From the NCBI GenBank assembly GCA_010015675.1, contig ML976985.1, forward strand, positions 1,074,037-1,138,036: a stretch of DNA of 64,000 nt. The letters run 5' to 3'. The position numbers and the translations under genes are program-made. The stretch is from Byssothecium circinans. Lineage: Eukaryota > Ascomycota > Dothideomycetes > Pleosporales > Massarinaceae. The notes under the pieces were generated by a model, which worked only from the letters and a program-made list of their open reading frames with translations, searched no databases and was not told the DNA's origin. Positions within the stretch are counted from its first letter, which is position 1. Each line of letters opens with the position of its first letter. Below, in pieces: positions 1 through 64,000 of this stretch.

Positions 1-1037
1 TCCAGCCCCATCCCTCCATGACTTTCACCCAACTCATCTTTTGGACTCCAGCCCAGCACCAACTCCGACCCCTCATGAAGCATCTGATGTATCCCTTATA
101 CTTCCCCATTCACTCCCCCGTGAGGCCGAATGTGCGCGTGTGTGTGTGAGAGAATATAAAACGCGTTGGATAGGAGGTGTATTCAACCCGCCTTTCCGCT
201 AGCTCACAAGGTTCTAAGGTTTGCTTGCACATTCCATCCATCCATCCATCCATTCCTAAAGAATTTTTAATTTCTTCTCCTCCTTTTCTTTTCCCCATGA
301 TATTTATTCAAGACTCTTTCCATGGCTCCCTCCCGCTCCCTCAATTCCCCCCTCGCTCGCATTTTAAACTGGTAAGAACGAGTTAAGAGGGAAGAGCACA
401 TGTCCACAAAGTCTTTATTCGTTCTCCTCTCTCTCTCTTTCCTCGCCGCCCGTCACCATTTCCCTCACCCTCTCGTCTCTCCAAGATTGAAGTCCCCTGC
501 CCTAAGCCCCAGCCCTAAGCCCCATCATGAACGGCCTGGCACGCACGGTCTGGCGCGCACGTACGCAAGCGCACGCCATAGCCCCCCCCCTCGCACCATC
601 TTCTACTCTACACCACACCACCTTCCCTTCCACGTCCACCACATCTCGCCCAGCCCAGTCCAGCCCAGCCCATCATCAACCCCAGAACCCCAGAACCTCA
701 AAACCACCGCTCCACTCAAGACAAGTATAAAGCACACTCATCCATTCATTCGTTCATACATGGCACATCATGCATCTATCCCATACAATCCACACAATCC
801 ATTCATTCATTCCACTCGCTACAAATCAAGCAAGCAAGCAAGCAGGCAGGCAAGTTTTGGTATCCCGTATCCCGTATCCCGCCCCGCATAGGTATCATAA
901 AAAGACGCAGCAAACATGCCCCCATTCCAACCCCGCTCACCTCCTCATCACCTCCTACATCTCCACCCCTCCCCGTCGGGGCACTTTTATCTATCCACCC
1001 CATCTATTCCCTCCTCTCTAAATCTATCTCGCTCCCC
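1..1037. other. No gene seen; C/T-rich 3' flank
   Basis: This stretch is strongly C/T-rich on the + strand and lies downstream of the transcription factor gene that ends at 1038. Open frames here are Pro/Ser/His-rich low-complexity strings without recognisable domains, so I call no gene. A short TCCA tandem run is present near 233-255 and an ATTC/CATT-rich run near 735-815. The stretch probably holds the 3' UTR of the neighbour and intergenic DNA. Confidence 0.6.
233..255. repeat. TCCA tetranucleotide microsatellite
   Basis: About five to six tandem TCCA units are visible in a C/T-rich background. It is a simple repeat with no coding context. Confidence 0.8.
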
Positions 1038-3531
1038 CTATCCTTCCACAACGCCCCCCTCACCCGCACCCGCACCACTCTCCCCTCTCCCTCTCCCCTC
1101 AAACCCCTCAAACCCCAACCCCAACCCCTCTCTACTCCCCCTCCTCCTCATCTCAACGTCACCACCGGCCCCACTAGCCGTATCCAACATCTGCACATCC
1201 CCCGGACTACTCCGCCCAGACGCATACTCACCCTGCCGTCCCATTTGCCCCGACTGCTGTCCCGACTGCCGTCCCGACTGCCGCCCCAACGCCCCCCTAC
1301 CCGCACCCCCATCCCTCCTCTCCGGCACGCCCGCCCTACTAACCCCCTCCCCAATCCTCGGCTTCTCCCCCAACCCCTCCAGCATCCCCCTCGACGCATC
1401 CAACATCCTCACCGCATACCCCAAGAACTCCGCCCTCTTCGCCGAAACCGACAGCGTCCACCGATACTCAGCGAGTCTCTTCTGATAGAACTCGGCCTCT
1501 TCCTGCGCGGGGGCCGTGGCCCAGAGCAGCGAGCCAAACGTGCCGATGAGCGTGAAGTTGATCTTGGATGCGAAGAACCAGAAGGCCTGCAGATGCTGGG
1601 GTTTGAGGCGGTTGACGAAATCCATGGCGGAGATGAGGCGCGTTTTGGCTGCGTTGCGGCACATGAAGAAGCCGTAGGGGTCGTGGGATGGGTCGTCGAG
1701 GGACTGCACGATGCGTCGGTGCAGTGTGATTTCCGTGGCGAAGTAGGCGAGGTGTAAGTAGCCTGTATTCTGCTGTTGAGCATGTGGTTCAGGTAAGGAA
1801 GGGTGGGGGGCTGGACGTACCTAGGGAAGAGAGCTTGCTTTTGGTGGGGGCGTTCATCTTGACGACGGCGGGGAGTCGCTCGTGCCACTGCCGCAGTTTG
1901 ATCTGCACTGGCTTTGCTCGCGCGATGATGAGATCTGTTGACTTCTTGCCCGCGTTCGCAAAGTCTTGGATCGCGACTTGGGTGTAGAAAGTGTCCATGA
2001 CCTCGGCCATAATCTGTGTCAGGGCAATCATCTGCGCGAAGAGAATCTGCCCGCGCTCATTCTCCTCCACCTCTTCCTCGCTCTCTTCCTGCCGGTGGTC
2101 AAAGCCATCGCCCTCTTCGTTGAAATCATCGTCATTGATCGGTTTCACCGCCCAATTCGGCCCGAAAATATGGGAGGGTCGACCGTGGATGAGCGAACTC
2201 CACTTGTCCTGCATGTACAAGGCCCACGCGATGCGCTTCCGCAACCCGCGTTCCCACAATGGTATCGACCAGTTCGAACAGTCGAGATGCAGACCCAGCT
2301 CTTGAGCAATGGCCACCAACTGCGTCGTCAGACTCCACGAATCAGCTTCCGGACGCTGCAGCAACAGCAAACCCGCTTGCACGGTCGACAGCTTCGGCCT
2401 CTCCATGGCTCTCGACAGCGAGTTCATGGCAATTGCCTCTAATCTAGACGCATCAGGCTTGGGATGTTGAACCAGTCTCTGGTCATACGACCACCAGTTC
2501 AGCGCGAGTATATACATGCCTGCCATCAGCGGCGGCGCAAAAGTGCGGTCACCATTTCGACAACGCTCGACAAAGAGCCGCTTCTGAATGATGGGGAAGC
2601 TCGGATGCACGATCCGAAAGTACAAGTCCAGCAACGCCGGCCCATGCGGATGCACAATCTGCTCGACGTGGTTCAGACTCTCGGCCTCGTCAGCATAGTC
2701 TTGTGTATTCTCATCAGGCAGCATGATGAAACATTCATGGTCATTGACTCTGCGGAGCGTGCCAAGGTCAAACGTCGACTCGTTGCGCGTATCAAACGGC
2801 GACAGGCCAATGAGTAACGAGTCAAAAGGTGAACTGGGGCCGATATATCTACTGTGCTGTCGTCGCTGCAGCCCCAGCGTCTCTCCCAGATGGGGGATGT
2901 GGGCGCTGGCCAATGGGGGTTGAGACGGAGGCGGGCTTGGCGCAGTGGCAGTTATCGTGGGTGTCGGCAGCGCTAGCGGAGGCGGCTCTGTATCGACACT
3001 TCTGCTCGCAGCGATTAGCCCGATAAGATAAGAAACGGTATAAAGGAAAGACATCTCCGCGCGACTTCAACCACGCAGATTGTCAGTTGGTCCAAAGGGG
3101 CTAGCGTCCAGGTACCATCCCAAGCGAGGGCCAGACCAGACGGTGGAGATGACGTAGAGGCACGCGACATACCTCTTCTTCGAATTGCTCGGCGAGTCCT
3201 TCTTCGCGTCGTCGACGACCTTGCGCTTCCGCGGCAGCGGGCTCTGCACAAAGGTACACTCCTGCTTGTGGAACTCGCACAGCACGCAGAGCACTTGGCC
3301 CTCGTGGATGACACAGCGGCTCTTCCTCCTCCTGCAGGCGTCACACGGGCGCTCCCGGCGCGTGCGGATGTTGGCGACGGGGCCGACGGTTGACGATATG
3401 GGCTTGCCCGACACGACGTTCTCTTTGCCCGGCGAGGGCGAGGGCTTCGTCTGCTTCTTGGGACGGGCGGCGGCGATGGGGACGGGTGCGGGACGCGGCA
3501 TAGCAGGCTGGATGGCCACAGCGGTCGTCAT
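1038..3531 (-). CDS. Zn2Cys6 transcription factor, TamA/Dal81-like
   Basis: Predicted nuclear transcription activator of 754 residues in three exons: complement(join(1038..1762,1821..3001,3173..3531)). The introns are 58 and 171 bases with GTACGT/ACAG and GTATGT/GCAG ends, and frame is kept. A Zn2Cys6 cluster spans residues 63-92 (Cys 63, 66, 73, 82, 85, 92) in a CDACRRRKSRC context, followed by a basic PRKRK stretch. A fungal_trans-type regulatory domain fills the middle; WERGLRKRIAWALYMQDKW and the following IHGRPSHI resemble the TamA/Dal81 family, co-activators of nitrogen and amino-acid catabolism. The C-terminus is a Gly/Arg/Gln-rich low-complexity tail with repeated GRQSG units. The start is the ATG at 3531; no in-frame ATG with better context was seen upstream. 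The family assignment rests on recalled similarity; the Zn cluster itself is certain. Confidence 0.8.
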
Positions 3532-5249
3532 GTTTTGCACGATTTGCACGAGATAAGGATGCAGCAGCGCTGTCGGTTTGGGGCCGTATCGGGATATCGG
3601 TGGGCTTATCGCGTGGGCAGGTCGATATGTGTATGGATATCTACGTTGGGACACGTTTGGTCTTGGGTGGACTGGACTGGACCGGACCGGTATCGTATCA
3701 GGGGCCTAAATTGCCCGTAATGGCAGCGAGCAGGATGAGGTGGTTGATGGAACGTGTCGTCATTGAAGGGTGCCGTGAGTGCTGTTGCATTCAGACAGTC
3801 TTCTGCGGAGGCTGCGGAGGGCAAAGGGCAGCGGGCAGTCCTGACCACGGCGGAGCAGCGATCTGGGACCCTGGGCGGGGCGCTTCTTGTCGCAGGGTGG
3901 ACAATGGGGGGAGTCTCTGCCAGCACGATCCGGGGAAACACACACATGGATATATGGTGCATCCATGCGAGCCTCAGCGTCTTTTGAGTTTGAAGCTTCG
4001 TCCCTCTCCCTCTCCGCGACATGTGCCTGGCGGTCCGTGCTCTATCCGTTTGTCATTAGCCCCGAGCGTCGCATCCAGCAGCGATAAGGAGGTCTAACCA
4101 CCAATAGGGCGCCCTGCACCCCACCCAGCCCCCAGTGTGCGCGTAAAATTATTAGACCATCTACGGAGCCCTTAGAGATAGCTGGGAGGATCGCTATCAA
4201 TCCGCTGCTGCCATGCCTCGCTCCAGCCAAGCAGTGAATTGCTGTTAGGTACGAGTTTGCCATAGCCGCCATGGCGCTGCACGTCACAGATGAAGTTGAC
4301 GGACGTTGAGCCCAAATCTCTGCCAGCCAGATCGCAGCCGTTGATAAGGCGACGTCATTATCCATGCTCGACCTCTCCACAGTGGCAGTTATCTCCCCAC
4401 AGCGGGCACGATGCGATGCAGATGCAGCAAGATCCGGTGTCCGGACTCCGGAGTCTGGCGGTGAAGTCGCGACGGTACCACCATCTCCGCCAATCCCTAC
4501 CGCCGTTATGTAATCTACATCTTACGGTGGTACATTATTCACCCGCTTCCACCGGCGCCGCATCTACCGAGATACGCTAACGATAACGGTTCTGCTTACA
4601 TACTCCAAGCCCCCCTCCGCTACACCTTCCCCCAAGCCCTTCACCTCCTTTCTGCTTCCCCTCTCTACCTACGTACCAGTACATGTACACACAAACTCTA
4701 AAACTATAAACCCCAGCACGCATCCCCAAAACCCCGGAATCGATGTGTCAAGCCTTCGGAACGTCGCCTTGCCATGCTGACATAAGGCCTGGGTGCTGGG
4801 TTTTGGGTTGGCTAAGTGTTAGGTGCTGCGCTCACGCCTCCGCTGGCTCTCACTGGTTATGAAGGAGACAGGCATGCGATGGCCTCGGTGACTTGTGGTA
4901 TTTTTGCGCTTTGAATTTTTTTTTTGGCCTGTAGGGCTGTGTGGGAACGTTGCATGTTTGACCGGATAGGTAGTGTGCCATGGTTTGCAGTTGGGTAAGT
5001 AGGTAGCGCTTGCCTGGCAAGTGGAAGGGAGAGGAGAGGAGAAGTCGAGGGAGGTGAAACTACACATGCAGTATATCATGTTTTGGGTGCGAGGACGAGG
5101 ATGACATTGCAGATAGGAGACTGACGAGACGTACGAGCGTCGGACGTAAAGTTCAAACTGGGAACACACAGAAAGTACCACCAAGGTAAAAATAAAAAAA
5201 TAAAAATAAAGAGACAACCTACATACTAAAAAAATAAATAAGCCGTCAA
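3532..5249. other. Intergenic; promoter of the TamA-like gene and 3' flank of the C2H2 gene
   Basis: About 1.7 kb separate two genes on the - strand. The part next to 3531 should hold the promoter and 5' UTR of the transcription factor. The part near 4,900-5,249 is A/T-rich and probably holds the 3' UTR of the zinc-finger gene. Open frames on both strands are short and show no domain. No RNA gene was recognised. Confidence 0.6.
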
Positions 5250-8149
5250 TCAATGCAGACAATAAACATCAACCCCATTCGTCATCCGCACCACAACCCC
5301 CGCCGTCAAACTACTATGCAGCACCAACCCCCCGAAAACCCCTCCCCCATCAACCTTCCTGAACAACCTTTGGGAATTCTTACTCAGCTCGCCCTCCCCG
5401 CCGTCGCGAATATACAGTCGATTCCGCGCGCTCGCGTCCAGACGGCGGCGGTAGAACTTCGGACACGCGTTCACTGCATCGAGGGGGCGCGAGGAGACGG
5501 GGAATCCGGGTTTGTGTTGAGGCGGGAGATCTTTGGTTGCGTGTTTAGGATGGGAGTGTGGCGACGGCGACGCGTTGGTGCCGTAGGCGAGGTCGATGGT
5601 CGCGGCGCGGGTGAAGAAGTTGTTGGAGTCGCGGAGCTCGATGTCGGTATCCTGCTGCTGCTGCTGTTCAGGCATGGTTTGTGCAGAGGCCTTGCGACCG
5701 AGTCTGCGCCTGGGTGCTGTTTTAGGCGTTTCAGAGGAGAGGTCCATGAAGTTCATCTTTGGCATCGGAGGTGCTGGTTTCCCCTTCTCCTTCTTCTTGC
5801 CGCTCTGTTTGACGGTGCCTGAATTAGGATCTGTATATGCCCGTCGTATAGGAGCTGCATCTACTGCTTCAAAGACGGATGGCTTGACTTTCTTGCAGGA
5901 CTTGAGAAGCAGTGTCCAGCCTGCCCATAATGTTACGTCGTGATTCGTACTGTGCGAGTCCTGAAGGTGCTGGCGAAAGCGTTGACCGGAGAAGTAGAGA
6001 CGTTGGTTGCAGTTTCTGAAGTTGTGTTGAGTGACGTGGTCCTTTAGGATTGTGCCCTTGACTTTCCCGTTGCCACGGACGAGGGTGGTATTGCAGTAGC
6101 AACAGACTGCTTCGAGCTGATCTTTGCGTCTGGAAGGATATATTGTATATTGCATGCCAGGCAGAAAGCTACAAGACCACATCGTACAGATTGGGTGGAG
6201 AGATTGGGCTGTAGCAAGGTTGGGGAATGTACGGGCACAGTAAGCACATTGATGTGCAGAGTCACTGCGAGAATGTTAGCAGATTGATAGCCACGAGAGG
6301 GCTGATACCTCGGAAAGCATGACTAAAAGTTGAAACTGGCTTGTACAATAAAGCAACTTACGGGCTATAACTCGCATCCCTTCGTGCAACAGCTTTATGA
6401 CTAGTTCTCGCCGTCCACCACGACATCATATCGAGGCCTTCCATAAAGTGCCTAGCAACGTGATCGGTCCTCTCCTTGTAGGTTGAAAACGTAAGCCCAC
6501 AGAACCCGCAGTGCAGCGCCTGATGACCCTGCTTCAACGGCAACGGATGGCGCCAGGCTTCCAGCAGCTCTGTCAAGCGTAACGGTTTCTCGCTAGGACT
6601 GACCTTGTGCTCATGGTTGATATGCTGCAGGAAGAAATCCTTGCGAGAGAAGGTACGTTCGGACAGCGGCTTGGATTGACAGGAAAGGTAATTGTGGTCG
6701 GCAAGATGTGATGGGCTGGGATCTCTCTTCGCACAGAAAGGGCAGCGATCAAGAAATTCGCCGGCTCGCGGGCAACAGACCCAGAGTTCTTCGGGCATGT
6801 GGATGGTTTGCTCATGCCTCATCCATTCAGTACGGCTGTGGAATCGCTTTTGGCAAAAGGTGCAGTAGAATCGTGAACGTTTACTCGGTTTGCGCTCTAC
6901 CGGTGTGTTCGTGATGGCCTTCCTCTTGTGGACGGACTTGCGAGCCTGCTCGTCCAAAGCACCATTGGACTTCGTCCTACGGGGTATTCTGCTTTGGTGT
7001 CCTTTGCTTTGGTGTCCTTCGACCAGTGTACCGCTCGTACTCGGCCGATCAGGCAAGTCATCCGTTGTACTTGGTGCCACGCGTGACTTTAGCCGTTGGA
7101 TGCTTTTAGCGCCCAAGACGTCACCGCCGAGTATCCATGCGAGTTTTGGTTCCGCTGCCATTCGTTCATGAGCCATTTCATCAGTGATTTGTGGTATCAA
7201 CAGGTCAGCATTATCTCTCTCTGCTCTGTAGTGTCGAAGCTGTTCCTCCAGCACTTTCGCCTTGGCCTGGATCCTTGCAATCTCTGCTTCAGCTCTAGCT
7301 TTGTAATCGATCATCTTGTCTGGCGAGTACCCGGGAGCGACCATCTCCATCTGCTCGGCCCAGGTCTTCTCTGTGTCGACTGTACGGGCCGTCATGGGCC
7401 GCTCTGGAGACCATAATCTTGCATGGCTCAATTCGTCAAGTTTGGGTCTATAGTGAAACACAAAATTAGCGAATTTCATTCATGCTACCAATCAAGAGCG
7501 TGGTTCCAAAAGATAACAGCACATGGGGCGAATTACTACATACGGTTGTGGCATATGCGAATGCGTATGACTCTGCTGATGATGATGTCCATTTCGACTT
7601 TTTGATGTTGCACTGTAGGAAGTGCCCGTGCTATCCGGTGCACTTCCCGACGTATAAAACGTGCGACGACCTTCCGAGTTGGCATCATACGAGCTTTCTC
7701 TAGAGTGAGGTCGTCGTTTCGTAGTGATACTGTTAGGCAGCCGTGCGATGCGACTTCTGTTCGAGTTGTGATCCTTCAGTGCTGCATCGATCGCTGGGAC
7801 AGAAGCCGGCTCGTCTTCTAGAGGCGCACTAAGGTAGCGCTCGATTGACACTAAAGGCAAACAGAAAGTTAGTGATGTTCACTTGGTGGAATGAGAATAC
7901 ATTATGTGTGAAACCGGCATGCTTACTTCGATTGGCGGTTTGAGAGGCTGCGATCTTGGCTGCACTACTGTCAAAGCGGCTTGGGATTGCTGGCAAGGGC
8001 CGTCTCGGGCCTTCGGAGTATTCTGAGGACTCATATCTCTGGGTCGATAGGATCGCTTCTGAAGCTTTTTAGCGCATGAAAAACACCTAGTTTGCTGACC
8101 TACCTGAGCGAGACTTTCGAAGGCGATGGGAATGGAACCAACTCTTCAT
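5250..8149 (-). CDS. C2H2 zinc-finger protein, five exons
   Basis: Predicted 861-residue nuclear protein: complement(join(5250..6264,6362..7447,7544..7850,7927..8058,8104..8149)). All four introns (97, 96, 76 and 45 bases) have GT..AG ends and keep frame. A charged coiled-coil-like segment lies near residues 211-240. A classical C2H2 finger starts at YCTFCQKRFHSRTEWMRHEQ (about 355-377). A CPFC finger-like unit follows, then a second clear finger CGFCGLTFSTYKERTDHVARH (about 473-494). The last exon adds CAYC...H and CCYC...H units and NCNQRLYFSGQRFRQHLQDSH. This chain of fingers is typical of filamentous-ascomycete C2H2 regulators of unknown target. The C-terminal half is Ser/Pro/Gln-rich with a short poly-Gln. 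The target genes cannot be inferred. The first mini-exon (15 residues) is the least certain part. Confidence 0.8.
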
Positions 8150-9814
8150 TGTGGCGTGCTGTTGTTGACGAATGTCCAGCTAAGCTGTACGGAGTAAGCT
8201 CAAGATTCTGCTCAGTTTTGTATGGCGATGCGCCCAAGTTGGGCGAAGCGAGATGAGTGAGCGTTTAATAGATGTCAATTCAAAACAAAATCTCGTCCTC
8301 TGCCATAGTAGCTGGAATCGGACTCATATGTAGACTTCTCGGTCCTGTCCTTTCCCAGCCTCCAACACGAACGGCAACAGATGAGACACCTTTAGCCTAC
8401 AACGGGCCAGTATCACTCTCATCGAAATCCGGTACCGAACCAACCTCTTCCGACTGTGGGGAGATGTGCTATCCATTGAATGAGGGTCAATGTCTGGATC
8501 GCGCATGAGTGATGCACGGTTCGAGGTGTGCCTGAAACTCATCATGCCTGGTTTGCAGTCAGTCTGGGGTAGCTGCAGCTCGTCATGCAGGGGAGTTGTG
8601 CCAAGACGATAGATGTACGAGAGGAACAGCCGGAGAGACGGGCGCTCATGCTTTGGAGCTATGATGATCATCCGTGGATAGACAATGGGATAGCATCGCC
8701 GATAGTGAAGGGTTGGAAATCGTTGAAAGCAAGCCAGAGGAGAGTAACGATGAAATCATAAGTTTGACAATAGGATGTTTTGAGTAACAGTAAGCAGAAA
8801 CGATCGCCTGCCAGGCATGTTGCTATAGTCGACAAGCGAATACGTGTCGCGTATTATGCGATCGATACACGGTGAAGAGGAGCGACTCTGATAAATTAGC
8901 TATTCATTCGTAAAAATGAAGTCGAAGTTCGGCAAGCTGTTGAGGGTTTCCCGACCTCATCTTGGGTCGATAGCGGAGTGTGCGCTCCGTTCAAGCCGTG
9001 AATCAAGTCCTCCCGAAGAACAGCTAGGGTTAAAGATGGCTTGTAGGAACAGGACTAGCCTCAGCAGATGCAGTGTGCCTCCAATATTGGCGTGGAGAAT
9101 GCTGGAAGTTTGGTGACATTTATCCAGATGAGACGCAAGTGACGATGCAAGAGGGACGACGCGAACCAGAAGACGTCGGAACGTTTGCGGGGAGGCGCGC
9201 TAACCGAGATAGGAAGGGACCGTGCTTCAGATGGTTCTTCCCTTGCAGTGCGTTCATGCTTTGGGTTTTCTAGAAGCCAGCCATCTTCCATGGCCCGATG
9301 GTAGAAGCATGATGGTGTCATTGTTGGGGATTTCATGCGGGTGAAGGTAGTGGCTTTACGGAGGTTGACTGCACGCCTATGCTATGACGGATAGTCTGAA
9401 AATATTCTTGAAATATTCCAATGGATGTGAGAACGGCTCCAGTATTCGTGGGAGATGTTGTTGGCGATCTCCACTCACGTCAGCATCGTCCGATAATTAC
9501 CAGGTGTAGGTAAACGAGTGTCATCCAATGCCATGCTATTGCTCATAGGTCGTATCTTGCTTATATACAGTACGGAGCATCGCCGCTCGTGCAAAGCGGC
9601 CGCTGTAAGCTCCAAATAGTCATGCAGTCCGTTCCAAGTCATTCATTCCGCTGTCATCATGCCGTCGTTACATAGTTTAACCATATTCGCTCAAAATCGA
9701 CAAGAAGGACGGGTGGCCGCCGTAGCCAAATAGCGCGTAGTGTGTCGTCTGGCCGTCCGCGCTCGCTGCGCTGCGGTGGAGGCTCCGACAAGAGGGGAGT
9801 GCGTGCTGGCCGGC
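8150..9814. other. Intergenic; no convincing gene
   Basis: This stretch lies between the 5' end of the C2H2 gene and the 3' end of CKS1. It should contain the C2H2 promoter. Several frames of 60-115 codons exist on both strands but lack domains, splice structure or biased codon use. A short TATA-like stretch occurs near 9560. I see nothing else to name. Confidence 0.55.
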
Positions 9815-10315
9815 TCAATGCATGGGGGGTTGGTAGTTGATCGGTCGCCTGTGCGGTTAGCTGGTGGGACATCGCGGATGCAGTGCAGGGCTTACTTGAA
9901 GAGCAGGATGTGCGGCTCTGGCTCGTGGACCTCGTAGTGTTCCCAGCCCAGACTCTATCTTCATTAGCACGGCCCGGCACAACTCCACTGTTGACAGGAC
10001 CTACCTGTGTGATACCCAATGCCCGCCACTCGTCCTCCCACAGCAGCTTCAGCGTGCCCCGCGTGCCGTCAAAGTACTCCTTCGGTATCGCCTTGAGCAT
10101 CTGCTTCGGCAGCTGGACGTGGCGGTACTCGTATTCATCGTCTGAGTATCTGAACAGTATCAGCAGAGAGCACGCGACCAGCCATGCTACAAAACCCACC
10201 GAGCCGAATAGTGAATGTCCGGGATGAAGTCTTCGAGCTTCTCGCGCTCCATGTCGGACAGCGGGCGCGGCTTCTTGTTACGACGCGTCATATCTATGTC
10301 CATGTCGGCGGGCAT
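9815..10315 (-). CDS. CKS1: Cyclin-dependent kinase regulatory subunit (Cks1/Suc1)
   Basis: A 117-residue Cks/Suc1 protein in four exons: complement(join(9815..9848,9896..9954,10005..10149,10200..10315)), with introns of 46, 50 and 50 bases. It binds Cdk1 and acts as a phospho-docking adaptor in the nucleus for cell-cycle substrates. The family signature is complete: [20 protein letters not shown], then [18 protein letters not shown] and HILLFKRP. The final 34-base exon replaces an immediate TAA that would follow Lys if the last intron were retained. The RPINYQPP tail fits other filamentous fungi as I recall them. The start is the first ATG of an acidic leader (MPADMDIDM). Length matches the family. 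Very confident in identity; the last exon is slightly less certain. Confidence 0.95.
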
Positions 10316-10586
10316 GGTGTTATGCTATTGCTGTGGTGTGGGGGACTCGTGTGCTTATGTAGCAGTGCGGTGCAGTGCAGCGCAGCGGGGCTCGCGCAGT
10401 CCAAGGTTGTTGGTTGTTGGTGGTGGGAGCAAGGCAGCAGCTAAGGCGGGCAGGCGGAGGCGGAGACGGAGGTGGCTGGCAAAGGAAGCTGCGGCTGGCT
10501 ATGCTAGAGGGATTGAGGCTTTTTGGCGCTGCCAGGAATCAGGAACGAGTGGAGTGGAGGTTTGGTTGTTGCGGAGCCTGCATGTG

Positions 10587-10662
10587 TGCTTGTGCGCTTG
10601 TGCGCTTGTGCTTGTGCTTGTGCTTGTGCTTGTGCTTGTGCTTGTGCTTGTGCTTGTGCTTG
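10587..10662. repeat. Hexanucleotide microsatellite (GCTTGT)n
   Basis: About twelve near-perfect six-base units of GCTTGT run in tandem, the first few carrying a GCGC variant. It lies in the shared upstream region between CKS1 (-) and the first F-box gene (+), about 270 bases from the CKS1 start and 240 from the F-box start. The unit keeps frame and reads as Cys/Ala or Leu/Val strings, but no gene uses it. Confidence 0.9.
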
Positions 10663-10900
10663 GCCTGGTGGAAAACAAAAAGGCGGGTTCGTGTTTACAG
10701 CGGGGGTCGACCCACGCAAACGGCGCCGGCTTTCTCCGGTCTATCAGATGCTGATGCTCAATGCTCACACCCAGGCCACCTCACTCCCACTCCATCCTGT
10801 CTGGCTTCAAACAACATCATCCAACTTTGATGCCCCGTCTCTCCTCCGCGATAGTGCATTTGTCCGAGTCACGAGTTGCTCGGCCCTCCAGCTCGCCATC

Positions 10901-12475
10901 ATGGAGTCGTTTCCCGACGAAATATTGCTCGTCATCTTCGACATGGTGGCTCCACCCATCACATCATTGACTTCCCCCCATCTCCATCAGGATGCATACT
11001 ATTTTGCACTCCTCTGTCGCGTTAGCCATCGCTTTCGGCGCATTGGGACGCCTCTCCTGTACCGATCCATTGAGCGACCACCCAACGCAGAAGAGCCCAT
11101 GTGTAAATTCCTGAGAACTGTCCAACAGGTACCTACACTGAAGGACCATATCAAATACATTCGCCTCTCTGAGCCCCCCAACTTCCATCACTATCTTGAG
11201 TCTGCCCCTCTCCAGGAAATCCTGCATTCTCTGCCCCTTCGGACGATACGCTCGCTAGCCACTCAGCTACATCTACCTGATCCAGACGAGATTTGTAGCC
11301 GCTATATACGTGTTGGCGACGATATCCTCCTAGCGCTAGCCACCTTCATGGCCCCGAAACTCGAAAAGCTTGTAGTAGACTTCCCCAGTTATGCACATTA
11401 CGAATATTCCCGTTCCGAGTACGCACCTCCTCTGATTGAAGCCATCTGCCGCATGGCTCTAGGGGAGACGCTCGGCCATGTTCATAATTTCAAATCACTC
11501 CGTGTACTGCATATCAATAACACGGGCGGAGCTGGTTTACCCATAACGTGGACGCTGCCACTACTTCTCCTACCGCAGCTACGAGATCTATCATTGTACA
11601 GTTGGGACGAAGGGATAACTCACCAAGTGTACGGCCATGTGTGGACCTGGCCACGGAGAACATCGCCTATCCGCCGGCTGTCTTTGATACGTCCTAGTGT
11701 ACGACCGCTCTTCATTTCAGATTTTATAGAGGCCTGTGAAGCACTGACATCCTTCGAGTGTACTGAACCTCAAGGACGCTTTCTTGAGTGGTTCTCATAT
11801 ATCTCCGATGCGCTCAAGGCGCACTCCGAAAGCTTGGAAACCCTTTCCGTTACGACGTCTTGGATCGCTCATGGCCGCAATTTTCACCTGACTGGCAACG
11901 ACAGTTGGGGTAGGCTTCCTTGCATCGCGAACCTAGCTAACCTCAAGAATCTGAGGGTTCCATTCTACTTCTTCTTCAGCAACGAGCCCATCGGCGCGTC
12001 TATACCGTCAGCTCTAGAATCTCTCACCTTTGACTTCCGTACCAATGGACGACCACAAGACGCCAATCCTCTCTTCGCCGGTATCTTGGATGCTTGTTCC
12101 CACAAACCACTTTCAAGCCTCAAGAACATCCGTGTCTTCATACTCTTACGCCACTATAAATTTCCTCTGCCGATTGACTGCACCAAATTCATAACAGTGT
12201 TTAAAGCCCAAGGAATACGCCTAGATGTGATGGTGTCCTGCCTAAGCGGACGCGGTGAGTTTGCATGACCCGACACTATGATCTCCTTCACTTACCATGG
12301 CCCAGTTCCTCCTGGGAAAGACACGATGCAAAAATTCGAAGAGATATTCCCGGAACATTGTGCTATAATACACAATCCCTCGACTTGGGCCCCTGCGCTA
12401 AAGGCTTCAACGTGGGCCGATCACAGGTCGAAAGAGGAGATTCAGAGGGACATGGCGAACGGCTACTTGATGTGA
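10901..12475 (+). CDS. F-box protein, copy 1 of tandem pair
   Basis: Predicted 507-residue protein, join(10901..12254,12306..12475), with one 51-base intron (GTGAGT..CCCAG). An F-box-like segment occupies residues 3-55 (FPDEILLVIFDMVAPPI, later GTPLLYRSI), which in the family binds Skp1 in SCF ubiquitin ligases. The rest is Leu-rich with repeated segments such as LPQLRDLSLYSW and LKNLRVPF, suggestive of degenerate leucine-rich repeats for substrate binding. Unspliced reading stops after GEFA at 12268. Splicing extends it by 56 residues and mirrors the intron placement in the neighbour at 13085. The substrate is unknown. Confidence 0.75.
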
Positions 12476-13084
12476 TGAATGATGAACGCCGCACTGTGGA
12501 CTCGTATGCGAAGGCCTACAAGCCTCAGATCATCCGCCGTTCGCAACGTCTACTGACCTTTCATGCCTCTCGCTTGCATCTGGAGGTAGGGCCTTGGTAC
12601 AAAATCACATCTTAGGATGTCGACGTATTCTTAAGACGTTTGCAGAGGCAACAGCTTTAGTGAGGCGTCCAGATGACTCGGGAATAGAGTTCCAATTGAG
12701 CCAGCAATCAAGCTAACTTGGTCTTGGCGAACGGCGTTTGCGGTCAGCACCATTTTTTCGATTGCAATCTTTTTCCCTGACTGCCATTTGTCAATTGACA
12801 TCTTTGCTACCTCCTCCCAGGGCCTTTCTTATCGCTTCTCTTGGTGCCCAGTCAACTGCTTTAACTGCGGCGTACTACCAAAACCAGAACGACAGGCTTA
12901 CCTAACCTTGTCAAACGCACCTACCTGGGAACCTCGGTGCTTTACTTGGATCTTACCTTTACAAATGTTCCCCCACCACCGCGTTACTTTCCTCCCAGTC
13001 TTCACAGCTCCATAATCGCCCGCCGCCTAGCCAACTACAAACATCGACGACCTCAGACACTGTACACCATCACCCGCCGACGCC
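12476..13084. other. Spacer between the F-box paralogues
   Basis: About 600 bases between the two same-strand F-box genes. It should contain the 3' end of the first gene and the promoter of the second. No domain-bearing frame is seen. Confidence 0.5.
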
Positions 13085-14608
13085 ATGGATCAATTATCCG
13101 ATGAGCTACTGCTCTACGTGTTCAACGAGGTTGCGCCGCCCATCGACACATTCGTCCCGTCCGCTCAGGTTGGCCTTGCTGCGGTCTGTCTGGTGTCTCG
13201 CCAATTCTATCGAGTCGCAAATCCTCTTCTCTATCAAAGCATCATATTACCTCCCGAGTCCAAGCACCACCGCGTCACATTTCTTCTTCGGACCTTGAAA
13301 GAGACGCCTGTGCTTAAGAAATTTGTTCAGCGCATCCACCACAAGATAGGATGTTCGATGCCCGAGGATGGTCCGTCCCAGCAGATTGAGCACCATCAAA
13401 ACTACAGTCAACTCCTGACCGCGTTCCTTGCATTCCAATGCCCTTCTCTGTCACACCTCTGGATTCGCATGCCCACTCAATATTTGTCTTTACATTGCGC
13501 AATACCACTCCTTCTAAAGGGTATTTGCCGCAGCGCTCTTGGGTCCCCGCTCGGTCTTACCCATTCCTTCGCCAATCTTCGTACGCTACACGTGGATCTA
13601 CAGATGACCAAACCATGGCCTGCGAAATACACTTTCCCGCTTTTTCTTCTGCCAACAATCCAGGAACTTACCTTGACTGGCTTGTATCCTGATCGAAGTC
13701 ATCCGCAATCTGAAGATACTGGCAAGCTTGTCTATGGACATGAGTGGACATGGCCCGTTCGGTCTTGCACCATTGAGAAACTGTCTCTCTTGGACCTGGT
13801 CGTTCCATCGGAGGTTGTGTCCAATATGATCTCATGCTGCAAGTCCCTGCAGAAATTCAATTGTGAGGCACCCTGGAGTGGGCAGTATGAGGACCCTGGA
13901 TGGTTCAATCAAATTTCCGAGGCTCTCTTGTGTCACGCAGATTCCCTAGAAGATGTGTCACTGGGCCTTAGTGTCATAAACAGGAGAGAGCACTGTACCT
14001 GGCATAGGTTTCTAGACCTCCAACGTCTAACCCTCGTCAAGCGTCTCCGGATCAACTATAACCTCGCTACTAATGTGACCACAACCTTCAACGCTGGAGG
14101 TATCCTTCCGCCAAACGTCGAGTTCATCCATTTTGAAATCTGGCAGACAGTTCCGGAGAAGATTGGCGATTTTTTGCAGGGTTTGCTCTCTGCATGTGCA
14201 ACAAAATCCTTCCTCGCGCTGAAGAAAATTCGCCTCCGATTTCGAAGCTGCGACCTCACTAGCCCGTTGCCCTTCAATTACGAAGAGCTCAAAGCTCTGT
14301 TCAATAATCAGGGCATTACCCTAGACCTCGTACTCATTTCTAGATTTGCAGCATACGACTGTAAGTGCCATACCTCGACAATTGAATTCCTACCTTGCTT
14401 GGTTTCTTGTCTAACACGTTCAGTGTATCGGTACGATTCATTTCAGGAAGCCGAGCAAAAAGTGCGTGAACTTGGTCATGTTGGTTTGAAGCCTGATGTG
14501 ATTCAGTACGACGAATACGTGTTACCTGTGTTGAAGACGTTCAACGATGTGAGAAGCGAGGACGAGAAGGTGGAGGAGGACGGACTCAGTATTTGGGACG
14601 GTCCCTGA
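13085..14608 (+). CDS. F-box protein, copy 2 of tandem pair
   Basis: Predicted 486-residue protein, join(13085..14360,14424..14608). The 63-base intron (GTAAGT, CTAAC branch-like site, TTCAG) is a multiple of three and has no stop, so unspliced reading would also stay open; the strong consensus argues that it is removed. The N-terminus LSDELLLYVFNEVAPPI and later ANPLLYQSI match copy 1 position by position. Shared landmarks include VYGHEWTWP (copy 1: VYGHVWTWP) and a terminal acidic tail. The protein probably acts as an SCF substrate receptor; the substrate is unknown. Confidence 0.75.
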   Translation: MDQLSDELLLYVFNEVAPPIDTFVPSAQVGLAAVCLVSRQFYRVANPLLYQSIILPPESKHHRVTFLLRTLKETPVLKKFVQRIHHKIGCSMPEDGPSQQIEHHQNYSQLLTAFLAFQCPSLSHLWIRMPTQYLSLHCAIPLLLKGICRSALGSPLGLTHSFANLRTLHVDLQMTKPWPAKYTFPLFLLPTIQELTLTGLYPDRSHPQSEDTGKLVYGHEWTWPVRSCTIEKLSLLDLVVPSEVVSNMISCCKSLQKFNCEAPWSGQYEDPGWFNQISEALLCHADSLEDVSLGLSVINRREHCTWHRFLDLQRLTLVKRLRINYNLATNVTTTFNAGGILPPNVEFIHFEIWQTVPEKIGDFLQGLLSACATKSFLALKKIRLRFRSCDLTSPLPFNYEELKALFNNQGITLDLVLISRFAAYDCKCHTSTIEFLPCLVSCLTRSVYRYDSFQEAEQKVRELGHVGLKPDVIQYDEYVLPVLKTFNDVRSEDEKVEEDGLSIWDGP

Positions 14609-16197
14609 TAGGTAGGGTATGAGGCGGCATTGCATCTTTGATAGTGCCAATTCAGACGCTGTGTTGGGCCATGATACCGGCTGGCCATTGTGCGTTGCAA
14701 AGGGCTTAGATAGGTTCCTAGACAACTCCAAGACCATAGGAGAGGGCCAAGCGATTTCAGCGATTGGAAGGGTTCCGTGGTGAACTTTTGTTTCTAGGTA
14801 TCTCCACTGAGGACTGTTAGGTAAGTGCGATTGGGATTCGGACGTTGTCGTCCTGTCGAACTTCTCCACGTCAGTTCCTGGTCTTCTTTAGCTCGAATTC
14901 TAGCTTCATTTTCTTCCCTCCTTGTCCATCCCTCCAGTCTTCCTAGTACTTTTTCTATTCTGGGGGTAGCTATATTCAAGTGCATCCTTCTATCTCCTTT
15001 ACGAATTCACGCTGTCTATGTACTCAATTCCCCTCTCCACCGCTGGAGGCTGAATCAATACTGATGCTTCCTACCTTCAATTTTTGCAAGGGGCATCCGA
15101 CCTTTTCACACACGGCTGTCCTCTTTCGTATCAGATTATCAAGAATGAGGAGGCAAAATATGTTTTTCATCGGGCGTGCGTTTACACACGTGGGCTTCAT
15201 TGATAGGCTTCAACACCCACGTTCGGTACTACCTTGCATCGAGCTATGAGCAGGTGTTACACAATTTGGCTCGACAAGTCAGGGGAGTGCAACATTGGCG
15301 TACTACCCACGTGTGGGCCGTAATCTTTATCATTTTCCTGTTGTTACCGTCCATGAGCCTCTGAAATTGTTGCTTTTGAATGTGACATGTTGAGTAAGTG
15401 TAAGCTTCCTCACGACACAAATCTCTGCCGCGGCCTTTTCTTTTCTCTATTTCCAAGCCGAGGATACTCTTGAATGCACTATATGCTCGTTTATTCAGAG
15501 TGAGACGATCATGTGCTTTCTTTAAGACACGGTTAAGTGAATATATATTCGTTTCATTTATACTCGCGGAAACCTCGCTGACCCAGACTGCACGCAGACA
15601 ACTCTCATTCACATAATACCCGCAGAATACCGCGCGAGCAAACAAACGTCACACGAAAATCCTGCCTTGTCGGTACCTGCATGCGTTGGAGCGTAGAAGC
15701 CCCAGCAGGTAGCACAAGCCCACCTAGGTTGCCGCACTACTTTTCGGTCCCCATCCGCCGCGCGTTGGCCCTCGACCCGTCGAGCCCGTGGGACTGTGAA
15801 GAGTAAAATTACACGGCCAAGAACAGCCTATCGCGGTACGGCCACGAGAGCGGGCAGAGTAGCACGGGCGATGCAGCAAACGACGAGAGGGCCTACGACC
15901 AACGACCTCGAGCCCGCGCATGGGCACACGTCGCACGGCTGGTACCTAGGCAACAGGTAGAAATTGCTTCTATCGCCCTTTTCTTTCGCTCCAGCACACT
16001 AACACACACACACTCTCTCTCGTTTTCTCCACTGCTCAGCCGAGACAATCCCCCGACTTTCCTTCACATTCACTCTCATTCCGAGGTCGAGGACCTGTAC
16101 ACTCTTTAGTCTCTACACCAAGCAGTCTACTACCACCACTACTCCCCACACTCGTTCCCCCGCACCCTCATAACATCAATCGATCAACAAATCAACC
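14609..16197. other. Intergenic; upstream of the GPI protein gene
   Basis: About 1.6 kb without a supported gene. The last 240 bases before 16198 are CT-rich with CACACA and CTCTCT runs, typical of a fungal core promoter and 5' UTR. A frame on the - strand at 15244-15645 has no domain and no splice partners and was rejected. No tRNA was recognised. Confidence 0.5.
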
Positions 16198-17428
16198 ATG
16201 AGGGTCGCAACCCTCCTCCCCGCCATCCTCTCCATGGCCAGCACCGCGCAAGCCCTCCGCTTCCGCGACGGCGTCTTCCCCAACCACGCCCATGCCCACC
16301 ACCACAACCACATCCACATCCAGCAGCAGCGAGACCAAGAGCGTGCCGTAGATCCCACCTCAGACCCAATCCGCGCCTCCGTCCTCAGCGTCCTCGCCAC
16401 CGCCATCCCCCCCGCCGACCTCACCGCCCTCTCCGCCACTCCCAACCCGACCCTCGCTCCCGGCGCAAATCGCCCCGAGTGGTTCGACAAGCTGCCCGGC
16501 GACGTCAAGTCGCTCCTTCCCGTCCTGTATCCGCAAAACGATGTCCAGGCCGCAGGCACCATCTTCTCCTCCAAGGTCTCTACTTGCAGCACGTCGACGT
16601 CCACTCTCACGTTGACTACGACGGCAAGCGAGGATGTACCGGAGGCTACGAGTACGTCGACGAAGTGTTCGACTTCTACCACGACGGTTACCCGGACGGT
16701 GTCGCCGGTGGCTAGTAGCCAGTCGCCTGTGGAGTCGAGTGAGACAGGTACGACGGGTAAGACGGATTGCAGTACGTCGACGTCGACTACGACACGCACG
16801 ACGACGTTGACGGTGCAACCGAGTGGAGGTACGGGTACGGGTACGGGATCTGCGACTGCGACTGCGACTGCACCTGCGACGGCGACGGAGGGAAGCAAGA
16901 CGTGTACTACCCAGACGCTTACCACGACAATGACGAACACGTATACTATTACCTCCGGCTCGAACACTGCTGCATCATTATCATCATCTTCTCCTTCTTC
17001 TTCTGAGGTAAATACTCCCTTCTCCCTTCTCCCTTCCATCCCGCCCACGTCTCCCGCCCCTAATCCAATCCTCCTCTCTAACCCAACCCATAACACAGGC
17101 ACCCGCCCCCCCACCGCCGTCCCTCCCGCCCATCTCCTCCTCCGCCAGCAGCAGCAACAGCAACACGGCCGCCCCCGTCATTCCGATTCCCAGCTCCGAC
17201 CACGCACCGTCATCCACGCCATCGCCCTCGATCGAGCTACCGCCGTTCCCGCTCCCGAATACCACGGTGCCGGTTATGCATCGCCCGACGGGGAATGTAA
17301 CGGCGACGGCGACGGCGCCGCCGGAGCAGTTTACTAACGCCGCTGTCGCCGTCGGTGGGAAGGGTGTTGGTGGTTTGGGGATGGTGGGGGTTGTTGGTAT
17401 CGTTGGGGGGTTGTTGGCGTTGGTTTGA
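16198..17428 (+). CDS. GPI-anchored Ser/Thr-rich cell-wall protein
   Basis: Predicted 379-residue secreted protein, join(16198..17007,17099..17428), with a 91-base intron (GTAAAT..ACACAG). Residues 1-20 form a signal peptide (MRVATLLPAILSMASTAQAL). A His-rich stretch follows near residues 31-42. A folded-looking segment of about residues 70-115 contains RPEWFDKLPGDVKSLLPVLY. A long Ser/Thr-rich region carries repeated CSTSTST motifs. The last 30 residues end in a Gly/Val/Leu hydrophobic tail (VGVVGIVGGLLALV) after small residues, the pattern of a GPI-attachment signal. This matches fungal wall mannoprotein-like proteins; no enzyme domain is visible. Without splicing the frame runs into a Gln/Arg-rich tail lacking the GPI signal, which supports the intron. 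Confidence 0.8.
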
Positions 17429-18229
17429 GGGACGTGTGATGGGGGAGGGGAAGGGAGGGCAAGGGAAGGAAAGGGAGCCTTGATCACCCGCCTCCCTCTG
17501 CCTCTGCGTCTGCTTTGGGATGTATGTTTCTTCCACTTCAATCCTTCTTCCTTTCTTTGCGGGGAAGCATGTAGATGTAGATGTGTGTGACGATGCGTAC
17601 TGTACTGTACTGTACTGTATAACACCTTCTTTCTTTCCCAATGGCTGGCTTGTTTCTCGTTCCTCTGTTTCCTCTATTTCCTTTCTTCCTTCCTTCCCTG
17701 CAGCCTCGGGGCGAGATAGCGATGGCCCGGCCCAGCTCGGTCGGAGTACGAGTATCGGCGTTTCCACCGGCGTTTTCTCTCGGCACCCTTGGTGATTAAG
17801 CTTTAATCGACTCGAGTCCGGCTAAGGTTCTCTAGCTTAGGCCACAGGCCACAGGCGACGTCGGCATAGTTGCGGAGTGTTTATGTACATGTACGTGTAC
17901 GTGTACGAGTGGGTTATACTATACTATACCCCCCTTTCCAATGAAAAACTTTACACGGCCAAAACAACGGCGACGTGATAGGTTGCCTGGCTACTAGCTA
18001 CTAGCTGCTTAGAGTGTGGAGTGTGGATATATTTGATGAGGTGGGTGGTCAGCAGAGATAGTGAAAGTGAAAGCGAAAGGGAAAGCGAAAGAAGTATACT
18101 ATGGTTGAGCAGATGGAGATGCCCCTCCCCTGACTGCGTTCTGCTATCCCCTCTCTCACCCCTCCCCCCATCTCCCTCCCATCCCCTTCCACCCCCCCTT
18201 CCCCACTCAACGTCTACACAAATCCCCCA
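17429..18229. other. Intergenic, tail-to-tail
   Basis: About 800 bases between the convergent GPI-protein gene (+) and the small conserved gene (-). It contains short runs such as ACTGTACTGTACTGTACTGT near 17599 and GTACATGTACGTGTACGTGTAC near 17884. No gene is supported. Confidence 0.5.
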
Positions 18230-19419
18230 TCACACCTCCCCCACCCACTCATAAGCCATCCGCGAAAGCACCACCTCCTCCCTATCCGTCCTCCGCACCG
18301 CATACCGCCTCACCAACCACCTCGCGCCCTCGACCTCGGCGAACCCCCATATCTGCCACACCGTCCACTTCGCCTTCTCGTTGACGACCCAGCTCTCCAC
18401 GACGTCGCCGGCCAGGGTCTCGGGGAGCCAGCCGGTGGTGAGGAAACGGGCGTCGGACTGGGGGGTGTTAGGGGTTGTCTTGGTAGGAGGGGAAGTAAAG
18501 CAAGTGCAAGTGCAAGTGCAAGTGCAATGAACACCATTCCCAAACTTGGGGAAAAGGAAAGAAGCTCGGCAGTATATAAACTGAGATAAACAAAGGGGGA
18601 AAAAAGACGGAAGAGGGAAGTATAATTCAAGCAAAACGCACCTCAACATTTCCCCCCTTCTCCCTCGCGTCCTCCAACACCTTAGCGATGGTGCTAAACC
18701 GACTCTTCCCCATCACGTCGCCAAACAGCCAGTCCGAATGCGGCCGCGGCGTCCAGTCCAGCGTGCGGTGTTCAGACGTGCCCTTTATGCTGCCGGTGGC
18801 GGTCTGGTCGATGTCGATGTGGATGGTGCCGGATTCTTCGTCTGTTGTTTTATTTTGTCTGTTAGGAACGCAGGGAGGTGGTTCGTAGTGGTGGGGTTGA
18901 GCGGATTTGGGATATGGGGGTGGGGTGGGGGGAGTGGGATAAGAGAAGGAAGGAAGGAGGGGAGGAGAAAGACATGCACTGCCTAATACTCTGCGTAACC
19001 GTAGCCAACCCCACCGCCTTCCGCGTCAACCAACTCACGCCTTGCAGCGCGAGGACGGGCTCCGAAGGGTCGGAGAACTTGCGGTTCTGAGAGAGATAAT
19101 CATCAGCATCATGTATCATATCAGTACGTACTTGGGTGGAAACTTCAGCTCGTTTTCTTCCCCCGACTTTCGTTACTTTCTTTCGTTTCTTCCCTTTTCC
19201 ATTACCCCGTGGCCGTGGCTGTGGGAGGTAGAGAGAAAGAGAAGGAGGTAGGGGGGTTGGAGCGTGGTTCCATGGCTTGTATGTACGATAACGATAACGG
19301 TGGGATGAGGAGGGAGATTGCAGACATAGACATAGACATAGACATAGACATAGACATAGACGTACCATAACCCACTTCCCATTCAAATCCTTGATCGTTT
19401 TATTCGCCGGAGCAGCCAT
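18230..19419 (-). CDS. Conserved small ascomycete protein, lipocalin-like fold suspected
   Basis: Predicted 201-residue protein in four exons: complement(join(18230..18457,18642..18858,18980..19086,19366..19419)). The introns are 184, 121 and 279 bases and all keep frame. The protein reads as one beta-rich domain. Landmarks are LNGKWVMNRKFSDPSEPVLA, LQGVSWLTRKAVGLATVTQS, IHIDIDQTATGSIKGTSEHR, LDWTPRPHSDWLFGDVMGKS and WQIWGFAEVEGARWLVRRYA. It resembles a widespread uncharacterised family of filamentous fungi; the repeated strand pattern suggests a calycin-type barrel, but that is inference. There is no signal peptide, so it is probably cytosolic. Two of its introns carry hexanucleotide repeats. 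Confidence 0.75.
18500..18527. repeat. Hexanucleotide repeat (CAAGTG)n in an intron
   Basis: Four and a half units of CAAGTG lie inside the third intron of the small conserved gene. Confidence 0.85.
19322..19362. repeat. Hexanucleotide repeat (AGACAT)n in an intron
   Basis: Nearly seven units of AGACAT start a few bases inside the first intron of the small conserved gene, directly next to its 5' splice site. Confidence 0.85.
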
Positions 19420-20222
19420 ATTTGCACTCCCTCTCTTTCTCGCTGCTTTCCTTTCTTCGTAGTCGAGCACTTTTCCTCTCTTCGGTCAACACGGAGTCGA
19501 ACGTCAAGCGCACGTCGTTCGGGTGCAATTCAGCGTGGGAGTAGATAAGGTGGGGGTAACCAACACCTAACCAAAGCTCGACTTTCGCAGCACAAACACA
19601 AAACACCAAAACTAGAAACTGCGTAGCACAGGCAGGGGACGAGGAGACTTCACCATCAAACTTATACCCGCACCCCAGACAAGGGCAAACTCTTGGGCAC
19701 TATCAGATGCAACGCGGACAGCGGACAGAACAGTGCCGATATGCCTAGGTAAAGTCCCATTCGGGATAGCTAGAATGGCTAAATGACGTCGGGAAATGCG
19801 GGGCTGAAGGATCCCTGTAGAGTATTTGATGATCGGGGATGGGTGTGCCGAGCCGAGGCGAGGAACATATATCATCTGGAAGGAGCTCGTGAATTGATGT
19901 GTTTATCGCCTAGGTAGGGTGATGAGAATTGTGTGTGTGGGAGTTTTGAAATGTGGATACATGTGCGTGAGGCGGGGAAAGAGGCGTGCGGAAGGGTGGG
20001 TTTGTTAACTTTACTTCAGATTACCACCTATAAAGTATATTGAAGCTTCGCGTTAGGTGGGATTATGCTACATACATATGTAGCCTTTTCTAAAGACTAC
20101 TGTACATGTGCTAGACCGCTCGTCGTTAGTAGTGCGTGTATGGTACCTGCATCTCTATCCGTACCTATTAGCATACTCTGCTACCCAGCTTCCATCTTCC
20201 TCTACAAAGGTATTCTCACCCC
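19420..20222. other. Intergenic; no gene seen
   Basis: About 800 bases separating the start of the small conserved gene from the 3' end of RFC2. The 87-codon - strand frame near 19612-19875 shows no domain and was not called. Confidence 0.5.
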
Positions 20223-21551
20223 TCACCCCCTAACAAGCACCCCCGCAACCCCCAACCCCAAATCCAGCACCGCCAAATGCTCATCCCCCCCATCCACCAA
20301 CCTCTTATCCGTCTCACTAAACAGCGCCGCAATCCCACACTTCTGCACATCCCCCACACGCTCATCAAACATAACCCTCTCGTACAGCTGGCTCACCGTC
20401 TGTGCCGAGCTCCACCCATCCGCCACCATATCCTCGACCACCTTGGCGATCTTGCCGTACTGCACGGTTTTCGCCGTCGAGGTAGGGAAGATAGCGGAGG
20501 TGAGGAGGTCGAGTGTAGACGTGGGTATCACGCCAGCGATTTCGGCGATGTGGGATTTAGTTACCGTTGCAGAAGGGGGAGGGGTGTCGATGTCCATTTC
20601 ATCCGCATCCTCGTCTTCGTCATCTTCCACAACGTTCCTCTTCCTAGGATTCTTCTCCTTCTCCTTCGCCGTGCCAGCACCGGCGCCAACAAGCCGAGCC
20701 GCACTCTGCAAAAATGTAATCGCCTTCCTCAGATCCCCCTCCGCAACCCTAACAAGCTCCCCACTAACCCCCTCCCCCAACCTCACTCCCTCCAACCGCG
20801 CAATATCCTCCACCCTCTTCACCGCATTCCCCTGATCCAAGCTCTTGAACCGGAATTTACTACACCGACTCGCCAGCGGATCGATAATCCGCGTAACGTA
20901 GTTACACACGAGGCAGAACCTCGTCATTTTAGAATACGTTTCCATAGTCCTTCGCAGCGCGGACTGTGCGTCCTGCGTCATGCTATCCGCCTCGTCCAGC
21001 ACTATGATCTTGAACGGCGGACAGGGGTATTTGTCTCGGTATCGGACTTGCTTTGCGCCGCCTGGGGCGTCTTTGTCTTCGGTCATGATGGTGTGGGAGG
21101 GTGCGGAGGAGAGTTGTTGGCGCGCGAAATCTTTCACTTTGGCGCGGACGATGGAGATGCCGCGTTCGTCGGAGGCATTGAGTTCGAGGACCCGTGATTT
21201 CATGAGTTCGGGCCCGTAGAGCTGCTTGGCGAGGGCGAGGATCGTGGACGTTTTGCCCGTTCCTGGGGGGCCGTAGAAGAGCATGTGCGGGAGGTTGGTG
21301 GATTGGAGCGTGCGCGAGAGGATTTGGATCGTGTTGTCTTGCGCTGTGACTTCTGAGAGCGTCTTGGGGCGGCTGTAATCATTAGGTACTATGTTCGTGA
21401 AGCATCTTCACGATGCGCTCTTAGGTGTGGCTCACTATTTCTCGACCCATGGTTGTAGCCGATTGGGCTCCTGCTTTGTCGTGGGTGCTTTTGACGTGCT
21501 CACTTGTGCAGCAGCCTGCTGCCGTGCCTTGATGTTAAAAAAGTCGGACAT
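20223..21551 (-). CDS. RFC2: Replication factor C subunit 2 (yeast Rfc2 / human RFC4 type)
   Basis: A 421-residue AAA+ clamp-loader subunit, complement(join(20223..21372,21436..21551)), with a 63-base intron. It loads PCNA onto primed DNA as part of the RFC pentamer in the nucleus. Walker A GPPGTGKT is at residues 73-80, the Walker B DEAD box at 163-168 (VLDEAD), and the SRC arginine-finger motif at 207-209 (PLASRCSKF). [14 protein letters not shown] and [19 protein letters not shown] favour the Rfc2 orthologue over Rfc3 or Rfc4. Two insertions relative to yeast are seen: about 25 residues before the Walker B strand, and an acidic/basic linker ([18 protein letters not shown]) in the lid region. 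The start is the ATG of [12 protein letters not shown], a family-typical leader. MCB-like sites lie just upstream. Confidence 0.95.
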
Positions 21552-21915
21552 GTTGTGGGGCGTGTTGGAGATGTGCAGCTGGAAGTGTGCGGCTCGTCGA
21601 AATGGTTTTGGCGGAGACGCGACGCGACGCTAGCTCACGCGTAAAGTGCTGGTGCGTCCATGCCCATCACCTCAGTTCATCACTTACGTCATCAAAGTAT
21701 TTCAACAGGTGAATGTTCCTGTTGTTCGATGAATTGCTATAGAGTATTACGATAGCATTGCATGCACCGTCTATGAGTGCAGTCATCGCACAAGCTATTG
21801 AATCCCGCACATTTGAGTCAGGCCCTTCATCTCCGTCCCATTATCACACTACCCCTCGTGCAAGCGTCTGAGTAAAAGGGATGTTTGCTCTCCACCGAGA
21901 AGAGGCAACAGTAGA
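21552..21915. other. RFC2 promoter and NPL4 3' flank
   Basis: A 364-base gap between two - strand genes. It holds the MCB-like cluster and no open gene. Confidence 0.55.
21617..21642. promoter_or_regulatory. MCB-like cluster upstream of RFC2
   Basis: A perfect ACGCGT lies at 21637-21642 and an overlapping ACGCGACGCGACGC run at 21617-21630, about 66-91 bases upstream of the RFC2 start codon (transcribed leftward). ACGCGT is the known binding core of the MBF complex, which drives S-phase genes in fungi. Binding here is inference from the match and from the replication role of the gene. Confidence 0.55.
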
Positions 21916-23953
21916 CTACCGTTGTCCACTCAAGCTAACCTTTTTGACCCGCTTAGCTAATTGTACTGAGTCGGAGTCGGACCCTGCTGATGCATCCCCG
22001 AGAAGGCGGCGCTCGGCTTGTTGCTGAGTGGTCCCTCTTGAGGAGAATGCAGGGCGTTTCGGGGGGCGCTCACCAGTTTCCTTGAGTATCGTCAAAAGCG
22101 TTCTCCAACTGTCCGTCTGTTGGAGTTGCAGGCCCTCGGAGAGATCTCGCTCGGATGCGACCTTGGCGAGAAGTGCTTGCTCGTCCTACAAATTGTTAGC
22201 GCATGTATCTCAGTGAAGGAACAAGCACAGACCTTAGGCAGTATACCCAAGCTGTGAATGAAGCACAAGAGGTGGAAATTTGACACAGCATTGAGTCCGC
22301 TCGTCGTGTTGAGAGCAACACCATTCGCACGCGCATTCAACGCCTTGGCCAGTGCCGAATATTCCTGCGTCTCGCCAATGATTTCGCGGTTCTCGATGGC
22401 AAACTTGGGTCCGGTGAACATGGGGTTCGGCTGGTTTGGGAAACCATGCGTCAAGGTGACGAGCAAGTAGTCGACTGGGAAAGCAGGCTTCGCGTTCTCC
22501 TGTACGTTAGCCCCATACTCGTTCTTCTTGCGGTAGAACACCTCTGGAATGTATCGTGTCCGGTTGCGAGCGTCGTTGTCATCTTCTGACTGAACTAGCA
22601 TGACGGATGGCTCTGCGGATGGCTCGATAATGTCCGCCTTGACCATCTCCATGGCGGTATTTGAAGCTTGGTATGATGAGATTCCGATCGCGCCATCTAC
22701 GTCTCCGCTCACTACGCAAGTGATGAAGTTGGACCCGAACTTGCCCGTCTCGCTCCACTTGGTCGGCCTGGGATACCTCGCCTGATATCGAGCGGCGAAA
22801 ACAATCTCTAATGAGGAGAGAAAGTAGGAGTCGATGTGACGCTTGCAAATGACAGTGCCATCGCCAGCTCCAGCGTCTAGCAGATCCGTGAAGATGACAC
22901 CAACCCGCTGCAGGCCACATTGCCGCGCCACCTCCTCAATTTGTGCCTCGTTCTCCCATTCACCCAGTGATATTCCATCCGACTCGTTCACTTGCGGGGG
23001 TTCGTAGATGGCTTCGACGACAGCTTTCGTTCCCAACGGCACTTCGGTATACTCCTCGTATCGGCCGTAAAGGAAACCTAGCCGCTGACTGCCCGTCATC
23101 CTCCAGAAGTTGATCAGATCATCCACCACATCGACCGACGCAAACTCGACGTGATCCACCATCCTAAACTCTTGCGGCTGCAGCGAGATCGCACTAGGCT
23201 GGCATTTTGTGCAGATGCCTTCCGGAAAAGGTTTGTGCCCCGACGGGCAATCCGGCCTCACACGAAAGTACGGCTCGCTCAACGGTGGCATGTACGACGT
23301 CCCGCTCTCTGGTTTGTTCTTTCCCGCATTAATCTTCCTCAGATACGAGTGAAATGATAGATGCTTGATCTTCTTGTCCTCCAGATACTCCAGTGCGTAC
23401 GGCTCCAGCGGCATGCAGTAGTCGCACATACCCTTCGGCCCATGTCTGCACATCTTCTGGTCCAGCTTGCGCTTGATCTTGCCATCCTGCTTGTCCAGCC
23501 TATCATCCAACGGCGACTGCTTGACCGTCTCCCAAGGATTCTTAATCAACCTTGTCGGCGACCCGAGGGGCACGGTCGGAGCTTCGGAAGCGTCGACGGG
23601 CTTTCCATTTAGACGTGCGGCACCGGTGGGATGTGTAGCATGGCCGTTGGACTGGGCCGCCTGCTCTTGGAAGTCGAGAAATAGTTGTGCGCCATGCCTA
23701 GGGATGTTGTTAGCTGTGCATATGCGGGACGGCGAGCTACTCACGTCAACCCGACTTGCTTGAACATCACGCCTTTGAGAGAGCTGATTTTCCTAGCATC
23801 GCCTCCATGCGGCTTGTTGCTGACGGTGATGCTCGAGATGTCGACATTGGAGGGTAATTTTTCTGCTATCTGGGGCACGACTTCGGGAAACGTCGTCGTA
23901 GGCTCGACGGTGAGGCGGAACTGGCCCTCTCGGCTGGCAAACCGCAGTATCAT
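21916..23953 (-). CDS. NPL4: Nuclear protein localization protein 4 (Cdc48-Ufd1-Npl4 adaptor)
   Basis: A 647-residue Npl4, complement(join(21916..22185,22233..23697,23745..23953)), with introns of 47 bases each. With Ufd1 it recruits Cdc48/p97 to ubiquitinated substrates in ER-associated degradation. Exon 1 encodes a ubiquitin-like UBX-type domain ([17 protein letters not shown]). Then comes the Npl4 zinc region ([20 protein letters not shown]), an MPN-like domain ([28 protein letters not shown]), and the Npl4 C-terminal domain. The last exon gives [20 protein letters not shown] and the tail [15 protein letters not shown]. The second intron uses a GTCTGT donor, which is less usual. A GTGAGC that could be read as another donor near the C-terminus was rejected because reading through gives the family-like tail. 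Confidence 0.95.
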
Positions 23954-24400
23954 GGTGCCGTCTTTGTTGATTCGCGAGTATTCGCGTGTGTAGCTAGGAG
24001 CGAGAGTTAGGCAGCGAATACTTATAAAAGAGTTACAGCACGGCGAGGAGAAGGTAAGAGACAGCGGTGGAGGCAGAAGTTGAGGTGAGCTAGGCGTAGA
24101 AGGTGCTCGTTGCTTGATGACGCGGGAATGGCACTAGCCACCGCACTAGTCACTAGCCACACCTGCAGGGCTGTTTCCTCGGTGAGGACACTTTGCAACG
24201 TCAAAGCCGATAAACTTATTGAGGGACTCCGCGATCCGCAATTCCGCCTTCACTTTTCCTTTTCCCCATGCCACCGACGCTCCTTTGACCACTTACCCGC
24301 CTTTCAACTCCCCCAAAACTGCAGCGCCTTGTATAAAATACCACAGCTAGACGCGTAACACTGCGACTTCCCCCTACCATCCACACCCACTCCCGCCAAA
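23954..24400. promoter_or_regulatory. Divergent NPL4/SEC66 promoter region
   Basis: A 447-base gap between head-to-head genes. A TATA-like TATAAAA lies at 24332-24338, about 63 bases upstream of the SEC66 start. The region is otherwise C/T-rich on the SEC66 side. Confidence 0.55.
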
Positions 24401-25174
24401 ATGTGGCCCTTCGACGCTGTCGACTGGCTAATGCTCCTAATCCCCATCGCCTACCTATTCATCCTCATCGGCTCCCTTTACACCTTCAGCAGCATCTACC
24501 GCAAGCGAACCGCCGCAAAGGCCGCCTCCCTAGAGCCATGGTTCCCACAGCACATGCAGCGCAACATCTACCTGTCACTAGTGCACATGGAGTCGCCCGA
24601 GTGTCCCGACAGCCTTCTCAAAGCCGCGCTGTTGCGCCGCGCGACCGAAGATATCACACGTATCATGGCGATCCGGAATGCGAAGCAGGCGCTGCAGGTC
24701 CTGCTGCAGAGGGGCAGCGTAGCGGATGATTTGTGGCAGCGGTTTCAGCGCGCGGAGAAGGAGATTGAGGAGGAGTTGAGAGATGTTGTTAATGAGGTAT
24801 GTACTTGTTCGCTCTGTCTTTTCTCCCGCAAGTTTTATTAACGTGTCCAGGCCAACGCACTTGCGCCCAACTGGGGCCAAACCATCTTCCAATCCGCCTC
24901 GGAAATGCTGCAAAACGGTCAGATCCGCGAGCGCGTGTCTGAAATCCTCTCAACCACCCAGGCCGAGAGGGCGTGGTGGGACAAGCGCAAAACCGAGATC
25001 AAGACGGATTTCATGAAGGAGCTGGACGAAGAGAAGGCGGCGCTTAGGAGTCCGATGACGGATGGCAGTGTTGCGGGAAGCGTGGCGGGAAGCGTTAGTG
25101 ATGACACTGTGCTGGTAGAGGGTGGTGGTCCGGCGGAGAAGTCAAGCAAAAAAAAGAGGAAGGGAAAGCACTGA
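24401..25174 (+). CDS. SEC66: ER translocation complex subunit Sec66 (Sec71)
   Basis: A 239-residue Sec66 protein, join(24401..24796,24851..25174), with a 54-base intron (GTATGT..TCCAG). It is a subunit of the Sec62/Sec63 complex that supports post-translational protein import into the ER. A single N-terminal membrane anchor spans about residues 8-33 (DWLMLLIPIAYLFILIGSLY). The cytosolic domain starts with EPWFPQHMQRNIYLSLVHM and continues as an alpha-helical Glu/Arg-rich region, with AERAWWDKRKTEIKTDFMKE near the end. The C-terminus has a Ser/Gly repeat (SVAGSVAGSVS) and a Lys-rich end, longer than the yeast protein. Head-to-head with NPL4, another ER-quality-control gene. Confidence 0.92.
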
Positions 25175-25555
25175 GATAATGGTTGGTGGTGAGGATGGCG
25201 CTGGTTAGGAGTATTTTTCTTCGAGTGATTGTCATTAAAGGAGGTGGATTGCTCAGACATTGCATTGCCGGCGTTCAGGTGTTGGGGCTCTGGTCAAGGG
25301 GCGCTAAATACTCAGATCCATTGCATGAATACTTTTTAGTCCTACCTCAGCCTTCCTCTTGCACTTCACAACCCACTTCGACCTTTGACTTTTACGATTT
25401 CATTGAAGACAATTGCAATGCTACATAACGCCAGTACCGTATCAACCAGCTCGCCAAAGTGATGTTACACGCCCGCCACATTCTGATATAAGAATCTTGT
25501 CGTACATCGGATATACAAGCCTGCCCGTTCCTGTGCCCCTCCCTACATTCACCAT
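25175..25555. other. Intergenic, tail-to-tail
   Basis: A 381-base gap between convergent SEC66 and the Vps3844 gene; presumably both 3' UTRs. No gene seen. Confidence 0.55.
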
Positions 25556-26750
25556 TTACTTCCTCGCCGGACCACTAACACCAGCACCAATCACGCTCGG
25601 CAACTCCTCGCTACCCATCGAATAAAGTAGCCCAATACCCGACGCAATCAAGAAGACAAGTAGCACAGTCGTCCCTGTAAGCAACCAAAACGGTACCGAA
25701 ACATCCTTCTTCTGGCAAGCGGGTCCGCCCCAGTAAATGGTCTTGGAGCTCGTCTCCATGCCCTTACCGTCACGATGCTTAACCTCAGGCACGCACTGGC
25801 AAGCATAGCAGACGGGGATGCTCTTATCATTTTCTCTGTGAGGCGACTTGCAGGTGCCGTGGCCTGAGCAGCTGTTTGTTTCTGTCAAACAAGCGTCTTT
25901 CGACGCATAGCAGCGCTTGAGAATGCCAAGAGGGGCCTTGGTGTTGTTTCCTTCGGCTTGCGTGATGACGGGAAAGTCTTCAAGGTCGGAAACATTGGGA
26001 CTAGGAGAGGTGGTGGGTTTAGAGGTAAGGGAGAGCGGTGCTTCTTTAGGTTCGCGGCGCGGCTGAAGGGTGGACGGAGAGTCGTATATTCCATAAGGGC
26101 GCGGTGAACGCTTGGCGTCTTTAGAGGAGAGCGGCATCAACACGACTGTGATAGAGCTTGTTGGTTGCTTTGCAGGGCATGCGTTGCCCATTCCCTTCGC
26201 GTCTTGTCTGGAGATTGTGAGCCACTCATTGGGCACAGTAACCCCACTGTGCGTCTCTGTGAACATCTTGTTCCTGGAAAGAGAGCGTGCTTGCTTCGTC
26301 ATGTCGTCGAGGAGCTGGGTGTTATCCGACGCTGTGGGGGGATCCCGTATCGTGAAGCTGGTCCAGTCTTTGTAACAATAGGCGTATGCTATATCCGGTG
26401 TTAGCTGTGCTCCATCTCATCTTGTTGAACGTCGTACCTTCGAAGTCCTCCACATCGTTGATCCACAGCAGCTCATGGTCCTTCCTCCCCTCTCCGCCAA
26501 AGAGCTTCGGCTGCTTTCCACCAAATGCATTCAGCTGTTGAATTGAATCCTTATTTAGATGTTCCAGTGAATGGAATTTCGATAAACCAAGCCGCCGCGC
26601 GAGGATCAATCGAGCTGTTACTGGATTCACCGACGATGGTGCCTGCGTCGTGGTTGCGGCTGTCGCATCATATATGTAGACATGAGCTTCCTGTGCGGCC
26701 GAAGCTGCGCAGTACAGCGAGGAGAAAGCTAGACCCCAGGACAGCTTCAT
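25556..26750 (-). CDS. Vps3844-type vacuolar sorting membrane protein
   Basis: A 381-residue type I membrane protein, complement(join(25556..26388,26438..26750)), with a 49-base intron. A signal peptide is visible at residues 1-18 (MKLSWGLAFSSLYCAASA). The C-terminal third has a Cys-rich EGF-like segment (about 264-329, with CSGHGTC and CYACQC) followed by a transmembrane helix (about 336-363, FWLLTGTTVLLVFLIASGIG) and a short tail. This matches the fungal Vps3844/DUF3844 C-terminal domain, linked to vacuolar sorting. The luminal half carries LWINDVEDFEAYAYCYKDW and Pro/Ser-rich linkers. The exact molecular role is not established. Confidence 0.85.
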
Positions 26751-27077
26751 GGTGGCGGTCGTTGGATGGGGTTGGTGAACGTAGACCAGGTAGCGATGAT
26801 GTCGGAGGTCAATGAGGAAGAGCGGCGCGGCGTCTACCCTACGCGGAAGTTGCCGAGAAGGCGCCGCGGCATTCGAAAACCGCCATTGCAGACTGGAGGA
26901 TGCCTTGCGCATTCACTTTCCACTCTCACTCCCCTGTGGCACGCCAATCGCTAATCTTCTCTAATAGATATTTCTTCTTCTTGTATCTCTCACCGCGACA
27001 CATGTCTGCCCGCAGGATATATTTAGCCCGCCCACGGTAGCCTCATCTTCCTCCGTCCCTCCTCCCCGCCGCACCAC
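26751..27077. promoter_or_regulatory. Divergent promoter, Vps3844 gene and mitochondrial protein gene
   Basis: A 327-base gap between head-to-head start codons. No clear TATA box; a C/T-rich run precedes the + strand gene. Confidence 0.5.
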
Positions 27078-28391
27078 ATGTCAAAAATAATACGGAGGAG
27101 TTTCTCCCTTTTTAGAGGGCCGAGCACGTCGTCGCTGGTACGGAGAGCCGCTCGCGATGGCCACGAAACGATACACATCCAGCGCGTCCACTTGCAGCGA
27201 CGCTTCTTCACAAAACCGTGAGTTTGCCGCCTGGCCGCGCATGCCCTTGCTAAGCTATATAGACGCGTAGTAGGCACTGCTTTCGCGCTCGGAGGTACAT
27301 ATGCTTTTCTAGCATGGTTCGACGGTGTGCTTGAAAAGTTGGAGTTGGAGGAAGAGGAGGGCGCGGTTGCGGGACCAAAGAAATCGGAATCAGACGAGGG
27401 TGCAAGGGAAGGAAGGGAAATCACGGACGCAGAGGAAGACGAGGTTGACGAAGAAGAGGAGGAAGAAGGCTTGATATTCTTCCCCACCGGCTTCTCGCGA
27501 CCAAAACCGAAGACTTTCTACAAAGGTTCCGATCCCGAGTGGCAGGAATTCGTCAAGATCGCACCCGACCGCAAGCGCCTGGACCGAATACGGGCGGAGC
27601 TGGTGTCTACGATTCGCCAGTTGGCTGTCAATAGCCCGCAATACACAATGCGGCTGGGCAAGATCAATCCTCAGAAGGGCAACACTTGGATAGACGTCAG
27701 GTTCCCAGACGGTCCTCCTATCGAGTACGAGCGGCCGGGATATGAGCTCACAGACGAGCTCAACTTCCGGAAGACGACGCGAGATGTTCACGAACTGCAC
27801 CACCAACGGATGAAGAACTTGCTCGTCCCGTCGGCTGTCGCCAATTCGCTGTACCAAGATTCGAAGAGGAAGGCGGCCGTCTGGTGGAAAGACACCAAAA
27901 AGTACATGGGCTGGCAAGACAAGCCTGAGACAAACACAGCACAAAAGCTGCTCACACAATTCCCAGCTCCCCCGGCGTCCGCGCCAACGACACCCGCGGC
28001 ATCCACAACTGCATCGTCCGCCACCACACCTCTACCTGCACCATCAGCAACACCTGATGGCGATAAACAGGCCACACCATCCTCTTCATCGCCACTAGGC
28101 AATCCTGCCTACGAACGCTTCGGTCTCACGCTCCCCGACCCAACAAAAGTGCCCACACTCGATCTCTCCCACTTCCGTCACACGTTTCGCCACAACCACC
28201 GACATTTCCACCTCTCGCCGCCTCGAGGCACGTTCATCGTATCGGGGTTGATTGAGATCGTGGGAGACCGGGCAAAGATGACGCTGGATGTGACGGCCGC
28301 ATATGATCCGAAGATGGGGAGATATGTCATGCTGAGAGCGAATTTGAGGCATGTAGTGGACTATCAGCAGAGGCCGAAGGGCGGGTCATGA
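27078..28391 (+). CDS. Conserved mitochondrial inner-membrane protein, function unknown
   Basis: Predicted 422-residue protein, join(27078..27217,27263..28391), with a 45-base intron. The N-terminus is Arg/Ser-rich without acids (MSKIIRRSFSLFRGPSTSSL), typical of a mitochondrial targeting signal. One hydrophobic helix follows the intron (about residues 49-66, VVGTAFALGGTYAFLAWF), then an acidic Glu-rich linker. The folded part runs from PTGFSRPKPKTFYKGSDPEW to the C-terminus, with KINPQKGNTWIDVRFPDGPP and the ending YDPKMGRYVMLRANLRHVV. An Ala/Thr/Pro-rich linker splits it at about 270-320. I recognise the layout as a conserved fungal mitochondrial protein but cannot give a role. Confidence 0.75.
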
Positions 28392-31300
28392 GACTCGACA
28401 TATGAGAAGACTTGATCAATGGAGTATCTACGGGGGTTCAATGGGATAGATTTGCATTAGTGGCGTTTGGTGGATGTATACATACCCCCTTTTCGGCTTT
28501 CGTCGGGACCAGGGCGTTTGGGGTGTGGCTCTATCAAACCAGCGGGTAGGCGAGGCTCAAAGAAAGTAGACAGTAAAGCAGATACGATTTGGCTTGGCTC
28601 TAGCTTTCGAAAACACATCATTTCCTTGCATATGTGACTCGTTTACTTTCCAATCCCTGTTTTTTATCTGTTTTGTCTTTCAGTTTCCATGTCGTTTCAT
28701 ATCAAGATCTGACTAGGTGAGGGTATATAAGGAAAGCCTCTTCTTGACAGCTGTTTCTTCTTTTTCTTCACACTTTCCAAGAACGAGAGCGAGGGTTGGA
28801 ATAAAATTCACCGCATGGGAGTTTATGTGCTGCGGTGTTGGACTAAAAACATTACTACCATCATGTCATGTTGTCCGTCTTGGAGCATGGAACCGAAAAC
28901 ATACATGAGCGGTGCTTCCAGAAGGTTTTGGAAATTAGGGTTGTGATAGTGAACCAGTTCAGTTCACACCACTCCTGATACCATTTTGGCCCAATCTATG
29001 GGATATTTATCAAAGGATAATAGACAGAGGAAAGAGGTAGTTGGATGCAGAGCGATAGTAATAATCGCATCTCCCTTGTAAGAAAGAAGAACAAGGTTAC
29101 CTAAAGTATTCTTAGAGCACCATGTTAGATGGCGCGACACCAGCCACCATCTGCTGCGGCACAATCGAGACGGTGATACCTACGTTCAACACCTTTCAAC
29201 CCTTCATACCCCCCTCCTCTCCCCTAATTAAATAATGCCTACTTACCCCACTATATATACCAATTATCTTCCTAAATCCTCAATACAAAACAAGCCAAAG
29301 AACGCTAGCACGGCCGACTGTGGAGAGGACACCACAAATTCTCCCAGCCAGGATATAGTAGCAAACAGTGCAGTGTTCGAGTCCCACTTAAATCCATTCT
29401 TCTGAAAAAGAAAAGAAGAAATGGTAGTGGCGAGTTGAAAGTCCCCCGCTTCGTTGGGCAAAGTACAGAAAACAATCTTGGAGAACTGAGGGGGTTTCTG
29501 GTCGATGGTGTCGTCGATTCTTTTTGGTAATTTTTTTTTGAGGAGGCGGGGGTGAATATTGGCATTGATGTTCGATGATGGTACGCAATAATGATCTTAT
29601 TTTTCTACTTACGTAACAAAAGCTCTTGAATCAGGTATGAATACTCCCTCTTTGGTGTCGACGTCTTTCTTTCTTCTTCACAGCACTGGCAGTCGTCGTT
29701 GGAAATGGACTAAAAAGGATTTCTTCAATCTGGCATGTGGAGGCCGCGGACAGAGAAAACACCCGTCCCATACAAGCAGGTGTGAGCTTCGTGGACCGTG
29801 GTTTTTGCGAGGGATGCTAAAAACGAGTTCAAGAAGTGACAATGTCGAGGGTCGATATAGATGTTTGAGGAAGTTATGTGGAGAGGCGGGTGTGAGGAGT
29901 GGCGGAGGGGTAAATGTGATCGATGGTGATGGGGATGGTGGGCATCGTTCGTTACCCCAGTTTCGCACGCATGTTTTTCGAAATGCAGGATCCATAATCC
30001 CCATGTCCCGCCAGCTAGCTTTCCAAGTCCCTCGTATATAAACCTCCTCAAGTATTCATCGTTTCTTTTCACTCCACGCTCCTACAGCTTCTTGCCTTCA
30101 AAACCATCGGGAAAAAAATATAAAATTGACTTCGGCGACGCTATGACTTCAGGAGGCAATCGCGATGGAAACAGCTAGGTCACTGGTCAGATATTTGAAG
30201 AAAGAAAGGAAGGAGAGTATCTTGGTTGAACTTCTAGGCGGGATGTGTTTTCAGGGCGCGGTATAGGTTGGAAATGGCTTTGCTAATGATGATGATGATG
30301 ATGCTGACAAGCGGCATCATTTCATGCAACTTTTCCAAAGAATACCGTGAGCTAGCTTGATCTGCACTCTTACGAGAGAGTGAACGATTTCTCATCTCTA
30401 CAGCTATATAACGGCCTCCGCTTTTCTCTCTCTGAGCTCTTTCTTCACACACTTATGGATTGGTTCTACTAAAATGACCTACAGCAGGCAGCAATGTTGC
30501 TTCCGGTGTTTCTGCGCCTTTGAAATGAAGACACCAACGGCACTGTCATGGGAAGATTGCATTCTTGAAAAATATAGGACTTTTCGTATAGTGATTTGGT
30601 CCGTCACTTTTGCTTCACTGCAAGGTGGCATGGCGGCGGATGGCGGAGAGTGTGATGATGGTGGTGAAGATCATCAGCATCAACAACTGTCCTATCTCCT
30701 CCCCCTTACCTCACTAGCCTGACGCGGGCCCGCTCAATGTCTATAAATTCTTGCTTGTTCTTCCTCCGGTCCTTTTCTTCTCACACTTCTCCTGCCAAGG
30801 AAACTGTTACTAAAACAGCATATGGTATTTCTCATGTTGGCTTTTGGGGCTGAGCGCTTGGTTTAGAAGGACATGACGCCTGCCCAATGATAAAGCTCTT
30901 GAGACAGCGACGACTTTTTGCCATCCCGGACAGAGTTTGTGGAAGAGATGGAAGGTATCAAAAAGGGATGTTGATGAGAAACACCATCACCTCAATAATG
31001 AATTGTAATGCAGTTAAGGTCATTGTTCCCCATACACTGGCTCCCGAGACTCCTCATGTGGAAGTATGTGGATATAAGCTCTATTCGATTTTCTCTAGCA
31101 GCTTCCTTTTATCACGCTGTCTGATTGGACTGTGTTAAAAATATAACTTCTCGATCTCCATGTGTGGTTTGGAGTTCTGCGCCATGGTCAAGTTCTGGGG
31201 GCTTCAAGGTATTATGCTGTTGTTGAGATTGAGACGGAGTTGGAACTTCCAAGGTTATCGGTCACTAAGCTGAAAACGATGGAACGGAGGTATCGATGGC

Positions 31301-32114
31301 AAACCAAGTTGTTGTTTCGGTACACTTGTGCGCTAAAAAAAAGGTCTCCAGAACTTGTGATTACTAGCTCGAGACTGACGAAAAACCCTCTCCGCCCTTA
31401 ACCTCAGCCCTAAAAAAGCCCGCCCTTTCACATTAGCATACCCATTAAGCTCGCGAATGTTAGTCTATTTTTCATACTGTCCCCGCACTTCGAACTGACA
31501 ATATTACCACAGCTGAATGAAATTTCCGCGTTCTCCGTGCACCAAAACAGAGTTTAAAAGCCTTCCCTCCTTCTATAGCTGTATTTACCATGTTTCTTTG
31601 CGCGCTTTAATCGCATAAATTGTGAAAATACATAGTCGCTGTATCTCTATAATTTCCATAGGATTAGTGTCGAAATGCCCCGAAAACCAAACCTCGAAAG
31701 CGTGGACAGCATTCCAAGCTTTTTTGGTACATGAGAAGAGCGAATTTGCCGCGCATAAGAGATGCGTCATGGTTTCGCGCCCCAAATTTCACGTTTGCAA
31801 GGCGGCTATATGGCGATTGCTGCTGCTGCTCTGATACCTAGGTACTTGATTTCTTATGCAAGTTCGTAGTTTGCTTAATACCTATCTAAACACAATAAAC
31901 AGGTTTCACCGTGGAGCATCAAACGCTGCAGGGCCCACTTGGCCCTACGGCACAGTCTACGCTAGAACAGGCTTGAAGGCTGCCATGAGTATAAATATTG
32001 CTTCCTGCCTTCGTCAATAGCGTCGTGCTCCAGACACCCTTCCTTACGTTAAGATATACCAACCCAGTTATCACGACGCCCCGTCAACCGCACGACATCA
32101 TACCACGTCCTAAA
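28392..32114. other. Gene-poor stretch with repeated promoter-like units
   Basis: About 3.7 kb without a supported protein gene. Frames up to 134 codons occur but have no domains. A loose recurring pattern is visible from about 29,570 to 31,200: a GATGATG-type run, then 60-120 bases later a TATA-like box with a pyrimidine tract (for example at 30036, 30404, 30743 and 31071), then about 60-80 bases later an ACTAAAA-like box. The period is about 320-370 bases. A similar TATA plus pyrimidine tract is at 28717. These may be diverged tandem copies or short non-coding transcription units. Confidence 0.35.
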
Positions 32115-32620
32115 ATGCCTACTCGCAAACAAATCAGTCACCTCAAAAAGCGTAGCAAAGAGGGCGCAGCCAATGAAAAATTCCACAGCATCTTAGAGGA
32201 AAAGCTGCAGAAGATGTAAGATCTCAATTCTCCCGAAATACTTTAAATCACCTCACATTGATGTTAACCCCGTTAAGCACTGCACGTAACCAACAGCTAT
32301 CCCCGCTCTTGCGCCTTCCCGCCGAACTGCGAAACAAAATCTACTCGCTGGTTCTAGGCGGTTGCAACATCCCCGATGACCTTCCCCTGACACGTCCCCA
32401 TTTCCTCGCTCTCCTCGCGACATGCCGACAAACAAACACCGAGACGCGCACCCTCCCTTTCACACTGAACACTGTCTTGTTGCATGAAGGCAACGACCTC
32501 GGAAAATTAGTACGATACCCAAACCGCATATCCCAGAACATGACCACGCTGGAACTGCGATGGCAATTAGAGTCGTTCAGCCGCAGCGACGGATTCACGA
32601 GATCAGAATACCCGCCTTGA
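32115..32620 (+). CDS. 2EXR-like (LPAELRN) family protein, probably truncated
   Basis: Predicted join(32115..32215,32278..32620), 147 residues, with a 62-base intron (AT|GTAAG..GTTAAG). The Lys-rich first exon (MPTRKQISHLKKRSKEGAAN) leads into ARNQQLSPLLRLPAELRNKI and LLATCRQTNTETRTLPFTLN. These are hallmarks of the F-box-like 2EXR families expanded in Dothideomycetes, function unknown. The intron phase and position match the paralogue at 43.2 kb, which supports the model. The frame stops at 32620, well before the family C-terminus. Related-looking fragments follow in other frames, so this copy is probably broken. Confidence 0.5.
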
Positions 32621-32689
32621 TATCGGCTGATGGGAAAATGGTGTAGGACCGAGAACGTACCCTGCTTGAAGGTATTCAGGATCGAATTG

Positions 32690-33210
32690 CGTTTTTGTTT
32701 TGTGTCTGTGGGACTGGGATGATGGGGCTGACTGAAGAGGGTTTGAGGAATGCACAACAGAAGGAGATTGAGAAAGTGGTAGGCGATTGGGAGAGGAAGC
32801 CGAAGAAGGATAATCCAGGGTTAAAAGTTGAGGTCGTTGTTGAAGAGGCGTTCAATGGCGAGGATTGCGTGCATACGATTTCGAATCCCCATGGATAAGG
32901 ACTAGATATCAGAGTTGGCGGGTTAATAGTATGGTATAATTTTAATAAGATTGAGTTTGTGACAAATGGCGCCCGGCAGTAAGAAGTATGAATTCCGTCT
33001 ACTGGATTTCGAAACTCTGCACGGGCAGAAGAGGGTAACCGCGGTGGTTAATGTTATTGAAGGGCGCATGAATGAACTCGTGGAGACAGACGCAAGAGGC
33101 GAAGATCAAGCACTGGGTTAAGGAACGTGGTAGGAATGAGAATGTGGAGGTGGAGATTCATTTTCCAACCCACCCAATCGACACTCTCTAAGCTTAATTG
33201 AGTTTTATCT
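32690..33210 (+). pseudogene. Decayed tail of a 2EXR-like gene
   Basis: Coding-like fragments in shifting frames follow the copy at 32115. One runs to 32898 (with EEGLRNAQQKEIEKVVGDWE and LKVEVVVEEAF). Another starts at 32966 (MAPGSKKYEFRLLDFETL) and breaks near 33100, where the next frame continues as AKIKHWVKERGRNENVEVEI. The order of frames suggests frameshifts in the C-terminal part of one or two 2EXR-like copies. I cannot tell decay from unrecognised introns with certainty. Confidence 0.4.
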
Positions 33211-34013
33211 ACACTTCTTGAACACATCATAATTACTACCGAGGCGCAAATTGCCATCACTGGTCCACTGTCCCTGTATATCAATGCACATCAGCCTGTT
33301 CCCGAATCTGAAGAAGCCAACGATCTGAAAATCAAACTCTGCGCCGGCATCTACTAAGTGGACGAAGGTTGCGCAGTTAGGTATGCGAACGTTCGGGTCT
33401 TTGTCATCGAGAGAGTTGGAAAATCAGGGTGTTGGACATATAACTTCGTCTTGAACTCGTTTCTCCTTAATAATTTTTTGTTCTAGACTTCTAGTTTAAA
33501 CCATACTTTAGAAGTGTTCCATAGTAAATTAACGATGCAACTTGAGAGCTAGCATACATGGTTCCGTAAGCGCTAATGGATCACCGCGTCAGTCCCGTAT
33601 AGCGAGGTCGTTATTAGTAGCCATAGACAGCACAGCACCTTCACCTTCGCAAGGCATTCATTGGAAGTAAAAACGAGTAAACGCCACAGTTCACTAGCAC
33701 CATCACACACTCGACCCTCGCCAACTTACCCAAGTCTGACAGACAGTCGTCAGGTCCCGCCTCTCCAGCCCAGCTCGCAAACCATCCGCTCTTTTACAAC
33801 CCACAGCCCGCGAGGTAGTATGCCAGAAAAAAAACCTTAATTTAACCACGATTCACGACTCTGGCCACAATCCCCGGCCCCAACCCCGGCCCAACTCTCT
33901 AGCTCGGCCACGGAAGTAGAAATTGAAAGTCAAGCACATATAAGTAACAACATCCAAATCCATACGAACGGAAATGTTTATACCCCAAGGACTACAATCC
34001 ACGCTAAATAAAC
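33211..34013. other. Intergenic; no gene seen
   Basis: About 800 bases between the decayed 2EXR-like fragments and the 3' end of VPS8. Nothing recognisable. Confidence 0.5.
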
Positions 34014-37000
34014 TTATACACAAAGCGGACACCTAAACCTCCCACCCGCACTAACACCAGCAGTCGCACCACCACTCCCACTTCCTCCCCCTTCGCCCCC
34101 CTCAGCCCCCACCCCCGCCTTCTCCAAACACCTTCTATGCCAAAGATGCCTACAAGCAAACACCACCAACGCCCCCATCCCCTCCCCACCCTCTTCCACC
34201 TCCGCCTCCAACTCAACCCCTCTCTTCTTCCCCTTCCCCTTCCCATTCCCCTCCTCCCTCTCCACTTCCCTCCTCCTGACCCTCTCCCCCTCCCTCCCAA
34301 CCCATGCATCCCAAACGCCCCTCCCCGCGCCCGGCCCCCAACACCGCCCCCTGCACCCCTCGCACACCTGCCCTCTCGGTCTCCACCCACGCTGCCGCAA
34401 CTCGGTAACCTCTCTCACGTTATCGAAGCCTTCTTTATCCAGGAAGCGATTCGCGAGACTGAGAATTGTTTCCTCGAATGTGTACGCTGAGAAGATTTCC
34501 CCAAGGACGGAACGTAGGTCCGAGAGCGATGGGGACGTATGTGTTGCGCGCGTTAGGAAGGTGCGCAGGATGCGGAGGAAAGAGGGGTTTGTTTGGGGTT
34601 GGTGTGGTGTTGTGGAGGTCGGCTTTGGCGGGATTGTTGTGGAGGCTAGGAGTGCCGAGAAGGTTTGCTGGACCGAGGAGCGCAGCGTTGTCGTGATTTT
34701 CGCTATGTCGATGGGTTGGTTTTGGGTCGGTGGGGCAGATGAGAGTGCGGTTTGGAGATCTGCGCTTGCGATGGAGACGTTTTTGATGAGCTTGACGACT
34801 GTGTCGACGAGGTCGAGCCAGAGGAGTTCGTCGAGCGCGAGGTCTTCCTCAAGGACTTCGCCGTAGGCGGACTTTCGGCGGTCGATGAGGGTGTCGGCTG
34901 GTCGCTTCATTGAGCGTGTTTGACTTTGACACAGCCATATGCCTACTTTGACGTACTTCTGAATGTCGTCGAGCAGATGGTGAACAGCTTCTTCAGTATT
35001 GGAGACATCAGGTGTTTCGGTAGCTGCGCTCACCAGGCCAGTTAGGGCTGTTTCCAGGGTACCAACGTGCTTGACCAGTCGGTCCATGGCATCCTTGACG
35101 AGTCCATCACGGGCCATGAGCACCACGGCCGCATCAATGACTCCACTCTTCTCAAGTGCGGGAAGGACTGGGTCGAGCTTCAGATCCCCCGACTGGAGTA
35201 GGCCGACAAAGTCGGCTACATGGGTGCTGTTGTACTTGCACATAAGCTCTACGTATCTCTCCATGAAGCCAGAGGGTAGGTCCTCGCTGATATCTTGTGG
35301 CTGCCCTGACGTAGAAACGTCGGGCTCGATCAGCGCTTTCAGATACTGATACTGAGTGTCTGACCCATCCTCGAGAGCATCCAGCACAGGCTGAAGAAGA
35401 TCCGGGGTGTACTGCTTCAAAGTCAAGGCTGCTCGTGTAGGATCTACAGCAACCAAGTCTTCAGCTCGAGCTATGATGACAGCCTTGATTTCTTTGACCT
35501 GCTTCTTGTTGAGGCCCTTGCTTGGTCGTAGACAATCGCTGATACAGCCGAAGACTGCAGCTTTATCTTCTGTATCATTGAGATACGTATCGAGCAGTTT
35601 TGCATACTGCTGTGCGCCGCGATAGACTGACTTGAGGACGCGATGGAACTCAGCTTTCTCGAACAGTGGGATCAGACTCTGTACATTCGGCGGGTGATAG
35701 ATCGAGAGCAGATACTCAACGGATAGTTGGCAGTCTTCTTTGATAATATCTGAGGGGTGATTACATAGTCCGACAAGTATCTGATGAAGTGAGGTGCCAG
35801 GCAACATAATGTGCTGAGGATACTTTGGTAAGTTCCTTGCGATGAACATGTAGAAGTAGACGATGTCTTCGGAGTCAAAGTTCTCCGTCGTCATGATTCC
35901 AAGGAGGATGTTGACAATGTACTGCCGTGTGGGTGTGAGAGAGGAACCTCGCTGTGTGCCGTTGGTTTGGCTGCCATTCAGTCCCTCCGGCTCTCCATTC
36001 AGGAAGCTATCTTCAAAGGCCTCGTTGAGCACACTCATAAAACTGGACGCATCAAACTCAAGGATGAGCCTTAGATAAGGGAATGGCGGTTCTTGGCTTT
36101 TGTCTGTCCGTGTTGTGACGATGTTGCCTGAACCTGGAGGCCACGCTAGGTTCTTTCCCGAGAACAAGAATCGATACATGTCCTTCTTTGCACTGTAGGC
36201 TTGCTCATCATCTAGCAATGCTCCTCCTGGGTATACCCGTCCCGTAAAGGTGTATGCCAGGTATGGAAAGATCTTCATTGCCGAAGCCATGTACACATTC
36301 TCTGTTTCGTCGGCGTCGAAGTCGACGATGCTTATCAGCGACAGGATATTTACCAACGGTGTGATGAAGTCGCCTATTGCTCGCGTCCATACATAGATGA
36401 GGGCGTCATAGAGATTGTATTGCTGGCAGAGAGTGGTGACTTGGTTGATGTCGATCGTGTCGGTACTTAGCCGACAGATCATTTCCTCGAGCTGGGCTGC
36501 GCGATCGGAAGAAGCGTAGAATGTTATGAGCTCTTTGAGCACATTTGGAGGCACAGCGGAGATCTCTTCCTCCAGGATGTACGGTTCGAGCGTCTCAAAG
36601 AAGATGTTTTCAACTGAGGCCTCCTCAAAAGCATCATACACGTCTTCAAATAAGAAGTCCAACTCTTTCATGCTAAGCAGACCAGTAAAGCAGACATCAG
36701 CAAGGTCCTTTATTTGTTGTTGGTCATCTTCACCGCTTTCGCGAGCGAATGTATATTTCAATGACGCAGCGATCATCTCGAGCAGCTTCTCCTGCACAAG
36801 GGCATGTCGCGCTTTGTCATCATCGGGGAGTCCAACGGTCAACTTGTCCGCTTCGCCGACATAGTACGAAGTCGCAAGTCCAATAGCGGAGATGAAGTCA
36901 CCATTCTCCATGAGTGCCATCAACCGGTCGGCCCAGTTCGACAAGGTGCCAATTGAGACATCGTTGAAGCCTAAAAGGAACAGCCGTCCTTTGTAAGTTC

Positions 37001-38678
37001 GAAAGCTCTGGTAGAAGGCATCCGCGACCACACCATGTAGTGACGTATCGGCCTCGTTGAGTTGCTCGATCACAGGTCGTAGTTGCTGCGACAAAAGATC
37101 GGCATGGTAGATGTGCTTGTGAAGTAAGTCAAAAGCGTCCGTCATGCGGAGTGTGTTGTCTTCTAGTATCAAAAGTCGCTGGCTGATAGTAAGCACGCCG
37201 AGTACCGATCTACTAAGCCACTGTACGGCGACGATGGCTTCTTCACAGGTCCATCGGCTTCGTGGTCTGAATTTGAGTTCGGTTGGCTTCTCTCGTTCCG
37301 TTGGCAAGGCGACAATACAATCAACGTCAAGTATGGTCAGAATGTTTGACCAGCAATAGACGAGTTTGGTTTTCGAAACAGCCTTTTTTGAATCACCAGA
37401 GGGGCTCTTGAGCTTTACCGCTGGGAACCATGCTAGGCAGCCACTCAATGTGCTATGAGGCGCAAGATCTTTGGGCCGCGAGGCCTTGTGCTGGGTTTGG
37501 GCAATGGGCGTGGTTGACACAATGACCAGTAAGTACGGGGTAAGAAGCGCCGTCAGGCCCATGTCATCGGTCGGCTGCTCCACGTTACCAAGCGGGAGAG
37601 GCGAGAAAGCAAGAACAGAGCTGGGCTTTCGAGGCCGCTCCATGGACTTGTCTGACAGGGGGTACCTTCCCAATATTCGTGTGATTTTCACTGTTCTCGC
37701 TATAGCTCCAAGACCACGAGTTGCAAGATGCGAGAATGCCATGCCGCCATCATCTGCAGACACGAGGGCAGTATGCCGGGTCCCAAGAAAGCCAATGTGA
37801 AGGATTGCCACGCCTGAAATGTGGCCGTCTGATCTTCGGTCATCTAGTGTAGTTCTGTCTATTGGTGGTATGTGAAGAAAAGGCTTTGCTGGGCGGACAA
37901 GTTCCCAGGTGAAAATGTGACCGGTTGCATGGCCTCCGGCTACGGTAGAGTGGTCTGCAGATATGGCCAGCGCCGTCACAGGACCGCACTCTATGGCTTT
38001 CGTCCCAGGACCAATGATTGACTTTAGCACTTGCTGGTAGTCGAAGACGAGAATGAAGCCTTTTGATGTGCCTATCACGAGTGACGCGGCGACTGCCAAA
38101 CAGGTGGGACGACCAAAGTTGCGCTTTCCCACTTCGGAGAAGACCTGGCCAGTAATTTTCTTCAATTTCGTCCAACGCACCACTTCCCATGGAGCTTGAG
38201 GCTTGTCTGCCTCATCCGCTTGTTGTTGAAATAAAATATTACTTGATATTGACGACTGTCGGGAGTGTGAGGCGAGGAAAGCTGGTGTAGATATGCCTCG
38301 AGGCGAAGCAAGCGGCGAGGAACCTATTCGGGCGGAGAATCGGCGCTCAAAAGGCTGGAGAGAGGTCGGACGATGCGGACGAACAGAGACCTGGGACGCT
38401 GGGGCGCTGCTAGTCGGAGAAGAGAGGCCCGAGTCCAGTATTGAAGGAGTATCGTCTGGGGTGGAATTCGATTCTTCTTCCTCTTGCTTGGTCTTCCGGC
38501 GCGTTGCGAACGACATACCCTCTACTGACGCAAGCTCATCCATATCTTCCCCACCATGCTCCCACTCTCTAACCCCCTCCATGGCATCGGGAGAGCTTGC
38601 GCTCGGCAATCCCCCGTCTATTTCATCTTGGTTACCATCCTGAGCGCTCGCTTGGCTCTCTCCCGAATCGGAGCTCAT
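34014..38678 (-). CDS. VPS8: Vps8, CORVET endosomal tethering subunit
   Basis: A single-exon 1,554-residue protein. Vps8 is the Rab5/Vps21-binding subunit of CORVET, which tethers early endosomes. The first 150 residues are Ser/Pro/acidic and probably disordered. A beta-propeller-like WD region follows (RPTCLAVAASLVIGTSKGFI, VTALAISADHSTVAGGHATG). A long alpha-helical solenoid then contains PTERE...FRPRSRWTCEEAIVAV and the Vps8 central domain (FQTYKGRLFLLGFNDV-like region). The C-terminus has a RING-H2 finger: CEGCRGRC, then CRHLWHRRC and CPLC. A Gly/Arg/Glu-rich insert of about 70 residues separates the first Cys pair from the rest of the RING. Length is in the family range (yeast is shorter). 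Confidence 0.92.
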   Translation of the reverse strand: MSSDSGESQASAQDGNQDEIDGGLPSASSPDAMEGVREWEHGGEDMDELASVEGMSFATRRKTKQEEEESNSTPDDTPSILDSGLSSPTSSAPASQVSVRPHRPTSLQPFERRFSARIGSSPLASPRGISTPAFLASHSRQSSISSNILFQQQADEADKPQAPWEVVRWTKLKKITGQVFSEVGKRNFGRPTCLAVAASLVIGTSKGFILVFDYQQVLKSIIGPGTKAIECGPVTALAISADHSTVAGGHATGHIFTWELVRPAKPFLHIPPIDRTTLDDRRSDGHISGVAILHIGFLGTRHTALVSADDGGMAFSHLATRGLGAIARTVKITRILGRYPLSDKSMERPRKPSSVLAFSPLPLGNVEQPTDDMGLTALLTPYLLVIVSTTPIAQTQHKASRPKDLAPHSTLSGCLAWFPAVKLKSPSGDSKKAVSKTKLVYCWSNILTILDVDCIVALPTEREKPTELKFRPRSRWTCEEAIVAVQWLSRSVLGVLTISQRLLILEDNTLRMTDAFDLLHKHIYHADLLSQQLRPVIEQLNEADTSLHGVVADAFYQSFRTYKGRLFLLGFNDVSIGTLSNWADRLMALMENGDFISAIGLATSYYVGEADKLTVGLPDDDKARHALVQEKLLEMIAASLKYTFARESGEDDQQQIKDLADVCFTGLLSMKELDFLFEDVYDAFEEASVENIFFETLEPYILEEEISAVPPNVLKELITFYASSDRAAQLEEMICRLSTDTIDINQVTTLCQQYNLYDALIYVWTRAIGDFITPLVNILSLISIVDFDADETENVYMASAMKIFPYLAYTFTGRVYPGGALLDDEQAYSAKKDMYRFLFSGKNLAWPPGSGNIVTTRTDKSQEPPFPYLRLILEFDASSFMSVLNEAFEDSFLNGEPEGLNGSQTNGTQRGSSLTPTRQYIVNILLGIMTTENFDSEDIVYFYMFIARNLPKYPQHIMLPGTSLHQILVGLCNHPSDIIKEDCQLSVEYLLSIYHPPNVQSLIPLFEKAEFHRVLKSVYRGAQQYAKLLDTYLNDTEDKAAVFGCISDCLRPSKGLNKKQVKEIKAVIIARAEDLVAVDPTRAALTLKQYTPDLLQPVLDALEDGSDTQYQYLKALIEPDVSTSGQPQDISEDLPSGFMERYVELMCKYNSTHVADFVGLLQSGDLKLDPVLPALEKSGVIDAAVVLMARDGLVKDAMDRLVKHVGTLETALTGLVSAATETPDVSNTEEAVHHLLDDIQKYVKVGIWLCQSQTRSMKRPADTLIDRRKSAYGEVLEEDLALDELLWLDLVDTVVKLIKNVSIASADLQTALSSAPPTQNQPIDIAKITTTLRSSVQQTFSALLASTTIPPKPTSTTPHQPQTNPSFLRILRTFLTRATHTSPSLSDLRSVLGEIFSAYTFEETILSLANRFLDKEGFDNVREVTELRQRGWRPRGQVCEGCRGRCWGPGAGRGVWDAWVGREGERVRRREVEREEGNGKGKGKKRGVELEAEVEEGGEGMGALVVFACRHLWHRRCLEKAGVGAEGGEGGGSGSGGATAGVSAGGRFRCPLCV

Positions 38679-39131
38679 GAGGCTCGTTCTCTGCAGAGCA
38701 TCGCTTCACGCGCGCATGTATAGTAGCTCGGCGATGGTGTTCCCAATGAGATGGATTATTCCAGTTTTTCTGCTATGCCAGCTGCGCAACACGTTCGTGT
38801 TCCAATTGCGCGTTGGTGGGGTGGGTGGTTCACGATACGGGATGGCGGCCTAGAGAGATTCGGGGCGTTTTGTGGTAGCTGACATGGGATTCGCGGCGAT
38901 ACAAGTGGTTGGCAGCGGGATATCTGTAAAGCGAGCGCAGTGAATTGGCAGAGAAAGCTTTAGGGATGCTCTCGCAATCGTGGCCGACGGCTGCGATGTT
39001 TCTAAGCTTATGGCTGTTCGTCGCTCACGGCACTTGCCGAAAACGTCCAAGCTCCTAAGTTTAACCTCACCTCATCATTGATCCTGTCAACCACCATCCT
39101 TCTGTCACATACACTCCCAAACTCGCCCACA
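38679..39131. promoter_or_regulatory. Divergent VPS8/GPALPP-gene promoter region
   Basis: A 453-base gap between head-to-head start codons. No TATA box stands out. No other gene is supported. Confidence 0.45.
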
Positions 39132-40082
39132 ATGACGATAGGGCCTACCCTACCACCACATCTCACAAAGCGTGCCCGCGAGGATGATGACAACCGCTCC
39201 TCCAGCCCCGATACCAGCGACAAGCGGCGCAGAGTGGTTGGCCCAGCTCCCCCGCCTTCGAAGCCTTCACCTCCGCGCGTCGCTGGACCTTCGATGCCTT
39301 CTCAGTCGCGATCGCGATCAAGTAGCCCGGAGAGCGATATGGGTCCGGCACCGCCGCCGGCATCGAAACCCGCGCGTGTATTGGGCCCTGCGCCTCCGCC
39401 AGCCTCACTCCATGAACGCCCGCCGAATCCTCCCTCAGACGACGATTCAGACAGCAGTGACGATGACTTCGGTCCCGCACCACCACCCGCGGGCGCAAAC
39501 TACAATGGTTACGAGGAGAACAATCCACCTACCAAGTCAGCATTCGACACCGAACTGCAATATGTCGAGGAATCGAAAAAGGTGCAGCGTGATGAGTGGA
39601 TGACATTGCCGCCAACATCGGGCGATTTGTCTCGTATAGATCCCACAAGAATGCGCGCACGAAAATTCAACAGCGGGAAGGGCGCGGGCGCCAGCGCCGG
39701 AGGTGGAGGAGATGGCATGGGCATATGGACAGAAACACCGGAGCAGAAACTGAAGCGGTTACAGGATGAAGCCATGGGTATCACGGCACCTTCGAATTCC
39801 TCCAATCAGAAAAAGGAATCGAGGCGATCGAAGCAAGAGGAAGAGAATGCGCGGAAGATGCGTGAGAAGCTCAAAGCCTCGAGGGATAAGAGTGCGGCAG
39901 AACAACTTAAAAAGAAGAGTGCAAAGGAGGCAAAGGAGAAGGAAGATGACCCCAGCAAGCGTGTCTTCGATTATGAGAAAGATATGGGTATGACTTCGAT
40001 GGTTTCTTCCAAGCAGCGGAGGGAGATGCTCAACAAGGCGAAGGGGTCAGGGGATCGCTTCTCTAGCGGCAGCTTCTTGTGA
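39132..40082 (+). CDS. GPALPP-motif protein (DUF3752)
   Basis: A single-exon 316-residue protein of the GPALPP-motif/DUF3752 family. The N-terminal half is a Ser/Pro-rich, acidic region with four GPAPPP repeats plus variants (IGPTLPP, AGPSMP). The DUF3752 domain follows: KVQRDEWMTLPPTSGDLSRI, then MRARKFNSGKG and WTETPEQKLKRLQDEAMG. The tail is a Lys/Glu-rich helix ending with FDYEKDMGM and SSKQRREMLNKAKGSGDRFS. The family is nuclear; its role is not well defined. The start is the ATG of MTIGPTLPPHLTKR. Confidence 0.88.
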   Translation: MTIGPTLPPHLTKRAREDDDNRSSSPDTSDKRRRVVGPAPPPSKPSPPRVAGPSMPSQSRSRSSSPESDMGPAPPPASKPARVLGPAPPPASLHERPPNPPSDDDSDSSDDDFGPAPPPAGANYNGYEENNPPTKSAFDTELQYVEESKKVQRDEWMTLPPTSGDLSRIDPTRMRARKFNSGKGAGASAGGGGDGMGIWTETPEQKLKRLQDEAMGITAPSNSSNQKKESRRSKQEEENARKMREKLKASRDKSAAEQLKKKSAKEAKEKEDDPSKRVFDYEKDMGMTSMVSSKQRREMLNKAKGSGDRFSSGSFL

Positions 40083-40240
40083 GATCAGTATCACAATTCT
40101 GCGCTTGAATGGAAAAGATCAAGTCCCATCAACCCATTCCATTTTCCATTATCCTTCCTCCATTTCATTCCTCCAGATTCTCATATTCACCCTTGTTATC
40201 CCCAATCATTGAACCACCACACATAACTCCCATTCATCAA

Positions 40241-40923
40241 CTACAAATCGCGCAAGATCCTAGAGATCCTATCCAAGAAATAAACCCTTTCCTTACGGTT
40301 CCAACCACTTCCAGCACGCGCATCAACCTTCTTTCCCGGGAGCACCTCGCGAACCGCCTGCTCCACATTCAGAACAACATCTTCCGCAGACGCAGCTCGA
40401 TGAGCATAAATGTCCCTATCGATCTGGCCACCATATGAACCCTCCAGCACCACCTCCTTGACACCCTCCAGCTGCTCCTGCGATATCATCGCAATTAGCC
40501 TGGCCGTCTAAGCTGCCCCTGTCTCGGCTGATGCGAAGTAGTCCCTAAAGTCAAAGTGCACGGTGATAGCCTCGATGGTGCCGGCATGCGCTATGTCGAG
40601 GAATATCTTGAGGGCGGAGATGCTGCGGAAGGTGAACTTGTTGGTGTTGTTGTTGTTGTAGGGGATTGCGCGGGCTTCGAGGTAGAGTTGCTTGTAGGTT
40701 TGGAGGGGCGCGAGAGGGTGCGGTGACGATTGATGTGTCGATGTCGATGATGTAGGGCGTTCCTCACGGATGGTCCAGGTTTTGTTGCTCAGCACCCCTT
40801 CGAAGATTTGGTTGCGGAGTTCGGCGGGGAGGGAGAGAAGCGGTGAGGCGGGCTGTCGTCTGGAGGGTTATGTTGGTTGCTTGATATGTAGGTAGTGGAT
40901 TGAAGGTTCGGCTTCCTTGTACA
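40241..40923 (-). pseudogene. 2EXR-like gene interrupted by one in-frame stop
   Basis: The main exon runs leftward from 40859 after a CCTCCAG acceptor, reading RQPASPLLSLPAELRNQIFE, the signature of the 2EXR-like family. A donor of the family form AT|GTACAAGG lies at 40922, giving a 63-base intron in the conserved position; the first exon further upstream is not fixed. The frame continues through LQTYKQLYLEARAIPYNNNN to a TAG at 40508-40510. The same frame then stays open for another 80-odd codons (GVKEVVLEGSYGGQIDRDIY) to a stop at 40241. One nonsense mutation in an otherwise open frame is the simplest reading. An unseen intron cannot be excluded. Confidence 0.55.
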
Positions 40924-41375
40924 TGATTCCTCCTGGGGTTGAAGTGTTGGTCTTGGGAGTTGTGGGTGTGTTTTCATGATTGCTTCTCTCGTGTGGTGGT
41001 GGAAGGAGATTTGGTTGGGGAGAGTGAGTGTTGTATGGTGTGGGTAGGATTTTTATCGGGGGACCGAAAGGTGTGACCGGGCTAGGCGATGTCACGTGAT
41101 AACATGTGAGGTGCAAACATTGAGGGAAACCGCCATAATATTTGGCCCTTCTTTCGCCGTTGAAGTGAAACAGCACGTGTTCACCTAAAGTCTCTTTCCA
41201 CGATGAATGGGATAGATACCCTGGTGCCATAAATGACAGGGAGTTTGCCCACGCTAGTACACGCGCTTACCCAAATTGGGGTTTAGCTTTGGATTCCGCC
41301 CGCTGGGCTCTAGGCCACAGCCAGCTGCAGCCCTTCCTCGTTTAGGCAAACCCGATTATTCTAGAGATAGCTCAA
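40924..41375. other. Possible first exon of the 2EXR-like gene; otherwise empty
   Basis: A - strand frame (start ATG at 41230) leads to the putative donor at 40922 and could be its first exon. It looks low-complexity (Pro/Thr-rich) and I do not call it firmly. Confidence 0.3.
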
Positions 41376-42716
41376 CTAATTTCGGCCTCGATATACTATT
41401 CCCACACTTTTATCATCGATCCAAGCCTGAGATTCCACAGGTACCCCAACGGGGCGAATCGTGCACGTCTCCATCAGACAAACCCTCAGAGGACCATCCA
41501 TCCACAGGAATGGTGATCCTATGCCTAATAAGCACCCAATTCGAGCGGCAGCTACTGTGCCTGCAGAGGCATAGCTTAATATAATGTCCTGGATCTCGAT
41601 AGGCAGCAATTGAAGGGGCGTTGAGATTGAAGGAATGCAGGATGCTGTAGCCCACAAAAGATAATCCAAGGCCAAGACCGATGGAGGTCCGACGCTGTGG
41701 TTTCCGTTGAAGAGCGGCTCTGGAGCAGTGTACTCAAGCTTATCTGGACCTGTGGCACGACATAACATAATGTGCTTAACCGACAAGACCATATAACGTT
41801 CCCGCTGGCGGAGAGAGCCTTCCGTATGAGATTTTGAGTGTTCCTGGACCATGGATATTCCTTCCTGGATTGAGGGGCAAACAACCACGTAGACATCTCC
41901 AACGGGTATAATATCGTCCTGAAATGGTTCCCACCAGGGCAATCGGGTTATCCATACATAGTTACTACCCGTCCCATGTCGCGACCCTGTCTCCTCATGA
42001 ACGTCAAACCGAAGTGTTGAGAGCCGGATAATAGCTCGTGCTAGTACCCGCAGGGTAATGGTGTTGTAGTTGCTTCGAAGAATGTGTCTCCATTGGTGAT
42101 TGAAATCACAGAGAATACGATGAGCAAATGCACGGATTCTCGGCTCGACTTGAACTTGCGGTTTCCAGTAGGGTTCTGTCAAACCCGCCGTCGGGTCTAC
42201 TGGTGAAGGAACGGGCGGCCCAAGGTACGTCATATCAGCCAGGGTTACCGGACGGTCCCGAAGTAAGGCAAGTGATATCTGTGTGCGACGATAGCGATTG
42301 GTATGGAGTAGCGTATCATTATCGATATCGAAGGTCCAAAGGCTTTCAAAGTCGCCTTGTCGGGGATCTCCAAAGGGATTGACTGTATCATACACCTCTT
42401 CTTTGTTCCATGTAAACGGAAGGTCTTTGCGCAAGGCATCGAAGGTTGCGTCTAGATGTGTTAACAGGAAGGCTGTGGTAGGAGGCTGGCGGATCACTTA
42501 CCTTTTGTCAGATTGAATAGGATGCGAGAAAAGCGCTGCAGGTGCGCCTCATCGTCGTCATTATAGGTCCTTCGGCCACCGAACAAAATCCGCCTGGTCT
42601 CGTGATGGGACCAGATTCTAGTGAAGAGGCTGGAGTTGCTAGAAGATAGGCGAGAACCTTCATTGGCCCCATGGCAAGGGCTTATCGGATCTAGGACCTT
42701 GTAAGTGGGTGATGGC
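41376..42716 (-). CDS. Uncharacterised fungal protein (5' end not resolved)
   Basis: Two exons are clear: complement(join(41376..42451,42502..42716)), with a 50-base intron (GTAAGT..ATCTAG). No starting ATG is in frame at the 5' end: upstream the frame reads PTYKVLDPISPCHGANEG and meets a stop near 42730, so at least one more 5' exon is likely. The protein has no domain I can name. The C-terminal part, LQLLPIEIQDIILSYASAGT followed by LLGIGSPFLWMDGPL and PVGVPVESQAWIDDKSVG, fits a family of hypothetical proteins in Dothideomycetes with an F-box-like LPxExQ motif near the C-terminus. The function is unknown. Confidence 0.6.
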
Positions 42717-43243
42717 CAGATACAAGAATTTTAAACGCTGTCGCGGGGCAGGAGTGGAAGATTTGTCGCAGCCGCTGCCAATATTCGGAAGCACCGACGG
42801 CGCCTCCGATTGGCTACCAGCAGTTTCGGCCTGGCGAGGAGTGTTCGCGGCCGAGCTGGCCGTCTCTGCTAATGGCCATGTATAGTATATATAGCATGCC
42901 CGGTTGTTTATTCAAGCGTTGATTCTGAACAGATCATTAACGAAGGGGTTATCGGTGTCCTTTCCATGCCCTGTCTGTCACTGGTTATAAGAGGATTTCT
43001 CTACATATGTAAGATTTTCAGGTCGTGGTATTTCGAATTTATGAAGCAGGCCTATGTGATAGGATCCGCTTTAATATACCCGTGGTCGCATCCAAAGGGA
43101 AAAACACAAAAAAACCTAGTTGCTGCTGGTGGAGGGGTCCATGATGATGAACTCCAATCATTCACCTTCCCTTTCAATGTCTTGTTCGAGCCCTTCACCA
43201 CGCCTGAAAGAGAAGTATTCCTCAGCATACCTTTCTTCTCCTA
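42717..43243. other. Intergenic; probably contains an unplaced 5' exon
   Basis: About 530 bases between the uncharacterised gene (reading left) and the 2EXR-like gene at 43244. A missing first exon of the former may be here. TATA-like TATAGTATATATAG lies near 42882-42895. Confidence 0.4.
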
Positions 43244-43901
43244 CTAATACCTGCGAATGAGAACCTTCACGTTCCCGCCCCGAACAGACCTCTTGATCCA
43301 AATTGCAAGTTTGATGACGCACTTGTCTTGAACCTCCTCCGACTCGTACTGTGGCATACCTTTGCGAAGGCTCAAAACCACCAGAGTCACCGTCTTCAAC
43401 CCATCCAGCGTCTCCAGAACCGGGAGCCCGAGATCGCTCTTCATGATGATTCGATTCACCACCACTTGCCCAGACTCTTGACCAGTGAAATTCTTAGCCC
43501 AAGCTACTGCGCCATACGTCACTAGCTCAATGCTGGTGATGGCGGCTTTCTGCTTGCGGGGCCAGTGTCGGAGAAGCTGGACATCGTTGAGACTGTTGAA
43601 AGCGAGAGTACCTTGTGATATGGGGAGAAGGATGGCTTCGGCGTGAATTTGACGGCTGGTGCAGAGGAGGGCTAGAGCTTTCGGTGGTTGGGTTGGCTTC
43701 CGTTGGCATCGGATGTTGGACATGTGGTAATAGCCGGAGTGCAGGACGTAGACGTAGATCTCGTTGCGGAGCTCAGCGGGCAAGCGGAGTAGTGGTGATT
43801 CGCGCTGGTTGCGTGCAGCTCTACGTGCGGTTAGTACCATGATATGGATGTGCTCAGATCCATTGGTGCTCTACCTACATTTGAAGGCAATTGGTAGTCA
43901 T
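43244..43901 (-). CDS. 2EXR-like (LPAELRN) family protein
   Basis: Predicted 199-residue protein, complement(join(43244..43820,43879..43901)). The 58-base intron has GTAGGT, a perfect TACTAAC branch site and ACGTAG, and joins MTTNCLQI to AARNQRESPLLRLPAELRNE. Further landmarks are ALLCTSRQIHAEAILLPISQ and LETLDGLKTVTLVVLSLR. The protein reads to a natural end (KVLIRRY) and looks intact. The intron sits at the same place and phase as in the copy at 32.1 kb. The function is unknown; the N-terminal motif is F-box-like. The short first exon could extend upstream in the same frame. Confidence 0.65.
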
Positions 43902-44752
43902 AGTCGTAGCGTTAGGTTCAGTTGGAGGTGGAACAGCTGATGGCTCATGCGTTGTGAGCTTTAGAAGACCTAGGTGTTGTGACAAGTGTTTGAGTGAGGT
44001 GTATTTATCAATTGGCAGCGGTGGAAGGAGCAGAGTCCTAGTGAGAGACAAAAGATGCGCTCCACTACGTGATGACGTAGTGAGTATCACTTAAGGCAGG
44101 CGCATAACAGCCGGGGTACAAACGAAGCTTCCAGTTACAATTCGAGAGTTGGAGGTGAGACACAAAGTCAGGATTTAGGAATCACTAGGACAAGATACCG
44201 AAACACACTGTTGAATGGGCACAGAAAAGGCAGAACTCCTTGGCGAATCAAGACGTCACCCGTGGAAATGGTATTATGCAATATCAAAATAGTTTCACAG
44301 AGTACGGTCCATTTCAGGAAGCAAACTCAGTCAATTTGCAACGAATACTGGGAATATTAGCCGCTTTTTCACCGCCATAGGCTGTCTCGTGGCCTCATAG
44401 GGGGTCATGACACTGTGCAGTAATGGTGATGACCTGTGTTGAAGTTCCTATCCTATGAACTGCTGAACGTGTGTTGCCAAAGCATGAACCAACTGCCATA
44501 TCCCCAAGGTAGCCCATGTGAAGCTCGTTTAGCTCTCCAGTCAGGCTTCTACCTGAGATCGAAGTTCGGCGAAGGTCCTATAACGAGAGAATCTTCTAAC
44601 TAGGCCTTTGAAATTTCAACCACCATATTAATTGATTAAACCTCAGCTTTCAGCAACGACGCGTGTCGTGGGAAGACCTTTCGAATCAACGCCATATATT
44701 ACACGCTGAAACACAATCATGTGCTCGATCGAAGTGCCCTTCGCCTCTTTCT
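43902..44752. other. Intergenic; no gene seen
   Basis: About 850 bases between two 2EXR-like copies. Only the possible upstream extension of the first exon (near 43902-44090) is coding-like. Confidence 0.45.
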
Positions 44753-45400
44753 TCAGCTTTTTTTCCACTCGCGGAAGCGTGCGTCATTTCCATGCAGCTG
44801 CACAACAATCCTCTGCAAGTTGGGAAAGTCTATCTTACGGTTGTATAATCCATATAAGGAGCCACTGATTGTGATGTTAAGAATCCACCTCATCTTTGCT
44901 TTGGGTAGCCTGAAGAACCAGTTCCAATCGTGATAGTCTTCGACGCGAAAGAAATTGAGCTTGAATGGAAGAACAGCAGTCTCAGTGTAGATTTGTCGAC
45001 AGACGCAGAGAAGGGTCAAGGCGTTTCGTTCCTTATTCGTAACCTCACTCTTGAAGTTTGTTTGAATGCTGCCCTGAGACTTGATATTAAACGTCCTGCC
45101 CCCAAGCACGAGCTCCCAGATGTAGTTCCCGAGCTCTGGAAGCAGTTGAAGAAGGCGGGTCTCGGAGTTGTGCTTGATGCTATCACGAATTAATGTTTGA
45201 CGCCTGTGAGTTTAAGAAACTAACTTACAGTTGTGGATATCTTCCGCCTGTGCGCTCGACGTCGAGGAAGCCGTCTGAATGGCGTCGGACTTTGCGGCGC
45301 CATGGTAGCCATGCGCAGGCTTCGCTTTCTTTTTCACTTTTGCTTTTGTCTTTGGGTCTTTGGTGACAGGCTTGCCGACATTCTTATTAACTCCGGCCAT
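44753..45400 (-). pseudogene. 2EXR-like copy with unresolved exon junction
   Basis: A Lys/Ala-rich first exon starts at 45400 (MAGVNKNVGKPVTKDPKTKA) and meets a good GTAAGT donor near 45229. Downstream, a family-type exon reads SIKHNSETRLLQLLPELGNY and LLCVCRQIYTETAVLPFKLN and ends at 44753. No AG acceptor between the two gives the right phase: the evident CTCACAG acceptor (near 45210) leaves the frame off by one. Either a one-base indel has broken the gene or the true splice pattern is one I did not find. The rest of the frame is clean. Confidence 0.45.
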
Positions 45401-46837
45401 AGCGTGGGTTGTGAAAGCGCACTCAAGTATTGGAGGAGAAAGAGTTGTGAATGTGGTGTGCGGGGAGGAAGAGGGACTGGTGGGAAGAAGATAAAGGTGC
45501 GGGCGAGAGATTTACTGCGCAAATTTGTTTGTCCCACTCGCGGAGCGTAATGGACGCTGGAAACCACTACCATATGGTAGATTCGGGGTCACGTGCGAAT
45601 CTCAATCCCTCCTTACAGGGGATGTACGCCCTCGTGACTGCCAATTATCTCAATAATTGCACGTGCATCGTACTTACCTCCTGTCAATAAGGAATTAACA
45701 GCCTCGTTAATTAAACATCGCAGCCTTGATTTAGAATTAACGTAGGCTCCTTGGGAAGATGTCAAGATAATTGTGAATCCGCAAGTTGCATATCTTCTGT
45801 AAGGCTGCGAACCATCTAGGCAATAAGGCGCTAATGATCATCTAAAAAGTGGGTCTACCAGAGCGGATGGCAAACAACGCGACTCCTACTTCACCGGCGT
45901 ACATGAGATACGAAGCCCAGAACTAACACGGTCAAATGCATGCTTGGAAGCTGCGGAAATCAGAGTAGTCTTCCTTGTTGGTGTATATTCGACTGAAATT
46001 GGGTCGATCTACAGATCCCCATATGGAAATCAACCAGTGAAGGGTTTATAACAGAGGAGAATACCGCTAGTAGTCAGTGAAGTTTCTGGACAAATAATAT
46101 CCCATTTTACGAGGCTAATGATGGTACTTGAGATATTATGATGTATAGAAGTAAGTAGGTAGTCCGGCACGTAAGTAGCAAGCATCAACTGTTATTGGAA
46201 AGCATCACTTCCATTATGTATCATACGTACCGTGGTGCTTCAACGTCAGTCGAGCTGGAAGGCCATCTTCGGACAGTCATCGGTCCAACGGCTAATTACC
46301 ACACCATGAAAGGACTCATATTGAACGCGGCTTGGATCTTCTATCATTCAAGACGAGTTTCCAAAGCACCTAGACAGTGCCTATCCTACTCTGCTGATAC
46401 CAAGTTCTTAAACGATTCCACGGTGGGATTTGTTAGGTTTAACAATCTCAACGATTAATATTACACTTAAGCGTCTCCGAGGCGCATATTCATAATCATG
46501 GCAATGTTTTAGGGGAATTATCTCCGCTGAAAAATGTGGGAAGTGTATCTACGATCTAGGAACTCGCCACATCCTTGTGTCACCCAATTACTACGCCTTG
46601 GACTATTTCACTAGGGTGCACACCTGTTCATGGAGCAGATGACCGATATATTGTCAGTCCTGCTCGCATAGGAGGCTTCAAATCTACTGCCACGTTACCA
46701 GTGTCAGGTTCTCAGCAGAGTCCCAGATTTTCTGCAGTTTTGATCAGCCCTTGCCTTGATTAAGTTCTTTGGAACTTACTATAGACCTTCGACTAGTCTA
46801 ACCGAAGTTGGAGGAAGACTACTTCAAGGCTTTTGTT
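45401..46837. other. Intergenic; no gene seen
   Basis: About 1.4 kb of moderately A/T-rich DNA between two 2EXR-like copies. Frames up to 87 codons carry no domain. Confidence 0.5.
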
Positions 46838-47591
46838 CTATCTCTTGATTTGCCTCTCTAACTTCCTCATTTCGCACCGCATTTGCGCTTTTTCATAGTC
46901 GGAACAACGCTGCGGGTCCTGAGGAATTTCCTTGGCCTTCCGAGGACTAGGAAACAGCGAATTCGGTACCATGTGTTTCCTGCGGTGCAATCTATAAGAA
47001 ATGTAGATGTCGTCCTTCAGGTAATAGAGGCAGAGTCTGACTGTGGAAATAGACTGACGCGGAAAGCTAGGGAATTGCGTCAACGTAGACTGATGCTGAC
47101 CTCAGTGCGGTTAAACCAGACAGTGTTCAACGCATATGGTAGAGCAGCGGTTTCATCGTAGATCTGTCTTGAGGTACTTAGGAGGCTGAAGCGAGCAGGG
47201 CTGCTGGCCTGAGGAGAGTCAGGTTTGATCACCTCCCTAGTCAACGCATACTGCCAAATCTTGCTTCGAAGTTTTTCGGGCAAGCTAGTAGAGAGGGTCA
47301 GCCGCGTTGAGTGAAGAAATAAATAGTGTGCTGTAAGTCTCGATACGGGGGTATGTATGACGTACCGGAGCAGCGGCGATTGCGCGGCGTTCATAGCGAT
47401 CCTAAAGATATTAGTGCAATTCGTAGGAGAGAAATCGCGTCGACTGCTCACAATTTCTTGTAGAGATCACGAGGGGTTATATTTAGTGTGCCGTTTAGGA
47501 ACTCCTTGCAGCCTCGACCCTTTTCTGCTGCAGCATTATCGGGCTGATTGTCGGGCGCCTTGCGCTTCCCGCAGCTCAGAGTGGGAGCCAT
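46838..47591 (-). CDS. 2EXR-like family protein, four exons
   Basis: Predicted 191-residue protein, complement(join(46838..47053,47101..47284,47366..47401,47452..47591)), with introns of 47, 81 and 50 bases that all keep frame. Exon 1 is Lys/Asn-rich (MAPTLSCGKRKAPDNQPDN). The joined exons 2-3 give MNAAQSPLLRLPEKLRSKIW and LLSTSRQIYDETAALPYALN, the family core. The last exon has VRLCLYYLKDDIYISYRLHR and a basic C-terminus. An extra intron inside the LLR|LPEKL motif distinguishes it from the copies at 32 and 43 kb. The last intron uses a GTCAGC donor and is the weakest junction; without it the protein stops after ISLR. The function is unknown. Confidence 0.6.
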
Positions 47592-48250
47592 ACACGGGCT
47601 AAACCGATGGAACTGTTGCGCAGAGCCAAGACGAACAGGTTTTGCTGTGTTGAGGATGGGAAAGGGAGGTGGAGAGTTTATTGCTGAAGGGTAGGAAAGT
47701 AGGGATGGTGTACGAGCGCTTTTTCTTTCGAAAGCGCGGTGCTGGTACTGAGATAAGATTCTTTGGTGAACGGATGCATTCATAAACCACAGTAGCTCTA
47801 GCACTAGCCTAAGAACATGAAACACAAATATGGAGAGACATTCATTCTATTTCCACGCTAAGTTTCGGCAAGTACCTCCAAGTTCTTGAACAAATGTTCA
47901 TGCATATGGTGCGCAGCGGCCTTGCCATGAGCATGTTATTCCACCTAGTTCAGTCCGAACACTACTTCCGTTTATCCCAGTAGTTTTCATCCATATAAGT
48001 TACTACGAGGATTCCTGCAATATGATTGGTATATCCAGCGCAATGGGGGATGGCATGAGACTGTTACTCTAACGTCCGTCCCTGGGTCGCGCAAAACCCA
48101 CCGTGCCGCAAAATAGGAGGGGTACTTTAACTTTAAGCGGCTATACCTCTACGCACACGTCAAGTTTCACTAAAATTATATATAAATAATGTACTGTAGC
48201 TATTTTTAAAGATCTAAGGCACCTCTTACTTATAAATTACGTTTATATTA
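47592..48250. other. Intergenic flank of the transposon island
   Basis: The stretch grades from normal composition into A/T-rich DNA after about 48,130. It ends with the TA target duplication of the pogo-type element. No gene seen. Confidence 0.5.
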
Positions 48251-48309
48251 ACGTATTCCACCATCGAACCGCCCACACCATCGAACCGCTCACGATTCCT
48301 TGGCAACAC
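48251..48309 (+). repeat. Left terminal inverted repeat, element 1
   Basis: Pairs with the reverse complement of 50052-50110 over 59 bases. The 12 differences I counted are all transitions. ACCATCGAACCG occurs twice inside this end. Confidence 0.9.
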
Positions 48310-48329
48310 CAACTCCATCTTCAACGCGA

Positions 48330-49700
48330 AAATGCCTCAACAACAAAGGTCTGAACGGCTGCAACACGAAGGCAGACTACAGCTTGCCCTTGACGCATAT
48401 AATAGAGGCTAATTTGAAAGCTATTGAAGCGCTGCTGCAGCCTTTAACATCAAGCCTCGTGTCCTTACTAAACGCGCTAGAGGAATACCTTTTCAACCAG
48501 AAACAGTACTGAACCGTTCAAAACTGTCCTTGACTAAGCAGGAGACACTCGTCTAATACATCCTTGACCTCGATTCGCGAGGATTCGCGCCTACGTTGGG
48601 CGAAGTATCAGATATAGCAAATAAACTGTTGCGCGAGCGGGGTAGTAAGAACGTGGGCATTAACTAAGTAGCACGGTTCATAAACTATTTAGAATAGTTA
48701 CGAATAATTTAGAACTATTTAAAGGACCGTTAGAGGGCAAAATAGGAAGATCCTAAAGTGGTTAGCGCATAGTTTAAGCTTGTATAGGACACTAAAGCAA
48801 AGTACGGCGTACACGATAATGATATACATAACTTTAATAAAACTAGCTTTTAGATAGGTGTTATTAGCTCTATAAAAGTGGTTACTAGCTTAGAGAAGTG
48901 AGCAAGGCCTACAATAGTTTAGCCAGGCGATAAAGAGTAGGTGATAGATATCTAGAGTATATGTTTAAATAGTATATTTACCTTATTATTTATTATATAC
49001 AAAGGACGCGTCTATATCTCTTTATAGTACTAGGAAGCTAATATACTACGCAATTAGAAGCTCTTAGTCTTAGAGAATAGATAGACGACTAATAAGCTTA
49101 GTCTCGCGTGGTTAAAGCACTTTAACGCGTATATAAAGGCAAGAACTGTTAGCGTCTATTAGTTGCTAATTTTAGATAGCCATGAAAGCTACCTAAATTA
49201 AGATTTCAAGGATTATTATTAAGATAATAAGATTCTTACGCTCTATATGCTACCGCACTCATTACATATCCTCTAGCTGCTTGATGTGGTGTTATTCTCG
49301 CCGCTTAAGCGTAAGTACTTTAAAATTATTTAGGGCTTAGCGTAATAGCGCGTTTTTTACATTAATAAGGAAGCGTTCCTACTAGCCTTTAAAGACGCGT
49401 TTTTAAGCGTATTTATAGTTTAGAACTATTGAAAGGCCTTTAAAGCAATAGGGCTAGTCCCTCTAAACGCGTAGGTAGTACTTAATCACCTTAATATACG
49501 TATACGCACCCTACTAGGACCCCTACTACTAGAGATGCTATAGCTATTAAGGACTCTAAGTAATACACGTAAATTTAGCTCTTAGTTAAAGTTTATATGT
49601 AATTCTATTACTTAATTACTACGGACGACGTAGGGTAGGCTTTTATAGCTTATTAAAGGTGCTAAGTTAGTGCTGTATAGTACTATAATTATAAAGTCAC
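48330..49700 (+). pseudogene. Degenerate pogo-type DDE transposase
   Basis: The reading frame of element 1, recognisable across its length despite many stops. It holds an N-terminal HTH (Tc5/CENP-B-like), then the DDE core with the second catalytic Asp in LLILDSHESY. The first catalytic Asp seems changed to Asn (NFNKTSF, where the family has an Asp). No functional product is possible. Confidence 0.85.
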
Positions 49701-50051
49701 GCATTAAAGACCTTAAAAAGCAATTTAAGATAATAACTAAGCGTAAAACACGCAAGCGTAAGTATATTTAGAAAGGTGGTACTATAGAGTATAGTCCTAT
49801 AGTAGACTAGAATAGTTCTAAACTATTAGGAATAGTTTAGAACTATAAAAGGGCAAGGGTAGAGGGTAAGAGTAAGGTATGATAACTATAACAACTAGGT
49901 ATTTAGCATTGTGGTAACTGCGGTAAGACTAGGCATAACATAAGAACTTATCAAGCTAATAAAGAGGGTTCTTCTAAGTTAGAGGCTAGTACTTAGTATA
50001 TATTTTTAGATAGTGATGCGGACGATAATAATGATGCAGTTAAGTAAGTTA

Positions 50052-50110
50052 GTGTTGCTAAGGAATCATGAGCGGTTTAATGGTATAGATAGTTTGATAG
50101 TAGAATACGT
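50052..50110 (-). repeat. Right terminal inverted repeat, element 1
   Basis: Inverted partner of 48251-48309, followed directly by the TA duplication. Confidence 0.9.
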
Positions 50111-50529
50111 TATTATATTTACGCCTAATTTGTAGAGAGCCTCCTTCTATAGCGTAATAGAGTTCCTTCTTTATAGCACTACTATTAAGCTCTTACTACT
50201 CTATAATATTTATAAATAGTTTTATTAAGCCTTAGAACCTTACTATAATACTAAGAAGTTCTTATTAGCCTTCTACCTACTATCGCGCATAAATTTATGC
50301 AAGGCTACTACCCTAGTTAGTACTTCTAATTAAACTAACTACTAATTTTAGCTAGTATAAAACGACCCTACACCTACATAATTATTATAGTGTAATTTAC
50401 AACTACTAGGCCTGTAGCTATGCAGAGTCTTAGTGGGTGGGCTAACCTTAGCCCTATAGCCTTATAATCCTTACTTAACCTTAGCTATGCCTCTAGTTAA
50501 CTAACTTAACTCTCTGAAAACACCCTACA
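50111..50529. other. A/T-rich spacer between element 1 and the LTR element
   Basis: About 420 bases of TA-rich DNA that look like older degraded repeat. It ends with CTACA, the left target duplication of the LTR element. No coding remnant was recognised. Confidence 0.5.
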
Positions 50530-51004
50530 TGTTACTGAGGGGTATACTAGCCTTGCCTGATCTAGGTGAGGGGAGGAAGGTTAGTGTATAGTGTATACGT
50601 TAGGTAGTGTTCTTTAGTAATTTAAGAGGTAAACGTATGAAGTAAACTAATTCTATAATGAACTATAGAATAACTAAGTATTAATCTAGGTAAGAGATGA
50701 ACTATTAAGAGTTGACTACAAAGAATTAGAATTAGAAAGATAAAGGAAATCCGTCTAGTCTTTATGCCATTCATTCTGTTCCTTCAATCCTATGATCTCT
50801 AGAGATCCTAAGATCGTTCCTAATCTCTTGATCTCTTAAGATCCAGAGATCAGTTCGTGATCTTTGTTCTTGGCGAGATCAATGTCACGTGATTGCTGAC
50901 CTAATACTGCCCCGCGCGTCACTGTGTCACCGTCCTCTAGCCTTAACACCCTCTGCGCTGTACTGTCTAGTCTTAGATACCCTATATCTATTATATTTAT
51001 AACA
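50530..51004 (-). repeat. LTR (3' LTR in element orientation)
   Basis: A 475-base copy beginning TGTTACTGAG and ending TTATAACA. It matches the partner at 57621-58095 in length exactly; the differences seen over the first part are all transitions. Confidence 0.93.
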
Positions 51005-51155
51005 TCATCCCCTTCTTTAGGATTATCGTCCTAATATCCATAAAGATCTAGCCGCTATGCCGCATTAGGCCTTAGCTAGTATATAAAGCGTGCGAGTTCC
51101 CTACCATGGGTGGTGTTGTATCCTCCCCAGATATTCCTCAACCTTCTACCTAACC

Positions 51156-51611
51156 ATGCCCAGGGAATCCCGTCCTTGAGTCCTAAAGGTTCCTCGTACG
51201 GATCCTCTGTCTATTCCTGCCGACACATCCACTACTCGTCGAAAGCTGCTTGCTCGCCGCGTTCTGGTAAACGGTCGCGAAATGCCTTCTCCATGCTCTG
51301 CTTATTACAAGGAGAGTTGGAAGTGCATCATGAGCTTAGATTCTAGGCGTTGTTTCAAGTGTATAGATCATAACTGCAAGTGTGATCTAGTTGTATCTCC
51401 TTATGAATAGGCCGAGCTGGATGCGAAGCGCAGTCGCCTTCATATCCTAATTCTTGAGTCTCAGCTGGAGTTGGAGAAACTCGATCGTTAAGAGAAGGAG
51501 ATGTACTATCAAGAGTTGGCCTCGATAGAAGAGATAGAGCGTCTTGAACGTGAGGCTAGGTCATTGACTGCTGCTCCTAAGAGTATGGATGCCACCGTTG
51601 CGCCTTTATAA
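51156..51611 (+). pseudogene. Cys-rich frame antisense to the LTR element
   Basis: A 151-codon frame on the + strand, opposite to gag-pol, lies between the chromodomain end and the purine tract. It starts MPRESRP and ends with a stop at 51609-51611, with three internal stops (TGA, TAG, TAA). Landmarks are a Cys cluster (SPCSAYYKESWKCIMSLDS then CFKCIDHNCKCDLVVSP) followed by a helical Glu/Leu-rich part (LESQLELEKLDR, ELASIEEIERLEREARSL). The Cys pattern followed by a coiled coil looks like a protein design, not chance. I recall similar short frames in fungal genomes but no assigned function. Confidence 0.6.
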
Positions 51612-54600
51612 CTGCTACCCGTATCATTGACTGACCTGGGCTGGTTGCAGGCTAACTCTTCTCTCTTATTTAATTCTTCCTTATCTTTTAATTTTTCTGC
51701 CTTCCTAGCGAACTCAGGACCACTGCCTTTGGATACCGTTAGTGATAACCTTTCACTAAATCCTAACAGCCCGTAAGATTTTGTAATGGTTCCTAGGTAT
51801 TCTAGCTATTTAGCTAGTCCTTCCACTTAACCAAATACTTCCACTGACGCTTAAATTTCCGCAGGTCCTTAATCTCTTCAACCTCGTAATCTTCGTCCTC
51901 AAGCTTGATTCGTGTCTCTAGCTCAGCGTCTAGTAGTGCTAGTTCAAGGAGCGATTTATGAAAGATAGGGTGTATGCGCATGCCTTTAGGAAGCTCTAGT
52001 CTGAACGTGATGGGTCCCTTAACCTCTAGGATCTAGAAAGGTCCTATTTAGAGGTTATCTAGTTTGTCGCATAGCCATTTAGTTTTTAGATTTTTTTATG
52101 ATAGGAAAACTTTATCCCCCTCTTTAAGGGTTAGTCCCTTAAGCCTTTTCTTATTCGCTAATTTAGCTGTCGTGAGGTTCCTTTAAGCGATTCATCAGCT
52201 TAAATCATCGTGCAGTTCGCGAAGTAGTCGTGCCTTGTCATCAGCTCTGGCTAAAAGACTCTCAACGTCCTTAGGATCTTGATAAGCAATTAGCTCATAT
52301 CTATAGTTCACGTAGTGCGGAGAGTATCCTATCATAGAGGATCTTATACTATTATAGGCTAATTATGCTATTAGTAGGAGTTTAACCTAGTTGTCCTATA
52401 GCTTATTAGCGTACATCTTTAGGTACTGTTCTAGTATCTAGTTCATTCATTCTATCTAACCATCTATCTATGGATGGAAGCTAGTTGAAAGCTTCTTATT
52501 AACTCCTAGCTTTATAAGGAACGTGCTCTAATACTTAGAGGTGAATAGTGTTCCATGATTAGTGATAAGCTGTTCTAGCACACCATGTTAACTAATGAGT
52601 GCCTTAGTTACTTTATAAGCTATTTCTTTAGCTATAACCGTTTCTTCTATTAGTACAAATATTAATGCTTTAGTTAATTAATCTATGATTACTAATATTA
52701 AGTCGCATAGCCATGCTAATCTAGGTTCTAATGATTTTGGGAGCTTCACTATAAAGTCCATCATAACGCTAATCTATAGGCGTGTGGGTGGTTCTAGTAG
52801 TTAGAGTAATCTATAGGGCTTATGTCTCTTAGGCTTGTTCTTAGAACATGCTAAATAGTTACCTATTACGTTCTAAACTGTTTTTCATACATTAGGGATT
52901 AAGTACTTATTCAAGATTCATTAAACCATTTCGTTAATCCTAGGGTGTCTATATTCCTTAGACTCATGTAGCTTTCGTATCAGGGTTGGTGCGAGTTCTT
53001 CGCGTAGTAAGATCTGTTGTTTCTTATCTTAGGGTGGCCTAGCCTCAAGATACCTGATTAAGTCATATTCTGCCCTCTAGTCTAGGGTCAAACGATTATA
53101 GTCTGTGAAGTCATGCACCTCTAGTCCCTAGTAATTAATCCTGGCTACCTTGGTAAGCTTATTAAGCTTCTTATTCTATCGTCGTGTGACTTTAGTCACC
53201 TTGGCTAACCGTTCAACTAGAGTTCCTTTGAATAGCCATAGTTAGTTATAGCCTAGACTGCTATCTTTGTCCTTCCGTAGGACCGCGTCGTGCGTAATAG
53301 GTCTGTCTGTTTCCTGGAGGTCTAATTATTAGCTAAGAGCATCTACTGCTCTGTTTAGTGATCCTAGGTGATAGTGTACTTTAAAGTTATAATCTACTAT
53401 TATTTTAGCCTATCTAACCTGTCATTGGTTAAGTTTCTTAGTTATTATAAAACTCATTAGGTTCTAGTAATCTGAATACACCTCTACCTAGTATTTAGCG
53501 CCTACTAGCTAGGCTCGCTATTATTTAAAGGAGTCTACTATCGCTAGTAGTTCCTTATTATAAACGTCGTAGTTAAGTTCTACTCCTAAGAACTTCTAAG
53601 AATAGTAGAACACTAGTCTCTATTTCCTATCATTACCTTGCTGTAAGAGAATCGCTCCTAGGGCGTAGTCTAATGCATCTATTTCTACTCGCAGTGGCCA
53701 TTCTAGGTCATGCATCTGTAGTATAGGGGCTGATAAGAATAATTTCTTAAGCTCCTTAAAAGCTTGCTATTATTCTTGTCCCTAGTGGAATCCCTTTTCT
53801 TTCTTAGTAATCTCTATAAGAGGCGCCGTAGTCTTTAAGTATCCCTAGATAAACTTTTGATAGAAGTTCATAAATCCTAGAAAGGATTATACGTCCTTAA
53901 CTATCTTAGGCGTTTTCATGTCCTGTACAGCCTTATCTTTCTTTAGGTTCATGGCAATGCCTTTTCGTGAGATGATGAATCCTAAGTAATCTATCTCTAT
54001 GACGTGGAATTCACATTTTTCTAGCTATAGAGGTAATTGATACTCCCTAAGCTTCCTAAGCACCTTCTTAATGTGTTTAATGTGATCCTTAAGCGTTCCT
54101 AAGGTATACACTAGTATATTATCTAGGTACGCGGTCATAAAAACGTCTAAGTATTCATAGAGTACTCTATTAATAAGTGCCTAAAACGTCGCAGGCGCGT
54201 TTATTAGTCTAAAGGGCATAACCGTATACTTATATAGTCTGTACTAAGTTTTAAAGGCAGTCAGCCATTTAAAGCCCTTAGCTATTCATATTTAATAGAA
54301 TCTATCTTATATATTAAATTTCGTGATCTACTTGACTCCTTAGAGGCAGTCCATGAGTTCCTAGATTAGAGGAAGAGGGTAACAGTTCTTCTTTATAACG
54401 TAGTTTAGCTGTCTGTAATCCACATAGAGTTACAGCTTTCCATTTTTCTTTAGGATAAAGAGAATCAGTAAAGCCATTAGGCTAGCACTCTCTTGTATGT
54501 ATCCTTACTTTAAGTTCTTCTTAATGTACTCTCGCAGTTCTAACTGCTAATCTTAAGTAAGTGGATATATTAGTCCTAGGCGCAGCTTCGCGCCTTCTTC

Positions 54601-57600
54601 TAGGTGAATCTCGTGATCCCACTCCTAGTGATCCGGTAATGCGGTTTCTTCTATTTCCTTAAATAGGTCTTGAAACTCCTCGTATTCTAGTGGTATTATT
54701 GGTCAGGGTTCATCCTTCATAGGCGCAACTCTCTGTATCTAAATAACTCCTATTTATAAAGGGTCCTTCTTATAGATCCTCTTAATCTTATAAGGTGATA
54801 TCTTGCTAATCCGTCCAGTCTAACTAGGTGAGCTCTAGATTGCCGGGCTCAATCTTTCATAACGTGTTCTAGCAACCTTGCGCGCTAGTTCTTAGCTAAA
54901 CATCATGCCTTTCTACTAATCTATGGTAGGATTATGCTTCCTAAGCTAATTATAACTAATTAACATGTCTTCTTTACTAAGATCCATGATGTTGAGGGAT
55001 GTTGTGTCCTTAATTCTAAGTATATGGAATAACACTTCTTAGGTTTCTAACCTTAAGAATCCATTGCTATAGGACATTAGTCCATTATTAGCTAATACTA
55101 CTCGTATCAGACGTTCCTTATCTTGATAGGGTATATCATATTTCTTAACCACTCATAGGGAGATAATCATCTATGCAGCTCCACTATCTACTAGTGCTGT
55201 AAGTCTGCGTCTGTGTACGCACACCTCTACCTTTAATTAATGAACTAGCGGATCTAGGTGTCATACATTGTATAGGGTCATTATAGGAATGCTCTCACTA
55301 GCGTGACCTTATCCCTAGTGGCTTCCTAGTTTTTTAATCCCTAGGATTCTTTTATAGACCTTCTTACCGCCTATTCTTCTAGTAGGTGGATCTGACAGTC
55401 ATCTATTCTACACGCTGTCTAAGGTAGGCGAGCATGCTCTACCTTAATGTCATTTCATCGTGGGAAACCTTTCCTAAGTTTCTCTAAGAGGTGTACTTGA
55501 CACATGTCATTAAAGCACTATTCATAGGATAGGTTGTTATGACTTTCCCTTTTAATGGCTCTAGGTGGGCGTCTCATAGTCTAAGTATATAAGATATTAT
55601 CTCTAGCAGCCCTATCTTCTAGATGGCCTCGTAGCTAGTGTTACGTTTCTAGCAACGTTCGCCATATCTATCACGTGAGTGCTATCTTTCGTCTAAAAGC
55701 ATCTTCCTTAGTCTTGTTAGGAAGTGGCGGGAATTCGTGTCATTTGCATACGTCCACTAAGTACTTAGAAGGAGGTAGTAGCTTATAGTAGGCTCTATGC
55801 TAGGTTCATGCTACTTCTTCCTTTAAGAGGAGATGAAACATGCATCCTAGAAAGGATAGGCATTTGTTCTAGTTAATCTCCTTATGTCCCTTGTCTAAAG
55901 GGTGTCCCATAGGGTAATAGTAGAGACATACGCTATTCTTACATACTATTATTTCCCTATCTATCCTACTAGCTAGCCAGTATCCTGCAACATGCTTACT
56001 AAGCTAGTATAGTTAGTAGTATGTATCATAGCACCTGCTCTAACCTAAGCGTTCATGCTATTTCTACTAATATTTGAAGTAGTGCACGTGGCAGTTATCT
56101 TCTATACAGTCTATTAATAGGAGAAGGGCGTAAGAGGCTTATCTAGGCGTGTGTCGCACGCTTCATCTTTCTTATAGGTAAGCAACATAGTACTCCCTCG
56201 TACAGTTATACTATTTAACTTTATTATGTTCATCATTAATCTTAATTTATTATACTTTCATCTATAGGCCTTGTTCCTTCATCACCACTACTACTGCTTC
56301 GTAGGCATGGCCACCGCGTACTAGCGTGTCATAGGTACATGTTTCGCCTTTATGTATGTTATCTCTATACATCTAGCATAGATCTTCTTTAAGCCGTTGA
56401 AGGACCTCGTGGTCATCTATCTAGTTCAAGGGTTACGTTACTTAGGTTGCAATAGATTCTATATCACTGATTTCGCCGTTAGATGGTTCCATGACCTGAT
56501 CTGTTTCTAGAGGTAGGCAAGGAGTAGGCTACCAACGTAGCACCTCTAAGTCATCCTCCTTAGGTCCCGTTACCTTAAACTTGATCATTCTAATCTTGAC
56601 CGCTCCAAGCTTGCTTGCTTGTCCTTGGTTCTTTGGGTAGTCTCTGCGGAAGTGTCCTACTTCACCGCATTAGAGACATGCTTTCTTTTCAAAGCATTCC
56701 TAGCGTTATTCGTGGGTTAGGCTGTCTAGCTGTCTTCCCTTGCCCTTATTAAACTACTTCTTTTATTAGACTTTGTCTATCATTACCACATTACCGTCGC
56801 GGTTATAACGTGGTGCCTTTAGCTTTCTATGACGTCTAGAGTTAGGAATGATCATCATGTCCTATTACTTCTTCTACAGCGCTTATTCATAGAGCCTGTT
56901 ATTGATTTGGGTGGCTAGGTTAATCATGTCTTATAAGTCTTCTAGCTTATCATAATGGATCATTCCATCCTTGATGACTTCCTTTAACCCATTATAGAAG
57001 GCTGTGCGCAACGGCGCATCGTCCTAATTAATCTTTGACTACAGTTGCTTAAACTCTGTCACATATCTAGTGACTAACCTATCTTACTAGATCTAAGAGA
57101 TCTTCTGTTCTACCTAAGTCTCTTCATTAAGTTCTCTAAATACTTTTTAAATCTCTTCTTTAAACTTCGTCCAGCTCTTAAAGATAGCCTTCATGTCATC
57201 TTTTCAATTCCTTATATTATTTGAGAGGTAGTCGTCCATGAAGGGCTGCATCTAGGTAGCTGCCTTATCCTTTAAGTGCATGCCGGCCGCGAGGATTTTG
57301 TCTTCGTCATTCGTTATGAGGTTAAACCGACAGTACAAATCCATGTTAGTAAGGAATGGCTTTAAGCCATCTCATCCTCCATCATACTTTTCTAGCGCCG
57401 CGATCTTTCCCCAAGGTGCAGTATTTCCGGCCTAAAGCTGAGCCATCGCTTGCATCAGCTCATTGATTTGCGTGGCCTATTGCTGCAACTAGTTAGCCTA
57501 GGTGGCCATCACTGATGCTAGGCTTAAAGCAGGTGTATTGACACTACTGCTAGTGGCATGTGGGGTAGCGGGAGCTACTATTACGTACGTTCAGGTTCTT

Positions 57601-57620
57601 GAACCTATGGGTAGTCAAAG

Positions 57621-58095
57621 TGTTACTAAGGGGTATACTAGCCTTGCCTGATCTAGGTAAGGGGAGGAAGGTTAGTGTATAGTGTATACGTTAGGTAGTA
57701 TTCTTTAGTAATTTAAGAAGCAAACGTATGAAGCAAACTAATTCTATAATAAACTATAGAATAACTAAGTATCAATCTGGGTAAGAGATGAACTATTAAG
57801 AGTTGACTATAAAGAATTAGAATTAGAAAGATAAAGGAAATCCGTCTAGTCTTTATGCCGTTCATTCTGTTCCTTTAATCCTATGATCTCTAGAGATCCT
57901 AAGATTGTTCCTAATCTCTTAATCTCTTAAGATCCAGAGATCAGTTCGTGATCTCTGTTCTTGGCGAGATCAATGTCACGTGATCGCTGACCTAATACTG
58001 CCCCGCGCGTTACTATGTTGCCGTCCTCTGGCCTTAATACCCTCTGCGCTGTACTATCTAGTCTTAGATACCCTGTATCTATTATGTTCATAACA
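57621..58095 (-). repeat. LTR (5' LTR in element orientation)
   Basis: Partner of 50530-51004, followed by the CTACA duplication. It contains clustered GATCTCT/AGAGATC-like palindromic pieces, as does the other copy. Confidence 0.93.
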
Positions 58096-58242
58096 CTACA
58101 GAATTCGCCACCTCATAAGGTTATAGCAGGAGCGGGTCAGCCGCCCTCCCTGCTAGTATGATTAAGGTGTTCATGTATTCTAGCAATCTTGCTATTCCCC
58201 CCCTCTAGCTCGACGGCGCCTACCCCTCTATAAATAGGGATA
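58096..58242. other. Spacer between the LTR element and element 2
   Basis: The first five bases are the right CTACA duplication; the last two are the TA duplication of the next element. The remainder is less A/T-rich and unidentified. Confidence 0.6.
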
Positions 58243-58287
58243 ACGTGTTCCACTAAGCAACGCACGGTCCTAAGCAACGCCTACTTT
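58243..58287 (+). repeat. Left terminal inverted repeat, element 2
   Basis: 45 bases matching the reverse complement of 60332-60376 with three differences, all transitions. AAGCAACGC occurs twice within it. Confidence 0.9.
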
Positions 58288-58429
58288 TGGCGATGCATAC
58301 CACGTAAGTATTGAAGCTTTACAGCGCGTTATAGGTGCTAGAGATGCCGGATTTTTTGTAGGAGCGAATAAGAGAGCTAGATAATTTAATTAGGAGCGAT
58401 AAACTACATGCGATAGCGTTGTGGGAGCT

Positions 58430-60326
58430 AAACTTTGTGGGTGCGCGTTTCCCTAGGCATAGAGGACCCTACATCTTTAGTAGGCATCTCAATAACCTCA
58501 GCAGCCTTAGGGGCCGTAGGAGGTGCTGTAGGTAGTAAAGGAGTCTTCGCGCTTTATCTATTACCCTTTTTAGAGGCTTGTAAGTCTTGCCAAAGTTACT
58601 TTTTAACTTGCTTTGCGATACGCGTCTCCTCACGCTCGCGAGCCTTAGCTTGCTACTATTAAAGGCGTATTTCTTTAGCTACCAACCGCAATCGCGCCCT
58701 CTCTTTAAGCATAGCTTATTTCTCCTGCTTTTGAAGCTCCTTTGCCTTTTGCTCCTCTAACTTTTGAAGCTGTAGAGCCTCATTATTGGCATCCTTTTAA
58801 GCTTGGCGCTCACGAGCTTATTGAACCTTTATAGGAGACTAAAAAACCACGCTACCATTGTATTCTTGTAGCGCTTTAAGTAGAAGAGGTTTTCTACGTT
58901 AGCGACGCTTCTTCTCATTCATAAGAGCTTCACGAAGCTTCTCATTTTCATGCTATAGTAGCTGCTTTTGTATAGCAATAGTGTAAATTAACTAAGAGAG
59001 CTATTAAGATTAACTATTATATACGTCCTCCACTACCTGCCTTAGCAAACGCTTAATCTTGCGCTAGTCGGACGCGGAGAGTACTAGCGTAGTGCTTTCA
59101 CTTAATAAGGGCCTCTCTACCTCTTTTAATTTAAATCTCTTTAAGACTACCTTTACGTTAAGAGGTAAGATCTCTATAGCTTTAAAGCCCGCTTCAATAT
59201 TCAATTTTGTGAAGGCTGTATGCTAGGCGCGGTGGAAAAGTCAGTAGAAGTCTCATTTAGTAATAGAGGAGATACCCTAGCAGTTATATATGAAGTTGCT
59301 AAGCTCTATAGTGTACGCCGTTGAGAGAGGCTTAAAAAGCGCGACGTCAAGCGGCTGAAGCGTATGGGTGCTATGTGGGGGTAGTATAGCAAGTAGGATT
59401 TAATTCTCGTCGCAAAATTTAATAAAATCTATTATAAGGTGTGATCCATGGCCATTAAGGATTAGTAGGCGATATGAGCGCCTTACCTTTGCCTTTATCT
59501 CTTAATTAAACACCTACTTAAGCTACGTAAGGCCTAAATTATTATTAGTCCACCCACTTAGTGATAAGGTGAAAAAGGTTTTATAGATAGCTAGGTTAAA
59601 GTCCTATAACTAGGTATCCTATATCTTGCCCAACGTAGCTTAGTAAATCAACGCCGGCCGTAAAGCTGTGCCGTTAGCGCAGATATACGCGACTATCGTT
59701 ATCCACTCGCGATTGCCGTCCTGAATGGCCTGCTAACGTAGCCCTGCCTTATATCGCCGCCGTGTGAAGACTCTCTTTATTTTAGTGAGCACCCTAATAA
59801 GGAAGCCCTTCTTATCTATATTGTAGGTATTGCAAGGCTTAACGTCGTATTAGGTAATCTTATCACTTAGCAGCTTAAAGTAGAGCTTGTATTTAAAGGC
59901 TAAATTGGCGCGGTAGCGCTGGGCGTCAATAGGGGCGGTCCATTGATTCATAAGCTCGATGCTGTTACGCTTAAGAAAGCAGTCTACCTAATTTGTTCCT
60001 AGCTCTTTTCCAGCTATCTAAGCGGCGAAATTTCGTATCATTTACTTTATAGGAGGTAGGCCGCGTCCGCAGAGCTTATCTATGTATTTTATAAGCTCTG
60101 ATTCTTGTTAGTGGTTGAGAAGTTGCATTTTAAAGTTGGCTTTCTGTCGTGTGCCCTAAACACCCCTCCATCTCTTCGACAGCGTTATTCAATTAATGCC
60201 GTGTTTTTTTGCAAGCTGCGTGTAATTAGGTTTATCTCTAAGCTTTAGCGACTCCAAATCTGTAATCGCAGCATCCATATTGTGTGTGGTTGTAGAGATA
60301 TTGAGGTTTGAAATTTGTGGTGGCAT
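58430..60326 (-). pseudogene. Degenerate pogo-type DDE transposase, element 2
   Basis: A reading frame with an N-terminal psq-type helix-turn-helix, a CENP-B-like region (QQESELIKYIDKLCGRGLPP) and the DDE core. Many internal stops make it non-functional. The C-terminal boundary is approximate: the tail is Lys/Arg/Ala-rich and fades near 58,430. Confidence 0.8.
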
Positions 60327-60331
60327 TCGGT

Positions 60332-60376
60332 AAAGTGGGCGTTGCTTGGGACCGTGCGTTGCTTGGTGGAACACGT
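60332..60376 (-). repeat. Right terminal inverted repeat, element 2
   Basis: Inverted partner of 58243-58287, followed by TA. Confidence 0.9.
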
Positions 60377-60595
60377 TATATAGTAAATAGTAAAATAATT
60401 ATTTGCAGGCAAAATGTGGGTAACAATATTCACGCTTTGTGGACGTATTGATTAATTTTTAATTAGTCTCCTCCTCATCGCTGTCAGTGATTAATGGAGA
60501 GCTTCGGGAAGAAATAGCGCGTGGTGTGAGCATGATCCTAATAATACCTAGAATTCCTTTGCCCTCAGCGAATCCATCCCATCGCCAGTCACATC
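60377..60595. other. Short flank between element 2 and the HeLo gene
   Basis: About 220 bases; presumably the 3' UTR of the HeLo-domain gene plus the TA duplication. Confidence 0.5.
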
Positions 60596-61435
60596 CTACC
60601 GCGTAAAAGGATTGAATCCATACGAAGGCCCCTGCGTGAGTCTACTCTTTTCCCCCTTCACCACGTTACGCTCCCAACGACCACCCAACGTATTTACGGT
60701 TCCGTAGTAACCAAGAGAGAAAAATTCGCCCTGGTACAGATCGCCACCGTCCTCGGCGATATTCCCAACCCACTCATTAACAGCCCTCACCTTGACCATA
60801 TCTGCGAACTTCTGATCAACAACCAAAGCAATCTCCTGGAGAAGGTTGATATCCTTAACATTCGCCTCGGGCTGCTTCCCGATTTCGTTTGCGTCCTCGG
60901 CCCGCATTTGGTTGAGGCGGTGCTCCATCTCAGGCGTTGGGATGATCCGTTCGAGGTTGGACACCTGGACTGAGGCGTTCTCCACGAGTGCCTCGAATTC
61001 TTTCTTCCCGCGTATCGCCCAGCGGACTTTATTGCGAATGGAGGATGTACTGGTATGATGTTTGCGCGAGAGGCACTGCAAAGACTTAACTAGCCAATGC
61101 TTCTTACTTTCTTCTTCAGCATCGCTGGTGTCCACCTCGTATGGTTTGGAAAGCTCCTCCTCTTTCTCGAACAGGCTTTGGATATCGCTCAAATGCCGTT
61201 TAACCAGGCTCCCATTTGCCTCCTTCACAGCCCGGTCACCTACTTGGATGAGGTTGTTCACGGCGTCGTGCCAGCGGTGCAGTCGCAGTTTGAGCACTTC
61301 GAGCTGGAGAACGTAGCGCTGGTGCGTCTTATCAAATTCTCTACCGACCTGGACGCGATCAAAGTTGTTTAATACACTATCGAAAAGTGCGCTGAGGCTT
61401 ATAGCGCCGATGACGAGGCCTGCCACTTCGGCCAT
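60596..61435 (-). CDS. HeLo-domain protein with C-terminal HET-s-like amyloid repeats
   Basis: A single-exon 279-residue protein. Residues 1-215 or so match the HeLo domain: the N-terminal hydrophobic helix (EVAGLVIGAISLSALFDSVL), then FDRVQVGREFDKTHQRYVLQ and LRLHRWHDAV. In the HET-S family this helical domain is held inactive and forms membrane-disrupting assemblies once triggered. The C-terminal tail looks like a two-repeat amyloid domain. Repeat 1 is WVGNIAEDGGDLYQG at 222-236. Repeat 2 is WERNVVKGEKSRLTQG at 254-269, followed by an aromatic YGFNPF end. Total length and repeat placement are close to those known for HET-s of Podospora. It lies 617 bases from, and divergent to, an NLR whose N-terminus carries a related motif. 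The frame is intact despite the transposon graveyard 220 bases away. The motif call is by eye. Confidence 0.85.
   Translation of the reverse strand: MAEVAGLVIGAISLSALFDSVLNNFDRVQVGREFDKTHQRYVLQLEVLKLRLHRWHDAVNNLIQVGDRAVKEANGSLVKRHLSDIQSLFEKEEELSKPYEVDTSDAEEESKKHWLVKSLQCLSRKHHTSTSSIRNKVRWAIRGKKEFEALVENASVQVSNLERIIPTPEMEHRLNQMRAEDANEIGKQPEANVKDINLLQEIALVVDQKFADMVKVRAVNEWVGNIAEDGGDLYQGEFFSLGYYGTVNTLGGRWERNVVKGEKSRLTQGPSYGFNPFTR
60599..60772 (-). other. Two-repeat amyloid signalling region of the HeLo protein
   Basis: Codons 222-279. Both repeats share W-x-x-N, then 9-10 residues, then QG. A linker of about 18 residues (EFFSLGYYGTVNTLGGR region) separates them, and an aromatic end follows. Each is expected to form strands of a beta-solenoid; this is inference from the HET-s family. 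Confidence 0.6.
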
Positions 61436-62052
61436 TTCGGGTGATGTTACTTTAGAATGGACGCAATAATGTTCTCGAAGAGGCGACCTTCATCACCATA
61501 TTTAACAGTGCGGGGTAAATCGGTGCCGCGTACGTCTTTCCGGTCAACGATATTTGAGAGGGTCGCCCGGCTTAGTGTCTACCGGTCAAGAGCTGGACAT
61601 TGCAGGGACTGGAATCCCTAGCGCCTGCTCCCACCCAGTTAAGAGGTTGAGCAACTCACCGCACATTCATTCCGGTTAATATGAACCTAGCGAATTGGCT
61701 CGAATAGGCCACCCTACATTAGGCTAAAGCCCTAGGCGGGGGCTTTGACGATAACGGTGTCTGGAGCAAGTGTAGGGTTGATTTGTGGAGCGCAGCTAAT
61801 GGGCGCGCGCCTCGTGTCCCGACAGCTGCAAGGATGAACTAGAGAGGCAAAATTAGGCGACACCAGCCGAACGAAGAATGGGTTAAAATATTTTGCTCGC
61901 AATGCAGCTGAATAACCTGGTAAGTAGTCGAAGAGATTACCTATTGTTGAGTGACCGGTTAAATACACTGCTAGGGTATTCTCCAGAGATCTCCAGAGAT
62001 CCGTCTCACCTAAATCGATAGCATCAATGATGGTCAAACCTCAGCAACTGCA
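61436..62052. promoter_or_regulatory. Divergent promoter of the HeLo/NLR pair
   Basis: A 617-base gap between head-to-head start codons. A perfect direct repeat of CTCCAGAGAT lies at 61981-62000, about 50 bases upstream of the NLR start. No other gene is convincing; a - strand frame at 61732-62037 has no domain. A shared promoter would allow co-expression; this is inference. Confidence 0.5.
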
Positions 62053-64000
62053 ATGGATGACCATACTCCATCTGCAGGGAGGGATCAGTGGGTCGGGAAC
62101 GTCATAATCGACTCTAAAGTCCACCAAGGCCCCATCAATTACACCATCTACGAAGATGGCGGTCCTAGGAACGCGGCGAAACAAGACCTGGAATGCTTCC
62201 AACATCTACGAGTCACCGATCCTCGCCATGATAAGAAGCGCATTGAAGACACCAAGGGTGGCTTGCTGAAGGACTCGTACCGCTGGATCCTCGAAAACCC
62301 CGACTTCCAACGATGGCGTGACGACCAGCAAAGCCGGCTGCTGTGGATCAAAGGCGATCCCGGCAAGGGCAAGACGATGCTACTATGTGGAATTGCAAAC
62401 GAACTGATGAGCTCAATGGCCAAGACAGCTCTTCTTTCCTACTTCTTCTGTCAGGCCACGGACTCGCGAATCAACACCGCCACGGCTGTGCTTCGAGGCC
62501 TCCTCTACTTGCTTGTCAACCAACAGCCATCTCTCATTTTGCATGTACGGAAGAAGTACGATAGCGCAGGCAAAGCGTTCTTTGAGGATACGAATGCTTG
62601 GGTTGCCCTAACGGAGATCTTCACGGACGTGCTGCAGGACCCGAGCCTGAACACCACATACCTAATCATCGACGCACTGGATGAATGCATTACCGACTTG
62701 CCAAAGCTGCTCGACTTTGTGGTAAAGCAGTCATCTGCGTCCTCTCACGTCAAGTGGATCGTCTCTAGCCGCAACTGGCCGAACATTGAGGAACGGCTGG
62801 AGCGGGCAGGCCACAAGGTGAGACTGAGCCTGGAGCTGAACGCAGAATCCGTCTCAAAGGCTGTCAGCATCTTCATCAAGCAAAAGGTGTCTCAACTGGC
62901 GCGGCAGAAGAAGTACAACGAGCGGACCCGAGACGCCGTGCGAGCGCATTTAGCGTCGAATGCGAACGACACCTTTCTCTGGGTAGCGCTGGTGTGTCAA
63001 GACCTCGAAGTGACGTCGAAATGGAGCGTGCTAAAGAAGCTAAATTTGTTCCCACCCGGACTGGACTCATTGTACGGGTGGATGATGCAGCGGATTAACA
63101 AGTCGGACGATGCTGAACTCTGCAAGCAACTGCTGGCTTCAATCGCGCTCGTATACCGACCAATCACGCTAGAGGAGCTAGCGGCCCTCGTTGAACAGCT
63201 TGAAGACATAGCTGACGACCCGGAGTCAATACGGGAGATTATCGCCCTTTGTGGCTCATTCCTGACCCTGCGAGAAGAGACTATTTACTTTGTGCATCAG
63301 TCGGCTAAGGACTTTCTCCTCGCCAAGGCAGCTAAAGAAGTGTTCCTATCTGGAAGGGAGGATGTCCATTACACCATCTTTGCTAGATCACTCGAAACTA
63401 TGTTTAGGACCCTACAGCGGGATATGTACGGCTTAGAAGCGTTAGGATATCCTGTCGAGGACGTCAAACAGCCAGATCCTGATCCGTTAGCAGCATCGCA
63501 CTACTCGTGTATGTACTGGGTCGACCATCTACGCGACTCGAATCTCAAGTCTTCAGCGGGCTACGTCGATGGTCTGCGGGAGGGCGGTGTTGTCGATGTG
63601 TTCCTAAGGAAAAAATATCTCTACTGGTTAGAAGCTCTTAGTTTGTACAAGAGTGTGCCGAAAGCCGTGGTCTCGATGGCGGAACTATGGTTACTGGTCC
63701 AGGTACGTTCTAAAGCAACCTAGTTAGATAATTTTTATGACACAAACTAGGATAGAGGAGATACAGACCCGTTCACTGAGCTTGTTCATGATGTGTATCG
63801 GTTCGTTATGTATCACAAGGGAGCAATCGAGAGTAGCCCTCTTCAGGCATATACATCTGCGCTGCTATTTAGTCCAACAAAGAGTTTAATTAGAAGGCAG
63901 TTCCAGCACGAAGAGCCGAAATGGATCACTATCAAGCCGGCTCCGGGGGCCAGCTGGAGTGCTTGCCTGCAGACGCTCGAGGGCCACAGCCGCTCCGTCA
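62053..64000 (+). CDS. NACHT-WD40 NLR with N-terminal amyloid motif (partial)
   Basis: An NWD2-like STAND protein, join(62053..63702,63751..>64000), with a 48-base intron (GTACGT..AACTAG); it runs off the window. Residues 13-33 carry WVGNVIIDSKVHQGPINYTI. A conserved linker follows (LRVTDPRHDKKRIEDTKGGL). The NACHT NTPase has Walker A GDPGKGKT at about 101-108 and Walker B LIIDALDEC at 204-212. After the intron the helical spacer leads to SACLQTLEGHSRSV, the start of the first WD40 repeat. In this family WD repeats sense a ligand, the NACHT domain oligomerises, and the N-terminal motif templates amyloid folding of the partner HeLo protein, causing cell death. No stop or frameshift is visible in the part present. 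The WD array beyond 64,000 is unseen. Confidence 0.9.
62089..62151 (+). other. N-terminal amyloid signalling motif of the NLR
   Basis: Codons 13-33, reading W-V-G-N, eight residues, Q-G, then a hydrophobic/aromatic run. It parallels repeats 1 and 2 of the HeLo protein. A single copy ahead of NACHT is the known NLR-side arrangement. Confidence 0.65.

Follow-up and report, generated by a model that had tools for sequence, protein, structure and literature searches.

A HeLo protein and a NACHT-WD40 NLR encoded side by side in Byssothecium circinans (Pleosporales) carry the same short motif, and we read the two genes, with a probability of roughly 75%, as an NLR and its effector that together make up a cell-death unit of HET-S/NWD2 type. 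The pair represents a known system with a variant sequence: layouts of this kind have been in print since 2012, with het-S and nwd2 described as adjacent, divergent genes (PMC3321046).

The analysed DNA is a 64,000-nt window of contig ML976985.1 (assembly GCA_010015675.1), and all coordinates are window positions (Table 1). The HeLo gene and the NLR gene are transcribed divergently from a common intergenic region, and the motif, W-x-x-N...QG, occurs once at the NLR N-terminus (r0) and twice at the HeLo C-terminus (r1 and r2). The first-pass annotation had described just this arrangement, a HeLo effector and a NACHT-WD40 receptor in divergent orientation, the NLR with a single motif copy and the effector with a pair. 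Its layout is borne out, and re-translation places the shared stretches exactly where it had put them. A degraded transposon lies at a distance of 216 bp. A promoter scan based on a bacterial model was set aside as irrelevant.

Table 1. Features of the HeLo/NLR gene pair in the 64,000-nt window
Feature	Position	Strand	Basis
HeLo effector gene, intronless, 279 aa	60596..61435	-	ORF; PF14479 E=4e-30
Aromatic C-terminal tail YGFNPF after r2, residues 272-277	60605..60622	-	alignment of 12 tails
Amyloid-type repeat r2, residues 254-269, +1 residue vs relatives	60629..60676	-	alignments; HET-s repeat 2 register
Amyloid-type repeat r1, residues 222-236	60728..60772	-	alignment; second half in HET-s repeat 1 register
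HeLo domain, residues 6-185, N-terminal hydrophobic stretch retained	60881..61420	-	Pfam boundaries; 13-protein alignment
Intergenic region between the divergent genes, 617 bp	61436..62052		ORF coordinates
NLR exon 1 (r0, NACHT, winged-helix part)	62053..63702	+	ORF; Pfam; proposed donor 63703
Single motif copy r0, NLR residues 13-26	62089..62130	+	local alignment with HeLo r1/r2
NACHT domain, residues 95-258	62335..62826	+	PF05729 E=5e-15
Likely NLR intron, 48 bp	63703..63750	+	both splices read
NLR exon 2 start; WD40 array beyond the window	63751..64000	+	splice reading; WD40 DNA units

The proposed domain identities likewise held against the Pfam HeLo and NACHT profiles. The HeLo match reaches 105.6 bits against a cut-off of 23.2, and the family is matched by all 13 aligned proteins, that is, the Byssothecium protein and 12 relatives. 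The sequence matches the HeLo structures of HET-s/HET-S (2wvn, E=3e-17; 2wvo, E=9e-16; 2wvq, E=1e-13), and four HET-s/HET-S HeLo chains (2wvq_A, 2wvn, 2wvo_A and 2wvq_B; E from 7e-7 to 1e-5) are the sole Foldseek matches of the predicted HeLo fold at E<=0.001. Viral and prokaryote contigs held no HeLo relatives, as expected for a fungal gene. The first open frame of the NLR (556 aa, plus strand, starting at 62053) also matches NPHP3_N (PF24883, E=1e-36), together with a winged-helix family that stays under its cut-off in exon 1, and the Pfam scan of this frame found no N-terminal effector domain. WD40 (PF00400) is among the precomputed domains of the annotated NLR (P0015).

The motif is conserved on the effector side, in 12 other HeLo proteins of 43-78% identity. 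One alignment used 13 of the 14 matches, leaving out P0014 (28% identity), and a second used 12 of 13, leaving out P0012, whose record stops before r2. W, N and G are present in r1 of all 12 relatives and in r2 of all 11 whose records include it; across the 13 copies of r1, W222, N225 and G236 are invariant and G224 is found in 12. The published HRAM pattern has Asn, Gln or His at motif position 3, hydrophobic residues at 5, 8, 10, 16 and 18, a bias towards Arg or Lys at 15, an invariant Gly at 19, and charges that oppose each other between the two repeats at 4, 6, 7, 11, 12 and 13. In the present family Trp stands at 5, mostly Ala at 10, Leu, Val or Ile at 16, Gln or Met at 18 and Gly at 19 (13/13 r1, 12/12 r2). 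Position 8, where a hydrophobic residue is usual, is Asn in 13/13 r1 and 12/12 r2, and a gapped register may hide it. Position 3 is Asn in 12/13 r1; the 11 r2 without gaps have Gly or Cys there. Arg or Lys occupies position 15 in 8/13 r1 and 8/12 r2, while r1 of Byssothecium has Asp there. The two repeats of the relatives complement each other in charge: positions 4, 6, 7, 11, 12 and 13 hold 16 opposite and 0 like pairs, counted over the 11 of 13 proteins with gapless r1 and r2, a set that excludes the Byssothecium protein and P0012. In the aromatic tail Y, N, P and F are invariant in the 12 aligned tails, and HET-s has a functional aromatic loop at the corresponding place (PMC4518210; PMC5485727). 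A tree of 14 HeLo proteins separates five of them (three Sordariales, two environmental) from another eight (94/100); two pairs are starred, and there is no settled order within the eight.

A profile of the 12 tails, that of Byssothecium included, finds the HET-s prion domain in the PDB weakly (2mus, E=0.091; 2kj3, E=0.14), and the alignment, over profile positions 13-58, lays the second half of r1 on repeat 1 and r2 on repeat 2. Reversed and column-shuffled control profiles did not find HET-s (best E 0.52 and 0.35). HET-s stands just 1-2 bits above the top control matches, and in the same search 6xi1, an unrelated bacterial protein, outscores it (E=0.032) with no single stretch passing; the Byssothecium tail used singly matched nothing in the PDB. 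Among the library profiles, PF11558 matches 0 of the 13 HeLo proteins, neither PF17108 nor any other Pfam family matches r0, and Pfam and NCBIfam scans of both tails revealed no amyloid motif. Across the Byssothecium genome, PF11558 and PF17108 each gave one sub-threshold match on another contig (E=0.089 with one stop inside, and E=1.8), and PF17046 gave none. The HRAM character put forward in the first-pass annotation was thus missed by the Pfam HET-s profiles, but our own profile did reach the HET-s prion domain, at a weak E of 0.09.

A Pfam match is not a strict HRAM criterion, because PF11558 matches only 38 of the 155 published HRAM proteins (PMC4518210). By the published definition, a HeLo protein of <310 aa carries the motif twice within its final 80 residues, with a loop of 6-18 aa in between (PMC4518210). 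The Byssothecium protein fits this definition: it is 279 aa long, r1 and r2 both lie inside residues 218-271, and the loop by count is about 11 aa; among the relatives, P0011 is 317 aa long as deposited and P0012 is without r2 at its record end. An adjacent NLR with the motif accompanies 98 of the 155 HRAM proteins and is common, not required (PMC4518210). In Byssothecium, r0 is a single copy on the divergent neighbour NLR, one residue shorter than r1; it has few charged residues and contains S and H, and NLR-side motifs are reported to be charge-poor with S and H (PMC4518210). AlphaFold models the tail at low confidence (10-residue blocks at 43-57), with low-confidence strands at matching places in r1 (226-227, 232-235, 238-239) and r2 (258-259, 265-268, 271-272); folded alone, the tail is again of low confidence and its strand pattern differs from that of the full-length model.

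With HET-S/NWD2 of Podospora anserina (HRAM1) the pair shares an effector in which a HeLo domain precedes two C-terminal repeats and an aromatic tail, a NACHT-WD40 NLR with one N-terminal repeat, and repeats that align in register; the inter-repeat loop and the tail fall inside the published HRAM range and pattern. It differs in its Trp 5, Asn 8 and Gln 18, in an r2 without Asn 3, and in being overlooked by the Pfam motif profiles. Gln 18 before the conserved Gly is a mark of HRAM4, compared here by description only, but the HRAM4 protein of P. anserina is said to be HeLo-like (PMC4518210), and the Byssothecium protein is HeLo. The P. anserina HeLo-like motif is named HRAM4 in that paper, and that of HELLF is HRAM5 in PMC7889193. 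The HELLF/FNT1 pair of P. anserina has a two-repeat tail on a membrane-attack domain adjoining an NLR as well, and the domain of HELLF is HeLo-like where the Byssothecium effector has HeLo. The solved structure 6EKA is presumably that of HELLF. In the PP, sigma and PUASM pairs an amyloid motif is likewise common to the NLR N-terminus and the effector C-terminus; their published patterns (G-hydrophobic-Q-hydrophobic-G, GxGxQF/GGTQN and FxGxGxQxxGxGxF) are absent from r0, r1 and r2 by reading.

Could the common motif be a coincidence, with an orphan HeLo protein lying beside an unrelated NLR? We consider this highly improbable, even though the match spans 14-17 residues only. In Smith-Waterman alignment of the HeLo C-terminal 64 aa with the NLR N-terminal 50 aa, the score of 37 is reached by 21/5000 shuffled N-termini and 23/5000 shuffled C-termini, by none of the 119 other NACHT-protein N-termini among the matches listed of 294, and by none of 151 windows taken from the interior of this NLR. 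Against this N-terminus, the tails of the 12 other HeLo relatives reach scores of 36-55 (0-11 of 1000 shuffles reach each score, and at most 1/119 of the other NACHT N-termini among the matches listed), and 10 of the 12 exceed the 37 of the NLR's own partner. That Pfam gives the NLR no other effector domain at its N-terminus also speaks against coincidence. The motif likeness claimed at first pass therefore stands between r0 and the HeLo tail, above shuffles, but not between r1 and r2 within the Byssothecium protein, where 2668/5000 shuffles reach the score; in the relative P0002 the two repeats are recognisably alike (0/5000). Profile searches are more favourable to coincidence. A profile built on 23 repeats of the 12 relatives puts the Byssothecium NLR ahead of every other non-HeLo protein in a set of 134, with an E of 0.031 that falls short of the inclusion threshold. 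In a set of 7783 mechanical six-frame ORFs, which includes overlapping loci, three chance ORFs (E 0.25-0.86) rank above the full NLR frame (E=1.2); two overlapping loci contain this frame in shorter form, with E of 0.18 and 0.73. The motif match is short and its profile statistics are modest, and position and adjacency therefore bear part of the weight.

Also in favour of coincidence, no second motif-bearing NLR came up among the matches listed. NLR residues 1-80 gave 294 matches, and none of the 120 listed is another NLR with the motif: besides P0015, the loose pattern occurs within the first 60 residues of two of the remaining 119 and the stricter pattern in 0, and the two N-termini prove on reading not to be the motif. 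Residues 1-45 of P0015 retrieved P0015 alone. These searches covered candidates up to about 970 or 1490 aa sharing exact words, so that longer NLRs or diverged tails could escape them. Searches of the Byssothecium genome with r0 or with the HeLo tail recover nothing but the query itself. Our literature search found neither the W-x-x-N...QG motif in connection with HET-s nor a report of HET-s-related motifs in HeLo proteins of Dothideomycetes.

A genuine motif might still bind NLR and effector through a non-amyloid beta or linear interface. The low-confidence AlphaFold tail and the unusual Asn at core position 8 would suit such an interface, which we nevertheless find scarcely credible: the register agrees with both HET-s repeats, the tandem copies are oppositely charged, and HELLF sets a precedent, its HRAM repeats adopting virtually the same solenoid at identities as low as 17% (PMC7889193). 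More can be said for a decaying pair of HET-S/NWD2-type origin, in which the effector amyloid region would have lost constraint and signalling would be weak or gone while the frames are still open. Judged by alignment, the HeLo tail is more drifted in Byssothecium than in most relatives. Compared with seven clade relatives, the protein is 67-83% identical over the HeLo part and 46-65% over the motif region; among themselves the seven average 74% and 78% for these two parts. Byssothecium departs from columns invariant in the seven at 8/32 sites of the motif region vs 5/102 of the HeLo part. W and G stand 13 residues apart in r0, 14 in r1 and 15 in r2 (14 and 14 in the relatives); r2 has an indel, r1 has lost a basic residue, the two no longer resemble each other, and the transposon remnant is close by. 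Yet the HeLo gene and NLR exon 1 are without stop or frameshift, and W, N, Q and G are retained in r0, r1 and r2. Moreover, the relative P0008 is equally divergent (9/33 columns), and it has replaced the Q ahead of the Gly by M in r1 and r2 alike, which resembles concerted evolution instead. Byssothecium r2 and r0 also have in common a Pro directly after the Gly, where r2 of the seven clade relatives has Thr. We regard decay as unlikely, and favour a cell-death unit of HET-S/NWD2 type.

How would such a unit work? In the mechanism we infer, the NLR would rest as a monomer with its short r0 tail unstructured, and the HeLo protein would be soluble, its C-terminal tail (r1 and r2) likewise unstructured. 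Binding of a ligand by the WD40 array would trigger oligomerisation of NACHT, and the r0 tails so clustered could stack as rungs of a beta-solenoid. Folded r0 would then template r1 and r2 of the neighbour-encoded HeLo protein into the same amyloid fold, which would free the N-terminal HeLo helix to attack the fungus's own plasma membrane. The resulting death of the compartment might serve the fungus in immunity or allorecognition.

Subfamilies of HRAM are regarded as signalling codes insulated from one another on one common amyloid fold. The suggestion of a variant motif subfamily made at first pass gained ground on the effector side, through the 12 further HeLo proteins, the 13 that PF11558 misses and an r0 unmatched in Pfam. 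Tentatively, and with more doubt than confidence, we raise the possibility of a sixth HRAM subfamily of Pleosporales and Sordariales, defined by Trp 5, Asn 8 and Gln 18 with an Asn ladder in the core, within which the Byssothecium pair would be in the course of changing its seeding specificity, with the motifs of effector and receptor drifting together from the ancestral code, as in their shared Pro and changed spacing. If this is true, the pair offers a natural test of how seeding barriers between parallel cell-death pathways arise. A motif set that Pfam misses, with a polar residue at a normally hydrophobic core position and, in one species, a motif region that has outpaced the rest of the protein, could help to define which residues determine seeding specificity. 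It also suggests that Pfam-based counts of amyloid signalling pairs can overlook such pairs.

The putative sensor end of the NLR agrees with a unit of HET-S/NWD2 type. The public model P0015 places the splice acceptor 30 bp downstream of the one proposed here for the 48-bp intron. The WD40 DNA unit (locus L007) measures 126 bp, in 3.5 copies with 90% matches, and the encoded copies are alike at 30-37 of 42 residues in three pairs; strong internal conservation has been described for fungal NLR repeats (PMC5485727).

The divergent HeLo and NACHT-WD40 genes of Byssothecium circinans, a Dothideomycete of the order Pleosporales, are best interpreted, by analogy, as a unit of the HET-S/NWD2 type, the latter being the HeLo effector and adjacent NLR of Podospora anserina. 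The genes lie on the contig that holds the window (C9, 1,417,624 bases; genome size 48.4 Mb). Both domains proposed by the first-pass annotation were recovered in Pfam: HeLo in the effector, with a strong PF14479 match (105.6 bits), and NPHP3_N/NACHT in the NLR, where a winged-helix match stays below threshold. Among PDB entries, the effector has no sequence relatives at E<=10 other than the HeLo crystal structures of HET-s and HET-S (3 distinct sequences), and these are also the only Foldseek matches of its predicted HeLo fold at E<=0.001 (4 chains). The WD40 units of the NLR, situated past the window end, are 126 bp long with 90% matches, and three full copies compared in its public model, P0015, have 30-37 of 42 residues alike; strong internal conservation is a described feature of fungal NLR repeats in the accessible part of PMC5485727. 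The same model (window 62053-63999) omits VHQSAKDFLLAK, which is present in the open reading frame and resembles an ordinary winged-helix motif; its splice acceptor also lies further on than that of the splice based on the reading frame. Both are probably annotation errors.

Coordinates of the gene pair, its shared motif and other features of the genome
Feature	Location	Strand	Description
HeLo gene	window 60596-61435	minus	ORF, intronless, 279 aa
NLR gene start	window 62053	plus	divergent from HeLo gene, 617 bp between
r0	NLR residues 13-26		W-x-x-N-(V/I)...(L/V)-x-Q-G
r1	HeLo residues 222-236		W-x-x-N-(V/I)...(L/V)-x-Q-G
r2	HeLo residues 254-269		W-x-x-N-(V/I)...(L/V)-x-Q-G
Second pair (L008), HeLo	contig C7, 4577-5284	minus	
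Second pair (L008), NLR	contig C7, from about 5530	plus	
Third divergent pair (L009), HeLo	contig C21, 4830-5624	minus	
Third divergent pair (L009), NLR	contig C21, 6340-8598	plus	
Degraded DNA transposon	window 58240-60379		terminal inverted repeats of 48 bp (94%); 216 bp from HeLo gene

The suggestion that the NLR N-terminus and the HeLo tail share a motif holds above chance: their score (37) is matched by 21 of 5000 shuffles, by none of 151 internal windows of the NLR and, among the matches listed, by no N-terminus of 119 other NACHT proteins. Aligned with this r0, the tails of the 12 other HeLo relatives reach scores of 36-55, ten of them exceeding the native tail, and their scores are equalled by at most one of the 119 other NACHT N-termini among the matches listed. 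A profile of the relatives' repeats finds the NLR at E=0.031 among 134 proteins; when 7783 mechanical ORFs are searched, the NLR's full frame reaches E=1.2, with three chance ORFs higher, and shorter copies of the frame from overlapping loci reach 0.18 and 0.73, so that the profile statistics on their own are modest. Two other NLR proteins, P0020 and P0047, one of them from Trichoderma harzianum, carry N-termini like GNxFGNNxxxHQGDVH at residues about 12-28, in the same register as r1; these are candidate r0 motifs from a related class.

A protein search starting from the HeLo gene yielded, besides the protein itself, 12 relatives (43-78% identity) and one remote protein, 14 in all. Named relatives come from Paraphaeosphaeria sporulosa and Phaeosphaeriaceae (Pleosporales) and from Podospora comata, Naviculisporaceae and Rhypophila (Sordariales), the remainder being environmental. 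W222, N225, E228 and G236 are invariant across the 13 aligned HeLo proteins, and in all 12 records long enough r2 is followed by a YGFNPF-like aromatic tail. The P. comata protein (P0007), from a Sordariomycete, is 66% identical to the window's HeLo protein and groups with Pleosporales sequences, apart from the other Sordariales proteins P0011-P0013 (43-46% identity; branch support 94/100), which may reflect horizontal transfer or old paralogues. In the environmental P0008, Met replaces Gln before the conserved Gly in r1 and r2 alike, which looks like a concerted change between the repeats.

How do these tails relate to the HET-s prion domain? The expected match to the HET-s motif profile did not materialize: PF11558 matches none of the 13 HeLo proteins of this group, and a Pfam search matched no family to either tail of the pair. 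A search of 177,635 PDB sequences with a profile from 12 HeLo tails ranked the HET-s prion domain second and third (2mus, E=0.091; 2kj3, E=0.14), behind a bacterial hook protein (E=0.032) without any stretch passing alone. The alignment, over profile positions 13-58, pairs the second half of r1 with HET-s repeat 1 and r2 with repeat 2; the conserved Gly is in register, as is the Tyr-Gly that follows r2. Reversed and column-shuffled control profiles did not find HET-s (best E=0.52 and 0.35). The match is weak by E-value, only 1-2 bits over the controls' best, but its identity and two-repeat register are informative. Read in this register, and judged by the rules for HET-s-related amyloid motifs (HRAMs) in the accessible part of PMC4518210, the tail family conforms at positions 5, 15, 16 and 19, in loop length, aromatic tail and r1/r2 charge complementarity (16 opposite and no like pairs in 11 relatives), and departs at position 8, an invariant Asn. 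Its Gln at position 18 is an HRAM4 mark, the comparison with HRAM4 extending to that described mark only (same source).

In a unit of the HET-S/NWD2 type, a ligand would induce NLR oligomerisation, the r0 tails thus clustered would fold and template r1/r2 of the HeLo protein, and templating would free its N-terminal helix to attack the cell's own membrane. The steps past domain and motif recognition are modelled on HET-S/NWD2 and HELLF, a P. anserina HeLo-like effector, whose experiments are described in the accessible parts of PMC4518210, PMC7889193 and PMC12881547. In the PDB sequence alignment, the Byssothecium protein has Glu in a column where HET-s (2wvn) has Pro and HET-S (2wvo) has His. 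We take this column to be HET-s position 33, where Pro helps inactivate HET-s; the title of 2wvq names P33H. The inactivating Pro would thus be absent, which is only suggestive as to the protein's activity. The AlphaFold model built with 13 sequences recovers the HeLo helices and places short strands at matching r1 and r2 sites; structure prediction is nevertheless undecisive for the tail, given block confidences of only 43-57 and a different strand pattern for the tail alone.

The Byssothecium tail has drifted from those of seven clade relatives, to which it is 46-65% identical, against 67-83% in the HeLo part; the relatives among themselves average 78% and 74%, respectively. Where the seven are invariant, the Byssothecium protein differs at 8 of 32 tail columns and at 5 of 102 HeLo columns. 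Leaving out each relative in turn gives differences at 0-1 of 24-25 tail and 1-13 of 98-110 HeLo columns for P0002-P0007; for P0008 the counts are 9 of 33 and 12 of 109, so that by tail columns the Byssothecium protein and P0008 are the two outliers. W-to-G spacing within its genome is 13, 14 and 15 in r0, r1 and r2, and its r2 and r0 have in common a Pro after the Gly, where r2 of the seven relatives has Thr. These data, from one genome, fit either a concerted change of receptor and effector toward a new specificity or incipient decay.

The layout and mechanism of such pairs are already known; PMC4518210 (accessible part) reported in 2015 on 155 HeLo-related proteins with two repeats and on 98 NLRs encoded next to them. 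No report of the W-x-x-N...QG form was found in the accessible running text of literature on HET-s-related motifs, Dothideomycetes, HRAM4/HRAM5 and later HRAM work (PMC9815663, PMC12261475), a coverage that does not prove absence from print.

Three of six HeLo matches genome-wide (C9, C7 and C21) divergently adjoin a NACHT match. In the C7 pair, the HeLo C-terminus after a predicted intron (SKIMHQGGTSHVHGN) and the NLR N-terminus (GRVAIQAGQYIVHGD) share a different motif, single-copy and palindrome-like, whose score is matched by none of 2000 shuffles; PF17046 has no match in this genome. The genome may therefore hold more than one such pair, and several motif groups within one species are described in the accessible part of PMC4518210. 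The NLR of the C21 pair has C-terminal MALLLDRKGD-type repeats, and inspection by eye revealed no motif common to the two proteins. Two more HeLo matches (L010, L012) belong to frames 643 and 581 aa long, with C-terminal parts that look kinase-like on inspection. Next to the HeLo gene, the transposon is adjoined by an AT-rich stretch at about 48-60 kb of the window, which may be RIP-mutated.
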